A stretch of 64,000 nt of DNA, taken from assembly GCA_937920555.1 (NCBI GenBank), contig CAKZTM010000006.1:23095-87094 (forward strand). The letters are read 5' to 3'. Made by a program: the position numbers and the translations under genes. Positions 1-64,000 of this stretch are shown in pieces. Under the pieces are notes generated by a model. That model was not told the DNA's origin and made no database searches. It was given only the letters and a program-made list of their open reading frames with translations. This DNA is from an uncultured Paracoccaceae bacterium (GTDB lineage Bacteria > Pseudomonadota > Alphaproteobacteria > Rhodobacterales > Rhodobacteraceae). Within the stretch, counting starts at the first letter, position 1. Each line of letters starts with the position of its first letter.

Positions 1-1
1 G

Positions 2-541
2 ATGCCGCGCATCTCTGATTTTCGGCACCAACACCCTGAGATCGAGTTGATGTTAAACCCGACCGTTGAGGTGGTGGCGCTGGCACCGGGGGGTGTGGAT
101 ATCGCCATTCGGGCCAGCAGCGGGCGGTGGCCGGGTATGATCTCGGAGCGGTTGGTGGATACGGATTTTGTTGTTGTGGCCGCCACGTCCCTGATCGGGG
201 ATCGGCAGATTAACGAGCCCAAAGACCTGCTGGACCTGCCATGGCTGCAAGAGCTGGGCACCAATGAGGTCAGCCGGTGGCTGGCCGATCAGGGCGTTAT
301 CGTGCCTGAACGTATGAGCATCAGTCATTTGCCCGGCTATATGGTGCTGGAGGGGTTGCGCAACGGCGACGGGGTGGCCGCAACCGCGCGCGCATTTGTC
401 GAGCCCGACGTGAAAGCCGGGCGGTTGAGAGTGCTGTTTGAAAACGCACGCAACGAGACGGGGTATTATATGGTCACCAGACCCGGTGTCATGCGCCCAC
501 CGCTCAAAGCATTCGTCACCTGGCTCAAACGCCAGACATGA
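2..541 (+). CDS. LysR-family transcriptional regulator, C-terminal substrate-binding part (truncated by window edge)
   Basis: Translation resembles a LysR substrate-binding domain (GGVDIAIRASSGRWPGMISERLVDTDFVVVAA); the 5' end lies outside the window. Confidence 0.8.
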   Translation: MPRISDFRHQHPEIELMLNPTVEVVALAPGGVDIAIRASSGRWPGMISERLVDTDFVVVAATSLIGDRQINEPKDLLDLPWLQELGTNEVSRWLADQGVIVPERMSISHLPGYMVLEGLRNGDGVAATARAFVEPDVKAGRLRVLFENARNETGYYMVTRPGVMRPPLKAFVTWLKRQT

Positions 542-543
542 GC

Positions 544-1005
544 CTATGGGGTTTTGGCCATCAACTCGCGCAATTCGCGGATCAAGGGCAGAACCGCTTT
601 GATTTTCGCAGGCCCTAATCCATCGGCCACATTGTCAAACACCGGCGCGATCATCTGCACCGCCTCATCGCGGGCCGCCTTGCCCTCGCTGGACAGGCTA
701 ACGCGCTTGGAGCGCGCATCGCTCTGATCTGGCCTGATATGGACGAAACCGGCCTGCTCCAACCGGCGTAGCGTGTTGGTCATTGCGCCTTTGGTCACGT
801 GGAACGCACGGGCCAATTGCCCCGGTGTCTTTTCCCCGCCCAAGCCTGCAAAGTGATTGAGAACCGCAAAATGCGAGACCTCCATCCCTTTGGGCAAAGC
901 CTGTTTCAGATGAGATTGCGCCAATTGCTCAACGGTCGCAATCTCACTCAAAAGGGTGATAGCCAAGCTGTCACCGGTTTTATCGGTTGTCATTGCCATC
1001 TCCAA
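544..1005 (-). CDS. MarR-family transcriptional regulator
   Basis: wHTH pattern LARAFHVTKGAMTNTLRRLEQAGFVHIRPDQSDARSKRVSLSSEGKAA. Confidence 0.88.
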   Translation of the reverse strand: MEMAMTTDKTGDSLAITLLSEIATVEQLAQSHLKQALPKGMEVSHFAVLNHFAGLGGEKTPGQLARAFHVTKGAMTNTLRRLEQAGFVHIRPDQSDARSKRVSLSSEGKAARDEAVQMIAPVFDNVADGLGPAKIKAVLPLIRELRELMAKTP

Positions 1006-1048
1006 ATCTCAATCCCGTGGATCAGCGCAAATCGCGCCTCACCAGACT

Positions 1049-1306
1049 TTACGCAGCGAGTAAGGCGTCGAGCTTTCCGCTCTTCTCCAAGGCAGCCATA
1101 TCGTCATATCCGCCGACATGTGTGTCTCCGATGAATATTTGCGGAACGGTCCGACGACCATTAGCCCGCTGCATCATTTCGGCCCGTTTGGCCGGATCGC
1201 GCATGACATCAATTTCTTGATAGGATGCACCTTTAGACTGCAAAAGCCGCTTGGCCGCAGCACAATATCCACAAATTGGCGTGGTATACATAGTCACTTG
1301 CTTCAT
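1049..1306 (-). CDS. grxC: Glutaredoxin 3
   Basis: 85 aa with CGYC active site and TVPQIFIGDTHVGGYDD motif. Confidence 0.95.
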   Translation of the reverse strand: MKQVTMYTTPICGYCAAAKRLLQSKGASYQEIDVMRDPAKRAEMMQRANGRRTVPQIFIGDTHVGGYDDMAALEKSGKLDALLAA

Positions 1307-1352
1307 GTGATCTTACTACCTTAACGAATTACTTTAAGCTCTATATAATCGC

Positions 1353-2108
1353 TTACTCTGCACGTGCAACGCGGGCCAGCGTCAATACGCTCACGCTTTG
1401 GGCGCCAGCACCTCGACAGACCTGTGTACAGGCGGCCAACGTGGCCCCTGTTGTCATCACATCATCCACCAAAAGCACCTGCCGATCTGTGACAGAACGC
1501 ACAAATTCCGGCGCAACAATAATCGCGTCGCGCACCGCCTCGTGACGCTCCTGACGGGTCATTCCCTTTAAAAACGGGGTTGCGTATCTGCGCTTGAGGG
1601 CTTCGACCTCTACATCCGCACCAATCAGCCCGGCCACATGCTTGGCCAGAATTGCTGATTGGTTATACCTGCGCCGCAACAGGCGCGACCAGTGCAATGG
1701 CACCGGGATCACAATCATGTCAGCCGAGACAATATCCGCCCCTGCGGCCACCATCCACCGGGCTATGGGGGCGGCCATGTCGAGCCGGTCGGAATGTTTG
1801 AACGCCATGGTGATCTGACTGCCAACCCCGTCATAGGCCACCGCAGCCCGGCCCCGGTCCCAGCCCGGCGGCGTCCGGTCGCAACTGTCGCAAATCAGCC
1901 GCGTGGTGGTGCGATCTGCCGTCGGCACCGCAACCCCGCAATAATCGCAGACGGGACCGGTGAAGAAATGGGTGCGCCCCCAGCACGCACCGCACAGCCC
2001 CATCGGGGTAACGGTCTCTGTGGGGCAGGCCAAACAGCGGGCTGGAAAGATTGTCTCGATCAGTGTCGAGCGTATCCGGCCCAGCAAAGGCTTTCGTTCA
2101 GTTTGCAT
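1353..2108 (-). CDS. comF: ComF family phosphoribosyltransferase-like protein
   Basis: N-terminal Cys pairs plus PRTase motif VLLVDDVMTTGATLAAC. Confidence 0.9.
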   Translation of the reverse strand: MQTERKPLLGRIRSTLIETIFPARCLACPTETVTPMGLCGACWGRTHFFTGPVCDYCGVAVPTADRTTTRLICDSCDRTPPGWDRGRAAVAYDGVGSQITMAFKHSDRLDMAAPIARWMVAAGADIVSADMIVIPVPLHWSRLLRRRYNQSAILAKHVAGLIGADVEVEALKRRYATPFLKGMTRQERHEAVRDAIIVAPEFVRSVTDRQVLLVDDVMTTGATLAACTQVCRGAGAQSVSVLTLARVARAE

Positions 2109-2146
2109 ATTGAGTATCGCTGTGGAACATCACGCGGATCACCCAT

Positions 2147-2980
2147 ATGACCTCACAGCCAGCCTTGTTTGACCCAGACATTCGCGCCATGCGGCGGGCG
2201 CGGGCGGCACGCGTGGGGTTCGCGGATTTTCTGCATCTTGAGGCCATGTCCATTATTGGAGAAAGGCTTGAAGAGGTTAATAAAGACTTTAACGACAAGA
2301 TTATCGTAAGCGGGATGCCCGACCTTTGGGCGCGCGGCTTTGCCCGGGCACGCGTGATCCCGGACACGGATGTGCTGGATACCAAAGGGCCCTATGATCT
2401 GGCCATCCACGGGCTTTGCGCCCATTCGGCCAATGATCCGATCGGGCAGTTTGTGCAGCTCAAACGGGCGTTGAAGCCCGACGGTATGATGATTGCGGTC
2501 ATGTTTGGCGGCCAAACCCTGACAGAGTTGCGCGCATGTCTCGCGCAAGCCGAAAGCGAGGTGCGCGGGGGTCTGTCTCCGCGGGTGGCGCCCATGGGGG
2601 AAATCCGCGATCTGGGCGGGCTTTTGGGCCGGGCGGGACTGGCACTGCCTGTGGCGGATAACATCGTGCTCAATGTGACCTATGAAAGCCCCGTGCATCT
2701 GATGCGTGACCTTCGCGCCATGGGCGAGACCAATCCGCTGGCCGCGCAAGCCCGGACGTTCATGCCGCGCCGCCTGTTGGAGCGCACCCAAGAGCTTTAC
2801 GCCCGCGCGTTTTCCGCGCCGGACGGGCGCATCAATGCCAGCTTTGAGCTGGTATTCCTCACCGGATGGGCCCCGTCAGACAACCAGCAAAAGCCGCTCA
2901 GACCCGGATCGGCGCAAGCGCGATTGGCCGATGCGCTCAAAACCACGGAACGACCTACCGGCGAAAAGCCCGGCTCATAG
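2147..2980 (+). CDS. SAM-dependent methyltransferase (BioC/NDUFAF5-like)
   Basis: DLAIHGLCAHSANDPIGQFVQLKRALKPDGMMIAVMFGGQTLTELR; divergent to comF. Confidence 0.8.
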   Translation: MTSQPALFDPDIRAMRRARAARVGFADFLHLEAMSIIGERLEEVNKDFNDKIIVSGMPDLWARGFARARVIPDTDVLDTKGPYDLAIHGLCAHSANDPIGQFVQLKRALKPDGMMIAVMFGGQTLTELRACLAQAESEVRGGLSPRVAPMGEIRDLGGLLGRAGLALPVADNIVLNVTYESPVHLMRDLRAMGETNPLAAQARTFMPRRLLERTQELYARAFSAPDGRINASFELVFLTGWAPSDNQQKPLRPGSAQARLADALKTTERPTGEKPGS

Positions 2981-3023
2981 GCCCGCGACATGTCCCCACG
3001 CGACATGCCCGTGCGCGAAAAGG

Positions 3024-3058
3024 TTAACAACTGTGCTACTGCGCTAGCACAGTAGCGC
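3024..3058. repeat. Intergenic element copy 1: TTAACAACTGTGCTACTGCGCTAGCACAGTAGCGC
   Basis: Contains ACTGTGCTA-CTGCGC-TAGCACAGT perfect 9-bp stem (3030-3053). Confidence 0.9.
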
Positions 3059-3137
3059 TGGGGGCGGGCACAAGCAGCAACCGGATTGACGTCAGAAAAC
3101 AGCGCGTTAGGTAACAGGGACCAGACAGGATAGAGCT

Positions 3138-4208
3138 ATGCCAAAAGACATCGACCTTGATCACCCCGGACACGGACGCCTTGCCCATGCCAACACCGAC
3201 CACCCGCCGGTGGCTCCGGCCAAGGTTGGGGTGATCATCGCCAATTTGGGCACACCGGATGCCACCGACTACTGGTCCATGCGCCGTTACCTCAACGAGT
3301 TTCTGTCGGACCGGCGGGTGATCGACTACGCCCCCTGGAAATGGCAGCCGCTGTTGCAGCTGATCATTTTGACCAAACGCCCGTTTTCATCCGGCGCGGC
3401 GTATCGCGGCATCTGGAACAATGAGCTCGACGAAAGCCCGCTTCTGACCGTGACCCGGGCCCAGTCCAAGGCTTTGGCCAGCCGCCTAAAGGATCTTTGG
3501 GGCGACCGGGTGGAGGTCGATTTTTGCATGCGCTACGGCAATCCATCCACCCAATCGGTGATCGAGCGGATGAAAGAGAAGGGCTGCGAGCGCATCCTCT
3601 TTTTCCCACTCTACCCGCAATACGCAGCACCCACGACCGCAACCGCCAATGATCAGGCGTTTCGCACATTGATGAAAATGAACTGGCAACCGGCCATCCG
3701 CACCGTGCCTGCCTATTTCGAGAACACACTGTTTATAGATGCTCTCGCCGCGACGGTGACCGAGACCTACGCCAAGCTCGACACAAGGCCCGACATTCTG
3801 GTCGTCTCCTATCACGGCGTGCCCGAGCGCTACCTGATGCAAGGCGATCCTTACCATTGCCAATGTCAAAAAACGACGCGGCTTCTGCGCGAGCGGCTTG
3901 GCTGGGACAAAACCGAAATCATCACCACGTTTCAATCCAAGTTTGGTCCCGAAAAATGGGTCGGACCGGCCACGGTTGATTACGTGGCCGAGCTGGCAGA
4001 AAACGGCAAAAAGAATATCGCGATCATGGCGCCTGCATTTTCCACCGATTGCGTGGAGACCCTAGAAGAGATCAACGAAGAGATCAAAGAAAGCTTCGAG
4101 GAGGCCGGCGGCGAGACCTTCACCTATATCCCCTGCCTTAACGACCGGGACGATCATTTGGCGATGATGGTCGATATCGTCACCCGCGAGACCGCCGGGT
4201 GGCTGTAA
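3138..4208 (+). CDS. hemH: Ferrochelatase
   Basis: GVIIANLGTPDA, VVSYHGVPERY, APAFSTDCVETLEEI motifs. Confidence 0.96.
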   Translation: MPKDIDLDHPGHGRLAHANTDHPPVAPAKVGVIIANLGTPDATDYWSMRRYLNEFLSDRRVIDYAPWKWQPLLQLIILTKRPFSSGAAYRGIWNNELDESPLLTVTRAQSKALASRLKDLWGDRVEVDFCMRYGNPSTQSVIERMKEKGCERILFFPLYPQYAAPTTATANDQAFRTLMKMNWQPAIRTVPAYFENTLFIDALAATVTETYAKLDTRPDILVVSYHGVPERYLMQGDPYHCQCQKTTRLLRERLGWDKTEIITTFQSKFGPEKWVGPATVDYVAELAENGKKNIAIMAPAFSTDCVETLEEINEEIKESFEEAGGETFTYIPCLNDRDDHLAMMVDIVTRETAGWL

Positions 4209-4604
4209 CGTCAATCAGCTAGTTTTCGCTCAACTTCGAAAAATAAGCGCAGGTTAACGACTTTTCCAAAAACAGCTTGATCAAAAACGAATCAAATTGC
4301 GCCAACACCACCTGTGAGTGTGGCAACATTGTGTCACTTCGAGTTTTACATGAAATTCTCGCCAATATTATGGACTGTAAGAGCCTCTCTTAACGCTTTG
4401 AAGTAAAACAAATATTTTTATACCCCCGCTAAAAGCGCACTCTTCAACCGGAAAAGTTCATTGCAAATTTCTGCTCCCGACCTATCTTCTTCTTTAGCCC
4501 ATGGGGGGCTGTAAATATTGCTTTAGTCGCGTCAAGTAACGGCGTGACGTTCAACTTTGGCGCACTCTTATCTTTGGCGTCATGTACTTATTGGGGGCTA
4601 CCAC

Positions 4605-5399
4605 ATGAAAAAGACAACTATCGCAATTATTGCGGCGATACTGCCTGTGCAAATGGCATTCGCTGGGGGACATTCTGCGAAAAACGCAATGGATGTGCTC
4701 GAATCCTTGAACGACAAAGGCTATGTCGACCTTGGTATCGAGGAAACAAACAAGAAAATCATCGTTTACGGTGAGAAGAAAGGTAAGCGCGTCGCTCTTA
4801 CTTATGAGAAAGACGGTTTTGATCTGGTCGGCAAGCGCGTCACCAAGGTTAATCCCCGCAACGTATCCAGCGACAAAAAAGGCGTAGCACGTCTTCACGA
4901 CGCCGAAGAGACGACAATCGACGCGCGTGAAGAGCTGAACGATCTTCGCGAAATTGGCGCACCTGCGGGCCGCGTCCACGAAGCTGAAGAGACCTTCTAC
5001 GACGCCGAGGAAGAAGAAGACGATATCCGCGCAATTCTGTCCAAAAAAGCCGGTAAGAAAGACGGACCCGGCAAAAAGAAAAAGGGCAAGCGCGCAGACG
5101 GCCCCGGCAAGAAAGCTGAAGTCGAGGAAATCGTAGAAGTTGTTGAGAAAGTCGGCAAAAAAGACGGACCCGGCAAGAAGAAAAAAGGCAAGCGCGTAGA
5201 CGGCCCCGGCAAGAAGAGATCCGGTATCGTTGAGCGTCTGCATGAAGCCGAAGAGACCACAATCGACGCCCGTGAAGAGCTAAACGATCTTCGTGAATTG
5301 CGTGCGCCTGCGGGCCGCGTGCATGAAGCTGAGGAAACGCTTTACGACGCCGAAGAGGAAGAGGAAGACATCCGCGCGATCGCGCAGAAGAAGCACTAA
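4605..5399 (+). CDS. Secreted repeat protein: PepSY-like N-terminal region, then acidic / Lys-rich / Lys-rich / acidic modules
   Basis: In-frame ATG at 4605 gives a signal peptide (MKKTTIAIIAAILPVQMAFA); internal protein and DNA repeats visible; followed by a terminator. Confidence 0.8.
   Translation: MKKTTIAIIAAILPVQMAFAGGHSAKNAMDVLESLNDKGYVDLGIEETNKKIIVYGEKKGKRVALTYEKDGFDLVGKRVTKVNPRNVSSDKKGVARLHDAEETTIDAREELNDLREIGAPAGRVHEAEETFYDAEEEEDDIRAILSKKAGKKDGPGKKKKGKRADGPGKKAEVEEIVEVVEKVGKKDGPGKKKKGKRVDGPGKKRSGIVERLHEAEETTIDAREELNDLRELRAPAGRVHEAEETLYDAEEEEEDIRAIAQKKH
4890..5043 (+). repeat. Acidic module copy 1 (RLHDAEETTIDAREELNDLRE..VHEAEETFYDAEEEEDDIRAI)
   Basis: Near-identical module recurs at about 5235-5387. 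Confidence 0.85.
5052..5114 (+). repeat. Lys-rich module copy 1 (GKKDGPGKKKKGKRADGPGKK)
   Basis: 63-nt unit; second copy at 5154-5216. Confidence 0.9.
5154..5216 (+). repeat. Lys-rich module copy 2 (GKKDGPGKKKKGKRVDGPGKK)
   Basis: Near-identical to 5052-5114. Confidence 0.9.
5235..5387 (+). repeat. Acidic module copy 2
   Basis: RLHEAEETTIDAREELNDLRE..VHEAEETLYDAEEEEEDIRAI. Confidence 0.85.
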
Positions 5400-5426
5400 G
5401 CTCTTCCAAATATCTCTATATGAGAA

Positions 5427-5455
5427 AGGCGCTGGGTATCCCGGCGCCTTTTTTT
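5427..5455 (+). terminator. Intrinsic terminator between convergent genes (repeat protein and pth)
   Basis: AGGCGCTGGG-TAT-CCCGGCGCCT followed by T7. Confidence 0.88.
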
Positions 5456-6158
5456 ATGAGAATTTGTCCATCAGTTTTTGCAGCATGGATTTCTCCTCCG
5501 GGGCGTCGGTCTCCACCTTCGCCTCGGCCGCTTTGGGCTTTGATTTTTCGGCCGTCTTCGCCCCGGTCTTCGCCCCGGTGGACGGTCGCGCCGGGGCCAC
5601 GCGCCGCGCAATGGCATTCATGAACCGGCCCTCATCGCCCTTGGCCAGATCCGCCGCCCCCTCGCCGATACCCCGAATGACGTCATCAAGCCACGTTTGA
5701 TCGGATTTCGAAAAATCGCTCAGCACATAGCCCGGCACACGGTCTTTGTGCCCCGGATGGCCCACGCCGATGCGCACCCGCCTGTAGTCCGCACCAATAT
5801 GGGCGTGAAGCGAGCGCAGCCCGTTATGGCCCGCATGTCCGCCACCGGCCTTCACACGGATCTTGCCCGGCGCCAAATCAATCTCGTCGTGGAACACCAC
5901 CACATCACCGGGCGGCACTTTGAAAAACCGTATCGCCGCCCCGACCGATTGGCCGGAATTGTTCATAAATGTCTCAGGCTTGAGCAACACGACTTTTTCG
6001 CCGCCCAAAACGCCCTCGGCAACCTGTCCCTGAAACTTCGCCCGCCAATCGGAAAAACCATGCGCGGACGCGATCTCGTCGAGCGCCATGAAGCCCACAT
6101 TATGCCGGTTTTGTGCGTATTTCGCACCCGGATTGCCCAGGCCAACAAAGAATTGCAC
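5454..6158 (-). CDS. pth: Peptidyl-tRNA hydrolase (extended C-terminus)
   Basis: FVGLGNPGAKYAQNRHNVGFMALD; KPETFMNNSG; GGHAGHNGLRS. Confidence 0.96.
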   Translation of the reverse strand: MQFFVGLGNPGAKYAQNRHNVGFMALDEIASAHGFSDWRAKFQGQVAEGVLGGEKVVLLKPETFMNNSGQSVGAAIRFFKVPPGDVVVFHDEIDLAPGKIRVKAGGGHAGHNGLRSLHAHIGADYRRVRIGVGHPGHKDRVPGYVLSDFSKSDQTWLDDVIRGIGEGAADLAKGDEGRFMNAIARRVAPARPSTGAKTGAKTAEKSKPKAAEAKVETDAPEEKSMLQKLMDKFS

Positions 6159-6313
6159 GCGGTCACCTCCTTGATCAGGTTGCGCCCCTCTTTACGACGT
6201 ATGGAGCGAATGCAACAGACCCCAACCCACCGCCTTACCGGGCCGCTCGATTAATCTTCCGTTAGGGTACGGGCGCGACTGTACCCGCAGCATGCCCAAG
6301 TGGAAGTTCAAAA

Positions 6314-7027
6314 ATGTCATTTGACGACAATACCAACATAACCGTTCTGCCAAGCCCGTCTTACGCGCCGCCCTGCGACACCAAAGTCCTTGTGTTGGAG
6401 GATAATCTGGTCGATCGCAACGTCATGACACGGGCCGCCAAGCAATCCGACATGACGCTCGAATTTCAGTTCGTCGAAACCCTCGCACAAATGACAGAGA
6501 TGGTGCAAAAACACCGGTTTGATCTGGCCATACTCGACTATAGACTGCCCGACGGGACCGGCCTTGATGCCATAAAACTGCTCACCGGATCGGCGCTGAA
6601 TTATAACTGCGCCAATATCATGGTCGCCTCCGAGGCCGAGATTACCATCGCCGTGGCCGCCATGAAATCCGGCTGCTCAGATTATATTTTGAAAGAAGAC
6701 CTCACACCGGCGGCCTTGCGCCACGCGATCATCAATGCCCTGCAAAAATCAGAACTGCGCAAAAAAGTATCCGACGCCAGCCAAAATCTGGTGTCACTGC
6801 GCAGCACGCTTCGGGAGCATTCGGAATTATCCACAACATTCGTCCGCCCGATGATCCGCCGGACCTTGGCTCAGGTGTCTGCGTTGGAGTTTTCCATGCG
6901 GCAGACCGGGCAAAGCCCAACGGATATGCGCCTAGAGATTATCACCGAAAACTGCCGGGACGTTTTGAATTTTTGCGATAAGATTGAACGCGACGGCGTT
7001 CTGGCCGGACCAAACCCGGCCCTATAA
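6314..7027 (+). CDS. Response regulator: REC domain with helical C-terminal extension, no obvious DNA-binding domain
   Basis: VLVLEDNLVDRNVMTRAA, LAILDYRLPDGTGLDAI, KSGCSDYILKEDL. Confidence 0.85.
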   Translation: MSFDDNTNITVLPSPSYAPPCDTKVLVLEDNLVDRNVMTRAAKQSDMTLEFQFVETLAQMTEMVQKHRFDLAILDYRLPDGTGLDAIKLLTGSALNYNCANIMVASEAEITIAVAAMKSGCSDYILKEDLTPAALRHAIINALQKSELRKKVSDASQNLVSLRSTLREHSELSTTFVRPMIRRTLAQVSALEFSMRQTGQSPTDMRLEIITENCRDVLNFCDKIERDGVLAGPNPAL

Positions 7028-7059
7028 CCACACCCCTGAGAAACCGGGGGCATCCCACG

Positions 7060-7087
7060 AAAAAAGGGCCGCGCAAATGCACGACCC
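7060..7087 (-). terminator. Intrinsic terminator of rplY
   Basis: Minus strand GGGTCGTGC-ATTT-GCGCGGCCC followed by T6 (G:U pairs in stem). Confidence 0.65.
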
Positions 7088-7113
7088 CTCATGATTTTCA
7101 AACGCTGTAAGGA

Positions 7114-7782
7114 TTACTCCTCGGTGGCGTCCTCAGCGGCGGCCTCTTCACCCTCTTCGGATGTTGCCTCGCCATCAGCTGTATCCTCCTCATCCTCATC
7201 ATCCGCAGAGCGCAGGCTCGACGGCGCAGAGATGTTTCCGATCACAAAGTCGCGGCCCTGAATAACGGACTTGGCACCCTCAGGCAGCGTGATGTCCGAA
7301 ATTGTGAACGCATCACCGACATCGTAATCGGTCAGATCAATGGTCAGGCTCTCTGGAATGTCACCGGCGGTCACTTCCAACTCAACCTCGTTGCGAACGA
7401 CGGTCAGAACGCCGCCCTTCTTGATGCCTGCGCACTCTTCCTCGTTGAGAAACTCAACAGGGATGAAAATCTTGATCCGCGATGTCCGCTTGAGACGCAA
7501 AAGGTCGATATGAGTGGGCAAATCCTTGACCACATCGCGCTGAACGCCGCGGCAAATCACCCGCTGGTCAACGCCCTTCATTTTCAGGTCCAGCAAAGTG
7601 GACATGAATTTACCGGCCTTGAGCATCTTGAAAAGCTCGTTGTATTTCACCGTGATCGGCTGCGGGTCTTCACCACCGCCGTAAATCACACCGGGCACAA
7701 GGCCCTGGGCGCGTGCTCTGCGGGCGGCCCCTTTGCCCGTATCGTCACGAACCTCTGCATTGAGAGAGAGTGTCTCTGCCAT
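7114..7782 (-). CDS. rplY: 50S ribosomal protein L25/general stress protein Ctc
   Basis: [35 protein letters not shown]; acidic C-terminal tail; start chosen inside the longer ORF. Confidence 0.94.
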
Positions 7783-8126
7783 TGGTCGTTCTCCTAAATA
7801 CTTGCGGCAATCCTCCAGGGGTGTAAGTGCCGCGTGAAGCGAGGCTTCTAGGCGATTCATCTGGCAAATGGAAGTGGTTTGTTGGCACCAGCATGTGCAC
7901 GCGGCGATCGGGCCATATGCACGCGGGTCGAACCATGTGAAGCCCTTGTGTTGTGCCCCTCAAAATACGCCCCGAAAAGGACCGCAATCAAGCGCGTCCC
8001 GACCCGGTCTTCCGGTTATCCTCCACAGGCTCTTAGCGGGCATAAACGTCGCACCAAAGCGCCGTTGTGAAGCCCGAAATTTGTGATTAGGTTGGCGCCA
8101 CATCGCCAAGATCGAGGAGAAACACC

Positions 8127-9299
8127 ATGCCAGACATTACCAATATCGAAGACCTCCGGGTTCTGGCAGAGCGCCGCGTGCCGCGCATGTTTTACGATTA
8201 TTGCGATAGCGGCTCATGGACAGAGCAGACCTACCGCGCCAACACCGACCATTTTTCCAAGATCGGCATCCGCCAGCGGGTTGCCCGCAACATGGAGGGC
8301 CGCTCCACCGAAATTAAGATGATCGGCGAGACCCTCAAAATGCCGGTTGTTCTGGCCCCTGTCGGCTCCACCGGTATGCAACATGCGGACGGGGAAATCC
8401 TGGCCTGCCGCGCGGCCCATAAATTCGGCGTGCAGTTCACCCTCTCGACCATGTCCGTGTGCTCGCTCGAAGATGTGGCGGACAATGTGGATAATCCGTT
8501 TTGGTTCCAGCTTTATGTGATGCGCGACCGGGAATTTACCGGCAAGTTGATCGACCGCGCCAAGGCCGTGGGGTGCACCGCACTGGTTCTCACCCTTGAT
8601 CTGCAAATTCTGGGCCAACGACACAAGGACATCAAAAACGGCCTCTCGGTGCCGCCCAAGCCGACCCTGCCGGTGATCCTTGATCTGGCCACCAAATGGC
8701 GCTGGGGATTGGCGATGCTGAAAACCCAAAGACGCACGTTCCGCAATATTGTGGGCCATGTAGATGGCGTCTCCAACACCGCCGATCTTGCCATGTGGGC
8801 CTCGGAAATGTTCGATCCCAAGCTCAATTGGGACGATATTGCGTGGATCAAGGAACGCTGGGGCGGGCCGGTCATTCTCAAAGGTATTCTTGATCCTGAC
8901 GACGCTGAGACGGCTGTAAAATACGGCTGCGAGGCCCTTATCGTGTCCAATCACGGGGGGCGGCAACTTGACGGCGCCCTGTCTACCATTGAGGCGCTTC
9001 CGGGCATCGTGGAGGCGGTTGGCGACAAAATCGAAATCCATATCGACAGCGGCATACGGTCGGGCCAAGACGTGCTCAAATGCATGGCGCTCGGGGCGCA
9101 GGGCACCTATATCGGCCGCGCTTTCAACTACGGCCTTGGCGCTATGGGCGAAGAAGGCGTGACCAAAGCGCTGGAGATCATCCACAAAGAGCTGGACCTC
9201 TCAATGGCCTTTTCCGGTGAAACTCAGCTCAGCGAGGTGGGGGCCCATACGGTCATTTTGCCGCGCGAGCGTGCCGCCATGGCTTTGGGCGAAGGGTAA
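8127..9299 (+). CDS. lldD: FMN-dependent L-lactate dehydrogenase
   Basis: VLAPVGSTGMQHADGEI; EALIVSNHGGRQLDGA; IHIDSGIRSGQDVLK. Confidence 0.93.
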   Translation: MPDITNIEDLRVLAERRVPRMFYDYCDSGSWTEQTYRANTDHFSKIGIRQRVARNMEGRSTEIKMIGETLKMPVVLAPVGSTGMQHADGEILACRAAHKFGVQFTLSTMSVCSLEDVADNVDNPFWFQLYVMRDREFTGKLIDRAKAVGCTALVLTLDLQILGQRHKDIKNGLSVPPKPTLPVILDLATKWRWGLAMLKTQRRTFRNIVGHVDGVSNTADLAMWASEMFDPKLNWDDIAWIKERWGGPVILKGILDPDDAETAVKYGCEALIVSNHGGRQLDGALSTIEALPGIVEAVGDKIEIHIDSGIRSGQDVLKCMALGAQGTYIGRAFNYGLGAMGEEGVTKALEIIHKELDLSMAFSGETQLSEVGAHTVILPRERAAMALGEG

Positions 9300-9320
9300 T
9301 CCCCGCCCGGCCTGACAGGA

Positions 9321-10259
9321 TCACAACCTGCGCAAAGAAACCTGTTCGACCAGATGATCTTTGCCTTTGCGCAAAATCAGATTGGCCCGAGACCGCGTGG
9401 GCAGGATGTTCTTTTGCAAATTGACCAGATTGATGGTCCCCCACAAATCATTGGCGGTGCGTGCCGCCGCCTCGTCGGTCAACTCCGCGTATTTATGGAA
9501 AAATGAGGACGGATCGGCAAAGGCGGTTTGGCGCAAACCCATGAACCGCGATATATACCAGTCGTGGATCAGGGGTGTTGGCGCATCCACATAGATCGAG
9601 AAATCAAAATAGTCAGACGCCACCGGTGTGGGGCCCAACCGTTTGCCCAATTGCGGGGTTTGCAACACGTTCAACCCCTCAAAGATCAAGATATCAGGCC
9701 GGTCTATGGTGATATTTTCCCCCGCCACCACATCATAGACCAAATGCGAATAGACAGGTGCTTTGACCTGCCCCTGCCCGGCCTTGATGTCGGATAAAAA
9801 CCGGATCATGGCCTTGCGGTCATAGCTTTCGGGAAAGCCCTTGCGGCGCATCAACCCGCGGTCCTCCAGCACCGCATTGGGATGCAAAAAACCGTCCGTG
9901 GTGATCAGATCCACCGACGGGCTGGAAGGCCAGCGGCGCATAAGTTCCTGCAACACCCGCGCAGTCGTGGATTTGCCCACCGCCACCGATCCCGCAATGC
10001 CAATGACAAACGGCGTCTTTTCACCCGTGAAGGACAGAAAATCCCGGCGTTCCTCGAACAGGCCCCGCATGGCCTCCACATGGCGCGACAACAAGCGCGA
10101 CAAGGGCAGGTAAATCCGCTCCGCTTCTGCCAAATCAAGATGATCGCCCAGAGAGCGCAGCCGCTTGACCTCATCTGCGGTCAGGGACATGGGCGTGCTG
10201 GCCCGCAATTGCGCCCAATCGTCAGCCCCAAACTCTACATATCGGGAAGGCGCAGCCAT
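9321..10259 (-). CDS. coaA: Type I pantothenate kinase
   Basis: [41 protein letters not shown]. Confidence 0.96.
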
Positions 10260-10262
10260 CGT

Positions 10263-11060
10263 TCAGGCGCTATGCGCCCCGTCGGCCAGCTCTTTGACGA
10301 AAGCCAAAACCTCCGCCGCACTGTCGCCGCGCCCGATCCGGTCGACAATGGCAGAGCCCACAACCGCCCCATCAGCCACACCCGCAATCGACTTGGCATT
10401 ATCCGCCGTCTTGATCCCGAACCCCACACAGACAGGCAAGCCGGAGGCCGCTTGAATGCGCGCCACATCAGGGGCCACGTCATCCGCATTGGCCGAAGCC
10501 GCCCCGGTAATCCCGGTAATGGCCACATAATACACAAAACCCGATGTGTTCTCCAAAACCTTGGGCAGACGCTTGGCATCGGTCGTTGGCGTGGCCAGCC
10601 GGATGAAATTCAGCCCCGCCCCATTGGCAGGCACGCACAGCTCGTCGTCTTCCTCGGGGGGCAGATCAACCACAATCAAACCGTCGACCCCCGCCTCGAC
10701 CGCAGCGGTCAAAAACGCCTCGACCCCCATGTGATAGATCGGATTGTAATAGCCCATGAACACAATCGGCGTCGCGGTGTCGTCTTTGCGAAATTCCCGA
10801 ACCATCTCAAGGGTCTTGTCCAAGGTCATGCCGCCATCCAGCGCCCGTTGCCCGGCCAGCTGAATGGTTGGCCCGTCCGCCATAGGGTCCGTGAAGGGGA
10901 TGCCCAACTCGATAATATCAGCCCCCGCAGCCGGCAGGCCCTTCATAACCTCAAGAGAGGTCTCATAGGTGGGATCACCGGCCATGGTAAAGGTCACAAA
11001 AGCCTTGCGGCCCTCCGCCTTTAACTGCGCAAACCTGTCATCAATCCGGGTCATCACCAC
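10263..11060 (-). CDS. trpA: Tryptophan synthase alpha chain
   Basis: [47 protein letters not shown]. Confidence 0.96.
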
Positions 11061-11170
11061 ACCTCAATTCTACGATTGCCTCCATTTGCGCGACAGATCA
11101 GGGAAAATCAAGCCTTGACCCTTGCAAGCCTCCGACTTACCGAACCCCAAACCAGCTCAAGGACAAGATC

Positions 11171-12268
11171 ATGGGTTTCAAAACAGGTATCGTGGGCCTT
11201 CCCAATGTGGGCAAATCAACGCTGTTTAATGCGTTGACCAGAACCGCTGCTGCACAAGCGGCGAATTTTCCATTTTGCACCATCGAGCCCAATGTGGGCG
11301 AAGTCTCTGTCCCCGATCCGCGTCTGGACACGCTGGCCAAGATCGCAGGCTCCAAACAGATCATCCCCACGCGCATGACATTTGTTGATATTGCCGGTCT
11401 GGTGAAAGGCGCCTCCAAGGGCGAGGGCTTGGGCAACCAGTTCCTCGCCAATATTCGCGAATGCGACGCCATTGCCCATGTGCTGCGCTGCTTTGAGGAT
11501 GATGACGTGACCCATGTGGATGGCCGCGTTGATCCGATTGCAGATGCCGAAACCATCGAGACTGAGCTGATGCTGGCCGATCTGGAAAGCATCGAGAAGC
11601 GCATGGCCAATTTGGTGCGCAAGCTCAAGGGCGGCGATAAGGAGGCCAAAGAACAGGCCGATTTGCTGGACCGCGCCAAGGCCGCTTTGGAAGAGGGCCA
11701 ACCGGCCCGCACCGTGGAGGTGGCCCCTGAAGAGCAAAAGTCGTGGAAAATGTTGCAGCTTTTGACCTCGAAGCCGATCCTTTACGTGTGCAATGTGGAA
11801 GAGGCGAATGCCGCTTCGGGCAATGCCCACTCCGCGCGGGTGGCTGAGATGGCCGCAAGCCAAGGGGCCGGGTCGGTTGTCATTTCTGCGGCCATTGAGG
11901 AAGAGATCGCACAACTGGACGCAGATGAAGCTGAGATGTTTTTGTCCGAGATGAACCTGGATGAGCCCGGCCTCGACCGGGTGATCAAGGCAGGCTACGC
12001 CCTTTTGGACCTGCAAACTTACTTCACCGTTGGCCCCAAAGAGGCCCGCGCCTGGACCATCGCGCGCGGCACCGCAGCCCCGCAAGCGGCGGGCGTGATC
12101 CACGGTGATTTTGAACGCGGCTTTATTCGCGCCGAAACCATCGCCTATGACGATTTTGTCGCCCATAATGGCGAGCAAGGCTCCAAAGAGGCGGGCAAGA
12201 TGCGCGCCGAAGGCAAGGCTTACGTGGTCAAAGACGGCGACGTGCTGCACTTCTTGTTCAACACCTAA
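11171..12268 (+). CDS. ychF: Redox-regulated ATPase/GTPase YchF
   Basis: GIVGLPNVGKSTLFNALT; DIAGLVKGASKGEGLGNQFL; C-terminal TGS-type end. Confidence 0.97.
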   Translation: MGFKTGIVGLPNVGKSTLFNALTRTAAAQAANFPFCTIEPNVGEVSVPDPRLDTLAKIAGSKQIIPTRMTFVDIAGLVKGASKGEGLGNQFLANIRECDAIAHVLRCFEDDDVTHVDGRVDPIADAETIETELMLADLESIEKRMANLVRKLKGGDKEAKEQADLLDRAKAALEEGQPARTVEVAPEEQKSWKMLQLLTSKPILYVCNVEEANAASGNAHSARVAEMAASQGAGSVVISAAIEEEIAQLDADEAEMFLSEMNLDEPGLDRVIKAGYALLDLQTYFTVGPKEARAWTIARGTAAPQAAGVIHGDFERGFIRAETIAYDDFVAHNGEQGSKEAGKMRAEGKAYVVKDGDVLHFLFNT

Positions 12269-12311
12269 AGCGACCCCCAAAAACGGGCAGGCTCAAAGCC
12301 GCGGCTAAACC

Positions 12312-12346
12312 TTAACAACTGTGCTACTGCGCTAGCACAGTAGTGC
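12312..12346. repeat. Intergenic element copy 2
   Basis: Identical to copy 1 over 32 nt. Confidence 0.9.
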
Positions 12347-12352
12347 CGCGCT

Positions 12353-13573
12353 CTAGCCCAACAAAAGCTCTTTCATCATCAACGCAAGTGATGCCGCAAT
12401 CAGCGCCAAAGCGCCCCATTTGCCCAAGCCCATACCGTCCCAATAGACCCGCCACCCGGACAACTCGACCCCCTCCAGCTTGGCCCGCCGAACCCCCATG
12501 CGCTTGGCAAAAATGGCCGCCCCCAAAAGCGGCAAAGCGGTCAGCATCACCCCAAAGACCAGCCACACACCCTTTGACCACATCCCGCCCCAATAGCCCC
12601 AATGGATCGGGTCAACCGCCTCCGAGACACGCTGATGAAGGCTCAAATCTTCGCCCCTGTGGGATGCAATCACCTCAAGCGTTTCGGGATGAAGATAGAC
12701 CATATTGGCCCGCTCCCGCACCAAAACCGCATCCATGTCGCCCTCTATGCGGACCGGCTGCACACGGGTGCGCGGCAACAATAGCGCCTTGATTTTCAGA
12801 TCGGGATAGACACCGTAGGCGATCTCTAACATGGCGGCCACCTTGTCCTCGCTCATGTCAGCGGGCTGGCGTGCCTCGCGCGGCTCGGTATTGACGTTTT
12901 GCGCCAAAGGCGGTGCGTCCAGATTGAGCGTCTCGGCAAAATAATAAAGCGTGGTCAAACTGACCATCAACACAAACGGGATCGACCACGCGCCCAACAA
13001 CCTGTGCAGATCACTGAACATCGCCCGCTTGCTGCCGCCAAAGCGGGGCAAGGTTACAAAACTTTTCCAAAACCGGGGCAACAGGAATATCCCCGCAATC
13101 AAACTGGCGGTCAGCGCCAACGAGAACACGGTGACAATCATGATCCCGGCCTTGGTGGGGATAAACAACCGCGTGTGCAGCTCGCCGATGGTCTCGTGAA
13201 AACTGTGCGAGGACGTATCCCCCAAAGCCACACCCGAATAAGGATCGACCCATAAAAACCGCGTCTTGCCGCCTTTGACCAAATACCCGACCTGATCGGC
13301 CATCCACGGATCGTCACGCCGGTAAATGCGCACAATGGTGTTGTCCGGGCGGGCCTCTTGGGCGGCACCGTAGACCTGCGAAAAGGCGATCTTCTCACGC
13401 CCGTCCGCTGACACACGCATCTCTTTGGTCAACAGCCAGTCAATCTCAGTGGCGAAAATGGCAAGAGTTCCGGTCAGAAAGATGAACGCAAATATAAGCG
13501 AACACCACAGACCCAAAAACGAATGTATCCAATGCCATGACAACAGTTTTGACAATACAGATTTCATGGCCAC
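12353..13573 (-). CDS. PepSY-associated TM helix domain protein
   Basis: MKSVLSKLLSWHWIHSFLGLWCSLIFAFIFLTGTLAIFATEID; FHETIGELHTRLF; multiple TM segments. Confidence 0.85.
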   Translation of the reverse strand: MAMKSVLSKLLSWHWIHSFLGLWCSLIFAFIFLTGTLAIFATEIDWLLTKEMRVSADGREKIAFSQVYGAAQEARPDNTIVRIYRRDDPWMADQVGYLVKGGKTRFLWVDPYSGVALGDTSSHSFHETIGELHTRLFIPTKAGIMIVTVFSLALTASLIAGIFLLPRFWKSFVTLPRFGGSKRAMFSDLHRLLGAWSIPFVLMVSLTTLYYFAETLNLDAPPLAQNVNTEPREARQPADMSEDKVAAMLEIAYGVYPDLKIKALLLPRTRVQPVRIEGDMDAVLVRERANMVYLHPETLEVIASHRGEDLSLHQRVSEAVDPIHWGYWGGMWSKGVWLVFGVMLTALPLLGAAIFAKRMGVRRAKLEGVELSGWRVYWDGMGLGKWGALALIAASLALMMKELLLG

Positions 13574-13720
13574 CTTTTAAGATTCGCAAACACCCCTCCA
13601 TTAATCAAAAAATCCCTGCAAACAAAAGCCGCATGCGACCTGCCGTAACGACCGATTGATCTAGCAAGGCCGGGGTTCTACCTTCGCCCGCAGAATCATC
13701 ATGATGTTCAGGAGACAGAT

Positions 13721-14407
13721 ATGGCGCAGTACGTGATCGACACCCCTGCGGTCGTTGGCATTCCCGTGGCGGGCTCAGATGCCAGCTTTCCCGTGAGGCG
13801 GGTTTATTGCATCGGTCGCAACTATGCCGCACATGCCGTCGAGATGGGTCATGATCCAAATCGTGAGGCGCCGTTTTTCTTCCAAAAGAACCCCAATAAT
13901 TTGGACCCCTCCGGCACCTTCCCATACCCGCCCCACTCCAATGATGTGCACCATGAAATAGAGATGCTGGTGGCACTGAAATCCGGCGGCACCAATATCG
14001 CGCCGGACCGGGCCTTGGACCATGTGTTCGGCTATGGATTGTCCTTGGACATGACCCGCCGTGATCTTCAGGGGGAGCAAAAGAAAATGGGGCGGCCTTG
14101 GGAAATTGGCAAAGCCTTTGAGCGCTCTGCGCCGTGCGGCCCGCTTCACAAAGCATCCGACATTGGCCATTTGGATCAGGGGCGCGTTGAGCTGAAAGTC
14201 AACGGCGCGCTTCGCCAAGAAGGCGATTTGAACCAGATGATCTGGAAAGTCCCTGAGATGATTTCCTATCTGTCGGACTATTTCGAGCTGGCCGCCGGCG
14301 ACGTTATCATGTCGGGCACCCCTGCGGGTGTCGCTGCTGTGCAAAAAGGCGATGTGATGGCCATGCGCATCGAGGGCTTGGGCGAAATGGAGGTCAAAGT
14401 CGTGTGA
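13721..14407 (+). CDS. Fumarylacetoacetate hydrolase family protein
   Basis: VYCIGRNYAAHAVEMG; DVIMSGTPAGVAAVQKGDV. Confidence 0.93.
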   Translation: MAQYVIDTPAVVGIPVAGSDASFPVRRVYCIGRNYAAHAVEMGHDPNREAPFFFQKNPNNLDPSGTFPYPPHSNDVHHEIEMLVALKSGGTNIAPDRALDHVFGYGLSLDMTRRDLQGEQKKMGRPWEIGKAFERSAPCGPLHKASDIGHLDQGRVELKVNGALRQEGDLNQMIWKVPEMISYLSDYFELAAGDVIMSGTPAGVAAVQKGDVMAMRIEGLGEMEVKVV

Positions 14408-14594
14408 GCTTTGCAAAAGAACTCCGGGCAAGACCCGCCGCACCGGCGACAGGGCGTTAACACTTTATAAATAATTGCCCCTGAAAACCACGCATATCTT
14501 GGGAAAATGGCTAAAAAACAAAGGCTTAGATATGCGCCAATGACCATCAAAAAAACGGTTGTAAATCAGATGTTTACGGCTTAATTCCGGTGGT

Positions 14595-14686
14595 GGGCAG
14601 GTGGCCGAGTGGCTGAAGGCGCTCCCCTGCTAAGGGAGTAGGCGGGTTGAACCGTCTCGAGGGTTCGAATCCCTTCCTGCCCGCCA
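14595..14686 (+). tRNA. tRNA-Ser (anticodon GCT at 14629-14631), CCA encoded
   Basis: Acceptor GGGCAGG/CCTGCCC, anticodon stem CTCCC/GGGAG, long variable arm, GGTTCGAATCC T-arm, 3' CCA. Confidence 0.95.
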
Positions 14687-14840
14687 CAAACGCTTTCGAT
14701 AGAACGCGGCGGCAATTCTTCAACGCGCTTAGCGGCAGTCGTTTGATAAAAACGACGAGAGCTATCGGTTTTAAAGCAAATCCCAATATGCCCAGCGAAA
14801 CGCTTTCGCAGAAAGCGGCGGCAATTCTTCATCGCCCAAA
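14687..14840. repeat. Direct repeat (two copies, about 40 nt) downstream of tRNA-Ser: AACGCTTTCG..AGAA.GCGGCGGCAATTCTTCA.CGC
   Basis: Copies at about 14687-14728 and 14797-14840. Confidence 0.75.
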
Positions 14841-14901
14841 GCGCCCTACGCCCATTCATCGCGCTAACGACTTGATATCGCCCCGAAACCGTGCAGATCA
14901 C

Positions 14902-15858
14902 TCAAACCTTTGAGCGACAGGCATTTCCTGCCCGTCGAAAGTCCGCCGGGGTTTGCCCCGTCTCTTTCTTGAACGCACGGGTAAAGGCAGAATCTGACGC
15001 GTAGCCCGCACTCTCGGCGGCGTCGGTCAGCGATGTGTTGTCCTGTTGCAGGATCCTCTTGGCAATCTCCATCCGCCACGATGTCACATATTCCATCGGG
15101 GACATCAGCATCAGTTTTTGGAATTGCACAGCAAACCCGGTGCGCGACATGCCAGCCGCATTGGCAAGCGCCTCAACGGTCCATTTCGCGGCAGGCGCTT
15201 TGTGAAACGCGTCCAGCGCGCGGGCAAGGTTCTTGTCAGAAAAAGCCCCCAAAGCCCAGTTTTTGGCGTCACCGCTCTCGATGAAACTTCGAATGGCCTG
15301 CGCAAGAATGGCCTCAGACATCTTTAGCGCAATCAGATCGCCCCCCAATTTGCGCCCGCCCGTTTCGCCGCCGATCACCCGCAACGTGGCCTCCATCCAT
15401 CGCCCGGCGTCTTCGCCGTAGTTGGTCAGATGAATGAGGGGGGGCAAACGCTCCATCAGGATGTGCCGGGAGTTTGGCTCAAAGGAGAAATGGCCGCAAA
15501 TCAGCTGGGTTTCGCTTTGCGGCTCTTCACCGCCATAAACAAGAACCCCCGACCCGTCAAAACCGGACTTCTCCAACACCACATCCAAAGGCAAGACCGT
15601 CCGCTCGGGGGTTTGACCACTGTAAAGATCGTGAGAGGCCCCATGCGGAATGATGACAAGATCCCCTTGGGCCAGCGAAAGCGGCTCCTCCACCCCGTCT
15701 ACTTTCACAAGGCAACTGCCCCGGTGGACAAAATGAAATCTGGCCACATTCTCATAGCTGGGGACGGCAACGCCCCATGGTTTCGTGAATGACGTCCGAA
15801 AGTACAACGTTCCACGCATCGACAGGTTGGTGAGAATATCACTGAGAAGATCAAGCAT
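14902..15858 (-). CDS. AraC-family transcriptional regulator with cupin N-terminal domain
   Basis: ANAAGMSRTGFAVQFQKLMLMSPMEYVTSWRMEIAKRIL...AGYASDSAFTRAFKKETGQTPADFRR. Confidence 0.92.
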   Translation of the reverse strand: MLDLLSDILTNLSMRGTLYFRTSFTKPWGVAVPSYENVARFHFVHRGSCLVKVDGVEEPLSLAQGDLVIIPHGASHDLYSGQTPERTVLPLDVVLEKSGFDGSGVLVYGGEEPQSETQLICGHFSFEPNSRHILMERLPPLIHLTNYGEDAGRWMEATLRVIGGETGGRKLGGDLIALKMSEAILAQAIRSFIESGDAKNWALGAFSDKNLARALDAFHKAPAAKWTVEALANAAGMSRTGFAVQFQKLMLMSPMEYVTSWRMEIAKRILQQDNTSLTDAAESAGYASDSAFTRAFKKETGQTPADFRRAGNACRSKV

Positions 15859-15994
15859 GACATATCATACCTCCTTGACCGAACCTGTACAGAGTTCTGA
15901 ACAATCTGCACAAAACTTGGAACGATCGAGCATGTCTCAATCTTAACCATTGGGCATACTCTTTCGTGTCGAAACAGCCAATGGAGCACCCAAA

Positions 15995-16519
15995 ATGAAG
16001 AAATTGATTTCCGCACTTGCTGTGGTCTTTGCCATGACCGGCATTCAGACGAACGCTCAGGAAGTCGCCGATATGAGCGACCTCGAATTTGCGCATATCG
16101 CATACACAGCCGACAATATCGACATCCGCTATGCGCATCTGGCACTGGCCCTGTCCACCAATCCCGACATCCATGAATTTGCCAACACGATGATCCGCGA
16201 TCATAACGCCGTGAACGAGGCGGCTCTGGGCTTGCTGGACAAACTTGGCGCGTCAGCCCAGGACAATGCGGTCAGTCAGTCGTTAAACGCAAATGCAGAA
16301 GAGATCATCGATGGTTTCGTCAAACTGCGCGGTGCAGAGTTTGATGCAGCCTATGCCGCCAATGAACTGGCCTATCATCAAGCGGTCAATGACCTCGTTG
16401 AAAACACGATGATCCCAAACATTGACAATGCCGAAGTGAAGGCGCTCTTCGTGCAGGGGCTTGAGATTTTCAAAGCCCATGAGACGCATGCCGAAAAGAT
16501 GGTCAAGGCGCTCCAGTAA
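15995..16519 (+). CDS. DUF4142-type secreted protein
   Basis: Signal peptide MKKLISALAVVFAMTGIQTNAQ; helical ferritin-like pattern (YAHLALALSTNPDIHEFANTMIRDHNAVNEAA). Confidence 0.8.
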   Translation: MKKLISALAVVFAMTGIQTNAQEVADMSDLEFAHIAYTADNIDIRYAHLALALSTNPDIHEFANTMIRDHNAVNEAALGLLDKLGASAQDNAVSQSLNANAEEIIDGFVKLRGAEFDAAYAANELAYHQAVNDLVENTMIPNIDNAEVKALFVQGLEIFKAHETHAEKMVKALQ

Positions 16520-16860
16520 TGCACAAAACCCATACACGTCGCAGCGTGATGGCAGGGGCGGCCGCATCAGCGGTCGTCCTGTCCGCCACACGAGTTGGTG
16601 CAGCAGAACCAACCGTTCATGAGGTCGCCATAAAAGCCTTCGAATTCGATCCCCCGCAGGTGCAGGCCCGTATCGGCGATAAGATACGCTGGACCAACCA
16701 TGACCTCGCCCCGCATACGGCAACCGCCGATGAGTTCGGGTGGGACACCGAAGAAATAACGAAAGGCGAGTCCGGCGAGATCATCGTCACAGAAGGCATG
16801 GAAACGTCATATTTTTGCGTATTCCACCAGCATATGAAGGGAACAATCGAAATCGTGTGA
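16519..16860 (+). CDS. Cupredoxin (amicyanin/pseudoazurin-like) copper-binding protein
   Basis: IRWTNHDLAPHTATA...TSYFCVFHQHMKGTIEIV type I Cu ligands; TAATG overlap with the preceding gene. Confidence 0.9.
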   Translation: MHKTHTRRSVMAGAAASAVVLSATRVGAAEPTVHEVAIKAFEFDPPQVQARIGDKIRWTNHDLAPHTATADEFGWDTEEITKGESGEIIVTEGMETSYFCVFHQHMKGTIEIV

Positions 16861-16939
16861 GCTTTCTAAAGGTGGTGCCCAGTCCCACCCCATGAGGGCC
16901 GACGAAACCGCGGTCGCAACGGCCCAACGCCTGTCCAGC

Positions 16940-17323
16940 TTACCCCAAATAATCAATGATCGGGCAGTCGGGCCGATTGTCCCCCCGGCACGCCCGGACC
17001 AAATGCTTCAACTCATCATGCAAAACCTGCAATTCGCGCTGCTTTTGCTCGATCTGCTCCAACCGCTTGGCCGCAAGTTTTTTGACATCCGCACTGGAAC
17101 GCGCATCGTTTTGGTATAGCCCGATCAACTCGCGGCTTTCCTCGATAGAGAACCCAAATTCGCGCGCCCGCCGGATAAAGGCCAGCCGCCGCACAGACGC
17201 CGCATCATAGGACCGGTATCCCGCCTCAGTGCGCCCGGCAGGGGCCACAAGCCCGATATCAGCATAATAGCGCACGGTTTTGACCGGCAACCCGGACGCT
17301 TTGGCGGCATGCGAAATATTCAT
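16940..17323 (-). CDS. MerR-family (CueR/HmrR-like) transcriptional regulator
   Basis: MNISHAAKASGLPVKTVRYYADIGLV; C-terminal CRGDNRPDCPI Cys pair typical of Cu(I)-sensing MerR proteins. Confidence 0.9.
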   Translation of the reverse strand: MNISHAAKASGLPVKTVRYYADIGLVAPAGRTEAGYRSYDAASVRRLAFIRRAREFGFSIEESRELIGLYQNDARSSADVKKLAAKRLEQIEQKQRELQVLHDELKHLVRACRGDNRPDCPIIDYLG

Positions 17324-17332
17324 CGGCGCTCC

Positions 17333-17363
17333 TATCGAAACCTTCCCGTAAAAGGATAGTTAA
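17333..17363 (-). promoter_or_regulatory. Candidate MerR/CueR-type operator-promoter with 19-bp spacer
   Basis: Minus strand TTAACT-ATCCTTTTACGGGAAGGTT-TCGATA, directly upstream of the merR start. Confidence 0.6.
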
Positions 17364-17390
17364 GCGCCAGAGCCGCTGGCCACAAGCCCC

Positions 17391-18536
17391 TCAAAGCCCA
17401 GAGACAAACTCGATCAAAGCCCGCTGGTCGAGCGCATGAAGACCCGAAAACGCCTCCCGCGATGCGGCCCCCTCCCCGCCATGCCACCCGATTGCCTCGC
17501 GGATATTTGCCGCCCGTCCATCATGCAACAAACGCCCCTGTGCGCCGGCAAGACCAATCAACGGGGCCGTGCGCCATTCGCCCGCCTCCACATCCCCTTG
17601 CGCAAAACCATCGGCCAAATCATCGCCCATGTGGTGCAACAACAGGTCTGAATAAATCGCCACATGACCGTCGCGCGTCTCCATGGCCGGACGGTGACAG
17701 GCCGCACAGCCAATGGACGTGAACAGCGCCAGCCCCTCAGGGTCGCCGGGACGCGCTTGGCCCAACTCGGCCACATAATCAGTCACCAAATCAATCACCG
17801 CCTCGGACAATTCAAACCCGCCCCCAAGCCCGTCACTGCCGTCCTGCAAGGCCACACAATCGGTTTGGCGCGCCGTGCAATCGCCCGCATGGACCGGGTA
17901 CCGCGCGCTCGACAGACCCAGATCAACCGCAAAGGCCGAGGCCACCTGATCCGCCAGCGTCACATGCTCCGCCTTCCAGCCAAAGCGCCCGATCCGAACC
18001 CCGTCCAGCCGAACCCGCCCACTGACACCATCCCCGTCCAAATCATCCGGGTCCGACAGCGCAAGCAGAGCAATATCGGTGACCTGCTCTATCATCCCGC
18101 GCCCGGCAAGGGTGGGCGCGCGGCGCAAACCCACCCGCGTGCCCGGCGCAAGCTCCGTGCCGTCCAGCGTCAATACCGGCACACCGTCGCGCAACATCAC
18201 CGATCCTTCCGGCGATAAGCCCGTGATCGCAGCGGTCTGCAATTGCTGCCCGTAATACGGATCGCCGCCGCCCAACCCGTCGCCAAATCGCGCCACAAGA
18301 CCGGTCGAACTAAAGCTGCCCGCCGCCTCATTGATCGCAACCGCGCCGCCACCGGGATGACAGGCCGCACAGGCGCGCGCATTGAAAAGCGGCCCCAACC
18401 CGTCCGTGGCCCGTGCGGATGACGGCGCTGGCACCCAAATGCGCTCAAACAACGCCTTGCCCATGTGCCGGTCAAGGCGCGTATCTGCGACCACCTGAGT
18501 GCCCAATAAGACAAAAAATGCTACTCTAAGATACAC
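17391..18536 (-). CDS. Di-heme cytochrome c peroxidase-like (thiol oxidoreductase, DUF1111 type)
   Basis: Two CXXCH motifs (CAACHPGGG, CAACHRPAM); signal-like N-terminus; GTG start. Confidence 0.88.
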   Translation of the reverse strand: MYLRVAFFVLLGTQVVADTRLDRHMGKALFERIWVPAPSSARATDGLGPLFNARACAACHPGGGAVAINEAAGSFSSTGLVARFGDGLGGGDPYYGQQLQTAAITGLSPEGSVMLRDGVPVLTLDGTELAPGTRVGLRRAPTLAGRGMIEQVTDIALLALSDPDDLDGDGVSGRVRLDGVRIGRFGWKAEHVTLADQVASAFAVDLGLSSARYPVHAGDCTARQTDCVALQDGSDGLGGGFELSEAVIDLVTDYVAELGQARPGDPEGLALFTSIGCAACHRPAMETRDGHVAIYSDLLLHHMGDDLADGFAQGDVEAGEWRTAPLIGLAGAQGRLLHDGRAANIREAIGWHGGEGAASREAFSGLHALDQRALIEFVSGL

Positions 18537-18738
18537 GCAAATTACCCATCATACCGCTGTTTGGATGCTCAATCAGATCGCAATGAAACATGCAATCGCC
18601 GGAGGTACCCGCCAGATCCGCAAGCTGCGGGCCAAGTGGCGGCGGGGTGAAATCCTCGCCAAACGCAAACCGGGCCGCTGTTGCCAGAGCTGTCGCTCCC
18701 AGTTCCCCCAGTGCCGGTCTTCTGTCGTATTCAATCAT
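18526..18738 (-). CDS. Small hypothetical protein (uncertain)
   Basis: 70-aa ORF overlapping the start of the di-heme gene by 11 nt; no recognised family. Confidence 0.3.
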   Translation of the reverse strand: MIEYDRRPALGELGATALATAARFAFGEDFTPPPLGPQLADLAGTSGDCMFHCDLIEHPNSGMMGNLRVS

Positions 18739-18757
18739 ATCATCCCCGACGCAAGTT

Positions 18758-18795
18758 CGCTCCCCGTGTCGGTGTGTGTACGCACACGGGGAGCG
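18758..18795. repeat. Perfect 12-bp inverted repeat CGCTCCCCGTGT...ACACGGGGAGCG
   Basis: Arms 18758-18769 and 18784-18795, 14-nt loop; no U-tract on either side. Confidence 0.85.
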
Positions 18796-18806
18796 GAAAA
18801 GTTGGA

Positions 18807-19142
18807 TTAAAGCGCGTCACTTTCCTCCAACTTCACGTCAAGCCGCAGGGCAGCGCTGAACGCCTCCACAGCTTGCGCCTGCGTCACCAATGCGGGGCCA
18901 AAATCACCGAGAACTTTTGCGCCGTCCGCATGTCCTTGCGCCCAGATTTGATTATCGGCCATGCCTCCAAGCTCGGCCTTGTCGCGCATCAGGGTCATGT
19001 TTTGTTTGACCATCACCATCGCCTGATCCGGGGCCTGATCCGGGGCCCGTGCCTCATGTGCCGCATTCAAACCCGCCAACTCCGCAGCCGAGGACGCGGC
19101 AAACAGTATGGCCACGGAAAATCCGATTAAAATTGGTCTCAT
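18807..19142 (-). CDS. Hypothetical secreted protein
   Basis: Signal-peptide-like MRPILIGFSVAILFAASSAAE; no recognised family. Confidence 0.45.
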   Translation of the reverse strand: MRPILIGFSVAILFAASSAAELAGLNAAHEARAPDQAPDQAMVMVKQNMTLMRDKAELGGMADNQIWAQGHADGAKVLGDFGPALVTQAQAVEAFSAALRLDVKLEESDAL

Positions 19143-19354
19143 AACAACCCCTGCACAAACGCATAGCGACGGCTCATCACCACGAAATCGAATCTGAACC
19201 TAAGATGACAAACCATCATTTTGACCATTGCGTCAAGGGTTTCGTCGGGCAAACAAACAACCGCAGCAAGGGCGCCGTGGCGCCCGCAGTACCCAAAGGC
19301 AGGCAGTCCGAAACCTAACCTCAAATTTTCGAAAAAGCTTTCTGCCTCAAAGCC

Positions 19355-20368
19355 TTACGTGCTTCTCCAGCGCATTATAGGCTGCTGCAAAACCTGCAAC
19401 TGCGCCACCTCCGCCCCGTCCACACGGTCGATCAACAATTCCGCCAATCTCGCCCCCGAGGCCACCAGATCCTCCGCAACCGTATCCATCTTCGGATAAA
19501 GCGTCGGCAGAATTTCCGTGTTTTGCTTGCACACCAGATCGTAATCCCGCCCCAACACCATCGCCTTGTCCTGAAGCCCGCTGATGATCGATAAGGCCGC
19601 CAACTCATTGTTGCACACGATACCATCGGGCATATCGCGGCGCGCCGCCAACTCATGGCCAAAGGCACGCGCACGGGCCGCAACACTCAGTTGCGCCGCC
19701 GATCCGCCAACCTCGCCGTCAAGCCCCTTATCCGCGACGATCCGCCTGAAATCACTCTCGATCAGCTCATAATTCGTGGTGCCATTGTCCACAGCCGCCA
19801 GCAGAATTTTGCGCCGCCCGGTTTGGATCAACCGCATCACCGCCAAATCCACGAACGCCTCCGCATCAAAATCCAAATACGCATGGGACCGCTCGAACTT
19901 CGTGCGCCCGTGCGACACAAACGGAATGCCCGCCTCCATCAAAAACGCCACACGCGGATCGCGCGCACTGGTGTTGGTCAAAATCACCCCATCCGCACTG
20001 CGGTTCTCCAAAATATACCGGACCGAGGCCAACGGATGCGAGGTTTGAAACTCCGGGATCACACTCAAATGAAACGCCGTTCCCTGCACATGCGCGCCAA
20101 TGCCCTGAATAAGCTGCCGCGTATAGTCCAACACATTAACATCAGCGGCCAAAACCAGCGCCAGCACATTGGTGCGCCCGGTGCGCAAGCGCACACCCGC
20201 ACGGTTGGGCACATAGCCCACCTGCCGGGCCGCCGCCTCCACCTTGTCGCGGGTTTCCTGTTTCAGATTATTGCCACCGCGAAGCGACAAGGACACCGTC
20301 GACAGGCTCAGCCCTGTTAACTCGGCAACTGTCTTTAACGTTGCTCTTTTTTCACCCCGATCGGCCAT
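19355..20368 (-). CDS. LacI-family transcriptional regulator
   Basis: ATLKTVAELTGLSLSTVSLSLRGGNNLKQETRDKVEAAARQVGYVPNRAGVRLRTG. Confidence 0.95.
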   Translation of the reverse strand: MADRGEKRATLKTVAELTGLSLSTVSLSLRGGNNLKQETRDKVEAAARQVGYVPNRAGVRLRTGRTNVLALVLAADVNVLDYTRQLIQGIGAHVQGTAFHLSVIPEFQTSHPLASVRYILENRSADGVILTNTSARDPRVAFLMEAGIPFVSHGRTKFERSHAYLDFDAEAFVDLAVMRLIQTGRRKILLAAVDNGTTNYELIESDFRRIVADKGLDGEVGGSAAQLSVAARARAFGHELAARRDMPDGIVCNNELAALSIISGLQDKAMVLGRDYDLVCKQNTEILPTLYPKMDTVAEDLVASGARLAELLIDRVDGAEVAQLQVLQQPIMRWRST

Positions 20369-20450
20369 GCCTTAGATCACCTTTATGCACACAAACGCCC
20401 TTAGGCTTTGGCACCATATCAATTTCTATCTTGTCTTTGTTTAAAAACTT

Positions 20451-20464
20451 TTGCAACGTTGCAA
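20451..20464. promoter_or_regulatory. Candidate LacI-family operator
   Basis: Perfect 14-bp palindrome TTGCAACGTTGCAA in the divergent lacI / solute-binding-protein intergenic region. Confidence 0.75.
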
Positions 20465-20551
20465 CTGCAAACGACTCTACATCCGTAAGTCGGCTCAAAC
20501 CGGCACGGTGCACGACTTAACCACGATGCTAATTTTCCATGGGAGGGAATT

Positions 20552-21913
20552 ATGAACCATCTAACCAAGGGGCTTTCGGGCCGTTTAATGCTGACAAGCG
20601 CGCTCGGATTGAGCTTGCTGGCCGCATCAGCAAGCGCGGATACGATCCGCTTCTGGACCACCGAAGAGCAGCCCGAGCGGGTCGCAATCCAACAGGCGAT
20701 TGCCGACGAATTCAAAGCCGCCAGCGGCCACACGGTAGAGATCATTCCCGTCACCGAATCTGAATACGGCACCCGCGCCACGGCAGCATTTGCCGCAGGC
20801 GATCTGCCCGACATCATCTACCACCCGCTGCAATATGCGCTGCCTTGGGCAGAGGCCGGCATTCTCGACACCGATGCGGCAACCGAGATTGTCGAAGAGC
20901 TTGGCATGGGCACCTTTGCCGCAGGCCCTCTGTCATTGGCGGCCTATGATGGCGGCGTGACATCCGTGCCCGTGGATGGCTGGACCCAAATGGTCGTCTA
21001 CCGCAAGGATTTGTTTGACGCCGAAGGTCTAGAGGCCCCCAATTCTTACGCCAATGTGCTGGCCGCTCTTGAGAAGCTGCACAATCCGCCTGAGATGTAC
21101 GGCTTTGTGGCCGCCACCAAGGTCGATGAAAACTTCATGAGCCAAGTGTTGGAACATGTGTTCCTCGCCAATGGCGTATCCCCGGTTGGCCCGGATGGGT
21201 TCAAGCCGCTTGAAGTTGGCCCGACCACCGAAGTTCTGGACTTCTACAAAGCGATCTCCAAAGCCTCGCCTCCGGGTGAACTTTACTGGAAGCAATCGCG
21301 CGAGCTTTATTTCGCGGGACAAGCAGCCATGATCATCTGGTCGCCTTTCATCCTTGATGAGCTGGCCGGTCTGCGCGACAGCGCCCCGCCCACAATCACC
21401 GATGATCCAACCTCCAGCGAGCTGGCCTCCAAAACCGGCGTTGTCACCAACTTCTCCGGTCCGTCAAATCCAGCCGGTGCCGCTTGGGGCGATGTGCGCT
21501 ATTTCGGGATCACACCCGATGCCAATACTGATGTGGCCGCGGAGTTCGTGAAATTCTCCATGGATCAGGGCTACACGCACACGCTTTCCATCGCTCCTGA
21601 GGGTAAATTCCCAGTGCGCAAGGGCACGGCCGATGAGCCTGCCAAGTTCACTGAGGCATGGTCAAAACTTGACGTGGGTGTAGACCGCAAAGCGCCTTTG
21701 GGTGATCTTTATGCCGCCGACATGATCGCCGAGATCGTGGGCGGCCTGGAGGTCGCACAGCGTTGGGGCGTGGCCGAGGGGCAGCTCTCATTGGCCTCCA
21801 AGATCATCAACTCTCAGGCCATCAACCGCATTGTGCGCCAGTTCATCGACGATGAGATCGATGCAGCCGCCGCCGTTGCGGCTATGAACGAAGAGCTTGC
21901 CGCTGTAAACTAA
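20552..21913 (+). CDS. Carbohydrate ABC transporter substrate-binding protein
   Basis: Signal peptide; FWTTEEQPERVAIQQAIADEF; family 1 SBP pattern. Confidence 0.93.
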   Translation: MNHLTKGLSGRLMLTSALGLSLLAASASADTIRFWTTEEQPERVAIQQAIADEFKAASGHTVEIIPVTESEYGTRATAAFAAGDLPDIIYHPLQYALPWAEAGILDTDAATEIVEELGMGTFAAGPLSLAAYDGGVTSVPVDGWTQMVVYRKDLFDAEGLEAPNSYANVLAALEKLHNPPEMYGFVAATKVDENFMSQVLEHVFLANGVSPVGPDGFKPLEVGPTTEVLDFYKAISKASPPGELYWKQSRELYFAGQAAMIIWSPFILDELAGLRDSAPPTITDDPTSSELASKTGVVTNFSGPSNPAGAAWGDVRYFGITPDANTDVAAEFVKFSMDQGYTHTLSIAPEGKFPVRKGTADEPAKFTEAWSKLDVGVDRKAPLGDLYAADMIAEIVGGLEVAQRWGVAEGQLSLASKIINSQAINRIVRQFIDDEIDAAAAVAAMNEELAAVN

Positions 21914-21982
21914 ACGGCACATGCACTTGGGTGGCGGGCCCGTCCCGCCACCAGACCCCAAACTCGCATCCGAGACATATAC

Positions 21983-23215
21983 ATGACGTCTGCCATGCCA
22001 CCCTCGGGCCGCGGAGCCCTCGCCAAACGCGAAGCCCGGCTGGCGTGGAACCTGCTTTTTCCAACCATCGCAATCGTCAGCCTTGTCATCATCCTGCCCC
22101 TGCTCGCGATCTTCTGGATCAGCGTCAAACCGGTGGGACTGGCCGATTTGCGCCCGGTCGCCCCGATCGTGAAAGAAAGCCTGCGCGGCAGTGACGGCGA
22201 ATTGCGCATTGAGTACCGCGTGCGCAACTCCTCGCAAAGCAAAGCCGTCGGCGGCGTCAGCTTCTCCGACACATTCCCCGACACTGTCGTGCCCCGCGAC
22301 ATCCCCGCGCCGTGCACATTCACCGCCCCCGCCCTTACTTGCGATTTTGGCACCATCGAGGGCGGCTATAACGAGCGCCTGCGCATCCCGCTTGCAACCG
22401 ATCTGGACAAAGACACCGCCGAGGACACGCTGGAAGGCACCGCGCCGCGCGTCACCGGATCGGGCGACAACATCCTGACCAACACCACCTTCACCCTCGA
22501 CAATTTCCGCCGCATCTTTGACAGCAAAGAGTTTGGCGCAGTGCTGTGGGCCACAGTGTTCTATACGGTCGTGGGCACCATCGGCGCGCTTGTGGTGGGC
22601 CTCTTTGCCGCACTCCTGTTGAACAAGAGTTTTCGCGGCAAGGGCCTCTTGCGCGGACTTTATCTCTTCCCATATGTCTCGCCGATCATCGCGGTGGCCT
22701 TCACATGGGTCACACTCTTTGATCCGTTCTCAGGCTCGCTCAACGCGCTTCTGATCCAAATGGGTGTGACGCAAGGCCCGATCAACTTCTTTGGCCAACG
22801 CCCGCAAGCGCTGATTATGGTCACCGTGTTTGAAATCTGGCGCTACTTCCCGCTGTCATTCCTGTTCATCCTTGCCCGCATGCAATCCATCGATACCGAC
22901 ATGTACGAGGCGGCCGACATGGACGGCGCCTCCCCGTTTCAGAAATTCTGGTATCTCAGCCTGCCCATGCTCCTTGGCATCCTGTCGGTGCTGTTCCTGC
23001 TGCGCTTCATCTGGACGTTCAACAAATTCGACGACATCTTCCTGCTTACAGGCGGCAATGCGGGCACCCGAACCCTGACCGTCAATGTCTACGAACAAGC
23101 CTTCGCAATCTCCAATATAGGCGCAGGAGCCGCCGTGGCCGTGGTGATCTTCGCCGTCCTTTTGTGCTTTAGCTTTTTGTTCCTGAAATACATCTCGCAG
23201 GAGGAAGGACTGTGA
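21983..23215 (+). CDS. Sugar ABC transporter permease (MalF-like) with large periplasmic insertion
   Basis: EAA-loop region YEAADMDGASPFQKFWYLSLPML; insertion between TM1 and TM2. Confidence 0.92.
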   Translation: MTSAMPPSGRGALAKREARLAWNLLFPTIAIVSLVIILPLLAIFWISVKPVGLADLRPVAPIVKESLRGSDGELRIEYRVRNSSQSKAVGGVSFSDTFPDTVVPRDIPAPCTFTAPALTCDFGTIEGGYNERLRIPLATDLDKDTAEDTLEGTAPRVTGSGDNILTNTTFTLDNFRRIFDSKEFGAVLWATVFYTVVGTIGALVVGLFAALLLNKSFRGKGLLRGLYLFPYVSPIIAVAFTWVTLFDPFSGSLNALLIQMGVTQGPINFFGQRPQALIMVTVFEIWRYFPLSFLFILARMQSIDTDMYEAADMDGASPFQKFWYLSLPMLLGILSVLFLLRFIWTFNKFDDIFLLTGGNAGTRTLTVNVYEQAFAISNIGAGAAVAVVIFAVLLCFSFLFLKYISQEEGL

Positions 23216-24417
23216 AACGCGGCACAATCACCGGCCCCGTCATCAGCGCCCTGTGGATGGTCGTGCTCAGCATCACCGTGGCCGTCACCATGTCCTTTGC
23301 CACCGGCGACCCGGTCCGCCCGCATATGCTCCTGAGCCTCGCCTGGGGGGCGGCCATCGGCCTCGTCCTCGCCCACCGCCGCCAGGATATCGCAGGCGAG
23401 ACCATCGGCGCATTGGCCCTGACGGCGGCAATCCTACTGGGCTTTGGCCCGCTGGCCTTCGGCCAAGCCGCCACGATCTGGACCAAAATCATCGCCGCCC
23501 TCGCCCTGTCAGGCATCTTCGCATGGTCCACCCATGTGATCCTCAAAGACATGCCCAAAGGCCCCCTCACCCGCCACGAGTTCGAGGGCGCCGTGATCCG
23601 CTTTCTAACCGGCACAGGCTATATTATCTTCACCGCCGCCGTGCTGATCCCGTTTTACGTGATGGTCATGACCTCGCTGAAATCGCAACAAGCCCTGCTG
23701 CAAAACCCGCTGGACTTCTCCATTGACCTCAGCCGGGGCATCGACCTGTTCCGCTCCTATATCGAACTCTTTCGCGACTTCAATTTCGGCACCTACCTGT
23801 GGACCAGCTTTTATGTCTCTGTGTTCACCGTCGCCATCACACTGCTGTTTTCCGTCCCCGGTGCCTACGCCGTGGCCCGCCTGCGCTTCAAAGGCCGCGC
23901 CGCCTTTTCCCGCTCGATCCTGCTGATTTACATGGTGCCGATGATCGTGTTGGCCCTGCCGATCTATATCGCCTTTTCCATGACCGGCCTGCGCAATACC
24001 ATTCCCGGCCTGATCATGATCTACCCGGTCACCACCATCCCGGTCGCACTCTATATGCTGCAAGGCTATTTTCGCGGCCTGCCCGTCGAAGTCGAAGAAG
24101 CCGGCCTGATGGACGGGCTGACCCGCCTGCAAGTGATCCGCAAAATCACCCTGCCCCTGTCCCTGCCCGCCATGGTGTCGGTCTCGCTATACGTGTTCAT
24201 GATCGCATGGAACGAGTTTCTCTTGGCCTTCATGCTTTTGGATGACCCCTCCAAATTCACCCTGACACGCGGGGTCACCATGCTGAATTCCTCCGAGATC
24301 CCGCGCCAACACCTGATGGCAGGCGCGGTCATTGCCACAATCCCGATCATGGTCCTGTTTTTGGGACTGGAGCGCTTTATGACCAAGGGCCTCACCGCAG
24401 GCTCCGTTAAAGGATGA
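23212..24417 (+). CDS. Carbohydrate ABC transporter permease (MalG-like) with extra N-terminal TM region
   Basis: EEAGLMDGLTRLQVIRKITLPLSLPAM EAA loop; about 120-aa hydrophobic N-terminal extension. Confidence 0.92.
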   Translation: MKRGTITGPVISALWMVVLSITVAVTMSFATGDPVRPHMLLSLAWGAAIGLVLAHRRQDIAGETIGALALTAAILLGFGPLAFGQAATIWTKIIAALALSGIFAWSTHVILKDMPKGPLTRHEFEGAVIRFLTGTGYIIFTAAVLIPFYVMVMTSLKSQQALLQNPLDFSIDLSRGIDLFRSYIELFRDFNFGTYLWTSFYVSVFTVAITLLFSVPGAYAVARLRFKGRAAFSRSILLIYMVPMIVLALPIYIAFSMTGLRNTIPGLIMIYPVTTIPVALYMLQGYFRGLPVEVEEAGLMDGLTRLQVIRKITLPLSLPAMVSVSLYVFMIAWNEFLLAFMLLDDPSKFTLTRGVTMLNSSEIPRQHLMAGAVIATIPIMVLFLGLERFMTKGLTAGSVKG

Positions 24418-25670
24418 GTATGAACACCCAAGACCTAGATCAGGCCGCCCGCGATATTTTGGCACGCAATGACAAAGGCAGCTACACCATTCCCACAGAG
24501 GGGCTCTATCCCTACCAGTGGAATTGGGACAGCGCCTTTGCCGCCATGGGGTTTGCCCAATTTAACCCAGACCGCGCTTGGACTGAGATTGATACGCTGT
24601 TTTCCGGCCAATGGGATAACGGCATGGTGCCCCATATTCTGTTCCACCGCCCCGATCCCGGCTATTTCCCCGGCCCCGATGTGTGGTCCGGCGTGGGCCC
24701 GATCCCGTCCTCTGGCATCAGCCAACCGCCCATTGCCGCGACCATGGCCAAGCTGGTCTTTGGCAAAGACCCTGACATGGGCGCAAAACGCATGAGCCCC
24801 CTCTTTGACCGCTTCGTCGCATGGCACCAATGGTTCATGGAGTGGCGGCTGGACAACGGGGCCGTGTGCATCACCCACCCATGGGAGGCAGGCCGCGATA
24901 ACGCGCCGGACTGGGACATCGGCATGCGCGCCATCAATCCGGTGGGCGTGGGCGACTATACCCGCCGCGATACCGCCCATGTGGACGGCTCCATGCGCCC
25001 GACCAAATGGGACTATGACCGCTACCTGTGGCTGGTGCAGCGCGGCGCGCGCCTCAAGTGGGATGAGGCCGCAATGATCCAGGATGCCCCCTTCCGGGTG
25101 GCCGATCCGACCATGACCTTCACGCTGCTGCGCGCCAATCGCGATCTGGCAGCCCTCGGGCGTGCCTTGGGCCGGGACGTTACCCAGATCGAGGGCTGGA
25201 TCACAACCCTTGAGGCTGGCGCCGACACCCTGTGGAACCCGACCATCGAAAGCTATGACGGACGCGATGTGCCAACCGGCGAATGGGCCAATTCGATCTC
25301 CAACGCCTCGTTTTTGTGCTGGTATGCGGGTCTGCCGGCCGCGGCCATGAAACCTCGGCTCAAAAGCGTGATGGCAGGGCTCACATACGGCGTGCCGTCG
25401 CTTGACCCCAACGATCCGCGCTTTGATGCCAAACGCTACTGGCGCGGGCCGGTTTGGGGGATCATGAATATGCTGATCGGACTGGGCATGGACGAACAGG
25501 GCATGGCCGAGGGTCAGGAACTGCGCCGCACCACAGCCGATCTGATCGCCGAGCACGGATTTTCGGAATATTTCGACCCCACCGACGGATCACCAGCGGG
25601 CGGGAAATCCTTCACATGGACGGCGGCCGTTTGGCTGGGCTGGGCGTCCCCCAACGCAAGGCAGGCATAA
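24414..25670 (+). CDS. MGH1-like glycoside hydrolase (GH63-related), cytoplasmic
   Basis: [42 protein letters not shown]; no signal peptide; ATGA overlap with permease. Confidence 0.85.
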
Positions 25671-26722
25671 TGGGCGCCATTACCCTCAAAGCAGTCGAGA
25701 AATGGTTCGACGATGTGCAGGTTATCAAAGGCGTCGATCTGACTATCAGCAACGGCGAATTTGTGGTCTTCGTGGGCCCCTCGGGCTGCGGCAAATCCAC
25801 GCTTTTGCGCATGATCGGCGGGCTAGAGGACATCTCGCGCGGCGGTATCGAAATCGACGGCCAAGACATGACCGACCAGCCGCCCTCCAAACGCGGCCTG
25901 TCCATGGTGTTCCAATCCTACGCCCTCTACCCGCACATGTCCGTGCGCGACAATATGGGCTTTTCGCTCAAAACCGCAGGTGCCCCCAAGGCCGAGATCG
26001 CCGCCAAAGTGAACGCGGCGGCCGACACCCTGAAGCTGACCGATTATCTGGACCGCCGCCCCAAGGACTTGTCGGGGGGGCAGCGCCAAAGGGTCGCCAT
26101 TGGCCGCTCGATTGTGCGCGACCCGACCGCGTTCTTGTTTGATGAGCCGCTCTCCAATCTCGATGCCGCCCTCAGGGTGGAGATGCGCCACGAGATCTCC
26201 AAACTCCACCAAGCCCTCACCGCCACCATGATCTACGTCACCCATGATCAGGTAGAGGCGATGACACTCGCCGACCGTATCGTGGTGCTGGACGCAGGCC
26301 GTATCATCCAGGTGGGCACCCCGCGCGAGCTTTATAACGCACCGGCCAACACTTTCGTGGCCCAATTCATCGGCAGCCCCAAAATGAATGTGGCCCCGTG
26401 CACGGTCGCAGATCGCCAATTCACCCTGCCCAAAGGTCACCCATCCCCCTACCCGCGCACCAATACCACCGCCACTCAAATGGGCATCCGTCCCGAACAC
26501 ATCACCATCGGCCAGCCGGGCACAGGCCAATGCGATGGCCGCGTTGATGTGGTGGAATATCTGGGCGCCGACACATTCCTGCTCTTTGATTGCGCCGATG
26601 CAGGCCAAATTTCCGTGCGCGTCCCCGGCGAGACCACATTAAAGCCCGGCCAAACCGCAGGGCTGCATTTTGACCCGGCCCAAAGCCACTTCTTTGATGC
26701 AAACGGAAACGCGGTCGCCTAA
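25670..26722 (+). CDS. Sugar ABC transporter ATP-binding protein (UgpC/MalK type)
   Basis: Walker [58 protein letters not shown] overlap with GH gene. Confidence 0.97.
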
Positions 26723-27615
26723 GGCATCTGCACACCGCGACGATTGAGCGACACCCGGTACACCGACGTGGTACCGGTGATGAAAAGCTGATGCTTACCG
26801 CGCCCGCCAAAACAAACATTACTGACCAACTCAGGCACCAAAATCTTGCCCATCAAATGCCCGTCCGGGGCAATGCAATGCACCCCGTCCGCCGCCGAGG
26901 ACCAAACATTCCCGTCCTCATCCACCCGGATCCCATCGGCACAACCGGGTGCTATCACATGAAACACATCACCCCCCGACAAACCACGATCCGTCACATC
27001 AAACGCCCGAATGTGCTGAGGATCATCCGAATGCATGCGCCCGGTATCGGCCATGTAAAGCCGCGCCTCATCGGGGGAAAACGCCAACCCGTTGGGACAA
27101 TTCCCATCACCAACCATAACCTCCATCACACCGGTATCCCCATCAACCCGGTACAGATTGCACGGCAATTCCTGCTCGGCCTTGAACCCCTCATAATTGG
27201 TGCGGATCCCGTAATGAGGGTCCGTAAACCAGATCGAGCCGTCCGACTTGACCACCACATCATTGGGGGAGTTTAACCGCTTGCCCTCAAACTGGTCGGC
27301 AATCACCGTGATGGTCCCGTCATGCTCAGTCCGGCTGACACGCCGCGCCCCGTGCTCACATGACACCAACCGCCCCTGAAGATCACGCGTGTGCCCGTTG
27401 GCGTAATTGGACGGCGCACGGTAGGTGCTCACCCCCGCATCCGGGGTCCACCGCATGATCTTGTTGTTGGGAATGTCGGAAAATAACAAACAATTGGCAT
27501 CGCCAAACCAAACCGGCCCCTCAACCCAGTCAAACCCGGTTGCGATCTGCTTCACAGGCGCGTTGCCCATCACAAAACTGCCAAAAACCGGATCAATAAC
27601 TTCGAAAAAAGACAT
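26719..27615 (-). CDS. SMP-30/gluconolactonase/LRE family protein
   Basis: [53 protein letters not shown]. Confidence 0.93.
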
Positions 27616-27747
27616 GTGCGTTCCATCCCTTAGAGTTGTGCAGGCCGTGGGCTTACTGATAGCATCCCGGCAGCAAAATACGAAAGCCAAACCTCCGCCG
27701 GGCAGACAGGGCGCGGCGCAACCTAGACGCAAGCGCAGGTAAGACAG

Positions 27748-28119
27748 ATGGAACCAGATGACAGCATAAATGTTTTGGGCGGACCTTTGGCACTTTGCAG
27801 CACCCGGCCCGTGACCGGGTATTTTCGCGACGGCCATTGCAACACATGCGCCGCCGATCAGGGCTCCCATACGGTGTGCGCGGTAATGACAGCGGAGTTT
27901 CTGGCCTTCTCCAAATATGTCGGCAATGACCTCAGCACGCCGCATCCGGAATTTGGCTTCGAGGGCCTGACCGCAGGCGATAGCTGGTGCTTATGCGCAG
28001 GACGCTTCTTGCAGGCTCATGATGAGGGATGCGCGCCATCGGTTGATTTGGCCGCGACCCATAACCGGGCGCTGGAAATCGTGCCTTTGGAAATTCTGCA
28101 AAAATACGCCTTGCGCTGA
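27748..28119 (+). CDS. DUF2237 family protein
   Basis: NVLGGPLALCSTRPVTGYFRDGHCNTCAADQGSHTVCAVMTAEFL. Confidence 0.9.
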   Translation: MEPDDSINVLGGPLALCSTRPVTGYFRDGHCNTCAADQGSHTVCAVMTAEFLAFSKYVGNDLSTPHPEFGFEGLTAGDSWCLCAGRFLQAHDEGCAPSVDLAATHNRALEIVPLEILQKYALR

Positions 28120-28204
28120 GGTCTTGGCACTGGGCCCGGCCGGTGCAGGGTTTCGTTAACCTTTGGCACCGTACGGGGCGTTAAACCGCCAAAATCCGAC
28201 AATT

Positions 28205-28237
28205 TGTCATATCGATGTCATACACATGTCATACACT
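28205..28237. repeat. Three 11-bp direct repeats TGTCATAYMSA-like (TGTCATATCGA TGTCATACACA TGTCATACACT)
   Basis: Read directly; starts at 28205, 28216, 28227. Confidence 0.85.
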
Positions 28238-28279
28238 TTGATGACTCCAAATTTGGCCGTTTCGCCCTTTATTAATTGG

Positions 28280-28322
28280 GGTTAACGGCGCGCCGCGGTG
28301 TTTTTTGCAAAACCCGTTAACC
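28280..28322. repeat. 9-bp inverted repeat GGTTAACGG...CCGTTAACC
   Basis: Arms 28280-28288 and 28314-28322. Confidence 0.8.
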
Positions 28323-28372
28323 TTTTGCACTGCACCATCGGCCCTGTGGGGGGGCCAAATCGGTGCAAACCC

Positions 28373-29074
28373 CTAAACGCCCTCACCGCGAAACATCACG
28401 AAAACGGTCCGAAACATGATGCAAATATCGGACCATAACGAAACCGATTTTCCGTAGTTATCATCATAGGTCTCGCGCTCGGCAAAGCAGGTGTCGTTGT
28501 GACCATTGACCTGCCACAAACCGGTAATACCGGGGCGCAAATCGTAATAGGTCCGTCCCGCATAAAGAGGCTCTTGCTCGGGCAAGAACGGACGCGGGCC
28601 AACAAGGCTCATATCGCCTTTAAGCACGCACCAAAGCTGTGGCAACTCGTCAAGGCTTGAGCTGCGCATGAACCGACCCAGACCGGTGATGCGCGGATCG
28701 TTCTTGAGCTTTTGATATTCGTCCCATTCCAAACGCGCCTCGGGGTTGTCGGACAGATAACCCTTCAGCATGTCATCGGCCTGAGGCACCATTGAGCGCA
28801 GTTTCCAACAGGTAAACGGCTTGCCGTCCCGCCCGATGCGGGTCTGGCTGAAAAACGCCGGACCGCCATCACGCCGGATCAAAAGAATAAGAATAAGACA
28901 GACCGGAAGCACCACAGGTGCGGACAAAAGCACAATAACTATGTCCAGCGCACGCTTGAAGTAATCCTCATAAATAGAGATTTCGGGCGCTCCAACCGGC
29001 TCAATGTCGCAAAAATAGGGTGTTTGCACCTTTTGCACGCCAGCGGTTTGGTCAATTCTGGTCCTGTCATACAT
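28373..29074 (-). CDS. Undecaprenyl-phosphate sugar transferase (ExoY/WcaJ-like)
   Basis: [54 protein letters not shown]. Confidence 0.94.
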
Positions 29075-29178
29075 AGTCTTGTCTCCCCTTTGGATCGGGA
29101 TGCTCAAAGGCATGTCGCAGCGCGCGACGTTCCAAAACGTTAAGCTATGGTGAGGGGCCCCAAAACTAACAAATCAAA

Positions 29179-29214
29179 ATCCCGGTTAAGCGCGTTTTAA
29201 GGCGCAACCGGGAT
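29179..29214 (-). terminator. Intrinsic terminator of the 32.9-29.3 kb minus-strand operon
   Basis: ATCCCGGTT...AACCGGGAT 9-bp arms followed on the minus strand by TTTGATTTG. Confidence 0.7.
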
Positions 29215-29265
29215 CAGTAAAAGGGGAATACCGCCGGAAACGCGTCAGATTCGGTGACGTTGACG

Positions 29266-30465
29266 TTAGGTTCCGCCGTCCAAAAGGTTGAGATGCGCAA
29301 TTAATTGGCCGTGGTCAGAGGCCAGTTTGTTGTAGGGCGCCTCCGGGTGAGACCCATCCGTGAGGTGATCGTTAAAGACCGCAAGATAGTCCACCTCGGC
29401 GACACGGCCCTGTTCATTGGGGTCGAAATGTCGGCTCAAAAACATCTGATCTATGCTCTCATAGACGCCGCCAAAGGCCGATGTATAGATCATGTCTTTC
29501 GCACTTTTTCGCACGAAAAGCGCTTCTGCCGAGGTGAGTTTAACCGCCTCGATGGCGGCTGTGATGCTCTCGTTTTCAGCGCGCGAATAGCGGTCGTCGC
29601 GGTGTTTTGCGTTGTGCCGCCGCATCCAGCTGTAATTCTTGAACGGGCGCTCGCCAGATACAATCGCTGACACAACGGAGTGTTCACTATCGTTAAAATC
29701 ACCCATCGCCATGACCGGTTTATTGGCGTTAAGATCGGTTAAAATCATGTCTCTGAGCACGACCGCCTCGGCCATGCGCCGGGTGGACGCGCGCAGCTCC
29801 CCCATGGCCCGTCCCAGAGGGTCATATTGGGTCAAATCCGCCTCCGCCGCGAACGGCGCACCGGGTGCGCGAAGGTATTCGCCCAGCTTGGATTTGAAGT
29901 GAATATTGTAGATCGTGATGTCGGTTCCATGCACAGGAATGACCGCGCGCTGGATGGGTCTTGAGGTGCGGGTGATGGTGAAACTGCCCGCATCGCCGCC
30001 GCCCAGCTCTGGGAATTTGATCTCCAAAGGGTCTTTAAGTACTTGTGTTACAGAGGTTTTTCCGCTGAACCCGAAGCGCGACAATATGGCCAACCCCGGG
30101 CGTCTTTGCCCCGGCTCTCCGTCATTGGCGTTTGGTGCAAAGCGAAGCTGCTCGCGGGTATAGGGGGTGAATTCAAGCCGCCGGAAAATAGCACGTTTTT
30201 TGTATTTTTTGGTCTCGTCCGGCATGACCAACGCGTTCAGGGCAAGGCCCCGGCGATTTGTCTCCTCGATCACTTCCCACAGGGCGGCCTCGTCGAAAAT
30301 CTCCTGAAAACATACGACATCCGCATCCAGCTTGAGAAGTTGTCTGGCCAACCAATCGCGTTTCCACGCGAATTCCTCAGGCGTATAACTTTCATATTGG
30401 TAATATTCATCATCCGAGCCGATGAGGTTCTTGACGTTGAACGTGGCGATTTTGAACTCATTCAT
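29266..30465 (-). CDS. Endonuclease/exonuclease/phosphatase family protein
   Basis: FKIATFNVKNLIG; ADVVCFQEIFDEAAL; MAMGDFNDSEHS. Confidence 0.92.
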   Translation of the reverse strand: MNEFKIATFNVKNLIGSDDEYYQYESYTPEEFAWKRDWLARQLLKLDADVVCFQEIFDEAALWEVIEETNRRGLALNALVMPDETKKYKKRAIFRRLEFTPYTREQLRFAPNANDGEPGQRRPGLAILSRFGFSGKTSVTQVLKDPLEIKFPELGGGDAGSFTITRTSRPIQRAVIPVHGTDITIYNIHFKSKLGEYLRAPGAPFAAEADLTQYDPLGRAMGELRASTRRMAEAVVLRDMILTDLNANKPVMAMGDFNDSEHSVVSAIVSGERPFKNYSWMRRHNAKHRDDRYSRAENESITAAIEAVKLTSAEALFVRKSAKDMIYTSAFGGVYESIDQMFLSRHFDPNEQGRVAEVDYLAVFNDHLTDGSHPEAPYNKLASDHGQLIAHLNLLDGGT

Positions 30466-31421
30466 CGACTTATATCCAGTGCGCGTTGAAAAATGGCGGC
30501 ATCCACATTGCCACCCGTGGCCACAACAACCACATCTTTTGAACTATCGCTATGAAAAAGAGCCGCCGCAAGGGCCGCCGCGCCGCCGGGCTCGATCACG
30601 ATCTTGAGGCGCTCGAACGCGATAGCCATGGCCCGCAGGCACTCATCGTCGCTCACCACGAAGCCCGGACCGCACAACCGCTTGAGAATGGGGAACGTCA
30701 GCTCCCCCGGAGACGGCGTTATGATCGCATCACAAATGGAGCTGGCAGTGGCGTCGTTGGTCTGTACTTCGCCGCTTTCAAGCGAGCGGATAACATCGTC
30801 GAACCCTTCAGGCTCGCAAGGACGCACCCTGAGCGACGGCGCGTCAGCCTCCAATGCCAGCGCAATCCCCGCGGTCAGCCCACCGCCGCCGCAACACACC
30901 AAAACATCCGCATCTTGCACATCAACCTGACGGGCGATCTCAAGCCCGCAAGTGCCCTGCCCCGCGATCACGTAAGGATTGTCATAGGGCTTGATCAGAT
31001 GCAGGCTGCGATCCTGAGCAATCTGCGTACCAATAGCGTCACGGTCCTCGCTTTCGCGGTCATAAAGCACCACCTCTGCGCCCAAGGCGCGGGTGTTTTC
31101 CAGCTTAATGGCCGGCGCATTGGACGGCATAACAATGACGGCAGAAATGCCGTGTTCCTTTGCCGCCAGCGCTACGCCTTGCGCATGATTTCCCGACGAA
31201 TAAGCAATCACGCCCTTGGCGCGAGCCTCCTCGCTTAGTGCGGAGATGGCCGACCAGCCGCCGCGAAACTTGAAGGAGCCCGTGTGCTGCAGGCCTTCCG
31301 CCTTCACAAACACCCGCCGACCCGCGATGTCATCGATAAATGGCGAGGTTAGGATCGGCGTTGTGCGAACCACCGGCGCGAGCCGCAGGGCCGCCGCACG
31401 TATCATGGCAATATCGCTCAC
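30462..31421 (-). CDS. Threonine/serine dehydratase (PLP-dependent)
   Basis: KAEGLQHTGSFKFRGGWSAI; VIAYSSGNHAQGVALAA; VCCGGGGLTAGIA. Confidence 0.95.
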   Translation of the reverse strand: MSDIAMIRAAALRLAPVVRTTPILTSPFIDDIAGRRVFVKAEGLQHTGSFKFRGGWSAISALSEEARAKGVIAYSSGNHAQGVALAAKEHGISAVIVMPSNAPAIKLENTRALGAEVVLYDRESEDRDAIGTQIAQDRSLHLIKPYDNPYVIAGQGTCGLEIARQVDVQDADVLVCCGGGGLTAGIALALEADAPSLRVRPCEPEGFDDVIRSLESGEVQTNDATASSICDAIITPSPGELTFPILKRLCGPGFVVSDDECLRAMAIAFERLKIVIEPGGAAALAAALFHSDSSKDVVVVATGGNVDAAIFQRALDISR

Positions 31422-32248
31422 AGGTCAACTTTCAACAGCAATGTGCGCAGGGCCGCCAACGCTTCAGGTTCGTCCAAGAACGGGACGTGGCCACGGCCCG
31501 GTATGTCCGTGAATGTCATATCGGGGCGACGCCTTTGCATTTCAGCGGCGGTCTGACCGCTAAGCAAATCAGAGTTTGCACCACGCACCAACGCCAGCGG
31601 AAGCCCGGCAAACGCATCAAAAAGCGGCCACAAATCGGGGCTTGGCTGATCGCGCATCGCCAGCAAAGCATCGCGCAGTTTTGGGTCGTAATTGATCTTC
31701 AAGCCATCTGGTGTTTCATCCCACCAAAGCCGTGCGCAATCGGCCCAACGCCCGGCTGGTACATTGCTGAACTGACCGGCGTAAAAGTCCGGCAACCCCG
31801 CTTCCGCCTCCGCGTAGGTTTTGTAAGACGGGTTGCGGCCAATATAGTCCATGATCTTGTCCAAACCGGCTTGATCAAGCTCCGGCCCGATATCGTTGAG
31901 CAACACAGCCGCAAGGCGGTCCTTGGCAGTGGCCGCCAACATCATGGCGATAAGTCCGCCGCGCGACGTGCCCACAATAACCGCCTTGGGCAGGTTCAAA
32001 TAATCGAGCAATTCGATGGCGTCGCGCGCTTCCACCGGCACCGAGTACGTGTTGAAATCAGTGTGCTCAGAGGCCCCGCGCCCGCGGTAATCCAACCGGA
32101 TCAAGCGCACGTCATGATCCAGCCCATCGGCCATGAAATCAAAATCACCGCTGTTGCGGGTCAAACCGGCAAGGCACAGCACCGGCGTGCCCTCGCCCTC
32201 ATCGCGAAACGCCAAAGTCACCCCATCGGAGGTCGTGAAATTGCGCAT
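31418..32248 (-). CDS. Alpha/beta hydrolase
   Basis: VLCLAGLTRNSGDF; VIVGTSRGGLIAM nucleophile elbow; C-terminal RGHVPFLDEP. Confidence 0.92.
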   Translation of the reverse strand: MRNFTTSDGVTLAFRDEGEGTPVLCLAGLTRNSGDFDFMADGLDHDVRLIRLDYRGRGASEHTDFNTYSVPVEARDAIELLDYLNLPKAVIVGTSRGGLIAMMLAATAKDRLAAVLLNDIGPELDQAGLDKIMDYIGRNPSYKTYAEAEAGLPDFYAGQFSNVPAGRWADCARLWWDETPDGLKINYDPKLRDALLAMRDQPSPDLWPLFDAFAGLPLALVRGANSDLLSGQTAAEMQRRRPDMTFTDIPGRGHVPFLDEPEALAALRTLLLKVDL

Positions 32249-32935
32249 TTAAAGCCCCCCCGCCAATTGCGGAATGCCGGTCAAATCGGCGGCGATGTGA
32301 TCGGGTCTCCACGGCAAGCGGTCCACTGGATCACCGGCCCGGTTGACCCAAAGCGTGGTGAACCCGTAACCTGCCGCCGCCGCTGCGTCCCAGCCATTGG
32401 AGGAGACAAACAGAACCTCTTTGGGATCGCTTTGAAACCTCTTGCCCACCAGATCATAAACCGATTTGTGGGGCTTGAAGACGCCCACATCCTCGACACT
32501 TAGAACCGCGTCAAGAAATTCCGCGACACCCGCACTGTCCACAGCACCTTTGAGCATGTCAGGCGAGCCGTTCGACAGTATCGCCGTCGACAGGCCGTCA
32601 CTTTTGAGGTCTGCAAGCATGTCGGGAACTTCCGGGTAGGCAGACAGCTCCCAATACAAGGCCAGCAAACGCTCGCGCAGCTCCGGGTCTGTCAGGCCGG
32701 TGGCTTCCAGCGCAAAATCGAGCCCGTCTTGGGTCACATCCCAAAAATCCGTATGCGCATCCGAGACCGCCCGAAGCCATGTGTATTGCAATTGTTTGAG
32801 CCGCCAAATGTTCGCCAATTCGCCAGCCTTTTTGGCCAAAGCCTCCCGGCCCGGCTCGGCGGCAGCAGCGCGCGCCGCAGCGGTCACATCAAAGAGCGTG
32901 CCGTAAGCATCAAACACACAGGTGGTAATTGGCAT
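32249..32935 (-). CDS. Haloacid dehalogenase type II (HAD superfamily)
   Basis: CVFDAYGTLFDVTAAAR; LSNGSPDMLKGAV; VFKPHKSVYDLV; LFVSSNGWDAAAAAGYGF. Confidence 0.93.
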   Translation of the reverse strand: MPITTCVFDAYGTLFDVTAAARAAAAEPGREALAKKAGELANIWRLKQLQYTWLRAVSDAHTDFWDVTQDGLDFALEATGLTDPELRERLLALYWELSAYPEVPDMLADLKSDGLSTAILSNGSPDMLKGAVDSAGVAEFLDAVLSVEDVGVFKPHKSVYDLVGKRFQSDPKEVLFVSSNGWDAAAAAGYGFTTLWVNRAGDPVDRLPWRPDHIAADLTGIPQLAGGL

Positions 32936-33018
32936 CGGATATCCTCTTTTCTTTGGCGTAGTTTTGCACAGGCAACCGACGAGGAAAATCGCAAACTTGT
33001 AAGGGTACAGCCTAGCCT

Positions 33019-34008
33019 TTAGCTATGGGCCTGCTGCTCTTTTGGCGACGCATTTGCGCCGCGCTCGCGGTATGGGGTGGTTTGAAAACTTGCGCGGTAG
33101 CATTTGGAAAAATGCGACGGTGAGGCGAAACCACAAGCAAGTGCCACATTTATGACCGACATATCTGTCTGGAGCAGCAAATTGCGCGCCTTTTTCAGAC
33201 GCAGCTCCATGTAATACCGCTTGGGCGACCGGTTCATGTAGCGGCGGAAAAGCCGCTCCAACTGGCGCGTCGACATGGACACGTCGGAGGCCAAAACCGA
33301 AGGCGAGACGGGCTCCTCGATATTTTCCTCCATCAGCTTGATCACTGTGGCGAGTTTTGGGTGCCGCACACCAATCCGGGTCAGGATCGACAGACGCTGC
33401 TCATCATTTTCCGTGCGAATGGCCGTATAGATAAGCTGATCGGCAACGGTACCTGCAACCTCGGAGCCATGAGCGTTCGCAATCATTTTGAGCATCATAT
33501 CGGTGGGCGCTGTCCCGCCGGCCGCCGTAAACCGATTGCCATCGATTGTGAAAATCGTGTGTCGCAGATCGATATTGGGGAAATCCTCGTTCAAACTATC
33601 GCGGTTTTCCCAATGGATCGTACAAGACTTGTGTTCCAGCAAACCGGCCATCGCCAGCGTGTAGGTGCCGGTGCAAATCGCCCCAACGGGCATACCTTTT
33701 CGCGATTCACGGCGCAGCCATGCCAGCACAGGTTTGCTGCTACCGGCACGCACATCCAGCCCGCTGCACACTACAATTTTCTGGTCCCTTAAGATCGGAT
33801 CAAGCCCAAGATCCACATTCACCACAGTCCCGTTTGAGCAGGTGGCGGTGGTTCCGTTTTCTGATGCCAAAGCCCATTTGTAGAGGGTCTTGCCCGAAAT
33901 ACGATTGGCAACGCGCAAAGGCTCAATGGCAGAGGCAAAGGCCATCATCGAAAAGTCGTTCAAAAGCAGAAAAACGAACTGTTCTGGAGTTTCAGATGCG
34001 TCGACCAT
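33019..34008 (-). CDS. GlxA-family AraC-type transcriptional regulator
   Basis: DJ-1/PfpI-like domain (VGAICTGTYTLAMAGLLEHKSCTIHWE) plus C-terminal AraC HTH. Confidence 0.94.
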   Translation of the reverse strand: MVDASETPEQFVFLLLNDFSMMAFASAIEPLRVANRISGKTLYKWALASENGTTATCSNGTVVNVDLGLDPILRDQKIVVCSGLDVRAGSSKPVLAWLRRESRKGMPVGAICTGTYTLAMAGLLEHKSCTIHWENRDSLNEDFPNIDLRHTIFTIDGNRFTAAGGTAPTDMMLKMIANAHGSEVAGTVADQLIYTAIRTENDEQRLSILTRIGVRHPKLATVIKLMEENIEEPVSPSVLASDVSMSTRQLERLFRRYMNRSPKRYYMELRLKKARNLLLQTDMSVINVALACGFASPSHFSKCYRASFQTTPYRERGANASPKEQQAHS

Positions 34009-34362
34009 ATCAGGGTCCGTGCCGATTTAGATTCACTCCAGCGACTCAATTGGTTTTGCGCGGCAAGGTCAAGTGGCGATCAAGTGATCAGGGCTGCATT
34101 TGCGCCGACGTCACGTAAGCCGTTACGCCAACACCACCGTTGGGTGAAGTGCAACAGACCGCTTTGGCGGGGGCGGCAAAACTCAACGCAACACTGCCGA
34201 CCGACCCGCGAGGACGCTGATCATGCACGACAAAGTATGTTTTGCGCCCCGGTGAAAAGGCGGCTTTGTGCCTGCACAAGGATTTCGCTGGTCCCTATGG
34301 CCATCCCTATCGATTCGGCATAGATACAACCCTCACCTGTAACCTCTTTTGGAGTGAGAGAC

Positions 34363-35733
34363 ATGACCTCGGCGTGGAGCAAGAAGACCTGGCGCAATCT
34401 TGAGCGGATCCAGATGCCTGTTTACCGGGACATGGACAAGCTCAATGAGGTTGAGGCGCGCCTTCGGTCCTATCCGCCACTGGTCTTTGCGGGCGAGGCG
34501 CGCAAGCTGACCAAACAGCTGGGCGAAGTTGCCGAGGGCCGTGCGTTTCTGCTGCAGGGCGGCGATTGCGCGGAAAGCTTTGATGAGTTCTCCGCTGACA
34601 ACATCCGCGAGACCTATAAAGTGCTTCTCCAGATGGCAGTTGTGCTGACGTTCGGTGCCAAGCGCCCGGTGGTCAAAGTGGGCCGGATGGCAGGTCAATT
34701 CGCCAAGCCGCGCTCTGCTCCGACCGAAACCTCCGAGGGTATCGAGCTGCCCTCCTACCGCGGTGATATTATCAACGAGCTGGCGTTCACGCCCGAGGCG
34801 CGTGAGCCGAACCCTGACAAGATGCTGCGCGCCTACACGCAATCAGCCGCATCGCTGAACCTGCTGCGCGCGTTCAGCCAAGGTGGCTTTGCCGATATCG
34901 CGCGGGTCCATCAGTGGACAACCGGGTTCGCCAATGAGGCGCCCGGAACGGAGCGCTACAAGAAACTCGCAGATAGAATTACAGAATCCCTCGATTTCAT
35001 GGAAGCCGCTGGCATTAACGGCAACACAACCAGCGAGCTGCACACGGTCGATTTCTACACGTCTCATGAAGCGTTGCTTTTGGAATATGAAGAGGCGCTG
35101 TGCCGCAAAGACACCACCTCGGGCCATTGGATTGCTGGATCAGGTCATATGATCTGGATTGGCGACCGGACCCGCCAGCCCGATGGCGCCCATATCGAGT
35201 TTTGTCGTGGCGTGATCAATCCAATTGGCCTGAAATGCGGCCCGTCCTTGAAACCGGACGAGCTGATCACATTGATCGACCAATTGAACCCCGACAATAT
35301 TCCGGGCCGTTTGACCCTGATCAACCGCTTTGGCGCTGGCAAAGTGGGCGACCACCTGCCGGGGCTGATCCGTGCTGTCGAGCGTGAGGGCAAAAAGGTT
35401 GTGTGGTCCTGCGATCCCATGCATGGCAACACGATCAAAAGCTCGTCGGGCTTCAAGACGCGCCCGTTTGACAGTGTGATGCAAGAGGTCCACGAGTTCT
35501 TCAGCATTCACAAAGCCGAAGGCACTTATGCAGGCGGCGTGCATTTCGAGATGACCGGCAAAGATGTGACCGAATGCACTGGTGGCATTCATGCGGTGTC
35601 TGATGAAGATCTCAACCTGCGCTACCACACAGCTTGCGATCCACGTCTCAATGCGGCTCAGGCGTTGGAGCTTGCATTCCTCGTTTCCGAGGAACTGCAT
35701 TCTCGTCGCGAAGAGCAACGCGCAGCGGTCTAA
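34363..35733 (+). CDS. Class II 3-deoxy-7-phosphoheptulonate (DAHP) synthase
   Basis: [59 protein letters not shown]. Confidence 0.96.
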
Positions 35734-36555
35734 ATGCAGCAATTTGCGGTTCTGACGGCCTCATCCGGGATATCGGATGAGGTCATGTCTCAAGCGGTAT
35801 CGGTTTTGGACGGACGCCCCAATCGTCTTGGCGCAAATGCCGCTGAGGTGGCCTTTGACGGCGCGCAACCACACCTTTCGCTCCCCGGCATAGATGTGAA
35901 TTTTATCCCGGCTCACAAACGTCAGAAGAGCTTGCTCATTGCGGATATGGACAGCACCATTATCACCGTCGAGTGCATCGATGAACTGGCGGATTTTGCA
36001 GGTGTCAAGCCGCAGGTTTCAGACATTACCGAGCGTGCAATGCGCGGCGAGCTGGACTTTGAAGAGGCTCTGCACGCCCGCGTGGCAATGCTCAAAGGGG
36101 TCACACGCGACGACATTCAAACCTGTTTTGAGACCCGGGTTCACCTTACCGAGGGCGCGGTCGCGCTTGTGTCACAGATGAACACGCGCGGGATGACGGC
36201 ACTGGTATCTGGTGGGTTCACGGTATTTACACAAAAAGTGGCCGCACAGACCGGGTTTCAGTTCACCCACGCCAATACGCTTTTGTTTGATGGCGACCAG
36301 CTCAGCGGTAAGGTGGGCACGCCTATCGTTCATTCGGGTACAAAATTGGAGGTACTGACGCGGCTGCTGGATGAGCGCGGGCTGCAATTTGACGATGCGA
36401 TTGCGGTTGGTGACGGCGCCAATGACGCGCCGATGATCAAAGCTGCGGGACTTGGTGTGGCCTACCAGGCAAAACCGGCACTACGCGAGGTTGCGGATGC
36501 GGTTCTGGATCATTCAGACTTGACCGCCCTATTGGCATTGCAAGGCATCAGCTGA
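35734..36555 (+). CDS. serB: Phosphoserine phosphatase
   Basis: LLIADMDSTIITVECIDELAD; VSGGFTVFTQKVA; VGDGANDAPMIKAAGLGVAY. Confidence 0.95.
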   Translation: MQQFAVLTASSGISDEVMSQAVSVLDGRPNRLGANAAEVAFDGAQPHLSLPGIDVNFIPAHKRQKSLLIADMDSTIITVECIDELADFAGVKPQVSDITERAMRGELDFEEALHARVAMLKGVTRDDIQTCFETRVHLTEGAVALVSQMNTRGMTALVSGGFTVFTQKVAAQTGFQFTHANTLLFDGDQLSGKVGTPIVHSGTKLEVLTRLLDERGLQFDDAIAVGDGANDAPMIKAAGLGVAYQAKPALREVADAVLDHSDLTALLALQGIS

Positions 36556-36588
36556 ACCACCTGTTGTCACTGCAGGTACAAAATCGCC

Positions 36589-36702
36589 GTGAAAAAAGAG
36601 AACATGGCTGCGTTCAAAGCGATGGTCGGCAAGAAGGTGGTGATTTTCAAAGCGATACCCATTCTAGGTTATAAGACCTTTTGGATACGTCAATTTGGTT
36701 AA
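36589..36702 (+). CDS. Tentative small ORF (37 aa): MKKENMAAFKAMVGKKVVIFKAIPILGYKTFWIRQFG
   Basis: Complete GTG-to-TAA ORF in the serB/SIMPL intergenic region; internal ATG at 36604; no clear RBS. Confidence 0.25.
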   Translation: MKKENMAAFKAMVGKKVVIFKAIPILGYKTFWIRQFG

Positions 36703-36729
36703 CAGACCGCTAACCAGTCTGTTTCGCGC

Positions 36730-37407
36730 TCATTCAATCAGAAAAATCACATGCACCCTGGCCGATAGGGTGAGCTGTCCTTCGGCTATCGGCACATCCA
36801 TAGCCTCCGCGCGGGCCATCGCCATGGGTTGCGGCCGGCTCAAATCGCCGCCTTCCGTGATGGAAATGACAGGCCCAACAGCGATCCCGGCCGTCTGCGC
36901 ATAGAGTTCTGCGCGGGCCTTGGCATCCAGAACGGCCTCCCGGCGCGCCTCATCCATAAGCGCGTCAGTCTCGTTGCGATCAAATTGAATCGACTGGATC
37001 AGATTTCCGCCAACTTGCGTCACTTGATCCAAGATGCGGCCCAAATTGGGCAGGTCACGCACGAGCAATGTCACCAGATTTTGGGCGCGGTAGCCCACCA
37101 CCGTCGGCGATTTTCCCGGAGTGCGGTTCTCAAAACTTGGAAATAATGAGAGGTTGGTGGTCTGAATATCCTGCAGGGCGACGTTTTCTTTCCCAAGCAC
37201 GTCCAACAAAGCCGCCATAGCCGACGAATTTTGCGCCATGGCCTCTCTGGCCGTCCGCGCATCCGAGCTGACACCAAGGCGCACCCTCGCGATGTCAGGG
37301 ACGGTCGTGACTGTTCCCACGCCGGTTACGGAAATCGTATGCTCCGTGTCTTCGGCCCAGACCGGGAAAGCCGTGACGAGAAAAATACCGAAAATTAACC
37401 GAAGCAT
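36730..37407 (-). CDS. SIMPL (DUF541) domain periplasmic protein
   Basis: ISVTGVGTVTTVPDIARVRLGVSSDARTAREAMAQNS; signal peptide MLRLIFGIFLVTAFPVWA. Confidence 0.92.
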   Translation of the reverse strand: MLRLIFGIFLVTAFPVWAEDTEHTISVTGVGTVTTVPDIARVRLGVSSDARTAREAMAQNSSAMAALLDVLGKENVALQDIQTTNLSLFPSFENRTPGKSPTVVGYRAQNLVTLLVRDLPNLGRILDQVTQVGGNLIQSIQFDRNETDALMDEARREAVLDAKARAELYAQTAGIAVGPVISITEGGDLSRPQPMAMARAEAMDVPIAEGQLTLSARVHVIFLIE

Positions 37408-37497
37408 GTGATATCTTCCTTCCATGGGAGGTCCGCCACATTTGATCGCCAAGTGCAATAATATTGAACCAATTGGGTCCAACTTTAGCCCCAAAGC

Positions 37498-40179
37498 ATG
37501 GTCAATTTCTCTACAAAGGCAAGTCTCTCTTGCCCGATTGTGGTGATAGGTATCGGTGTGACAAAACAAGTGTCCAACAACGTTGAACAGAAGAACTCTC
37601 TGGCACTAGAGCTGACCGAAATGGGGTTGTCCCTGTTCGTGTGCGCGGGCGATGAGCCGGTTGAATGTGTCGCTTATGTATCGCTCGATGATCCGGAATT
37701 TCCTAAAAAGCTCAGCACTTTTCGTGCCGCGGCCGAAAAGACAATCGGCAAGGGATTTGAGACCCAGATCTGGCTCCCTGATGAGCAGGTTATGTTCCGC
37801 TCTTTGAAGCTGGATGAAGAAGACACCGATGATCTTCGCACGGCGGCCTCCTCCGCACTCAGCGCTTCTACGCCATTTCACGGGGACAGCCTGTGTTTTG
37901 ACCTTGGCGATACAAATGGGGCGGGTTATACGCCCGTTGCAGCGATCCCTAAGGAGAAGATGGACGAGGCTATGGCATTTGCGAAAAAAATGCGCATGAA
38001 CCCCCGTCTGATCACCACGTCAAACGTGGTATCGGGGTTTTCCTCACGTCCAGATTTCAAGCCGCATGCACCCGAAGTCGTGCAACGCGCGGCACCGGTG
38101 CGTATGGCGGCTTTGGCGATGATGCTGGCCGCGCCGATTTTCCTTTTGAGCGGCGAGCTTGACACTGGCCCCGATGGCCGCATGGAGGCATCCGCTGGAA
38201 ACGCTTTTGTCGCGTCAATCCTGCCGGTTGAGGCAGGACCAGAAGCGCCTGAGCTTATCGGGCCTGATCCATCGCAGGCAGGCACTACGGGCTTGCCAAA
38301 TGCGACCATGGATCTGACTGCGTCCCGCACGGCACCTCAGATGGAACCGGCGCAGCTGCCAAGCCAACCCCACGCCACTGCGGCACATTCTGACATCGAG
38401 GTTATGGTCGCGGTCACCCCCTTGGCTCAAACGCAAAACCTGTCCGAGATGGGCGCGCCTGCGGTCAACCTCCCGCAGCTGCCAATGCCTGCCAAGATGA
38501 CCGGACTGCCGGAATTGGGCGACACGGCGCCTGCTCCTGTCAGCGACGCCCCGATTTCGGCCCAGTGGGAAGTGTCCCAGCTTCCATCCCCTGATGCGAT
38601 TTCTGTGCGTTTTCCGATCAGCGATCATGACGGGTTTCGCGAAATTGACACAGCGGCCCCCAGCCTGACGTCAAATTCGCAACCGGGCGAACTGCCCAAT
38701 CTGGATATGCTGACGGTCGAATATGTGCAAAATGTCTTCGATGGCAATATCACCATCAAAGACCTGATGGCGGTGGAAGAGGATACCGCCACCGCGTTTA
38801 ACAATCCGGCCCACGATCCCGCGTTGCTACGGCTGGCAAATTTGGGCGAAGGTGTTTTGGTGCGCAGGCCGGTCGGTCGGGCAGCCCCGAAATTGATGCA
38901 ACCGGCTTTTGTGCCGCGCCCGGAAAAGCGCCCCTTGCCACTTTTGCCGGAGCAAGCGTTTGACTATAAAACGATGATCCCGATTGATCCGGGAACGACG
39001 ATTGAGGATCCGCCGCCATTCGTTTCAGGCGCCATAGACACAGCTCCACAGCTCAGCAGACCCGCTGGGCTGATTTTTCGTTTTGACAGCAGCACAAACA
39101 AGTTGATTGCAGACGCCTCGGTCCGGCGCCGCCGCCTCGCGATTGTCGATGCGAAGCAAAACCAGAATGGACTTCTTGCAAATCTGATCCCGCCAAGGGC
39201 ACGTACTGCCGTGCCTTTGGCCGGGTCAGACGGTGGCGTCATTCAGTTCAAAGCGCCGCGCCGGACGGTCGCCACAATACCGGCGGACCCCACACCTCAG
39301 GCACCTCAAAGCGACGCGCCAAAGCCAGAACTGGCGACCCCCGAGCGGATAGCCGTGCCATATATATTGCAACCGAAACTGCCTTTGGGGCTGCCGCAAG
39401 GGGCGGCGCAACAGGTCGCTGCTGTGCGCGAGCTGGTGCCGTTTCAGCCCCAGACGTCCAACCCGGCCCCTGACATTCAATTTGTCGATGTCGCTTCCAA
39501 ACCCGCACTACCGCGCCCTCCTTCACGTCGCACGAATTTAGTGGTCACGGAGCCGGAACCGGCCGCGGAGCTGGCGACGGTGGAGCAACCAACCGAAGAG
39601 ACCGCCCTCGATACCGCGCAATCCGATACCACATCCCCTTCCGTGCAGGCGGAGATTGCCGCACAGGCGGCACCAAACCTGACATTGCCCCGGCCACCAT
39701 CCAGACCGGAGCGCAGCACCGATGTGGCCGCTTTAATCTTGGAGCTTGATCCACCTGCCCAGACCGGGCCTATCTCCAAATATGCGATTGATCAGCTCTA
39801 TGCACCGGCCAAACGACCCGCCAGTTTGAAAGCGCAGGCGGCCAAGATCATTGAGGAGCGGAATTCGGTCACCAATCAAGTGGCCAAAAAGCAGGAACCG
39901 GTGGCGACCACGCCTCAAAACCGGTTGCGCATCCCAACGGGTGCACGGGTCGGCGCGACCGCGACGATCAAGGATGGCATCGCCTTGGGTGACATCAGCC
40001 TGATCGGCATCTATGGCACATCGAAAACAAGACGCGCTTTGGTGCGCCTACCGCAAGGCAGATACGTGCAAATCACACGCGGCGATCAGGTCAGCGGCTG
40101 GACCGTTTCTGCGGTAGGGGAAGACGCCGTGCGCATCCAAAAAGGCTCCGCCAACAAAGTCTTGCGCCTACCCAACTAG
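37498..40179 (+). CDS. Large single-pass envelope protein: N-terminal cytoplasmic domain, TM, Pro-rich linker, C-terminal GspC/PilP-like domain
   Basis: TM segment MAALAMMLAAPIFLLSG; C-terminus DISLIGIYGTSKTRRALVRLPQGRYVQITRGDQVSGWTVSAVGEDAVRI; GTG 37558 is an alternative start. Confidence 0.75.
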   Translation: MVNFSTKASLSCPIVVIGIGVTKQVSNNVEQKNSLALELTEMGLSLFVCAGDEPVECVAYVSLDDPEFPKKLSTFRAAAEKTIGKGFETQIWLPDEQVMFRSLKLDEEDTDDLRTAASSALSASTPFHGDSLCFDLGDTNGAGYTPVAAIPKEKMDEAMAFAKKMRMNPRLITTSNVVSGFSSRPDFKPHAPEVVQRAAPVRMAALAMMLAAPIFLLSGELDTGPDGRMEASAGNAFVASILPVEAGPEAPELIGPDPSQAGTTGLPNATMDLTASRTAPQMEPAQLPSQPHATAAHSDIEVMVAVTPLAQTQNLSEMGAPAVNLPQLPMPAKMTGLPELGDTAPAPVSDAPISAQWEVSQLPSPDAISVRFPISDHDGFREIDTAAPSLTSNSQPGELPNLDMLTVEYVQNVFDGNITIKDLMAVEEDTATAFNNPAHDPALLRLANLGEGVLVRRPVGRAAPKLMQPAFVPRPEKRPLPLLPEQAFDYKTMIPIDPGTTIEDPPPFVSGAIDTAPQLSRPAGLIFRFDSSTNKLIADASVRRRRLAIVDAKQNQNGLLANLIPPRARTAVPLAGSDGGVIQFKAPRRTVATIPADPTPQAPQSDAPKPELATPERIAVPYILQPKLPLGLPQGAAQQVAAVRELVPFQPQTSNPAPDIQFVDVASKPALPRPPSRRTNLVVTEPEPAAELATVEQPTEETALDTAQSDTTSPSVQAEIAAQAAPNLTLPRPPSRPERSTDVAALILELDPPAQTGPISKYAIDQLYAPAKRPASLKAQAAKIIEERNSVTNQVAKKQEPVATTPQNRLRIPTGARVGATATIKDGIALGDISLIGIYGTSKTRRALVRLPQGRYVQITRGDQVSGWTVSAVGEDAVRIQKGSANKVLRLPN

Positions 40180-40218
40180 TCCAAATCAGCAGCAATCCTC
40201 GGGTAGAGCTGTCACCTC

Positions 40219-40267
40219 GAAAAGGGTGAGATATCCCCTTGAACCGCACCAAAAGTCTCACTTTTTC
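40219..40267 (+). terminator. Candidate intrinsic terminator
   Basis: AAAGGGTGAGA...TCTCACTTTTT imperfect hairpin with T-run. Confidence 0.5.
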
Positions 40268-40416
40268 GAAAAATCCGCCAAAATACCAAAAAAAATACGT
40301 GTAAATTGGCCAAACACGCCGAAAATGGAGTTTTTTAGATTTTTTTCCCCTAACAAGTTCTCTAATGTCTCGGCACATCAACCAAGAAGACTGAAGAACA
40401 GGAACAAGAGGGAACT

Positions 40417-40803
40417 ATGCTAAAAGAATTCAAAGACTTTATCGCAACAGGCAATGTGATGGACATGGCTGTCGGTATCATTATGGGTGCAGCGGTCACC
40501 GCGATTATCACCTCGCTGGTCGAAGATTTGATCAACCCGATCATCAGCCTGTTTTTGGGCGGTGTTGATTTCTCAGGAATGAAATATCTGCTCGGCGAAG
40601 GCGAAGGCGCTGCGTCCTTCAACTACGGTAACTTCATTATGGCCATTATCAACTTCGTGATCATTGCATGGGTTGTGTTCATGCTCGTGAAAATGGTGAA
40701 CCGGATGAAAAATGCGGCGGTCGAAGAAGCCGAAGAAGCACCAGCTGGCCCATCCGAGACGGACCTGTTGATGGAAATCCGCGACGCGATCAAAGCAAGC
40801 TGA
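40417..40803 (+). CDS. mscL: Large-conductance mechanosensitive channel
   Basis: [43 protein letters not shown]. Confidence 0.97.
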
Positions 40804-40823
40804 TCTTTTCCACAATAATTCTT

Positions 40824-40852
40824 AAGGCCCGCCGACTGAGCGGGCCTTTTTT
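40824..40852 (+). terminator. Intrinsic terminator after mscL
   Basis: AAGGCCCGC-CGACTGA-GCGGGCCTT with T-run. Confidence 0.9.
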
Positions 40853-40908
40853 GCTTTAAAGACCTTATGTTTGCTTGTCTTTAACATCCCAGCCCTTACC
40901 TTTTGACC

Positions 40909-41490
40909 ATGAATGACACTCAAGCGGAACACATCGACTATCTGGACGGCAAGCTGCTGATTGCGATGCCCGGCATGGGCGACAAACGGTTTGAGCATTC
41001 TGTGGTGTTCATGTGTGCCCATTCCGCAGATGGGGCGATGGGGCTCATTGTGAATAAACCCATGGCTGATCTCAAGTCGAAGGACTTGTTGGAACAGCTG
41101 GACATTAAACTGGCCCCGAACTCCAAGTCTATTGACGTCCATTTCGGCGGGCCCGTGGAGCATGGCCGGGGGTTTGTTTTGCATTCGCCAGAATATGCGC
41201 TTGATGGCTCAACAATGAATATATGTGACCAATTCGGGATGACCGCCACGATCGAGGTTCTCAAGGATTTGGCCGCCGGTGAAGGGCCCGATCACAGCCT
41301 ATTGGCGCTGGGTTATGCCGGTTGGGGGCCCGGCCAGTTGGAAACTGAGATACAGTCCAATGGCTGGCTGATTTGCGATGCTGCGTTCAATCTGGTCTTT
41401 GCGGACACCCAAACGAACAAATGGGATGCGGCCTTGTCCTCAATCGGTGTCGATCCCAAACTGCTCTCGGCAGAGGGTGGCCGGGCTTGA
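40909..41490 (+). CDS. YqgE/AlgH family protein
   Basis: LDGKLLIAMPGMGDKRFEHSVVFMCAHSADGAMGLIVNKPM; GYAGWGPGQLETEI. Confidence 0.95.
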   Translation: MNDTQAEHIDYLDGKLLIAMPGMGDKRFEHSVVFMCAHSADGAMGLIVNKPMADLKSKDLLEQLDIKLAPNSKSIDVHFGGPVEHGRGFVLHSPEYALDGSTMNICDQFGMTATIEVLKDLAAGEGPDHSLLALGYAGWGPGQLETEIQSNGWLICDAAFNLVFADTQTNKWDAALSSIGVDPKLLSAEGGRA

Positions 41491-41500
41491 GGCATCCCGC

Positions 41501-42463
41501 CTAACGCGGGGCCGCCGCACGTTGGAGCCGGTCATTAATCGCCAATCCGAGCCCCGTTTTGGGAACGGGAGCCGCCGCAATCCCACGCAAATTCTGCGCC
41601 TGAACCAACTCATCCAAAGCACGAAGATGCGCAAACAGGTTGGATGCGGCCTCCCTCAGATCACCAGATGCTGACAAGTCCAACATATGCTCAAACTGAG
41701 CGCCGTTGCCAAAGGCAAGATATGCCTCGCCCTGCTTTGGCTGTGCGGCGTTGAGCCTTAGTCCCGCGTTTGGCGCATAATGGGACAGCAGTTGCCCGGG
41801 CGCTTCGATATGTCCGGCCTCAGGCGATTGCAGTTCCACGCCCAAAGCCCTCGCAATAACCTCTGAGGGCAATCCGCCGGGCCGCAGCAAAACCGGCTGC
41901 CCATCGCGCAATCCAATGATCGTACTTTCCAGACCAACACCGCAAGGGCCACCGTCCATCACAGCGGCCACAGCGCCCTCCAATCCATCCAGAACATGCG
42001 CCGCAGTGGTTGGGGAAATCCGCCCCGACGGGTTGGCCGAAGGTGCAGCCACCGGTCCACCGAACGCCTGCAAAAGTGCCAGCGCCACAGGGCTTGACGG
42101 CACGCGCACCGCCACCGTTGGCAACCCGGCAGATACCAATTCCGACAGCCCGGCCCCGGCGCGCATAGGCGCAACAATCGTCAGCGGTCCGGGCCAGAAG
42201 GCGTGGGCCAGATCGCGCAAGGCGGGTGCCGGGTCGATCAACTCAAAGGCGGCCTCTGTTGAGGGCACATGCACGATCAACGGGTTGAAACTGGGCCGCC
42301 CTTTGGCCGCATAAATTCCAGCCACAGCGCGACCATTACGTGCATCCGCGCCCAGCCCGTAAACCGTCTCTGTCGGGAAGGCCACCAAATCTCCTGCGGC
42401 CAGCAACCTGGCTGCGCGCGCCATACCGTCCGCGTCGGGTTTCAATATCAACGTTTCGTTCAT
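41501..42463 (-). CDS. L-threonylcarbamoyladenylate synthase (Sua5/YwlC type)
   Basis: GDLVAFPTETVYGLGADA; KGRPSFNPLIVHV; RVPSSPVALALL; PSANPSGRISPTTA; start chosen at 42463. Confidence 0.94.
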   Translation of the reverse strand: MNETLILKPDADGMARAARLLAAGDLVAFPTETVYGLGADARNGRAVAGIYAAKGRPSFNPLIVHVPSTEAAFELIDPAPALRDLAHAFWPGPLTIVAPMRAGAGLSELVSAGLPTVAVRVPSSPVALALLQAFGGPVAAPSANPSGRISPTTAAHVLDGLEGAVAAVMDGGPCGVGLESTIIGLRDGQPVLLRPGGLPSEVIARALGVELQSPEAGHIEAPGQLLSHYAPNAGLRLNAAQPKQGEAYLAFGNGAQFEHMLDLSASGDLREAASNLFAHLRALDELVQAQNLRGIAAAPVPKTGLGLAINDRLQRAAAPR

Positions 42464-42567
42464 TTCGCGAACAGCACCTTGTCGCCGGGAGGTATTGCGG
42501 TATTCTCTCAGGGAACCTTTATGCCACCTGCGCAAGATGCGCAAAGCAAAGCCCGAGGGCCGAAAAC

Positions 42568-44238
42568 ATGAGCTACAGAGCAACTGGAACCGAGACGCAG
42601 TTTTTCATGAAACACGTTTTGGGTTTTGAGCGGGTGCAGGCAACCAAGCATTTTGCCGACGCCACAGACGATACGGTCGATGCCATTCTGACCGAGGCTG
42701 GAAAGCTTTGCGAAGATATCCTCTACCCGGTCAACCAGAGCGGCGATCTGCATCCTGCGAAATTGGAGAACGGCGTCGTGCGCACCTCACCGGGTTTTGC
42801 GGACGCCTATAAGGCGATTGCCGAAGGCGGCTGGGTCTCCATCTGTGCGGAGCCGGAAAACGGCGGCATGGGCCTGCCGCAAACACTGGCCACATGCGTG
42901 AACGAAATGATGAGCTCGGCGTGTCTGTCGCTGTCGCTCAACCCGCTCATGTCGCAAGGCCAGATCGAGGCTTTGGAACACCACGCCTCCGACGAGATCA
43001 AAGCGATCTACCTCGAAAAGATTGTCTCGGGCCAGTGGACCGGCACCATGAACCTTACGGAGCCGCAAGCCGGCTCGGATGTGGGGGCACTTCGTACCAA
43101 GGCCGAGCCGAACGATGACGGCTCTTACGCCATTAGCGGACAAAAGATCTATATCTCTTGGGGCGACCACGACATGGCCGAAAACATTTGCCATCTGGTG
43201 CTCGCCCGCCTGCCCGACGGTGTGCCGGGGCCAAAAGGTATTTCGCTATTTATGGTGCCCAAATACCTACCCGATGAAAACGGAAATCCGGGCGTGGCCA
43301 ATACCCTCAAACCGATTTCGCTGGAACATAAACTGGGATTGCACGGCTCGCCGACCGCCGTGATGGAATATGAGCAGGCCAAAGGCTGGATGATCGGGCC
43401 CGAGCATGGCGGAATGGCAGCCATGTTTACAATGATGAATAACGCCCGGCTGGGTGTGGGCGTGCAAGGTCTGGGCATCGCGGAGATTGCCACCCAAAAA
43501 GCGGTCAGCTTTGCAATGGACCGCAAACAAGGCCGCGCGCAGATTGAAAACGGCACCGGCACCATCATGGACCACGCCGATGTGCGCCGCATGCTGATGT
43601 CCATGAAAGCACAAACCAGCGTGGCCCGCGCCATCTGTCTGGATTGTGCGATCTCAATCGATATGGCCAAGGCCACCGGTGATGATGACTGGGACGCCCG
43701 TGCCGCGTTTCTTACCCCGATCGCCAAGGCCTTCGGCACCGATGCCGGGCTCGATGTTGCCTCTTTGGGCGTTCAAGTGCATGGGGGCATGGGGTTTATT
43801 GAGGAAACAGGTGCCGCGCAATACATGCGCGATGTGCGCGTGACCTCGATCTATGAGGGCACCAACGGCATCCAAGCCATGGATATGGTCGGCCGCAAGC
43901 TGATGGATGGTGGCAAGGCCGCTTATGCGCTGATTGACGAAATTGCAGCAACGCTTGATCATGACGCAGTGCCCGCAGCTCTGACCCAAACCACCGACTG
44001 GTTGCTAAAGGCTGACATGAATGACCGCTTCGCCGGGGCCACATCTTATCTGCGCGCGTTTGCTCTGGCACTTGGGGCGCACTATCTGGAAAAAGCGGCG
44101 ATGGTTGATCCGGCCCGCAAACCCATTGCGGATTTCTATAACGCTCATTTCGCGTCGCAAGTACCTGCCTTGTGCGTTGCTGCCATGGCTGGCGCTGCCG
44201 ATCTTTATGCCATGTCGCCCGAGCAGATGAGTGCCTGA
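42568..44238 (+). CDS. Acyl-CoA dehydrogenase with C-terminal extension (FadE-like)
   Basis: TMNLTEPQAGSDVGALRTKAEPN; GVQVHGGMGFIEETGAAQYMRDVRVTSIYEGTNGIQAMD. Confidence 0.94.
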   Translation: MSYRATGTETQFFMKHVLGFERVQATKHFADATDDTVDAILTEAGKLCEDILYPVNQSGDLHPAKLENGVVRTSPGFADAYKAIAEGGWVSICAEPENGGMGLPQTLATCVNEMMSSACLSLSLNPLMSQGQIEALEHHASDEIKAIYLEKIVSGQWTGTMNLTEPQAGSDVGALRTKAEPNDDGSYAISGQKIYISWGDHDMAENICHLVLARLPDGVPGPKGISLFMVPKYLPDENGNPGVANTLKPISLEHKLGLHGSPTAVMEYEQAKGWMIGPEHGGMAAMFTMMNNARLGVGVQGLGIAEIATQKAVSFAMDRKQGRAQIENGTGTIMDHADVRRMLMSMKAQTSVARAICLDCAISIDMAKATGDDDWDARAAFLTPIAKAFGTDAGLDVASLGVQVHGGMGFIEETGAAQYMRDVRVTSIYEGTNGIQAMDMVGRKLMDGGKAAYALIDEIAATLDHDAVPAALTQTTDWLLKADMNDRFAGATSYLRAFALALGAHYLEKAAMVDPARKPIADFYNAHFASQVPALCVAAMAGAADLYAMSPEQMSA

Positions 44239-45273
44239 ATGCTGACCCAGCCTATGCGGTTCCCATTTGAGGAACCACCCGCACTTGGTCAGATGATCGA
44301 GGTTGCATCCGGCATTCATTGGATCCGCCTGCCTCTGCCCATGCGGCTGGATCACGTCAATATTTACGCTCTTGAGGATGAGGGCGGTTGGACGATTATC
44401 GACACCGGCATCTTCTCAAAGAAGGGCAAGGGTCTGTGGGCCGATCTGATGGCAGGTCCGCTGGGCGGCAAGCCCATTCACCGTATCATTCTCACGCATC
44501 ACCATCCCGATCATGTGGGTGCCGCCGGTTGGCTCAAATCCGAACACGGCATTTCAATTTGGAGCACCCGCACCGCATGGCTCATGGCACGAATGCTGAC
44601 GCTGGACACACAAGAGGCATACCCGCCTGAATCGATTGAGTTTTTTCGCCACACAGGCATGCCCCAACAGCTCTTTGAAAAGCGGATCAGCGAGCGGCCC
44701 TATAATTTCTCCGACATGGTGGCACCGATCCCGCTGGGTTATAAACGCATCCGCCAAGGCGATACGCTCAAAATTGGCACCCGGAACTGGGATGTTCACA
44801 TCGGTCACGGCCATGCGCCCGAACACGCAACATTTTGGAGCCAAGACGGCGAGATGGTCATTGCAGGCGATCAAGTGATCCCCAATATTTCCTCTAATCT
44901 GGGCGTCTATCCAACAGAGCCCGAGGCAGATCCGGTCGGCGACTGGTTTGAAAGCTGCGAGCGTTTCGCCAAAATAGCAACCGACCAGCAGTTGGTTCTA
45001 CCCGGTCATAAACTGCCCTTCACCGGGCTGCCGACGCGTTTGGCCCAGCTCATCGACAATCACCACACCGCATTGGCCCGGCTTATCGATTACCTCAGCG
45101 CACCGCGCAAAGCCGCAGAATGTTTCCGCCCGCTATTTGGGCGCGAGATTGAAGAGGGGGCCTACGGGCTCGCCCTTGTGGAAACCATTGGCCATCTGAA
45201 CCATCTCTTTGATTTGGGACAGATCACGAAAACACTTGATCAGGACGGAGCATATGTCTGGCAAAAAGCCTAA
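44239..45273 (+). CDS. MBL-fold metallohydrolase
   Basis: IILTHHHPDHVGAAGWL; GHGHAPEHATFWSQDGEMVIAGDQV. Confidence 0.95.
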   Translation: MLTQPMRFPFEEPPALGQMIEVASGIHWIRLPLPMRLDHVNIYALEDEGGWTIIDTGIFSKKGKGLWADLMAGPLGGKPIHRIILTHHHPDHVGAAGWLKSEHGISIWSTRTAWLMARMLTLDTQEAYPPESIEFFRHTGMPQQLFEKRISERPYNFSDMVAPIPLGYKRIRQGDTLKIGTRNWDVHIGHGHAPEHATFWSQDGEMVIAGDQVIPNISSNLGVYPTEPEADPVGDWFESCERFAKIATDQQLVLPGHKLPFTGLPTRLAQLIDNHHTALARLIDYLSAPRKAAECFRPLFGREIEEGAYGLALVETIGHLNHLFDLGQITKTLDQDGAYVWQKA

Positions 45274-45790
45274 GAAAACGACCGCAAAGAAGAAAAACAA
45301 ATCCGTCGATGTGCGCAAATCCATGGAGACGGTGGATACCTCTGTGGATGCGGTTGAGCGGCTGTTCTTCCCCGAAGCGGGTACGGTCTCTACCACCGAT
45401 GACGCCTCACAACGGGTCGAGAACCAGCCGTTGCCGGCCGCGATGGCAAAAAAACCTGTGGATCAAAAGTCGCAGGCTGAATGGGCCTATGAGCGGATCA
45501 TCCTCTATATTCAAAAGTTCGAAGAAGGTCTGGACGGCGATCACGAGGTGGTCATGGGCTTTGTCGGCGGCGGCGTAGGCTCCATGCATGTGCAAGGCAT
45601 GGGGTTTTTCGCGCCTGATCTGGTAACATTTTACGGCGTTGATGAGGGCGGAACAAAAACCCAAATGGTCCAGCATGTAAGCCAGCTCAATGTGACCCTG
45701 AAGGCCACGATCAAACAAAACAAAGAGGCCGATGCGACCCGCATTGGGTTCTTGCTTGAAAAGGAACTGGAAAATAAAAAATCGACCTGA
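45254..45790 (+). CDS. DUF6173-like protein of unknown function
   Basis: WAYERIILYIQKFEEGLDGDHEVVMGFVGGGVGSMHVQGMGFFAPDLVTFYG; overlaps MBL gene by 20 nt. Confidence 0.7.
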   Translation: MSGKKPKKTTAKKKNKSVDVRKSMETVDTSVDAVERLFFPEAGTVSTTDDASQRVENQPLPAAMAKKPVDQKSQAEWAYERIILYIQKFEEGLDGDHEVVMGFVGGGVGSMHVQGMGFFAPDLVTFYGVDEGGTKTQMVQHVSQLNVTLKATIKQNKEADATRIGFLLEKELENKKST

Positions 45791-45885
45791 TCAATGGGTC
45801 GCAGTGACAAGCAAGAAATCCTCGTTTAGAAGACGTTCAGTATTTTGAGATACCGCTCATGGGCGGGCGCACATCGGAGAGCAAC

Positions 45886-46020
45886 ATGTCAGATCACAAG
45901 CACGGCGAAATGGATGTCACAGAGCAAGAAAAGACCTTCGAGGGCTTTATCAAAGTCTCCATTTGGGTCACATGCATATCTATCGGCGTCCTGATCTTCC
46001 TGGCACTGGTGAACGGCTAA
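45886..46020 (+). CDS. aa3-type cytochrome c oxidase subunit IV (44 aa)
   Basis: MSDHKHGEMDVTEQEKTFEGFIKVSIWVTCISIGVLIFLALVNG; below ORF-track cutoff; own terminator follows. Confidence 0.85.
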   Translation: MSDHKHGEMDVTEQEKTFEGFIKVSIWVTCISIGVLIFLALVNG

Positions 46021-46047
46021 ACCCGCCGACACCGCCCGAAACGAACC

Positions 46048-46076
46048 AAAGGCGTACGACAAGTGCGCCTTTTTTT
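46048..46076 (+). terminator. Intrinsic terminator after COX subunit IV
   Basis: AAAGGCG...CGCCTTTTTTT. Confidence 0.8.
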
Positions 46077-46135
46077 GTGTTTCCCGCCCACATTTGCGGT
46101 AATCTCCCCCAAACCTCAAAAGAGATGCGAGCGAC

Positions 46136-46726
46136 GTGAGATATACAGCAATAATTACCCTGATAGCCGTGGTCCTGAGCGGATGCGCCCAAAGCGTTTA
46201 TGCCCCTGACGAGGCGGTGGCCGCCGCCCGTTACGAAAGCAACGAGGCGCCTTATATTTCCTTGATGACCATGGTTAACCGCGATGACGACGAAGGGGCG
46301 CATTCTGCCCTTCTCGTCAACGGCTCTCAGACCGCTCTTTATGATCCCGCCGGCACCTTTCGCCACGAGACACTGCCCGAGCGCAACGACGTCTTTTACG
46401 GGATGACCCCGCGCATGAAAGAGGTCTACGAGTGGTATCATGCCCGCAAAACCACCTATGTGGTGGAACAGCGCCTGCCCGTTTCGCGCGCATTTGCCGA
46501 TCAGATGATCGCCAGAATGGAAGCCCAAGGCCCCAGCCCCAAGATGTTTTGCGGCATCAATACATCCGAGATATTGCGCTCGTTTGATACATTCGCCCAT
46601 GTGCCGCGCACCTTCCATCCCTCCAAGATTATGGACGCGTTTGCGCAAGTGCCCGGCGTGACAGACAGGCGGGTTTACCAAGAAGATACCGGCCAGAATA
46701 TCCAGTTCAGAAAACCAGAAGGCTAG
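46136..46726 (+). CDS. Conserved hypothetical lipoprotein
   Basis: GTG start; lipobox-like AVVLSGCAQ. Confidence 0.75.
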   Translation: MRYTAIITLIAVVLSGCAQSVYAPDEAVAAARYESNEAPYISLMTMVNRDDDEGAHSALLVNGSQTALYDPAGTFRHETLPERNDVFYGMTPRMKEVYEWYHARKTTYVVEQRLPVSRAFADQMIARMEAQGPSPKMFCGINTSEILRSFDTFAHVPRTFHPSKIMDAFAQVPGVTDRRVYQEDTGQNIQFRKPEG

Positions 46727-46730
46727 ACAG

Positions 46731-47546
46731 GTGGGCTCAATCTCGCGCTGGGTGATCAACCTGATCGTGATCTACGGGATCGTGGTCGGGATTGCATTGA
46801 TGGCCCGCCGCGCGTTGATCTATCCGTTTGATGCCACCGCCGCCTGGACCGGCGATCTGCCGGGCGTTTTGATCCGCGAATTGCAACGCCCCGACGGCTC
46901 CATCTTGGTGGTTTGGGCCGCCGAGCCCGAGCCCAAGATGCCGGTCATATTCTACTTTATGGGCAATGTCGGCAATCTGGAGTATTTCGACCCCCGCCTG
47001 CGGGAGTTGCGCGAATTTGGCTATGGGATTGTGGCCATGGCTTATCGCGGCGGTGGCGGGACCGACGGCCGCCCCTCCGAGATCGCCCTCAAAGAAGATG
47101 CCGCGTATTTGTGGCGCAACGTTGAAGGCGTCTTACGCATACGCCCGCCCGAAGACCAACGGATCATCTATGGCACCAGTCTGGGCACAGGGATTGCGGC
47201 AGAGCTGGCCGTTCAGACCAAACCCGCCGGGGTCATCCTTGAGGCCCCCTTCACCCGTCTTTGCGAAGTGGTGCAGCATCAGACGAAAATTGTGCCCGCG
47301 TGCCGTTTGATGTGGGACGAGTTTTATCCCATCGTCGATCAGGTTATCGACATTCGCGCCCCCATTTTGGTTTTGCATGGCACCGAAGACACCACCATAC
47401 CGGTCGAAATGGGCAAAGCGGTGGCCGAACGGGGAGATCAAGTCACCCTCAAACTTTATCCCGGCGGACACCATAATGATCTGCGCCATTTTGGGGCAGG
47501 TCGCGACATCCACGCCTTTGTTCAAACCGTGTTGGAACCAAACTGA
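46731..47546 (+). CDS. Alpha/beta hydrolase (BEM46-like)
   Basis: MGNVGNLEYFDPRLRELREFGYGIVAMAYRGGGGTDGRPSE; IIYGTSLGTGIAAEL; VLHGTEDTTIPV. Confidence 0.9.
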   Translation: MGSISRWVINLIVIYGIVVGIALMARRALIYPFDATAAWTGDLPGVLIRELQRPDGSILVVWAAEPEPKMPVIFYFMGNVGNLEYFDPRLRELREFGYGIVAMAYRGGGGTDGRPSEIALKEDAAYLWRNVEGVLRIRPPEDQRIIYGTSLGTGIAAELAVQTKPAGVILEAPFTRLCEVVQHQTKIVPACRLMWDEFYPIVDQVIDIRAPILVLHGTEDTTIPVEMGKAVAERGDQVTLKLYPGGHHNDLRHFGAGRDIHAFVQTVLEPN

Positions 47547-47550
47547 CGCA

Positions 47551-49515
47551 TCAACCGGGCGTCTCCGGCGTATACGTGAATTGAACCCCAGCGGTTTCGC
47601 GCAACGTCTCGATCGCGCTCATGGTTTCGGCAAAATCCTCAGCAGCGATCTGGTTGCTCTTGGAAACATAGGAAAACACATTTCGGTAGGTCTGACCTGT
47701 CGCACTCCGTTTCATATGCGCCTCAAATGCCGGGAAACGGGTCGCCTGATCCATGGCCTCCATCGTCCAATCGGGCGGGTATGACGCTTCAATAACATGT
47801 CGGGTACGAACCGGGTAATCGATGACAAAGGGCGCTTTGCGTGTCCCTTCCACCCATTCGGGCATATCCGATGCAAGCTCTCCGGCATAGGCGTTGAACG
47901 CCAAATCGTCACCGCCCTCCACCGTGTCCCATGCATCAGGTATCTGATAAAAAGCTGATATGGAAACGGTCGCCTGCGCCTCGTCAACAAGGATCGCAAA
48001 TGGTCCGATCTGCTCAAGCGTGGGGTAATATTCTTCGTAATATTTGAAGAATACTTCCTCCACCCAGTCACGGCCTTCTCGGTCGATCCACTCAACCATC
48101 CGGTCCGCCACATCGCCGCGGTAGGTGGATTTGCTGCTGAAGTAGACCGTGCTTGGGTCCGAGTTCAGATCAAATTTGTCTTCAAAATCACGGTTGAACT
48201 CTGGCGTGCGACCCTGCGCACGAATAAGTCCGTCGCTCTGCGCGGATATGAGCAGACCGTAGCCGTAATCGCCTTGATCCAGATGATCCATGTCGCCCAA
48301 TTGCTTGCCCTTGGTGGCATCCAGAAAATACTGCTCCTCCCCCAGCCAGGCGGATACCAGCACATGATCAAAGGCACCAATTGAAGGAATGGTGTCTTTC
48401 AGCCCAAGCCCGTCATCAAGATTGGCAAGCATGGGCGCGGCTTTGATGCCCAGCTCTTGAAGCAACGCCAATAAGAGCACGGTCATATCCTTACAATCAC
48501 CAAACCTCCGACGCAAAACCAGATCCGGGTGGCGCGGGATATAACCGCCCGCACCCAGCTCAATGCCAAGATAGCGAACGTTGCTTTGCACATAATCCAA
48601 TGCCGCACGCAATTGCGCCTTGGGGCCGTTATGTGCACGGCGAATATCCACGGCAATCGCCCTGATCGCCTCCGAGCCGTGGTCCGTCACATCGTAGGCG
48701 TCGACAAGGTGCTGGCCCGCCTCGCCCCAAGTCCTGAAACTGCTGATTTGCGTTATGGGATACCCAAAGTGCCAATACGGGCGATCCGTTTCCACAGAAA
48801 GCGCCGGAACTGCATCACCAAACCACTCTAAAACCGTGAAGTCTCCATCCGTCAAGACCTGACCCGCAGCCGCGCCAGCCTGCGCCTTTTCAACATAATC
48901 GATACCGTTTTCGATCAGCACACGGTTTGAAATGCGCGCCACCGGCACACTATATTGATGATCAAAGCCAAACGTGAAATGCGGGCCCCAAGCCGGGTTG
49001 GCCCCGGTGATTGTAAAGGAATAATCCAAAATATCGCCGATCCGCACATCGGGCACAATATAGGCCATCTCCAGATCGCCATTATAGATCAGTCGGTCAC
49101 GCTCGGTCTCGACCCGGTAAATCTGCATCGCCTCCAAGTCCAAGCGGTCTGTGGCGACACCGTCCCGAACAACATGAATGTGATGCAAGGTCACTGTCTC
49201 AAAGCTGGGGTCGAAATTTATGGAAATGGTCGAGTTTTTCTCAACCGCAACTAAGGTCGACAGATGGGTCGCATAGCGCTGGTAGCGCTTCTTATCTGCC
49301 TTGGAGACCCGAACTTGATAATCCGCCAGAAGATAAGACACCCCGTCCGAGCCATCTACCCGTGGGTCGCGCTTTGGCAAAACTTGCTCAACCACCCAGT
49401 CCTCAGCGGCACCGACACTCGCATGATCTGTGATATTTTGAGCCAAAACAGGCGCGGCCAAAAACAGCCATAACAAAGTGAATGACAAAACCAAATAGTG
49501 ACGCAAAACAAGCAC
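47551..49515 (-). CDS. DUF3857 / transglutaminase-like domain protein
   Basis: Signal peptide; VRYLGIELGAGGYIPRHPDLVLRRRFGDCKDMTVLLLALLQELGIKA. Confidence 0.9.
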   Translation of the reverse strand: MLVLRHYLVLSFTLLWLFLAAPVLAQNITDHASVGAAEDWVVEQVLPKRDPRVDGSDGVSYLLADYQVRVSKADKKRYQRYATHLSTLVAVEKNSTISINFDPSFETVTLHHIHVVRDGVATDRLDLEAMQIYRVETERDRLIYNGDLEMAYIVPDVRIGDILDYSFTITGANPAWGPHFTFGFDHQYSVPVARISNRVLIENGIDYVEKAQAGAAAGQVLTDGDFTVLEWFGDAVPALSVETDRPYWHFGYPITQISSFRTWGEAGQHLVDAYDVTDHGSEAIRAIAVDIRRAHNGPKAQLRAALDYVQSNVRYLGIELGAGGYIPRHPDLVLRRRFGDCKDMTVLLLALLQELGIKAAPMLANLDDGLGLKDTIPSIGAFDHVLVSAWLGEEQYFLDATKGKQLGDMDHLDQGDYGYGLLISAQSDGLIRAQGRTPEFNRDFEDKFDLNSDPSTVYFSSKSTYRGDVADRMVEWIDREGRDWVEEVFFKYYEEYYPTLEQIGPFAILVDEAQATVSISAFYQIPDAWDTVEGGDDLAFNAYAGELASDMPEWVEGTRKAPFVIDYPVRTRHVIEASYPPDWTMEAMDQATRFPAFEAHMKRSATGQTYRNVFSYVSKSNQIAAEDFAETMSAIETLRETAGVQFTYTPETPG

Positions 49516-49645
49516 TCCGCAAAAAACCTAAGTCCAATAAAACCACGAACTGATTCCCCGCAAGCCGTCACCGGGAAAAGAATTTCATCCGTGCCTCATA
49601 GGCTGCAATGGTTATGGGATGGTTGTCAGAGCCCCAAAAAAGCAA

Positions 49646-49674
49646 AACCCCCGACGAGTTTCCTCACGGGGGTT
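49646..49674 (-). terminator. Intrinsic terminator of rpsU
   Basis: Minus strand AACCCCCGTGAGGAAACTCGTCGGGGGTT followed by TTGCTTTTTT. Confidence 0.85.
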
Positions 49675-49713
49675 CAAACTTTGGTAGCCCGAAGGCTTAT
49701 CAGACAAACAAGT

Positions 49714-49920
49714 CTATAGACCGTTCTCACGCTGAATTTTCTTCCGCGCCAGTTTACGGGCCCGACGAATCGCTTCTGCCTTTTCGCGCGCACGCTTCTC
49801 CGACGGCTTTTCATAGTGCTGCCGAAGTTTCATCTCGCGGAAAATGCCTTCGCGTTGCATCTTCTTTTTCAGGGCACGAAGCGCCTGATCAACATTGTTG
49901 TCTCGAACACTAACCTGCAT
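49714..49920 (-). CDS. rpsU: 30S ribosomal protein S21
   Basis: [61 protein letters not shown]. Confidence 0.97.
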
Positions 49921-50022
49921 GTAGTGTCACCACCTTTCCAAGTTATAGGTTTAATCGCAGGAACGGCGCGTATAACAAGGGTCCGGAGCCGTGTCCACCT
50001 CAAGATAGGGAATAATTGAACA

Positions 50023-50724
50023 ATGCCGCAGGAACACATCTCGGTTGCAGACGCCAAGTCCCGGATCATGGAACATGCCGCGGATCACATCATCTTTGAC
50101 GGCCTGTCGGACGACGCTCTAAAAGCCGCAGCCCAAGACGCAGACATCCCCGCTGATCTGGCAAAGGCCGCCTTCCCGCGCGGTGCGCTCGATCTTGGCG
50201 TGGCGATGCACATGAACGCTGATGCCACCCTCGCCCAGCGCCTTGAAACCGAAAACATGACCCACCTGCGCTACTCGGAAAAGGTTGCCCACGCGATTAT
50301 GCTTCGCCTTGCGATCGCTGGCGAGAATAAGGAGACCGTGAGACGCGCTGCCAATTTCTTTGCCCTGCCACAAAATGCGGTCGCCGGCAGCAAATGCATT
50401 TGGAATACAGCCGACACTATCTGGACCGCTTTGGGCGACACGTCCGATGACCTGAACTGGTACTCCAAGCGCACAATCCTGTCGGGGGTGTATTCCGCCA
50501 GCCTGCTATATTGGTTGGGCGACGACAGCGAGGCCCATATGCGCACCAAAGCCTTCGTGGATCGCCGGATCGACAATGTGATGGCGTTTGAAAAAACCAA
50601 AGGGCAAATCAAGGGCTCGCGGGCCTATCAAGCCTTCCGCCAAGGCCCCGGTCGCATACTTGACGCCATCAAGGCCCCCGGTCTATCGGGAATGAACGAT
50701 CTGCCGGGGCAGTGGCGTAAGTAA
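50023..50724 (+). CDS. COQ9 family ubiquinone biosynthesis protein
   Basis: RNYSEKVAHAIMLRL-like region (LRYSEKVAHAIMLRLAIAGENKETVRRAANFFALPQN); DTSDDLNWYSKRTILSGVYSASLLYWL. Confidence 0.94.
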   Translation: MPQEHISVADAKSRIMEHAADHIIFDGLSDDALKAAAQDADIPADLAKAAFPRGALDLGVAMHMNADATLAQRLETENMTHLRYSEKVAHAIMLRLAIAGENKETVRRAANFFALPQNAVAGSKCIWNTADTIWTALGDTSDDLNWYSKRTILSGVYSASLLYWLGDDSEAHMRTKAFVDRRIDNVMAFEKTKGQIKGSRAYQAFRQGPGRILDAIKAPGLSGMNDLPGQWRK

Positions 50725-50739
50725 ACAATCGGGGCAAAT

Positions 50740-51600
50740 ATGGCGTTCGGGCAAAGCATCAGCACATGGTTTGACGGCAACTGGCATGACGGCGACGTGG
50801 CCATTATGCGTGCGGCCGACCACGGCACATGGCTGGGCACTTTGGTGTTTGACGGCGCGCGCACCTTTGACGGGGTGACGCCGGATTTGGACCTGCACTG
50901 CCAGCGGATCGTTAAATCCGCCGAGGCGATGGGAATGACCTCGCCCGTAACCGCCCCCGAGATTGAGGCCATCATCCGCGCCCAGATCGCAACCTACCCC
51001 ACCGATACAGCGCTATATCTTCGCCCCATGATGTGGTCCACCGACGGAATGCCGGGCATGATTGCCCCCGATCCAGCCTCCACCGCCTTTGCGATCTCCA
51101 TTGAAGACCTCGCCATGCCGGACGCGGGCGATTGCGCTCTGGGCGTCTCTCCCTATTGTCGTCCGCGCCAAGATATGGCGCTGACAGAAGCCAAAGCCGC
51201 CTGCCTATATCCCAATAACGGGCGTATCATGGCCGATGCCAGAAAGCGCGGCTTCCACAATGCACTGTCGCTGGACATTGACGGTAATGTGGCTGAAACC
51301 GCCTCCACCAATGTCTTTTTGGTGCGCGGCGGTGAGGTTGCCACCCCCAAACCCAACGGTACATTTCTGGCAGGCATCACCCGAATGCGCATCATTGACC
51401 TGCTGACCCAAGACGGGATCAAAGTTGAAGAGACAACGCTGACCTTGGACGATTTTGACCAAGCAGACGAGATTTTCCTGACCGGAAATGCATCAAAAGT
51501 CACGCCTGTGACCCGCTACAAAGACCGCGCCCTAGGCCCCGGTCAAATTGGCCCCTTGGCGCGACAACTTTATTGGGACTATGCCCATTCGGGCACGTAA
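50740..51600 (+). CDS. ilvE: Branched-chain amino acid aminotransferase (class IV PLP)
   Basis: GNVAETASTNVFLVRGGEVATPKPNGTFLAGITRMRIIDLL. Confidence 0.9.
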   Translation: MAFGQSISTWFDGNWHDGDVAIMRAADHGTWLGTLVFDGARTFDGVTPDLDLHCQRIVKSAEAMGMTSPVTAPEIEAIIRAQIATYPTDTALYLRPMMWSTDGMPGMIAPDPASTAFAISIEDLAMPDAGDCALGVSPYCRPRQDMALTEAKAACLYPNNGRIMADARKRGFHNALSLDIDGNVAETASTNVFLVRGGEVATPKPNGTFLAGITRMRIIDLLTQDGIKVEETTLTLDDFDQADEIFLTGNASKVTPVTRYKDRALGPGQIGPLARQLYWDYAHSGT

Positions 51601-51609
51601 GGACATGCA

Positions 51610-52602
51610 ATGACCCAGACGATGACAGCGGTGGAAATTCTCCGCCCCGGACCGCCAACAGTGCTCAAACCGTGCGAGCGGCAGGTGCCGGAGCCCGGCT
51701 CCGATGAAATATTGATCAAAATCGCCTATGCGGGCGTCAACAGGCCCGATGTGCTGCAACGCATGGGCAGCTACGCGCCGCCCCCCGGTGCCTCCGATCT
51801 GCCGGGGCTGGAATGCTCGGGCACGGTCGCGGCTGTCGGTGCCGCTGTCAGTCGTTGGAAAGTCGGTGACAAAGTCTGCGCACTTTTACCCGGTGGCGGC
51901 TACGCGGAATATGCCACGACACATGCGACACATGCGCTGCCGGTTCCAGATGGACTGTCCATGGCCGAAGCCGCAGCCCTGCCAGAGACATATTTCACCG
52001 TCTGGTCTAACGTCTTCATGCGCGGCGGCCTGAAAGCAGGCGAGAGCTTCTTGGTGCATGGCGGATCGTCCGGGATTGGCACCACAGCCATTCAACTGGC
52101 CAGCGCCATGGGCGCGCGGGTCTTCACCACCGCAGGCTCGGACGAAAAATGTGAAGCCTGCTTGGCCTTGGGGGCCGAACACGCGATCAACTACCGGATG
52201 ATGGACTTTGGCGGACTGACCCGCGACTGGACCGACGACCAAGGTCTCGACGTGATCCTCGATATGGTCGGCGGAATTTATATTGAGCGCAATATCAAGG
52301 CGCTGGCTATGGATGGCCGATTGATCATGATCGCATTTTTAGGTGGCGCCGAGGCCAAAATCGACTTTTCCCAGATCATGCGCAAACGCCTGACGGTCAC
52401 CGGATCAACCTTGCGCCCGCAATCAGTACAGGCCAAAGCGAAAATCGCCCAAGAGCTGGAAGCACAGGTTTGGCCGCTTCTGGCCTCTGGGCAGATCAAA
52501 CCGGTTATGGATCACACATTCCCGCTGGCAGGGGTGGTAAATGCCCATCTGCGCATGGAAAAATCGGTTCATATCGGAAAGATTGTGCTCAAAGTGGGCT
52601 AA
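51610..52602 (+). CDS. NAD(P)H-quinone oxidoreductase (PIG3-type)
   Basis: AYAGVNRPDVLQRMGSYAPPPGASDLPGLECSG; FLVHGGSSGIGTTAIQLA. Confidence 0.94.
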   Translation: MTQTMTAVEILRPGPPTVLKPCERQVPEPGSDEILIKIAYAGVNRPDVLQRMGSYAPPPGASDLPGLECSGTVAAVGAAVSRWKVGDKVCALLPGGGYAEYATTHATHALPVPDGLSMAEAAALPETYFTVWSNVFMRGGLKAGESFLVHGGSSGIGTTAIQLASAMGARVFTTAGSDEKCEACLALGAEHAINYRMMDFGGLTRDWTDDQGLDVILDMVGGIYIERNIKALAMDGRLIMIAFLGGAEAKIDFSQIMRKRLTVTGSTLRPQSVQAKAKIAQELEAQVWPLLASGQIKPVMDHTFPLAGVVNAHLRMEKSVHIGKIVLKVG

Positions 52603-52718
52603 GCCCCCACGCCCTGGGTTTTCACACGCCCCTCCCCACGATTGGCACCACAACCGCGCGCAGCCCGCGCCCGGATTGTGCTTGCCCAAAATCACTCAAT
52701 TGCGGCCATTGCCAGATG

Positions 52719-52750
52719 TTAACAACGTAACTACTCTGCTAGCACAGTCG
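52719..52750. repeat. Intergenic element copy 3 (divergent): TTAACAACGTAACTACTCTGCTAGCACAGTCG
   Basis: 25/32 matches to copies 1/2 by eye, ungapped. Confidence 0.7.
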
Positions 52751-52767
52751 CATTGAAAGATCGCATC

Positions 52768-53532
52768 ATGGACTACTTCAACCTGCAAGATCGCGTCGCA
52801 TTGGTAACCGGCGCTTCTTCGGGCATCGGCAAGCATATGGCTCAGGTTCTGGCCAAAGCGGGTTGCAGGGTCGGCATCGCCGCGCGCCGTAAAGATAAAC
52901 TCGATGATCTCGCGCAAGCCATTGAACGCGAAGGCGGAACCTCGATTCCCATCGAGATGGACGTAACCGACAGAGCCTCGATTTCAGACGGGCTTGACCT
53001 GCTCACCAAAGCCGCAGGCAGCCCCACGATTGTCATCAACAATGCAGGCGTGGCCAGCGGAGGCGCGTTTCTGGACGCCACGCCGGAAGACACGGACCAT
53101 GTGTTCGCGGTTAACGAGCGGGCGGTCTGGGATGTGGCTCAATTAACCGCACGGCGCATGGTTGCCGAAAACGCTCAAGGCTCGATCATCAACATCTCAT
53201 CCATTCTTGGCCTGCATACCGCCAACGGTGTGGCAAGCTACGCCGCCTCCAAAGCCGCCGTGGCCCATATGACCAAACTTTTCGCCCTTGAACTTGCCCC
53301 CCACAGCATCCGCGTCAACGCCATCGCGCCGGGCTATTTCATGAGCGAAATGACCGAAAACTTTCTAAACTCCGAACGCGGCAAGAAATTCGTCAAACGC
53401 GCGCCCATGCAACGCCACGGCGAGCCGGAGGAATTGGACGGCCTAATTCTGCTGCTTGCCTCCAACCGCTCCAGTTTCATGACAGGGACGGTCATTCCCA
53501 TCGACGGCGGCCATCTGTGCGCCAGCTTGTAA
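52768..53532 (+). CDS. SDR-family oxidoreductase
   Basis: ALVTGASSGIGKHMAQVLAKAG; VINNAGVASGG; YAASKAAVAHMTK. Confidence 0.95.
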   Translation: MDYFNLQDRVALVTGASSGIGKHMAQVLAKAGCRVGIAARRKDKLDDLAQAIEREGGTSIPIEMDVTDRASISDGLDLLTKAAGSPTIVINNAGVASGGAFLDATPEDTDHVFAVNERAVWDVAQLTARRMVAENAQGSIINISSILGLHTANGVASYAASKAAVAHMTKLFALELAPHSIRVNAIAPGYFMSEMTENFLNSERGKKFVKRAPMQRHGEPEELDGLILLLASNRSSFMTGTVIPIDGGHLCASL

Positions 53533-53541
53533 AGGATACTT

Positions 53542-54741
53542 GTGGACTTCTCCATCACACCCGAACTGGACGCGCTCCGCCAAAAACTGCGGTCCTTTGT
53601 TGAAACCGAAGTTCTTCCCCTAGAGGAAGACGCGGCCAATTACGACGATTATGAGAATATTGCACTGCCGGTGCTGGGCAAATTGCGTGCCAAGGCCAAG
53701 GCCGCCGGGCTATGGGCGCCGCAAGCCCCCAAGGAGCTGGGCGGTATGGGATTGAACATCCAAGCCCGCGCCGTTCTCTATGAGGAAGCCAACCGCTCCA
53801 TCTTTGGCCCCGTGGCGATCAATTGCGCCGCACCCGACGATGGCAACATCGCCGTGCTGGCAAAAATTGGCAGCCAATCGCAAAAGGACTGGTTCTTGCA
53901 ACCGCTCATTGATGGCGAGGTCAGATCGGCCTTTGCCATGACGGAACCCGCACCCGGCTCAGGCTCGGACCCCAATATGATGCTGACCACGGCAACCAAA
54001 GACGGCAACGACTGGGTGATAAACGGGCGCAAATGGTTCATCACCGGCGCCGCTGAGGCCGCCCATTTCATCCTGGTTGCACGCACGTCCGACCATCCGC
54101 GCAAAGGTCTTTCCGCGTTTGTTTACCACAAGGACCAGCCCGGCTGGCATATTGAGCGGCGCATCCCGATCATGGGCCCTGAGGAACATGGCGGCCATTG
54201 CGAGCTTGTCTTTGACGGCCTGCGGATACCCGATGAGAACCGCTTGATGGAGGTCGGAGACGGTCTCAAAGTCACGCAAATCCGTCTTGGCCCGGCGCGG
54301 CTGACCCATTGCATGCGCTGGCTCGGATTGGCCAAACGGTCGATGGAAATCGCCGCCGCCTATACTGAGAACCGAACCGGTTTCGGCGTCAAACTGTCCG
54401 AGCGTGAAAGCGTCCAGCTCAAGATGGGCGAGGTGGCCCATGACATCTCCGTTGGTCGGCTGCTCACCATGCACGCCGCGTGGAAGCTCGACCAAGGCGA
54501 TTTCGCCCGCAAGGAAGTCTCCAGCGCCAAATTGCATGTGGCGGCAACACTTCACAAAGCGGTCGATACCGCCATTCAGCTCAACGGTGCGCGCGGCTAT
54601 TCCAAAGATACGGTTCTGGAATGGATTTACCGCTATGCCCGTCAAGCGCGCCTTGTCGATGGTGCAGACGAAGTCCACAAAATGGTGCTGGCACGCTTCT
54701 ACGCGCAGGAAGGCGACGGTTATTGGTCTTGGGGCGCCTGA
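53542..54741 (+). CDS. Acyl-CoA dehydrogenase, ACAD10/11 (LvaC)-like
   Basis: INCAAPDDGNIAVLAKIGSQSQKDWFLQPLIDGEVRSAFAMTEP; LGPARLTHCMRWLGLAKRSMEIA. Confidence 0.9.
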   Translation: MDFSITPELDALRQKLRSFVETEVLPLEEDAANYDDYENIALPVLGKLRAKAKAAGLWAPQAPKELGGMGLNIQARAVLYEEANRSIFGPVAINCAAPDDGNIAVLAKIGSQSQKDWFLQPLIDGEVRSAFAMTEPAPGSGSDPNMMLTTATKDGNDWVINGRKWFITGAAEAAHFILVARTSDHPRKGLSAFVYHKDQPGWHIERRIPIMGPEEHGGHCELVFDGLRIPDENRLMEVGDGLKVTQIRLGPARLTHCMRWLGLAKRSMEIAAAYTENRTGFGVKLSERESVQLKMGEVAHDISVGRLLTMHAAWKLDQGDFARKEVSSAKLHVAATLHKAVDTAIQLNGARGYSKDTVLEWIYRYARQARLVDGADEVHKMVLARFYAQEGDGYWSWGA

Positions 54742-54744
54742 GCG

Positions 54745-55746
54745 TTGCAGGCGCGGTTCGCAAAGCTGCCCGATTGGCTGAAGGCAACATTCAATGCCAC
54801 ACAGGCCCGGATCACCGGCATGACCAAGCTCTCCGGTGGTGCCATTCAGGAGAACTGGCATCTTTCGGCCCAATTGGACGACACAGATGTTGAATGGGTG
54901 CTGCGAACCGACGCGCCCTCAACCCTGAGCACCTCCCATAGCCGGCCGGAAGAATATGCGCTGTTGCGCGTGGCGCAGGAAGCCGGCGTCTCCGCGCCCA
55001 AAGCCGTCGCTCTTTGCGACGCCCCCAACATCATCGGTGCGCCATTTTACCTGATGGAAAAGGCCCCCGGCATCGCGCAGGCCCGCAAAATCACACGCGA
55101 TCCCAACCTGGCTGCATTCGGACCGGCCCTTGCGCATCAATTGGGCCAAGAACTGGCAAAACTGCACAAGATCACTCCGCCGGTTGAAACTCTCGCCTTC
55201 CTGCCCGCTCCGCCACAAAACCCTGCCCAATCGCGGATCGACCACTACAGACGGGATCTTGACGCGCTCCCGGACGGTCATCCGGTGTTGGAATACGCCC
55301 TTAACTGGTTGGAGGATAATCAACCAAACGCTCAAACCGTTGCCCTTTGCCATTCGGACTACCGAACCGGGAATTTCATGATCCACCAAGGTGGGCTTGC
55401 GGCGGTTCTGGATTGGGAATTCGCCGGTTGGTCCGACCCGATGGAGGATATCGGCTGGATTTGCGCACGGTGCTGGCGATTTGGAAACGACCACCTCATG
55501 GTGGGCGGCATAGCCCCGTTACAGCCCTTTGTTGACGGCTATCAAAGCATCTCAGACACGCCCATCCAAACCGAACAAATCCCCTATTGGCAGGTTATGG
55601 CAGAACTGCGCTGGGCGATAATTGCGCTGCAACAAGCACAGCGCTGCGCCTCCGGGGCGGAAATCACTTTGGAGTTGGCCCTCTCAGGTCCGCTTGCCGC
55701 CGAGATGGAACTCAATATCCTCAACCTCATCCACAAGGCCCAATGA
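54745..55746 (+). CDS. APH-family phosphotransferase, LvaA-like
   Basis: FYLMEKAPGIAQARKI; LCHSDYRTGNFMIHQGGLAAVLDWEFAGWSDPMEDIGW. Confidence 0.92.
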   Translation: MQARFAKLPDWLKATFNATQARITGMTKLSGGAIQENWHLSAQLDDTDVEWVLRTDAPSTLSTSHSRPEEYALLRVAQEAGVSAPKAVALCDAPNIIGAPFYLMEKAPGIAQARKITRDPNLAAFGPALAHQLGQELAKLHKITPPVETLAFLPAPPQNPAQSRIDHYRRDLDALPDGHPVLEYALNWLEDNQPNAQTVALCHSDYRTGNFMIHQGGLAAVLDWEFAGWSDPMEDIGWICARCWRFGNDHLMVGGIAPLQPFVDGYQSISDTPIQTEQIPYWQVMAELRWAIIALQQAQRCASGAEITLELALSGPLAAEMELNILNLIHKAQ

Positions 55747-56057
55747 TGTCCCAATCCCGAATAGACCAGGCGCTTCAATCAGCTCTCCAAGCAACCCCGC
55801 CTGACCCACAGAGCCGCTATACAACCGCCATGATCGCCCGCGCCAACGACATATTGGCCCGAAGCCGCCAAACGGCTGATCCTGCGGAATGCCTGCCCCC
55901 CATAGCCGCTGACCCGGCCGCTCTGTCGACCCTCATTCGCGCCCGGCAAACACCTGCAAACATCGCCCCGTTGCTGAGGTCCTTCGTGGTTGCAAAGCTG
56001 CGTATCTCCAACCCGGATTTTCTAGAGAAAACAACGGATACGCGACAGACGCCCTAA
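55743..56057 (+). CDS. Small DUF6285-like protein, LvaB-like by position
   Basis: 104 aa; ATGATG overlap with kinase stop; IRARQTPANIAPLLRSFVVAKLRISNPDFLE. Confidence 0.7.
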   Translation: MMSQSRIDQALQSALQATPPDPQSRYTTAMIARANDILARSRQTADPAECLPPIAADPAALSTLIRARQTPANIAPLLRSFVVAKLRISNPDFLEKTTDTRQTP

Positions 56058-56199
56058 GATGCGAAAATGCCGCATTTGAGCAAGTTGATCATATTTTTCG
56101 AGCATGTCCCCCGGTTTTTGGATATGACGTCGAAAGACACAATGGAATCTGGTCAGCGCTGAACAGCGTATTTCGATAACGCAGTATTTTGAGAGTAAG

Positions 56200-57189
56200 A
56201 TGGGCTTGCGCAAGAAAATAACGGTCGTTTCTCCGTGCTTTAACGAAGAGGACAACGTGGAGACCTGCTACGCGGCGGTCAAAGCCATCTTTGACGAGCA
56301 TTTGCCGGAATATGACCGCGAGCATGTGTTTGTGGACAACGCCTCCACGGACCGCACAGTCGAGATTTTGCGCGGCCTGTCAGAAACCGATCCCTCCGTC
56401 AAAGTCGTGGTTAATGCGCGCAATTTTGGCGTGTTCAAGTCCACCTTCAACGGCCTGCGCTACGCCACAGGGGACGCCACACTTCTGATGCTGCCCGTGG
56501 ACCTGCAAGACCCGCCTGACCTCTTGCCGGAATTCGTGAAACTTTGGGAACAAGGCTATGACGTGGTTGCAGGGGCCCGCTCCACCCGCGAAGAAGGCTT
56601 CTTCCTGCGCAATGCCCGCCATGCGTTTTACCGGATCGTCAACCGTCTGTCAGAGTTTGAGATCGAACCGGATGTGGGCGAGTTCCAACTGGTGGACCGC
56701 AAAGTGCTCGACGCTGTTTTGCGCCACCGTGACAACTACCCCTATATCCGGGGCATCGTAGCCTCGGTCGGGTTCAAACGCATCACGCGTCATTACACGT
56801 GGAAAGAGCGTAAAGTCGGCAAATCCAAGCACAATTACTACATGATGGTCGACCAAGCCCTCAATGCGATCTTTGCGTTTACCAAAGCGCCGATGCGGTT
56901 TTGCACGATTGTTGGCTTCCTGCTGTCAGTCGGCTGCATCCTATTTTCGCTTTTCTCAGTGGTTCTGTACCTTTTTGATACAACAATCGCACCGCGCGGG
57001 ACCACGACACTCATCGTCTCGCTTTTTATGTTGTCAGGCATCCAGCTTCTTTTTATTGGCATGCTTGGTGAGTATATCACCTCCATTCAGGCACAGGTGC
57101 GGGGTGGACCGATGGTCATTGAAAAAGAGCTTATTAATATCTCAACATCTGAGACACATCAGCGACGCGAAGCATCGGCTGTATCATGA
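56200..57189 (+). CDS. Glycosyltransferase family 2, GtrB/DPM1-like membrane-anchored
   Basis: ITVVSPCFNEEDNVETCYAAV; LPVDLQDPPDLLPEFVKLW; two C-terminal TM segments. Confidence 0.94.
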   Translation: MGLRKKITVVSPCFNEEDNVETCYAAVKAIFDEHLPEYDREHVFVDNASTDRTVEILRGLSETDPSVKVVVNARNFGVFKSTFNGLRYATGDATLLMLPVDLQDPPDLLPEFVKLWEQGYDVVAGARSTREEGFFLRNARHAFYRIVNRLSEFEIEPDVGEFQLVDRKVLDAVLRHRDNYPYIRGIVASVGFKRITRHYTWKERKVGKSKHNYYMMVDQALNAIFAFTKAPMRFCTIVGFLLSVGCILFSLFSVVLYLFDTTIAPRGTTTLIVSLFMLSGIQLLFIGMLGEYITSIQAQVRGGPMVIEKELINISTSETHQRREASAVS

Positions 57190-59267
57190 CCATGCAACAA
57201 GCGCAGACGCCTGAGCAACGGCCTCTTTACTTGCCTGTGGTGATCATGTGCGCAGGCGTTCTGCTGGCAGCATTTGGCGCAACTGGCCTCTTATCCGCAG
57301 CGTTCCACGCCTTTACCCCGAAACTGTCATGGTTCGTGACCGTGGCCGGTATCGCGATCACGGGTCTGGGATGGTCCGGGCTTAAAGGCAGCTGGTCCTT
57401 TGGCGCGCTGTTCACAGCCCTGTTTTTGGGCGGGGCCGCACAATTGTGGATGACCGAACCCTTGTGGTTCCCGGCACTTCGCTTTCGACCCGATGACACC
57501 CTTGACCTGATCATGATCGGCCTGATCGGCCTGCAAGGGCTCACAAGCCTGTTTTTCCTGCTCAAAACAGGGGCAATGGCCGCAGTGGGTCGCTTCACCC
57601 AGACCTTTGGGTCCATCCGCATCATCGTGTTTCTCGGCCTTGCGGGCATGTTTGCAGTCTCCCCTTTGGGCTATCTGAGCTATGGCGGGATCATAGCCTA
57701 TATCACGCATCTCATCGCAGGCGCCGCGATGATTGTGCTCAACCTGATGACCGTTGCCGCACTCCTGCGTGTGCGCGGCCCCGGATTGGGCAGCAGCACA
57801 TTTCACCCGCTGGTTCCTGCGCTTTTCGCCCTTATCGTCTCATCCGCCTTGGCATGGCTGGCCTTTGAGCGTCTGCCCCATGTGGAAGACGAAGTGGCCT
57901 TCCTGTTTCAAGCCCGGACTTTTGCAGGTGGCGGGCTGACCGTACCCGCACCGCCCGAGGCGGCAATCCCCGGATTGGAACACTACCTGTTGGACATTCG
58001 CGATGGCCGTTGGTTCGCGACCACACCGCCGGGATGGACCGCCCTGCTGGCCGTTGGCGTCCTGCTTGGTGCGCCTTGGATTATCAATCCGCTCTTGGCC
58101 TTTGGGTCTGTGCTTCTGGCTCATAATATCACCCTCAGGATCGCCGGCGACACGACCGCGAAATTGGTGGCCCTGTTGATGGCCGCATCCCCTTGGCTTC
58201 TGGGGACAGCCGCATCCCTAATGCCCCATATGATAACCCTGTTCCTGACCCTGTTTGCATGGTGGGCGCTGCTCCACAGCCGAAGCGCAGGCACCCGCAT
58301 TTTGCTGTGGTCCGTGCTTGCCGGTGTGGCCATGGGCTGGATTTTTGCCACCCGCCAGTTGGAAGGGCTGATTTTGGGCAGCCTCACCGGGCTGTGGCTT
58401 CTGACCCTCATTCGCGAGCGCGGCGGCATGCCACGCGTGGCCCTTTACGGTATGGGCTGCCTTTTCGCAGGCGGCATGTATCTGTGGTTCAACTATGCCA
58501 TGACCGGCGACCTGCTCTTGGATCCGCTCAAACGCTACCTCAACGACAGTTGGGGACAAGGCGCCAATGGCTATGGATTTGGCCCAGAAATCGGACCGCC
58601 CGGCGGCTGGGGCGCACTCGACCTCTCACCGGGCCACTCGGTCTATGAGGGGCTTGTTAATCTGGTCAACAATATGTCGGCCCTGTCCATTGAATATCTG
58701 GGCTGGGGCACAGGATCACTCGCCCTGTTTTGGGTCTATATCCTCTACGCGCGCCCAACGAAATTCGAACTGGCGCTAATGGCGATCTCCGCCCTCGTGA
58801 TTGCCGCACTCTTTCTCTATTGGTTCTCCGGCAGCTTCTATATTGGACCACGCTATTGGTTCAGCGCGTTTTTCCCACTCTTGGTCCTGTCCGCAAAAGG
58901 CTTTTTTCTGCTCCAAGAGCGGCTTGCAAAACTTGATATCACCGCCGAGACATCCGGCGCCGTTCTGATCGTCCTTTGCCTGTTTGGTACGTCCGTTTTC
59001 ACAACATGGCGGGGGGTCGAGAAATATCACGAATACGGCAATTTCCACACCTTCCCCCGTGATGCAAAAGCAGGCGGCGAATTGGGAAGTGCGATTGTTT
59101 TCTTTGACACCGAAACCGTCGATTACGGGTCAGCATTTGCCGAAAACGACCCTTGGATGGACCCGGATCAGCCCTTGTTCATTCGCGACTTGGGTGCTGA
59201 GATTAATACCGAGGTGATCAATGCCATGCCCGGTCGCTCCGTGACGTATTTGAAAAACGGGGACTAA
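57186..59267 (+). CDS. Multi-pass membrane protein, probable GT-C-type glycosyltransferase
   Basis: Many TM helices; FERLPHVEDEVAFLFQARTFAGG periplasmic-loop acidic motif; ATGA overlap with GT2. Confidence 0.75.
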   Translation: MTMQQAQTPEQRPLYLPVVIMCAGVLLAAFGATGLLSAAFHAFTPKLSWFVTVAGIAITGLGWSGLKGSWSFGALFTALFLGGAAQLWMTEPLWFPALRFRPDDTLDLIMIGLIGLQGLTSLFFLLKTGAMAAVGRFTQTFGSIRIIVFLGLAGMFAVSPLGYLSYGGIIAYITHLIAGAAMIVLNLMTVAALLRVRGPGLGSSTFHPLVPALFALIVSSALAWLAFERLPHVEDEVAFLFQARTFAGGGLTVPAPPEAAIPGLEHYLLDIRDGRWFATTPPGWTALLAVGVLLGAPWIINPLLAFGSVLLAHNITLRIAGDTTAKLVALLMAASPWLLGTAASLMPHMITLFLTLFAWWALLHSRSAGTRILLWSVLAGVAMGWIFATRQLEGLILGSLTGLWLLTLIRERGGMPRVALYGMGCLFAGGMYLWFNYAMTGDLLLDPLKRYLNDSWGQGANGYGFGPEIGPPGGWGALDLSPGHSVYEGLVNLVNNMSALSIEYLGWGTGSLALFWVYILYARPTKFELALMAISALVIAALFLYWFSGSFYIGPRYWFSAFFPLLVLSAKGFFLLQERLAKLDITAETSGAVLIVLCLFGTSVFTTWRGVEKYHEYGNFHTFPRDAKAGGELGSAIVFFDTETVDYGSAFAENDPWMDPDQPLFIRDLGAEINTEVINAMPGRSVTYLKNGD

Positions 59268-59366
59268 AGCGTTTTGCCTTTACCCTGAGACTGAATGCAT
59301 CACCGAACGGGTTGAAATCTTGGGTTTCAGAAACCTGTAGGTGGTTCCGGGTCTCTTGCGGAACGC

Positions 59367-59777
59367 CTAGCCCTTGCCGCCGAAAATCGGAACCCGCCCG
59401 GTCAACACATAAGAGATCAAAAAGAACGTGGGCACAGCCATGATCACCGCCAAAATGGGCTGGGCGACAAACTTGGACACACCTGCGCCAAGCATGAAGT
59501 GAAGCCCGACCGAATTGGCCAAATAGATAATGAAGTAAGAGCCCAAATAGGCCGGGAACTTGCCAAAACCTTGCGTCTTGAACACGATCTTTCCGTGGGT
59601 GAAGTAGTTCCAGATTATCCCGATAAAATAGGCCAACGCCAAAGCAGGTTGCGGGGCCATGCCAGCAAGCACCAGAACCTCGTAGACGATCACACCAAAG
59701 GCAGTGTTGAACACCCCGACCACCAAGAACTTTATGAACTGCCAAGCGCCTTGATTGTCCTTTAGACGCCCGATCAT
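59367..59777 (-). CDS. GtrA family flippase-like protein
   Basis: WQFIKFLVVGVFNTAFGVIVYEVLVLAG; YFIGIIWNYFTHGKIVFK. Confidence 0.93.
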   Translation of the reverse strand: MIGRLKDNQGAWQFIKFLVVGVFNTAFGVIVYEVLVLAGMAPQPALALAYFIGIIWNYFTHGKIVFKTQGFGKFPAYLGSYFIIYLANSVGLHFMLGAGVSKFVAQPILAVIMAVPTFFLISYVLTGRVPIFGGKG

Positions 59778-60664
59778 TGGCCTTCGACTTTCAAGACATC
59801 AGCAACACCGGTCTTTATGGTGAACTCCGGCTTGAATCCGACGCCGTCGCGCAATCGCGATACATCCGCCAACACGCAGGCCGCATCGTTTTTGGGGCGC
59901 GGCTTGGCCCCCAAAGACACACGCTCGGGATGCCCCATCTGATTGGACACCTCTTCGATCAACGCCCGCACCGGCGTGGCCTCGCCGCTTGCGACATTAA
60001 TCGCCCCGCTGACATCGCGGTCCAATATCTGAGCCAACGCGCGACCAATATCAGCCGTATGCAAGAAATCACGCTTTTGAAGCCCGTCTGTGCAATCCAC
60101 CGTCTCACCGGCAGAAATCCCCTTGATCAAATCCCCCAAAAGACGCCCTTTAGGCTCTCCGGGGCCGTAACAAAAGAAAATCCGCGCCCAGGCCAGCGAC
60201 AAATTGAGAACCGGCGCCGCCGCCATCAAGGCCATGCCTGTGGTGGCTTTGGCAGCACCGTAAAGGCTATTTTGTCTCAGCGGGCTATTCTCGGTGAGCG
60301 CTGCATCGGTCCAGTCATATTCCGCGCAGGTTCCCGCCGCCACCACGCGCGTGCCACCCGCTTGGGCAAACGCACGCACCAGCCGCAAGGTTGCCGCCGC
60401 CCAATCAAGATTGGCAGGCGAACTCCACCGGTCTTGTGGATGATCATGCCAAGCCAAATGCACCAGATGGGTGATTAGACCGCTTTCAAACACCGCCTTG
60501 GGCTGCTCAGGATCCAAAATATCAATGGCAATGCCCGGCACACCGTCCACATCTCGACCCGAACGGGACCCCGCCAAGACATTGAAGCCCAGCGCTTGCA
60601 ACGGCGCGATGGTTTGCCGCCCAATCAGACCAGTGGCACCAGTCAAAAGGACGGTCTTGCTCAT
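59774..60664 (-). CDS. NAD-dependent epimerase/dehydratase
   Basis: VLLTGATGLIGRQTIAPLQ; YGAAKATTGMAL; downstream Rossmann SDR pattern. Confidence 0.93.
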   Translation of the reverse strand: MSKTVLLTGATGLIGRQTIAPLQALGFNVLAGSRSGRDVDGVPGIAIDILDPEQPKAVFESGLITHLVHLAWHDHPQDRWSSPANLDWAAATLRLVRAFAQAGGTRVVAAGTCAEYDWTDAALTENSPLRQNSLYGAAKATTGMALMAAAPVLNLSLAWARIFFCYGPGEPKGRLLGDLIKGISAGETVDCTDGLQKRDFLHTADIGRALAQILDRDVSGAINVASGEATPVRALIEEVSNQMGHPERVSLGAKPRPKNDAACVLADVSRLRDGVGFKPEFTIKTGVADVLKVEGQ

Positions 60665-61890
60665 CAGATTATCGAAATCTCAGGAACAGCCGTGACAAAT
60701 TGCGTTCCCAGATCGCTGAGTTGCGAGGCAATCTCCGCCTTTAGGTTCCAGGGCAATATCACTACATAATCGGGCTTCATCTCGTAAAGAGCGCTCACAT
60801 CCTTAACCGGTATCTTGGAGCCGGGCAAAAGCGTGTTTTGCTTGGCCGGATTTTTGTCGACACAAACCGAGATTAAATCAGGACCAACTTTGCAGTAGTT
60901 CAAAAGCGTATTGCCCTTGGCAGCCGCCCCGTAAGCCGCAACCGATTTTCCTTCGGCTTTGGCCTGCTTTAGAAACGCAAGCATCCCGTCACGGACGGCC
61001 TCAACCCGGCTGGTAAAGCCAGTGTAGCCGTCAATCCGGTCCAGCTTGGCCGCCGCCTCGTCGGCGCGAACCTTGGCCACGCCCGGACCGGCCACATGAG
61101 ATGCACCGTCCAGACACGCGTAAACCCGAAGCGAGCCTCCATGCGTGTTGAACTCCTCAACCTCAAACACCCGCAACCCGTATTTGGCAAAAATGCCTTC
61201 GACCGCAAGAAGCGAGAGATAGGAATAATGCTCATGATAAATCGTGTCGAACTGCACCTGATTGATCAGGTTCAGCAAATGCGGGAACTCAACCGTGTAA
61301 ATTGCATCGCCCGTTAGCAACTTCGCCACACCGGCCACGAAATCATTGATGTCCGGCACATGTGCCAGAACATTGGCCGAGCAGATCAGATCAGGCCGCT
61401 TTCCGTCATCGAAAAGCTTGGTGGCAACAGCCTCGCCAAAAAACTCGACAATGGTGGGAACGCCGATCTTTTCCGCAGCAGCAGCCACAGAACCAGACGG
61501 CTCCACACCCAAAACCGGCACACCTGCGGCGACGAAATTCTTTAGCAAATAGCCGTCATTTGAGGCGATCTCGATCACCAGACTATCCGCGCCCAAGCCC
61601 AGCTCAGCGGTCATCTTCTGCGCATAAACCCGCGCATGCTCCAACCAACTGGCCGAAAACGACGAGAAATAGGCGTAATCCCCGGTGAAAATCAAATCCG
61701 CAGGCACGTCTTCATCCACCTGCACCAACCAGCAATTCTCACACACACGGGTGTGGAGCGTATATTCCGGCTCCTGCGCGTCGGCCTTATCCATAGGAAC
61801 ATAAGAATTGGCCACGGCTTGGGTTCCCAAATCCACAAAAGTCTGGTCCATCTGCGTTTTACAATGCCGGCACAATCGCGTCTCGCTCAC
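60664..61890 (-). CDS. Zinc-binding class I SAM C-methyltransferase (NDP-sugar C-methyltransferase, TylCIII-like)
   Basis: CRHCKTQMDQTFVDLGTQAVANSY ... CENCWLVQVD; IEIASNDGYLLKNF; YHEHYSYLSL; GTG start inferred. Confidence 0.93.
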   Translation of the reverse strand: MSETRLCRHCKTQMDQTFVDLGTQAVANSYVPMDKADAQEPEYTLHTRVCENCWLVQVDEDVPADLIFTGDYAYFSSFSASWLEHARVYAQKMTAELGLGADSLVIEIASNDGYLLKNFVAAGVPVLGVEPSGSVAAAAEKIGVPTIVEFFGEAVATKLFDDGKRPDLICSANVLAHVPDINDFVAGVAKLLTGDAIYTVEFPHLLNLINQVQFDTIYHEHYSYLSLLAVEGIFAKYGLRVFEVEEFNTHGGSLRVYACLDGASHVAGPGVAKVRADEAAAKLDRIDGYTGFTSRVEAVRDGMLAFLKQAKAEGKSVAAYGAAAKGNTLLNYCKVGPDLISVCVDKNPAKQNTLLPGSKIPVKDVSALYEMKPDYVVILPWNLKAEIASQLSDLGTQFVTAVPEISII

Positions 61891-61904
61891 ACCATTTACT
61901 CCAC

Positions 61905-62681
61905 TTAATCTTTCCAGATTTTCCAAGGGGCAGCGCCCGTGGCCCAATGCTCTTCCAATTCTTGGCGTTCACGGATCGTGTCCATGGGCTGCCAGAACCC
62001 GCGATGTTCATACGCCATCAACTCACCATCTTCCGCGAGCTTCATCAAAGGCGTTCTCTCCCAGATGGTCTTGTCATCGTCCAGATGCTTCGCCACATCG
62101 GGTGAAAGCACAAAATACCCACCGTTGATCAATCCGCCATCGCCCTGCGGCTTTTCCGAAAACTCGGTGACTTGACCATCGGCAATCTCCAACCGCCCAA
62201 AGCGCGCCGCCGGAGGCGTAGCCGTTACGGTCGCAAGCTTGCCGTGGGACTTGTGAAACTCGATGCCTCCGGCCACGTTGATATCGCCAACCCCGTCACC
62301 GTAAGTCATGCAAAACGCTTCTTCGTCCTTGAGCTGAGGCATCACCCGGCGCAAACGCCCACCCGTCATGCTGTCCTGACCGGTATCGATCAAGGTCACG
62401 CGCCAAGGCTCGGTCTGGTTCTGGATCACTTCCATTTTGCCGTCGCGCAAATCAAAGGTCACATCCGCGCCGTGCAGGTAATAATTGGCGAAATATTCCT
62501 TGATCACATAGCCCTTGTATCCAAGGCAGATCACAAAATCATTGATGCCGTGTGCCGCGTAAATCTTCATAATATGCCAAAGGATCGGCCGTCCACCGAT
62601 CTCAACCATTGGCTTTGGAATACGGACCGTCTCTTCGGCAAGTCTGGTGCCGAAACCACCGGCGAGAATCACACATTTCAT
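61905..62681 (-). CDS. rfbF: Glucose-1-phosphate cytidylyltransferase
   Basis: MKCVILAGGFGTRLAEETVRIPKPMVEIGGRPILWHIMKIYAAHG; MTYGDGVGDINV. Confidence 0.97.
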   Translation of the reverse strand: MKCVILAGGFGTRLAEETVRIPKPMVEIGGRPILWHIMKIYAAHGINDFVICLGYKGYVIKEYFANYYLHGADVTFDLRDGKMEVIQNQTEPWRVTLIDTGQDSMTGGRLRRVMPQLKDEEAFCMTYGDGVGDINVAGGIEFHKSHGKLATVTATPPAARFGRLEIADGQVTEFSEKPQGDGGLINGGYFVLSPDVAKHLDDDKTIWERTPLMKLAEDGELMAYEHRGFWQPMDTIRERQELEEHWATGAAPWKIWKD

Positions 62682-62893
62682 GACACGTCTACCCCCTAAA
62701 ATACTGGTGTCCTTTAGCCAACCAGACACGGTGTGTATAGAGTTTAGGAATACATCGCCTCGAAGCGTTACTATTTTGCGTCTTTTTCGACCGAAGAGTT
62801 CGGACCATGTCACACCACAGTTGGAGGAGCCCCTAGGTCCGTGATAGCGAGTGGCTCGAAGATTGGGCCTATTTGGAAAAAAGTGTGAATGTT

Positions 62894-63922
62894 ATGAAAG
62901 TATTGATTGTTGGTCACCGCGGCTACATTGGGCCGGTTGTTGCAAACCATTTTCAAAGCCTGCCGGGCAAAGTCGAGGTCCACGGGATCGACAGCAATTG
63001 GTTTGAGGGCTCTGAGGCGATCCCGTTCCCGTCGGATGCTTTTGCCAGCGAAACCAAGGCGGACACCCGCGACCTGACTGCGGCGGACCTCAAAGGATAT
63101 GACGCGGTCGTGCAACTGGCGGCTGTGTCCAATGACCCAATCGGTAAAGAATTCGAAGGGGCCACCATGGGCATCAATGCCCAGGCCGCGATTGCCACCG
63201 CCAAGCTGGCCAAAGAAGCGGGCGTGAAGCGCTTTGTCTTCGCCTCGTCCTGCTCCATGTATGGGGCAGGCTCCGACAGCCTGCGCAAAGAGACCGACAC
63301 ACTCAATCCCCTGACCGCCTATGCCCGCTCCAAAGTGGCCACCGAGGAGGGTCTGCGCGGCATGGCCACAGACACGTTCATGGTCACAAGCCTGCGCTTT
63401 TCCACCGCTTGCGGCGCCTCGCCTATGCTGCGCCTTGATCTGGTGCTCAATGACTTTGTCGCCACCGCCTTGCGTACCGGCAAGATCGAGGTGCTGTCAG
63501 ATGGCTCCCCGTGGCGGCCGCTCATCCATGTGGAAGACATGGCCCGCGCCATTGAATGGGCCTGCACCCGCGACGGCGAGCGCCATGTGGAGGTCAATGT
63601 AGGCTCCCAAGACTGGACATGGCAGATCGGCCAATTGGCCAAGGATGTGGGCGATGTGCTGGGCGGCGTGGCCGTGGAGATCAACACAGACGCGCAGCCG
63701 GATAACCGCTCCTACAGGGTCGATTTTTCGAAATTTGAGGGCTTGGCCCCGAACCACCAGCCGCAAAAGGACTTCGCCCAAGCGGTGAATGAACTGGCCG
63801 CACAGGTCAAAGCGATGGAGTTTGACGGCCAAGATGTGCGCGGCTCGAAGTTCATAAGGCTCAACATCCTGCGCGGTCTGGTGGGTGAGAATAAGCTCGA
63901 CAAAGACCTGCGCTGGAGTTGA
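62894..63922 (+). CDS. NAD-dependent epimerase/dehydratase
   Basis: MKVLIVGHRGYIGPVVANHF; FASSCSMYGAGSDS; YARSKVATEEGL. Confidence 0.94.
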   Translation: MKVLIVGHRGYIGPVVANHFQSLPGKVEVHGIDSNWFEGSEAIPFPSDAFASETKADTRDLTAADLKGYDAVVQLAAVSNDPIGKEFEGATMGINAQAAIATAKLAKEAGVKRFVFASSCSMYGAGSDSLRKETDTLNPLTAYARSKVATEEGLRGMATDTFMVTSLRFSTACGASPMLRLDLVLNDFVATALRTGKIEVLSDGSPWRPLIHVEDMARAIEWACTRDGERHVEVNVGSQDWTWQIGQLAKDVGDVLGGVAVEINTDAQPDNRSYRVDFSKFEGLAPNHQPQKDFAQAVNELAAQVKAMEFDGQDVRGSKFIRLNILRGLVGENKLDKDLRWS

Positions 63923-64000
63923 TCGCGCGGCTTGGAACACCAAGAACGATCAAAGCCGCCGTTGATAGAGGGCGGCGCATAAACAGGTCACGACCCGGCG

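Follow-up and report, generated by a model that had tools for sequence, protein, structure and literature searches.

In the PepSY/BLIP-like superfamily (PF03413, PF13670, PF11396), exported proteins have an alpha plus antiparallel beta domain (PDB examples include 4exr, 4hbr, 4k61 and 4fr9), and the superfamily is thought to work through partner binding (PMC2954215). Genes for small exported PepSY proteins often lie close to two-component genes; one such protein, DbfQ of V. cholerae, directly regulates the histidine kinase DbfS (PMC12714742). Another PepSY protein, UipA of Microbacterium, binds uranyl via a negatively charged face (reviewed in PMC8963506). Here we describe a gene from an uncultured Paracoccaceae bacterium whose product has a probable signal peptide, judged by eye, and a weakly PepSY-like N-terminal domain, followed by a tail of acidic and Lys-rich modules in the order A1-K1-K2-A2.

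The gene and its transcription unit

The gene lies in a 64,000-nt stretch of contig CAKZTM010000006.1, called the window below. We found the ORF, its coordinates and its module layout to be the same as in an earlier, sequence-only reading of this DNA. The features are as follows.

4593..4597, + strand: GGGGG, possible weak ribosome-binding site 7 nt 5' of the ATG, read from the sequence
4605..5399, + strand: exported-protein gene, 264 aa plus stop (264 codons, ATG to TAA)
4605..4664, + strand: signal peptide MKKTTIAIIAAILPVQMAFA, read by eye, with probable cleavage before GGHSAKN
4665..4874, + strand: PepSY-like N-terminal domain, predicted alpha-beta-beta-beta-beta (AlphaFold2, profile match, hhalign)
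4890..5048, + strand: acidic module A1, 53 aa, 50-aa core of net charge -14, predicted helical hairpin
4890..4952, + strand: half-repeat a1 RLHDAEETTIDAREELNDLRE
4971..5033, + strand: half-repeat a1' RVHEAEETFYDAEEEEDDIRA
5052..5114, + strand: Lys-rich module K1 GKKDGPGKKKKGKRADGPGKK, net +8, disordered in the model
5115..5153, + strand: short acidic/hydrophobic linker AEVEEIVEVVEKV from K1 to K2, seen in the sequence
5154..5216, + strand: Lys-rich module K2 GKKDGPGKKKKGKRVDGPGKK
5235..5393, + strand: acidic module A2, 53 aa, 50-aa core of net charge -13, predicted helical hairpin
5235..5297, + strand: half-repeat a2 RLHEAEETTIDAREELNDLRE
5316..5378, + strand: half-repeat a2' RVHEAEETLYDAEEEEEDIRA
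5422..5452, + strand: intrinsic terminator, stem GGCGCTGGG/CCCGGCGCC then T7 (fold -26.4 kcal/mol, z -5.3)

The neighbours are hemH (ferrochelatase), pth, a receiver-domain protein gene and rplY. hemH lies upstream across a gap of 395 nt (GC 0.43), and pth lies downstream on the opposite strand, convergent with the gene. Given its own terminator, the AT-rich gap after hemH and the opposite-strand pth, the gene is most simply a one-gene transcription unit. An Rfam search returned no family, with sub-threshold matches covering the terminator. The receiver-domain protein (6314-7027) is a stand-alone protein with a C-terminal part that we did not recognise, and pth lies between its gene and the one at 4605-5399. 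The signal peptide, MKKTTIAIIAAILPVQMAFA/GG, looked typical when judged by eye.

Modular architecture and predicted structure

The two copies of each module are close at the protein level, with 46 of 53 residues identical between A1 and A2 (87%) and 20 of 21 between K1 and K2 (95%). They are also still clearly repeated in DNA, the A modules over 153 nt at 82% identity (starts 4883/5228, spacing 345) and the K modules over 68 nt at 91% (starts 5046/5148, spacing 102); in 200 codon-shuffled versions of the gene, identity over 153 nt reached at most 49%. Differences between A1 and A2 fall 5/2/26 on codon positions 1/2/3 (26/33 at the third), with 20 synonymous and 7 amino-acid-changing codons out of 53, and those between K1 and K2 fall 0/1/5 over 21 codons (5/6 at the third). 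This concentration at third codon positions identifies the + frame as the coding frame, and the opposite-strand ORFs at the locus were rejected because the pattern fits the + frame. By the Nei-Gojobori method we obtained dN 0.09 and dS 1.38 for A1/A2 (dN/dS about 0.07) and dN 0.02 and dS 0.50 for K1/K2 (about 0.04). These values bear out what the sequence-only reading had suggested from the synonymous differences, and support the view that the copies arose by duplication and have since been under selection for their protein sequence; part of the third-position pattern could also come from gene conversion or biased composition. The lower dS of K1/K2, over few codons, suggests that the K pair is younger than the A pair or homogenised. 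The earlier description of a mirror order, acidic-basic-basic-acidic, holds for the symmetrical arrangement of the modules and does not extend to their orientation, as every copy is a direct repeat and none is inverted. Within each A module a half-repeat of 21-26 residues occurs twice, a feature absent from that description, giving four copies in all with the consensus [RL/RV]H-x-AEET-xx-DA-x-EE-xx-D-x-R and 12 of 26 columns invariant.

Structure prediction separated the modules into ordered and disordered parts. In an AlphaFold2 model of the whole protein, made from single-sequence input and with an overall pTM of 0.29, A1 and A2 were two-helix hairpins (pLDDT about 90-95), the K region was disordered (pLDDT below 50) and the N-domain was alpha-beta-beta-beta (pLDDT about 80 in its core); the model shows no packing between A1 and A2. 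The acidic modules are thus modelled as ordered helical hairpins, which is probably what they are, and not as low-complexity chain. All four A helices have a common heptad register, with L/V, A, T/F/L, A, L/E and L/I at a/d (column permutation p = 0.002), as expected for the predicted Ala-rich antiparallel coiled coil. The mature chain is near neutral, with 52 K/R and 57 D/E. Its charges are strongly segregated at short range: a 5-residue blob measure gave 0.143 for the mature chain and 0.168 for the C-terminal part, against maxima of 0.121 and 0.142, respectively, in 1000 shuffles, so that the observed value exceeded 1000/1000. Long-range patterning, measured as sequence charge decoration (SCD), was ordinary at -2.0 (shuffle mean -1.5, sd 1.1). 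Foldseek with the whole-protein model gave weak matches only.

Modelled alone, the N-domain was H-E-E-E-E with a pTM of 0.52 and a core pLDDT of about 80. It matched a profile built from related secreted PepSY proteins at 11.9 bits, a score reached by 0 of 2000 shuffles, with E 7e-6 when valued as a single planned test. With hhalign we obtained E 1.8e-4 and a probability of only 48% (28% identity over 40 residues). The domain was unmatched by the Pfam PepSY models PF03413, PF13670 and PF11396 even at E 10, the gene was not listed in a PF13670 search of the genome and the protein was not recovered when the A3 profile was run genome-wide. Foldseek returned several PepSY/BLIP-like entries among its matches, all of them weak (E > 0.1). 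The PepSY-like segment of the sequence-only reading therefore stands as a likeness, weakly supported, and not as family membership: we use the label "PepSY-like" because the domain lies below Pfam and genome-wide detection and the structure matches are weak. The window protein also has no attached peptidase.

Relatives and secreted PepSY proteins of the same family

No relative was found at E <= 0.001 among 298 genomes of the same bacterial family, a survey in which the source genus is represented by one genome. The N-domain gave no convincing match in 298 family genomes, nor did a profile of the A module among 397. A DNA pattern for the K motif, run over 338 family genomes, returned this gene and one chance site; the sole DGPGKKK pattern match outside the gene (L132) lies between and antisense to other ORFs. 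Six 8-residue peptide patterns, run over a collection of 85,462 species, gave zero matches, and whole-protein scans of plasmids and phages gave no relatives. Two further weak matches were rejected, one (L003) overlapping other genes and containing an internal stop and the other (L004) a different protein, RhuM-like by eye. The earlier reader recognised no named family for the repeats, in agreement with searches of Pfam, NCBIfam, the PDB and the family genomes, which linked neither the A nor the K modules to a named repeat family. A literature search found no description of such a protein, and no orthologue was found that would show the A and K modules kept over time.

Synteny gave a similar picture. 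Genes other than this one follow hemH in the twelve closest relatives read (L054-L065) and in a plasmid-listed record, and no orthologue was found around pth in relatives. A relative of hemH is found in Qingshengfaniella (67%). Another, in a plasmid record labelled Halomonas (NZ_CP040452.1 1301167-1302233, L134), encodes a ferrochelatase 75% identical to the product of the window's hemH. The best relatives within the family are no closer than this; the gene may have been transferred, or the record may be mislabelled.

A secreted PepSY protein with a poly-Asp tail, encoded near pth in the genome whose hemH is closest (L099 3739-4230), served as the starting point for a survey in which such a PepSY domain was found at E <= 0.01 in 62 of 249 family genomes sampled. 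Nearly all of the PepSY relatives read have Asp-rich tails, and several match Pfam PepSY_2. Some (loci L101-L130) have two PepSY domains or adjoin a second type carrying RTLLGRVRI. In two genomes (L099 2542-4230 of G001 and L098 1976-3569 of G223), a membrane LuxR-type regulator gene lies beside secreted PepSY-poly-Asp genes between pth and trpB, and the second locus also encodes an exported EF-hand-like plus poly-Asp protein. The window lacks this gene group at the corresponding position, and its genome, about 83% complete, yielded no PepSY-poly-Asp counterpart. The PepSY-poly-Asp proteins (for example L099 3739-4230, L107 and L110) resemble the window protein in their highly charged C-terminal part, in the length and predicted fold type of the N-terminal domain and in having a signal peptide, which in the window protein is judged by eye. 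Their tails are mostly Asp runs, very acidic and apparently unstructured, whereas that of the window protein is near neutral, modular (A-K-K-A) and partly helical, with Lys-rich blocks.

Possible roles and comparison with known systems

The explanation we tentatively prefer is that this exported PepSY-like protein is an orphan with a tail that has become an ordered block polyampholyte and works through its charge. The single-gene unit would yield a periplasmic or extracellular protein, export being judged by eye. By analogy with DbfQ, UipA and the partner-binding superfamily, the N-terminal domain is the likely docking part. In this view the acidic modules are antiparallel hairpins of two helices, each with a charge of about -13, and the flexible Lys-rich stretches K1 and K2 (each about +8) connect them. 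Hairpins and stretches may pair electrostatically, both inside one molecule and from one molecule to another, and this pairing would be balanced against other contacts, the K modules binding envelope polyanions and the A modules binding cations. The resulting role would be that of a charge-driven envelope adaptor or matrix protein. The functions proposed in the sequence-only reading (electrostatic self-assembly, a matrix protein that binds metal, mineral or polysaccharide, or a condensate former) are plausible candidates. The preferred explanation is favoured by the repeat architecture, the purifying pattern, the blob-measure segregation, the heptad register, the hairpin model and the PepSY-like domain, as well as by the strongly charged tails of secreted PepSY proteins in many related genomes. 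Counting against it are the ordinary SCD, the low pTM of 0.29, the lack of an adjacent partner gene and of any orthologue found in which the modules persist over longer times; if the organism is marine, high salt would screen charge contacts. We consider it unlikely that the folded hairpins and flexible linkers, as alternating matched charge blocks, form a self-assembling envelope matrix or condensate and so a new kind of exported protein.

An improbable alternative is a metal-binding envelope protein, in which the PepSY-like domain together with the acidic helices would hold cations such as Ca2+ or Fe3+ and the K modules would anchor the protein to LPS or polysaccharide. It is favoured by the uranyl-binding face of UipA (PMC8963506, as above), by the PepSY-poly-Asp proteins in related genomes, one beside the EF-hand-like plus poly-Asp protein, and by the position downstream of ferrochelatase. 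Against it, no named metal motif appeared in the Pfam search and Lys, being abundant, would be a competitor for the acidic side chains; a haem/iron operon is opposed by the 395-nt gap, the separate terminator and the different post-hemH genes in relatives. Also doubtful, to a similar degree, is that the repeats expanded in this lineage alone and do little, a PepSY-like protein having diverged and recently gained a charged tail. The lack of relatives in family genomes, species, plasmids and phages is consistent with such a tail, as is a GC3 of 0.57 compared with 0.66-0.73 in six neighbouring genes. The strong third-position bias and low dN/dS in both module pairs argue against it, as do the intact frame and a heptad register kept in four half-repeats. 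Least likely, and by our estimate quite improbable, is a periplasmic signalling ligand whose PepSY-like domain binds a sensor in the membrane, in the manner of DbfQ and DbfS (PMC12714742), and whose charged tail senses the envelope state: exported PepSY proteins are often near two-component genes, PepSY genes adjoin the membrane LuxR-type regulator in relatives and a receiver-domain protein is encoded at 6314-7027, but no histidine kinase or membrane regulator was recognised next to the gene, the convergent pth separates it from the receiver gene and the PepSY homology of the N-domain is weak.

The protein is a compact, naturally occurring block polyampholyte of near-zero net charge, its acidic blocks predicted to be ordered and its basic ones disordered, and it apparently lies outside the cytoplasm; if it self-associates, it would be a simple bacterial model for charge-driven assembly. 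The finding also points to a set of exported PepSY proteins, little studied and widespread in the same family, whose charged tails are extreme. Among PepSY proteins of the envelope, DbfQ is known as a regulator and UipA as a metal binder; unlike for the window protein, repeated acidic or Lys-rich modules are not reported for them in the available parts of PMC12714742 and PMC8963506. The window gene further differs from those of DbfQ-like regulators in having no adjacent two-component operon and no kinase among its neighbours. A coiled-coil part combined with Lys-rich repeats that bind polyanions is known from the mycobacterial heparin-binding haemagglutinin (HBHA). These lysine-rich repeats are named in the available parts of PMC3234249 and PMC10665949. 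We claim no homology to HBHA, which has another repeat sequence and no PepSY-like domain; the comparison is one of how the two proteins may work.
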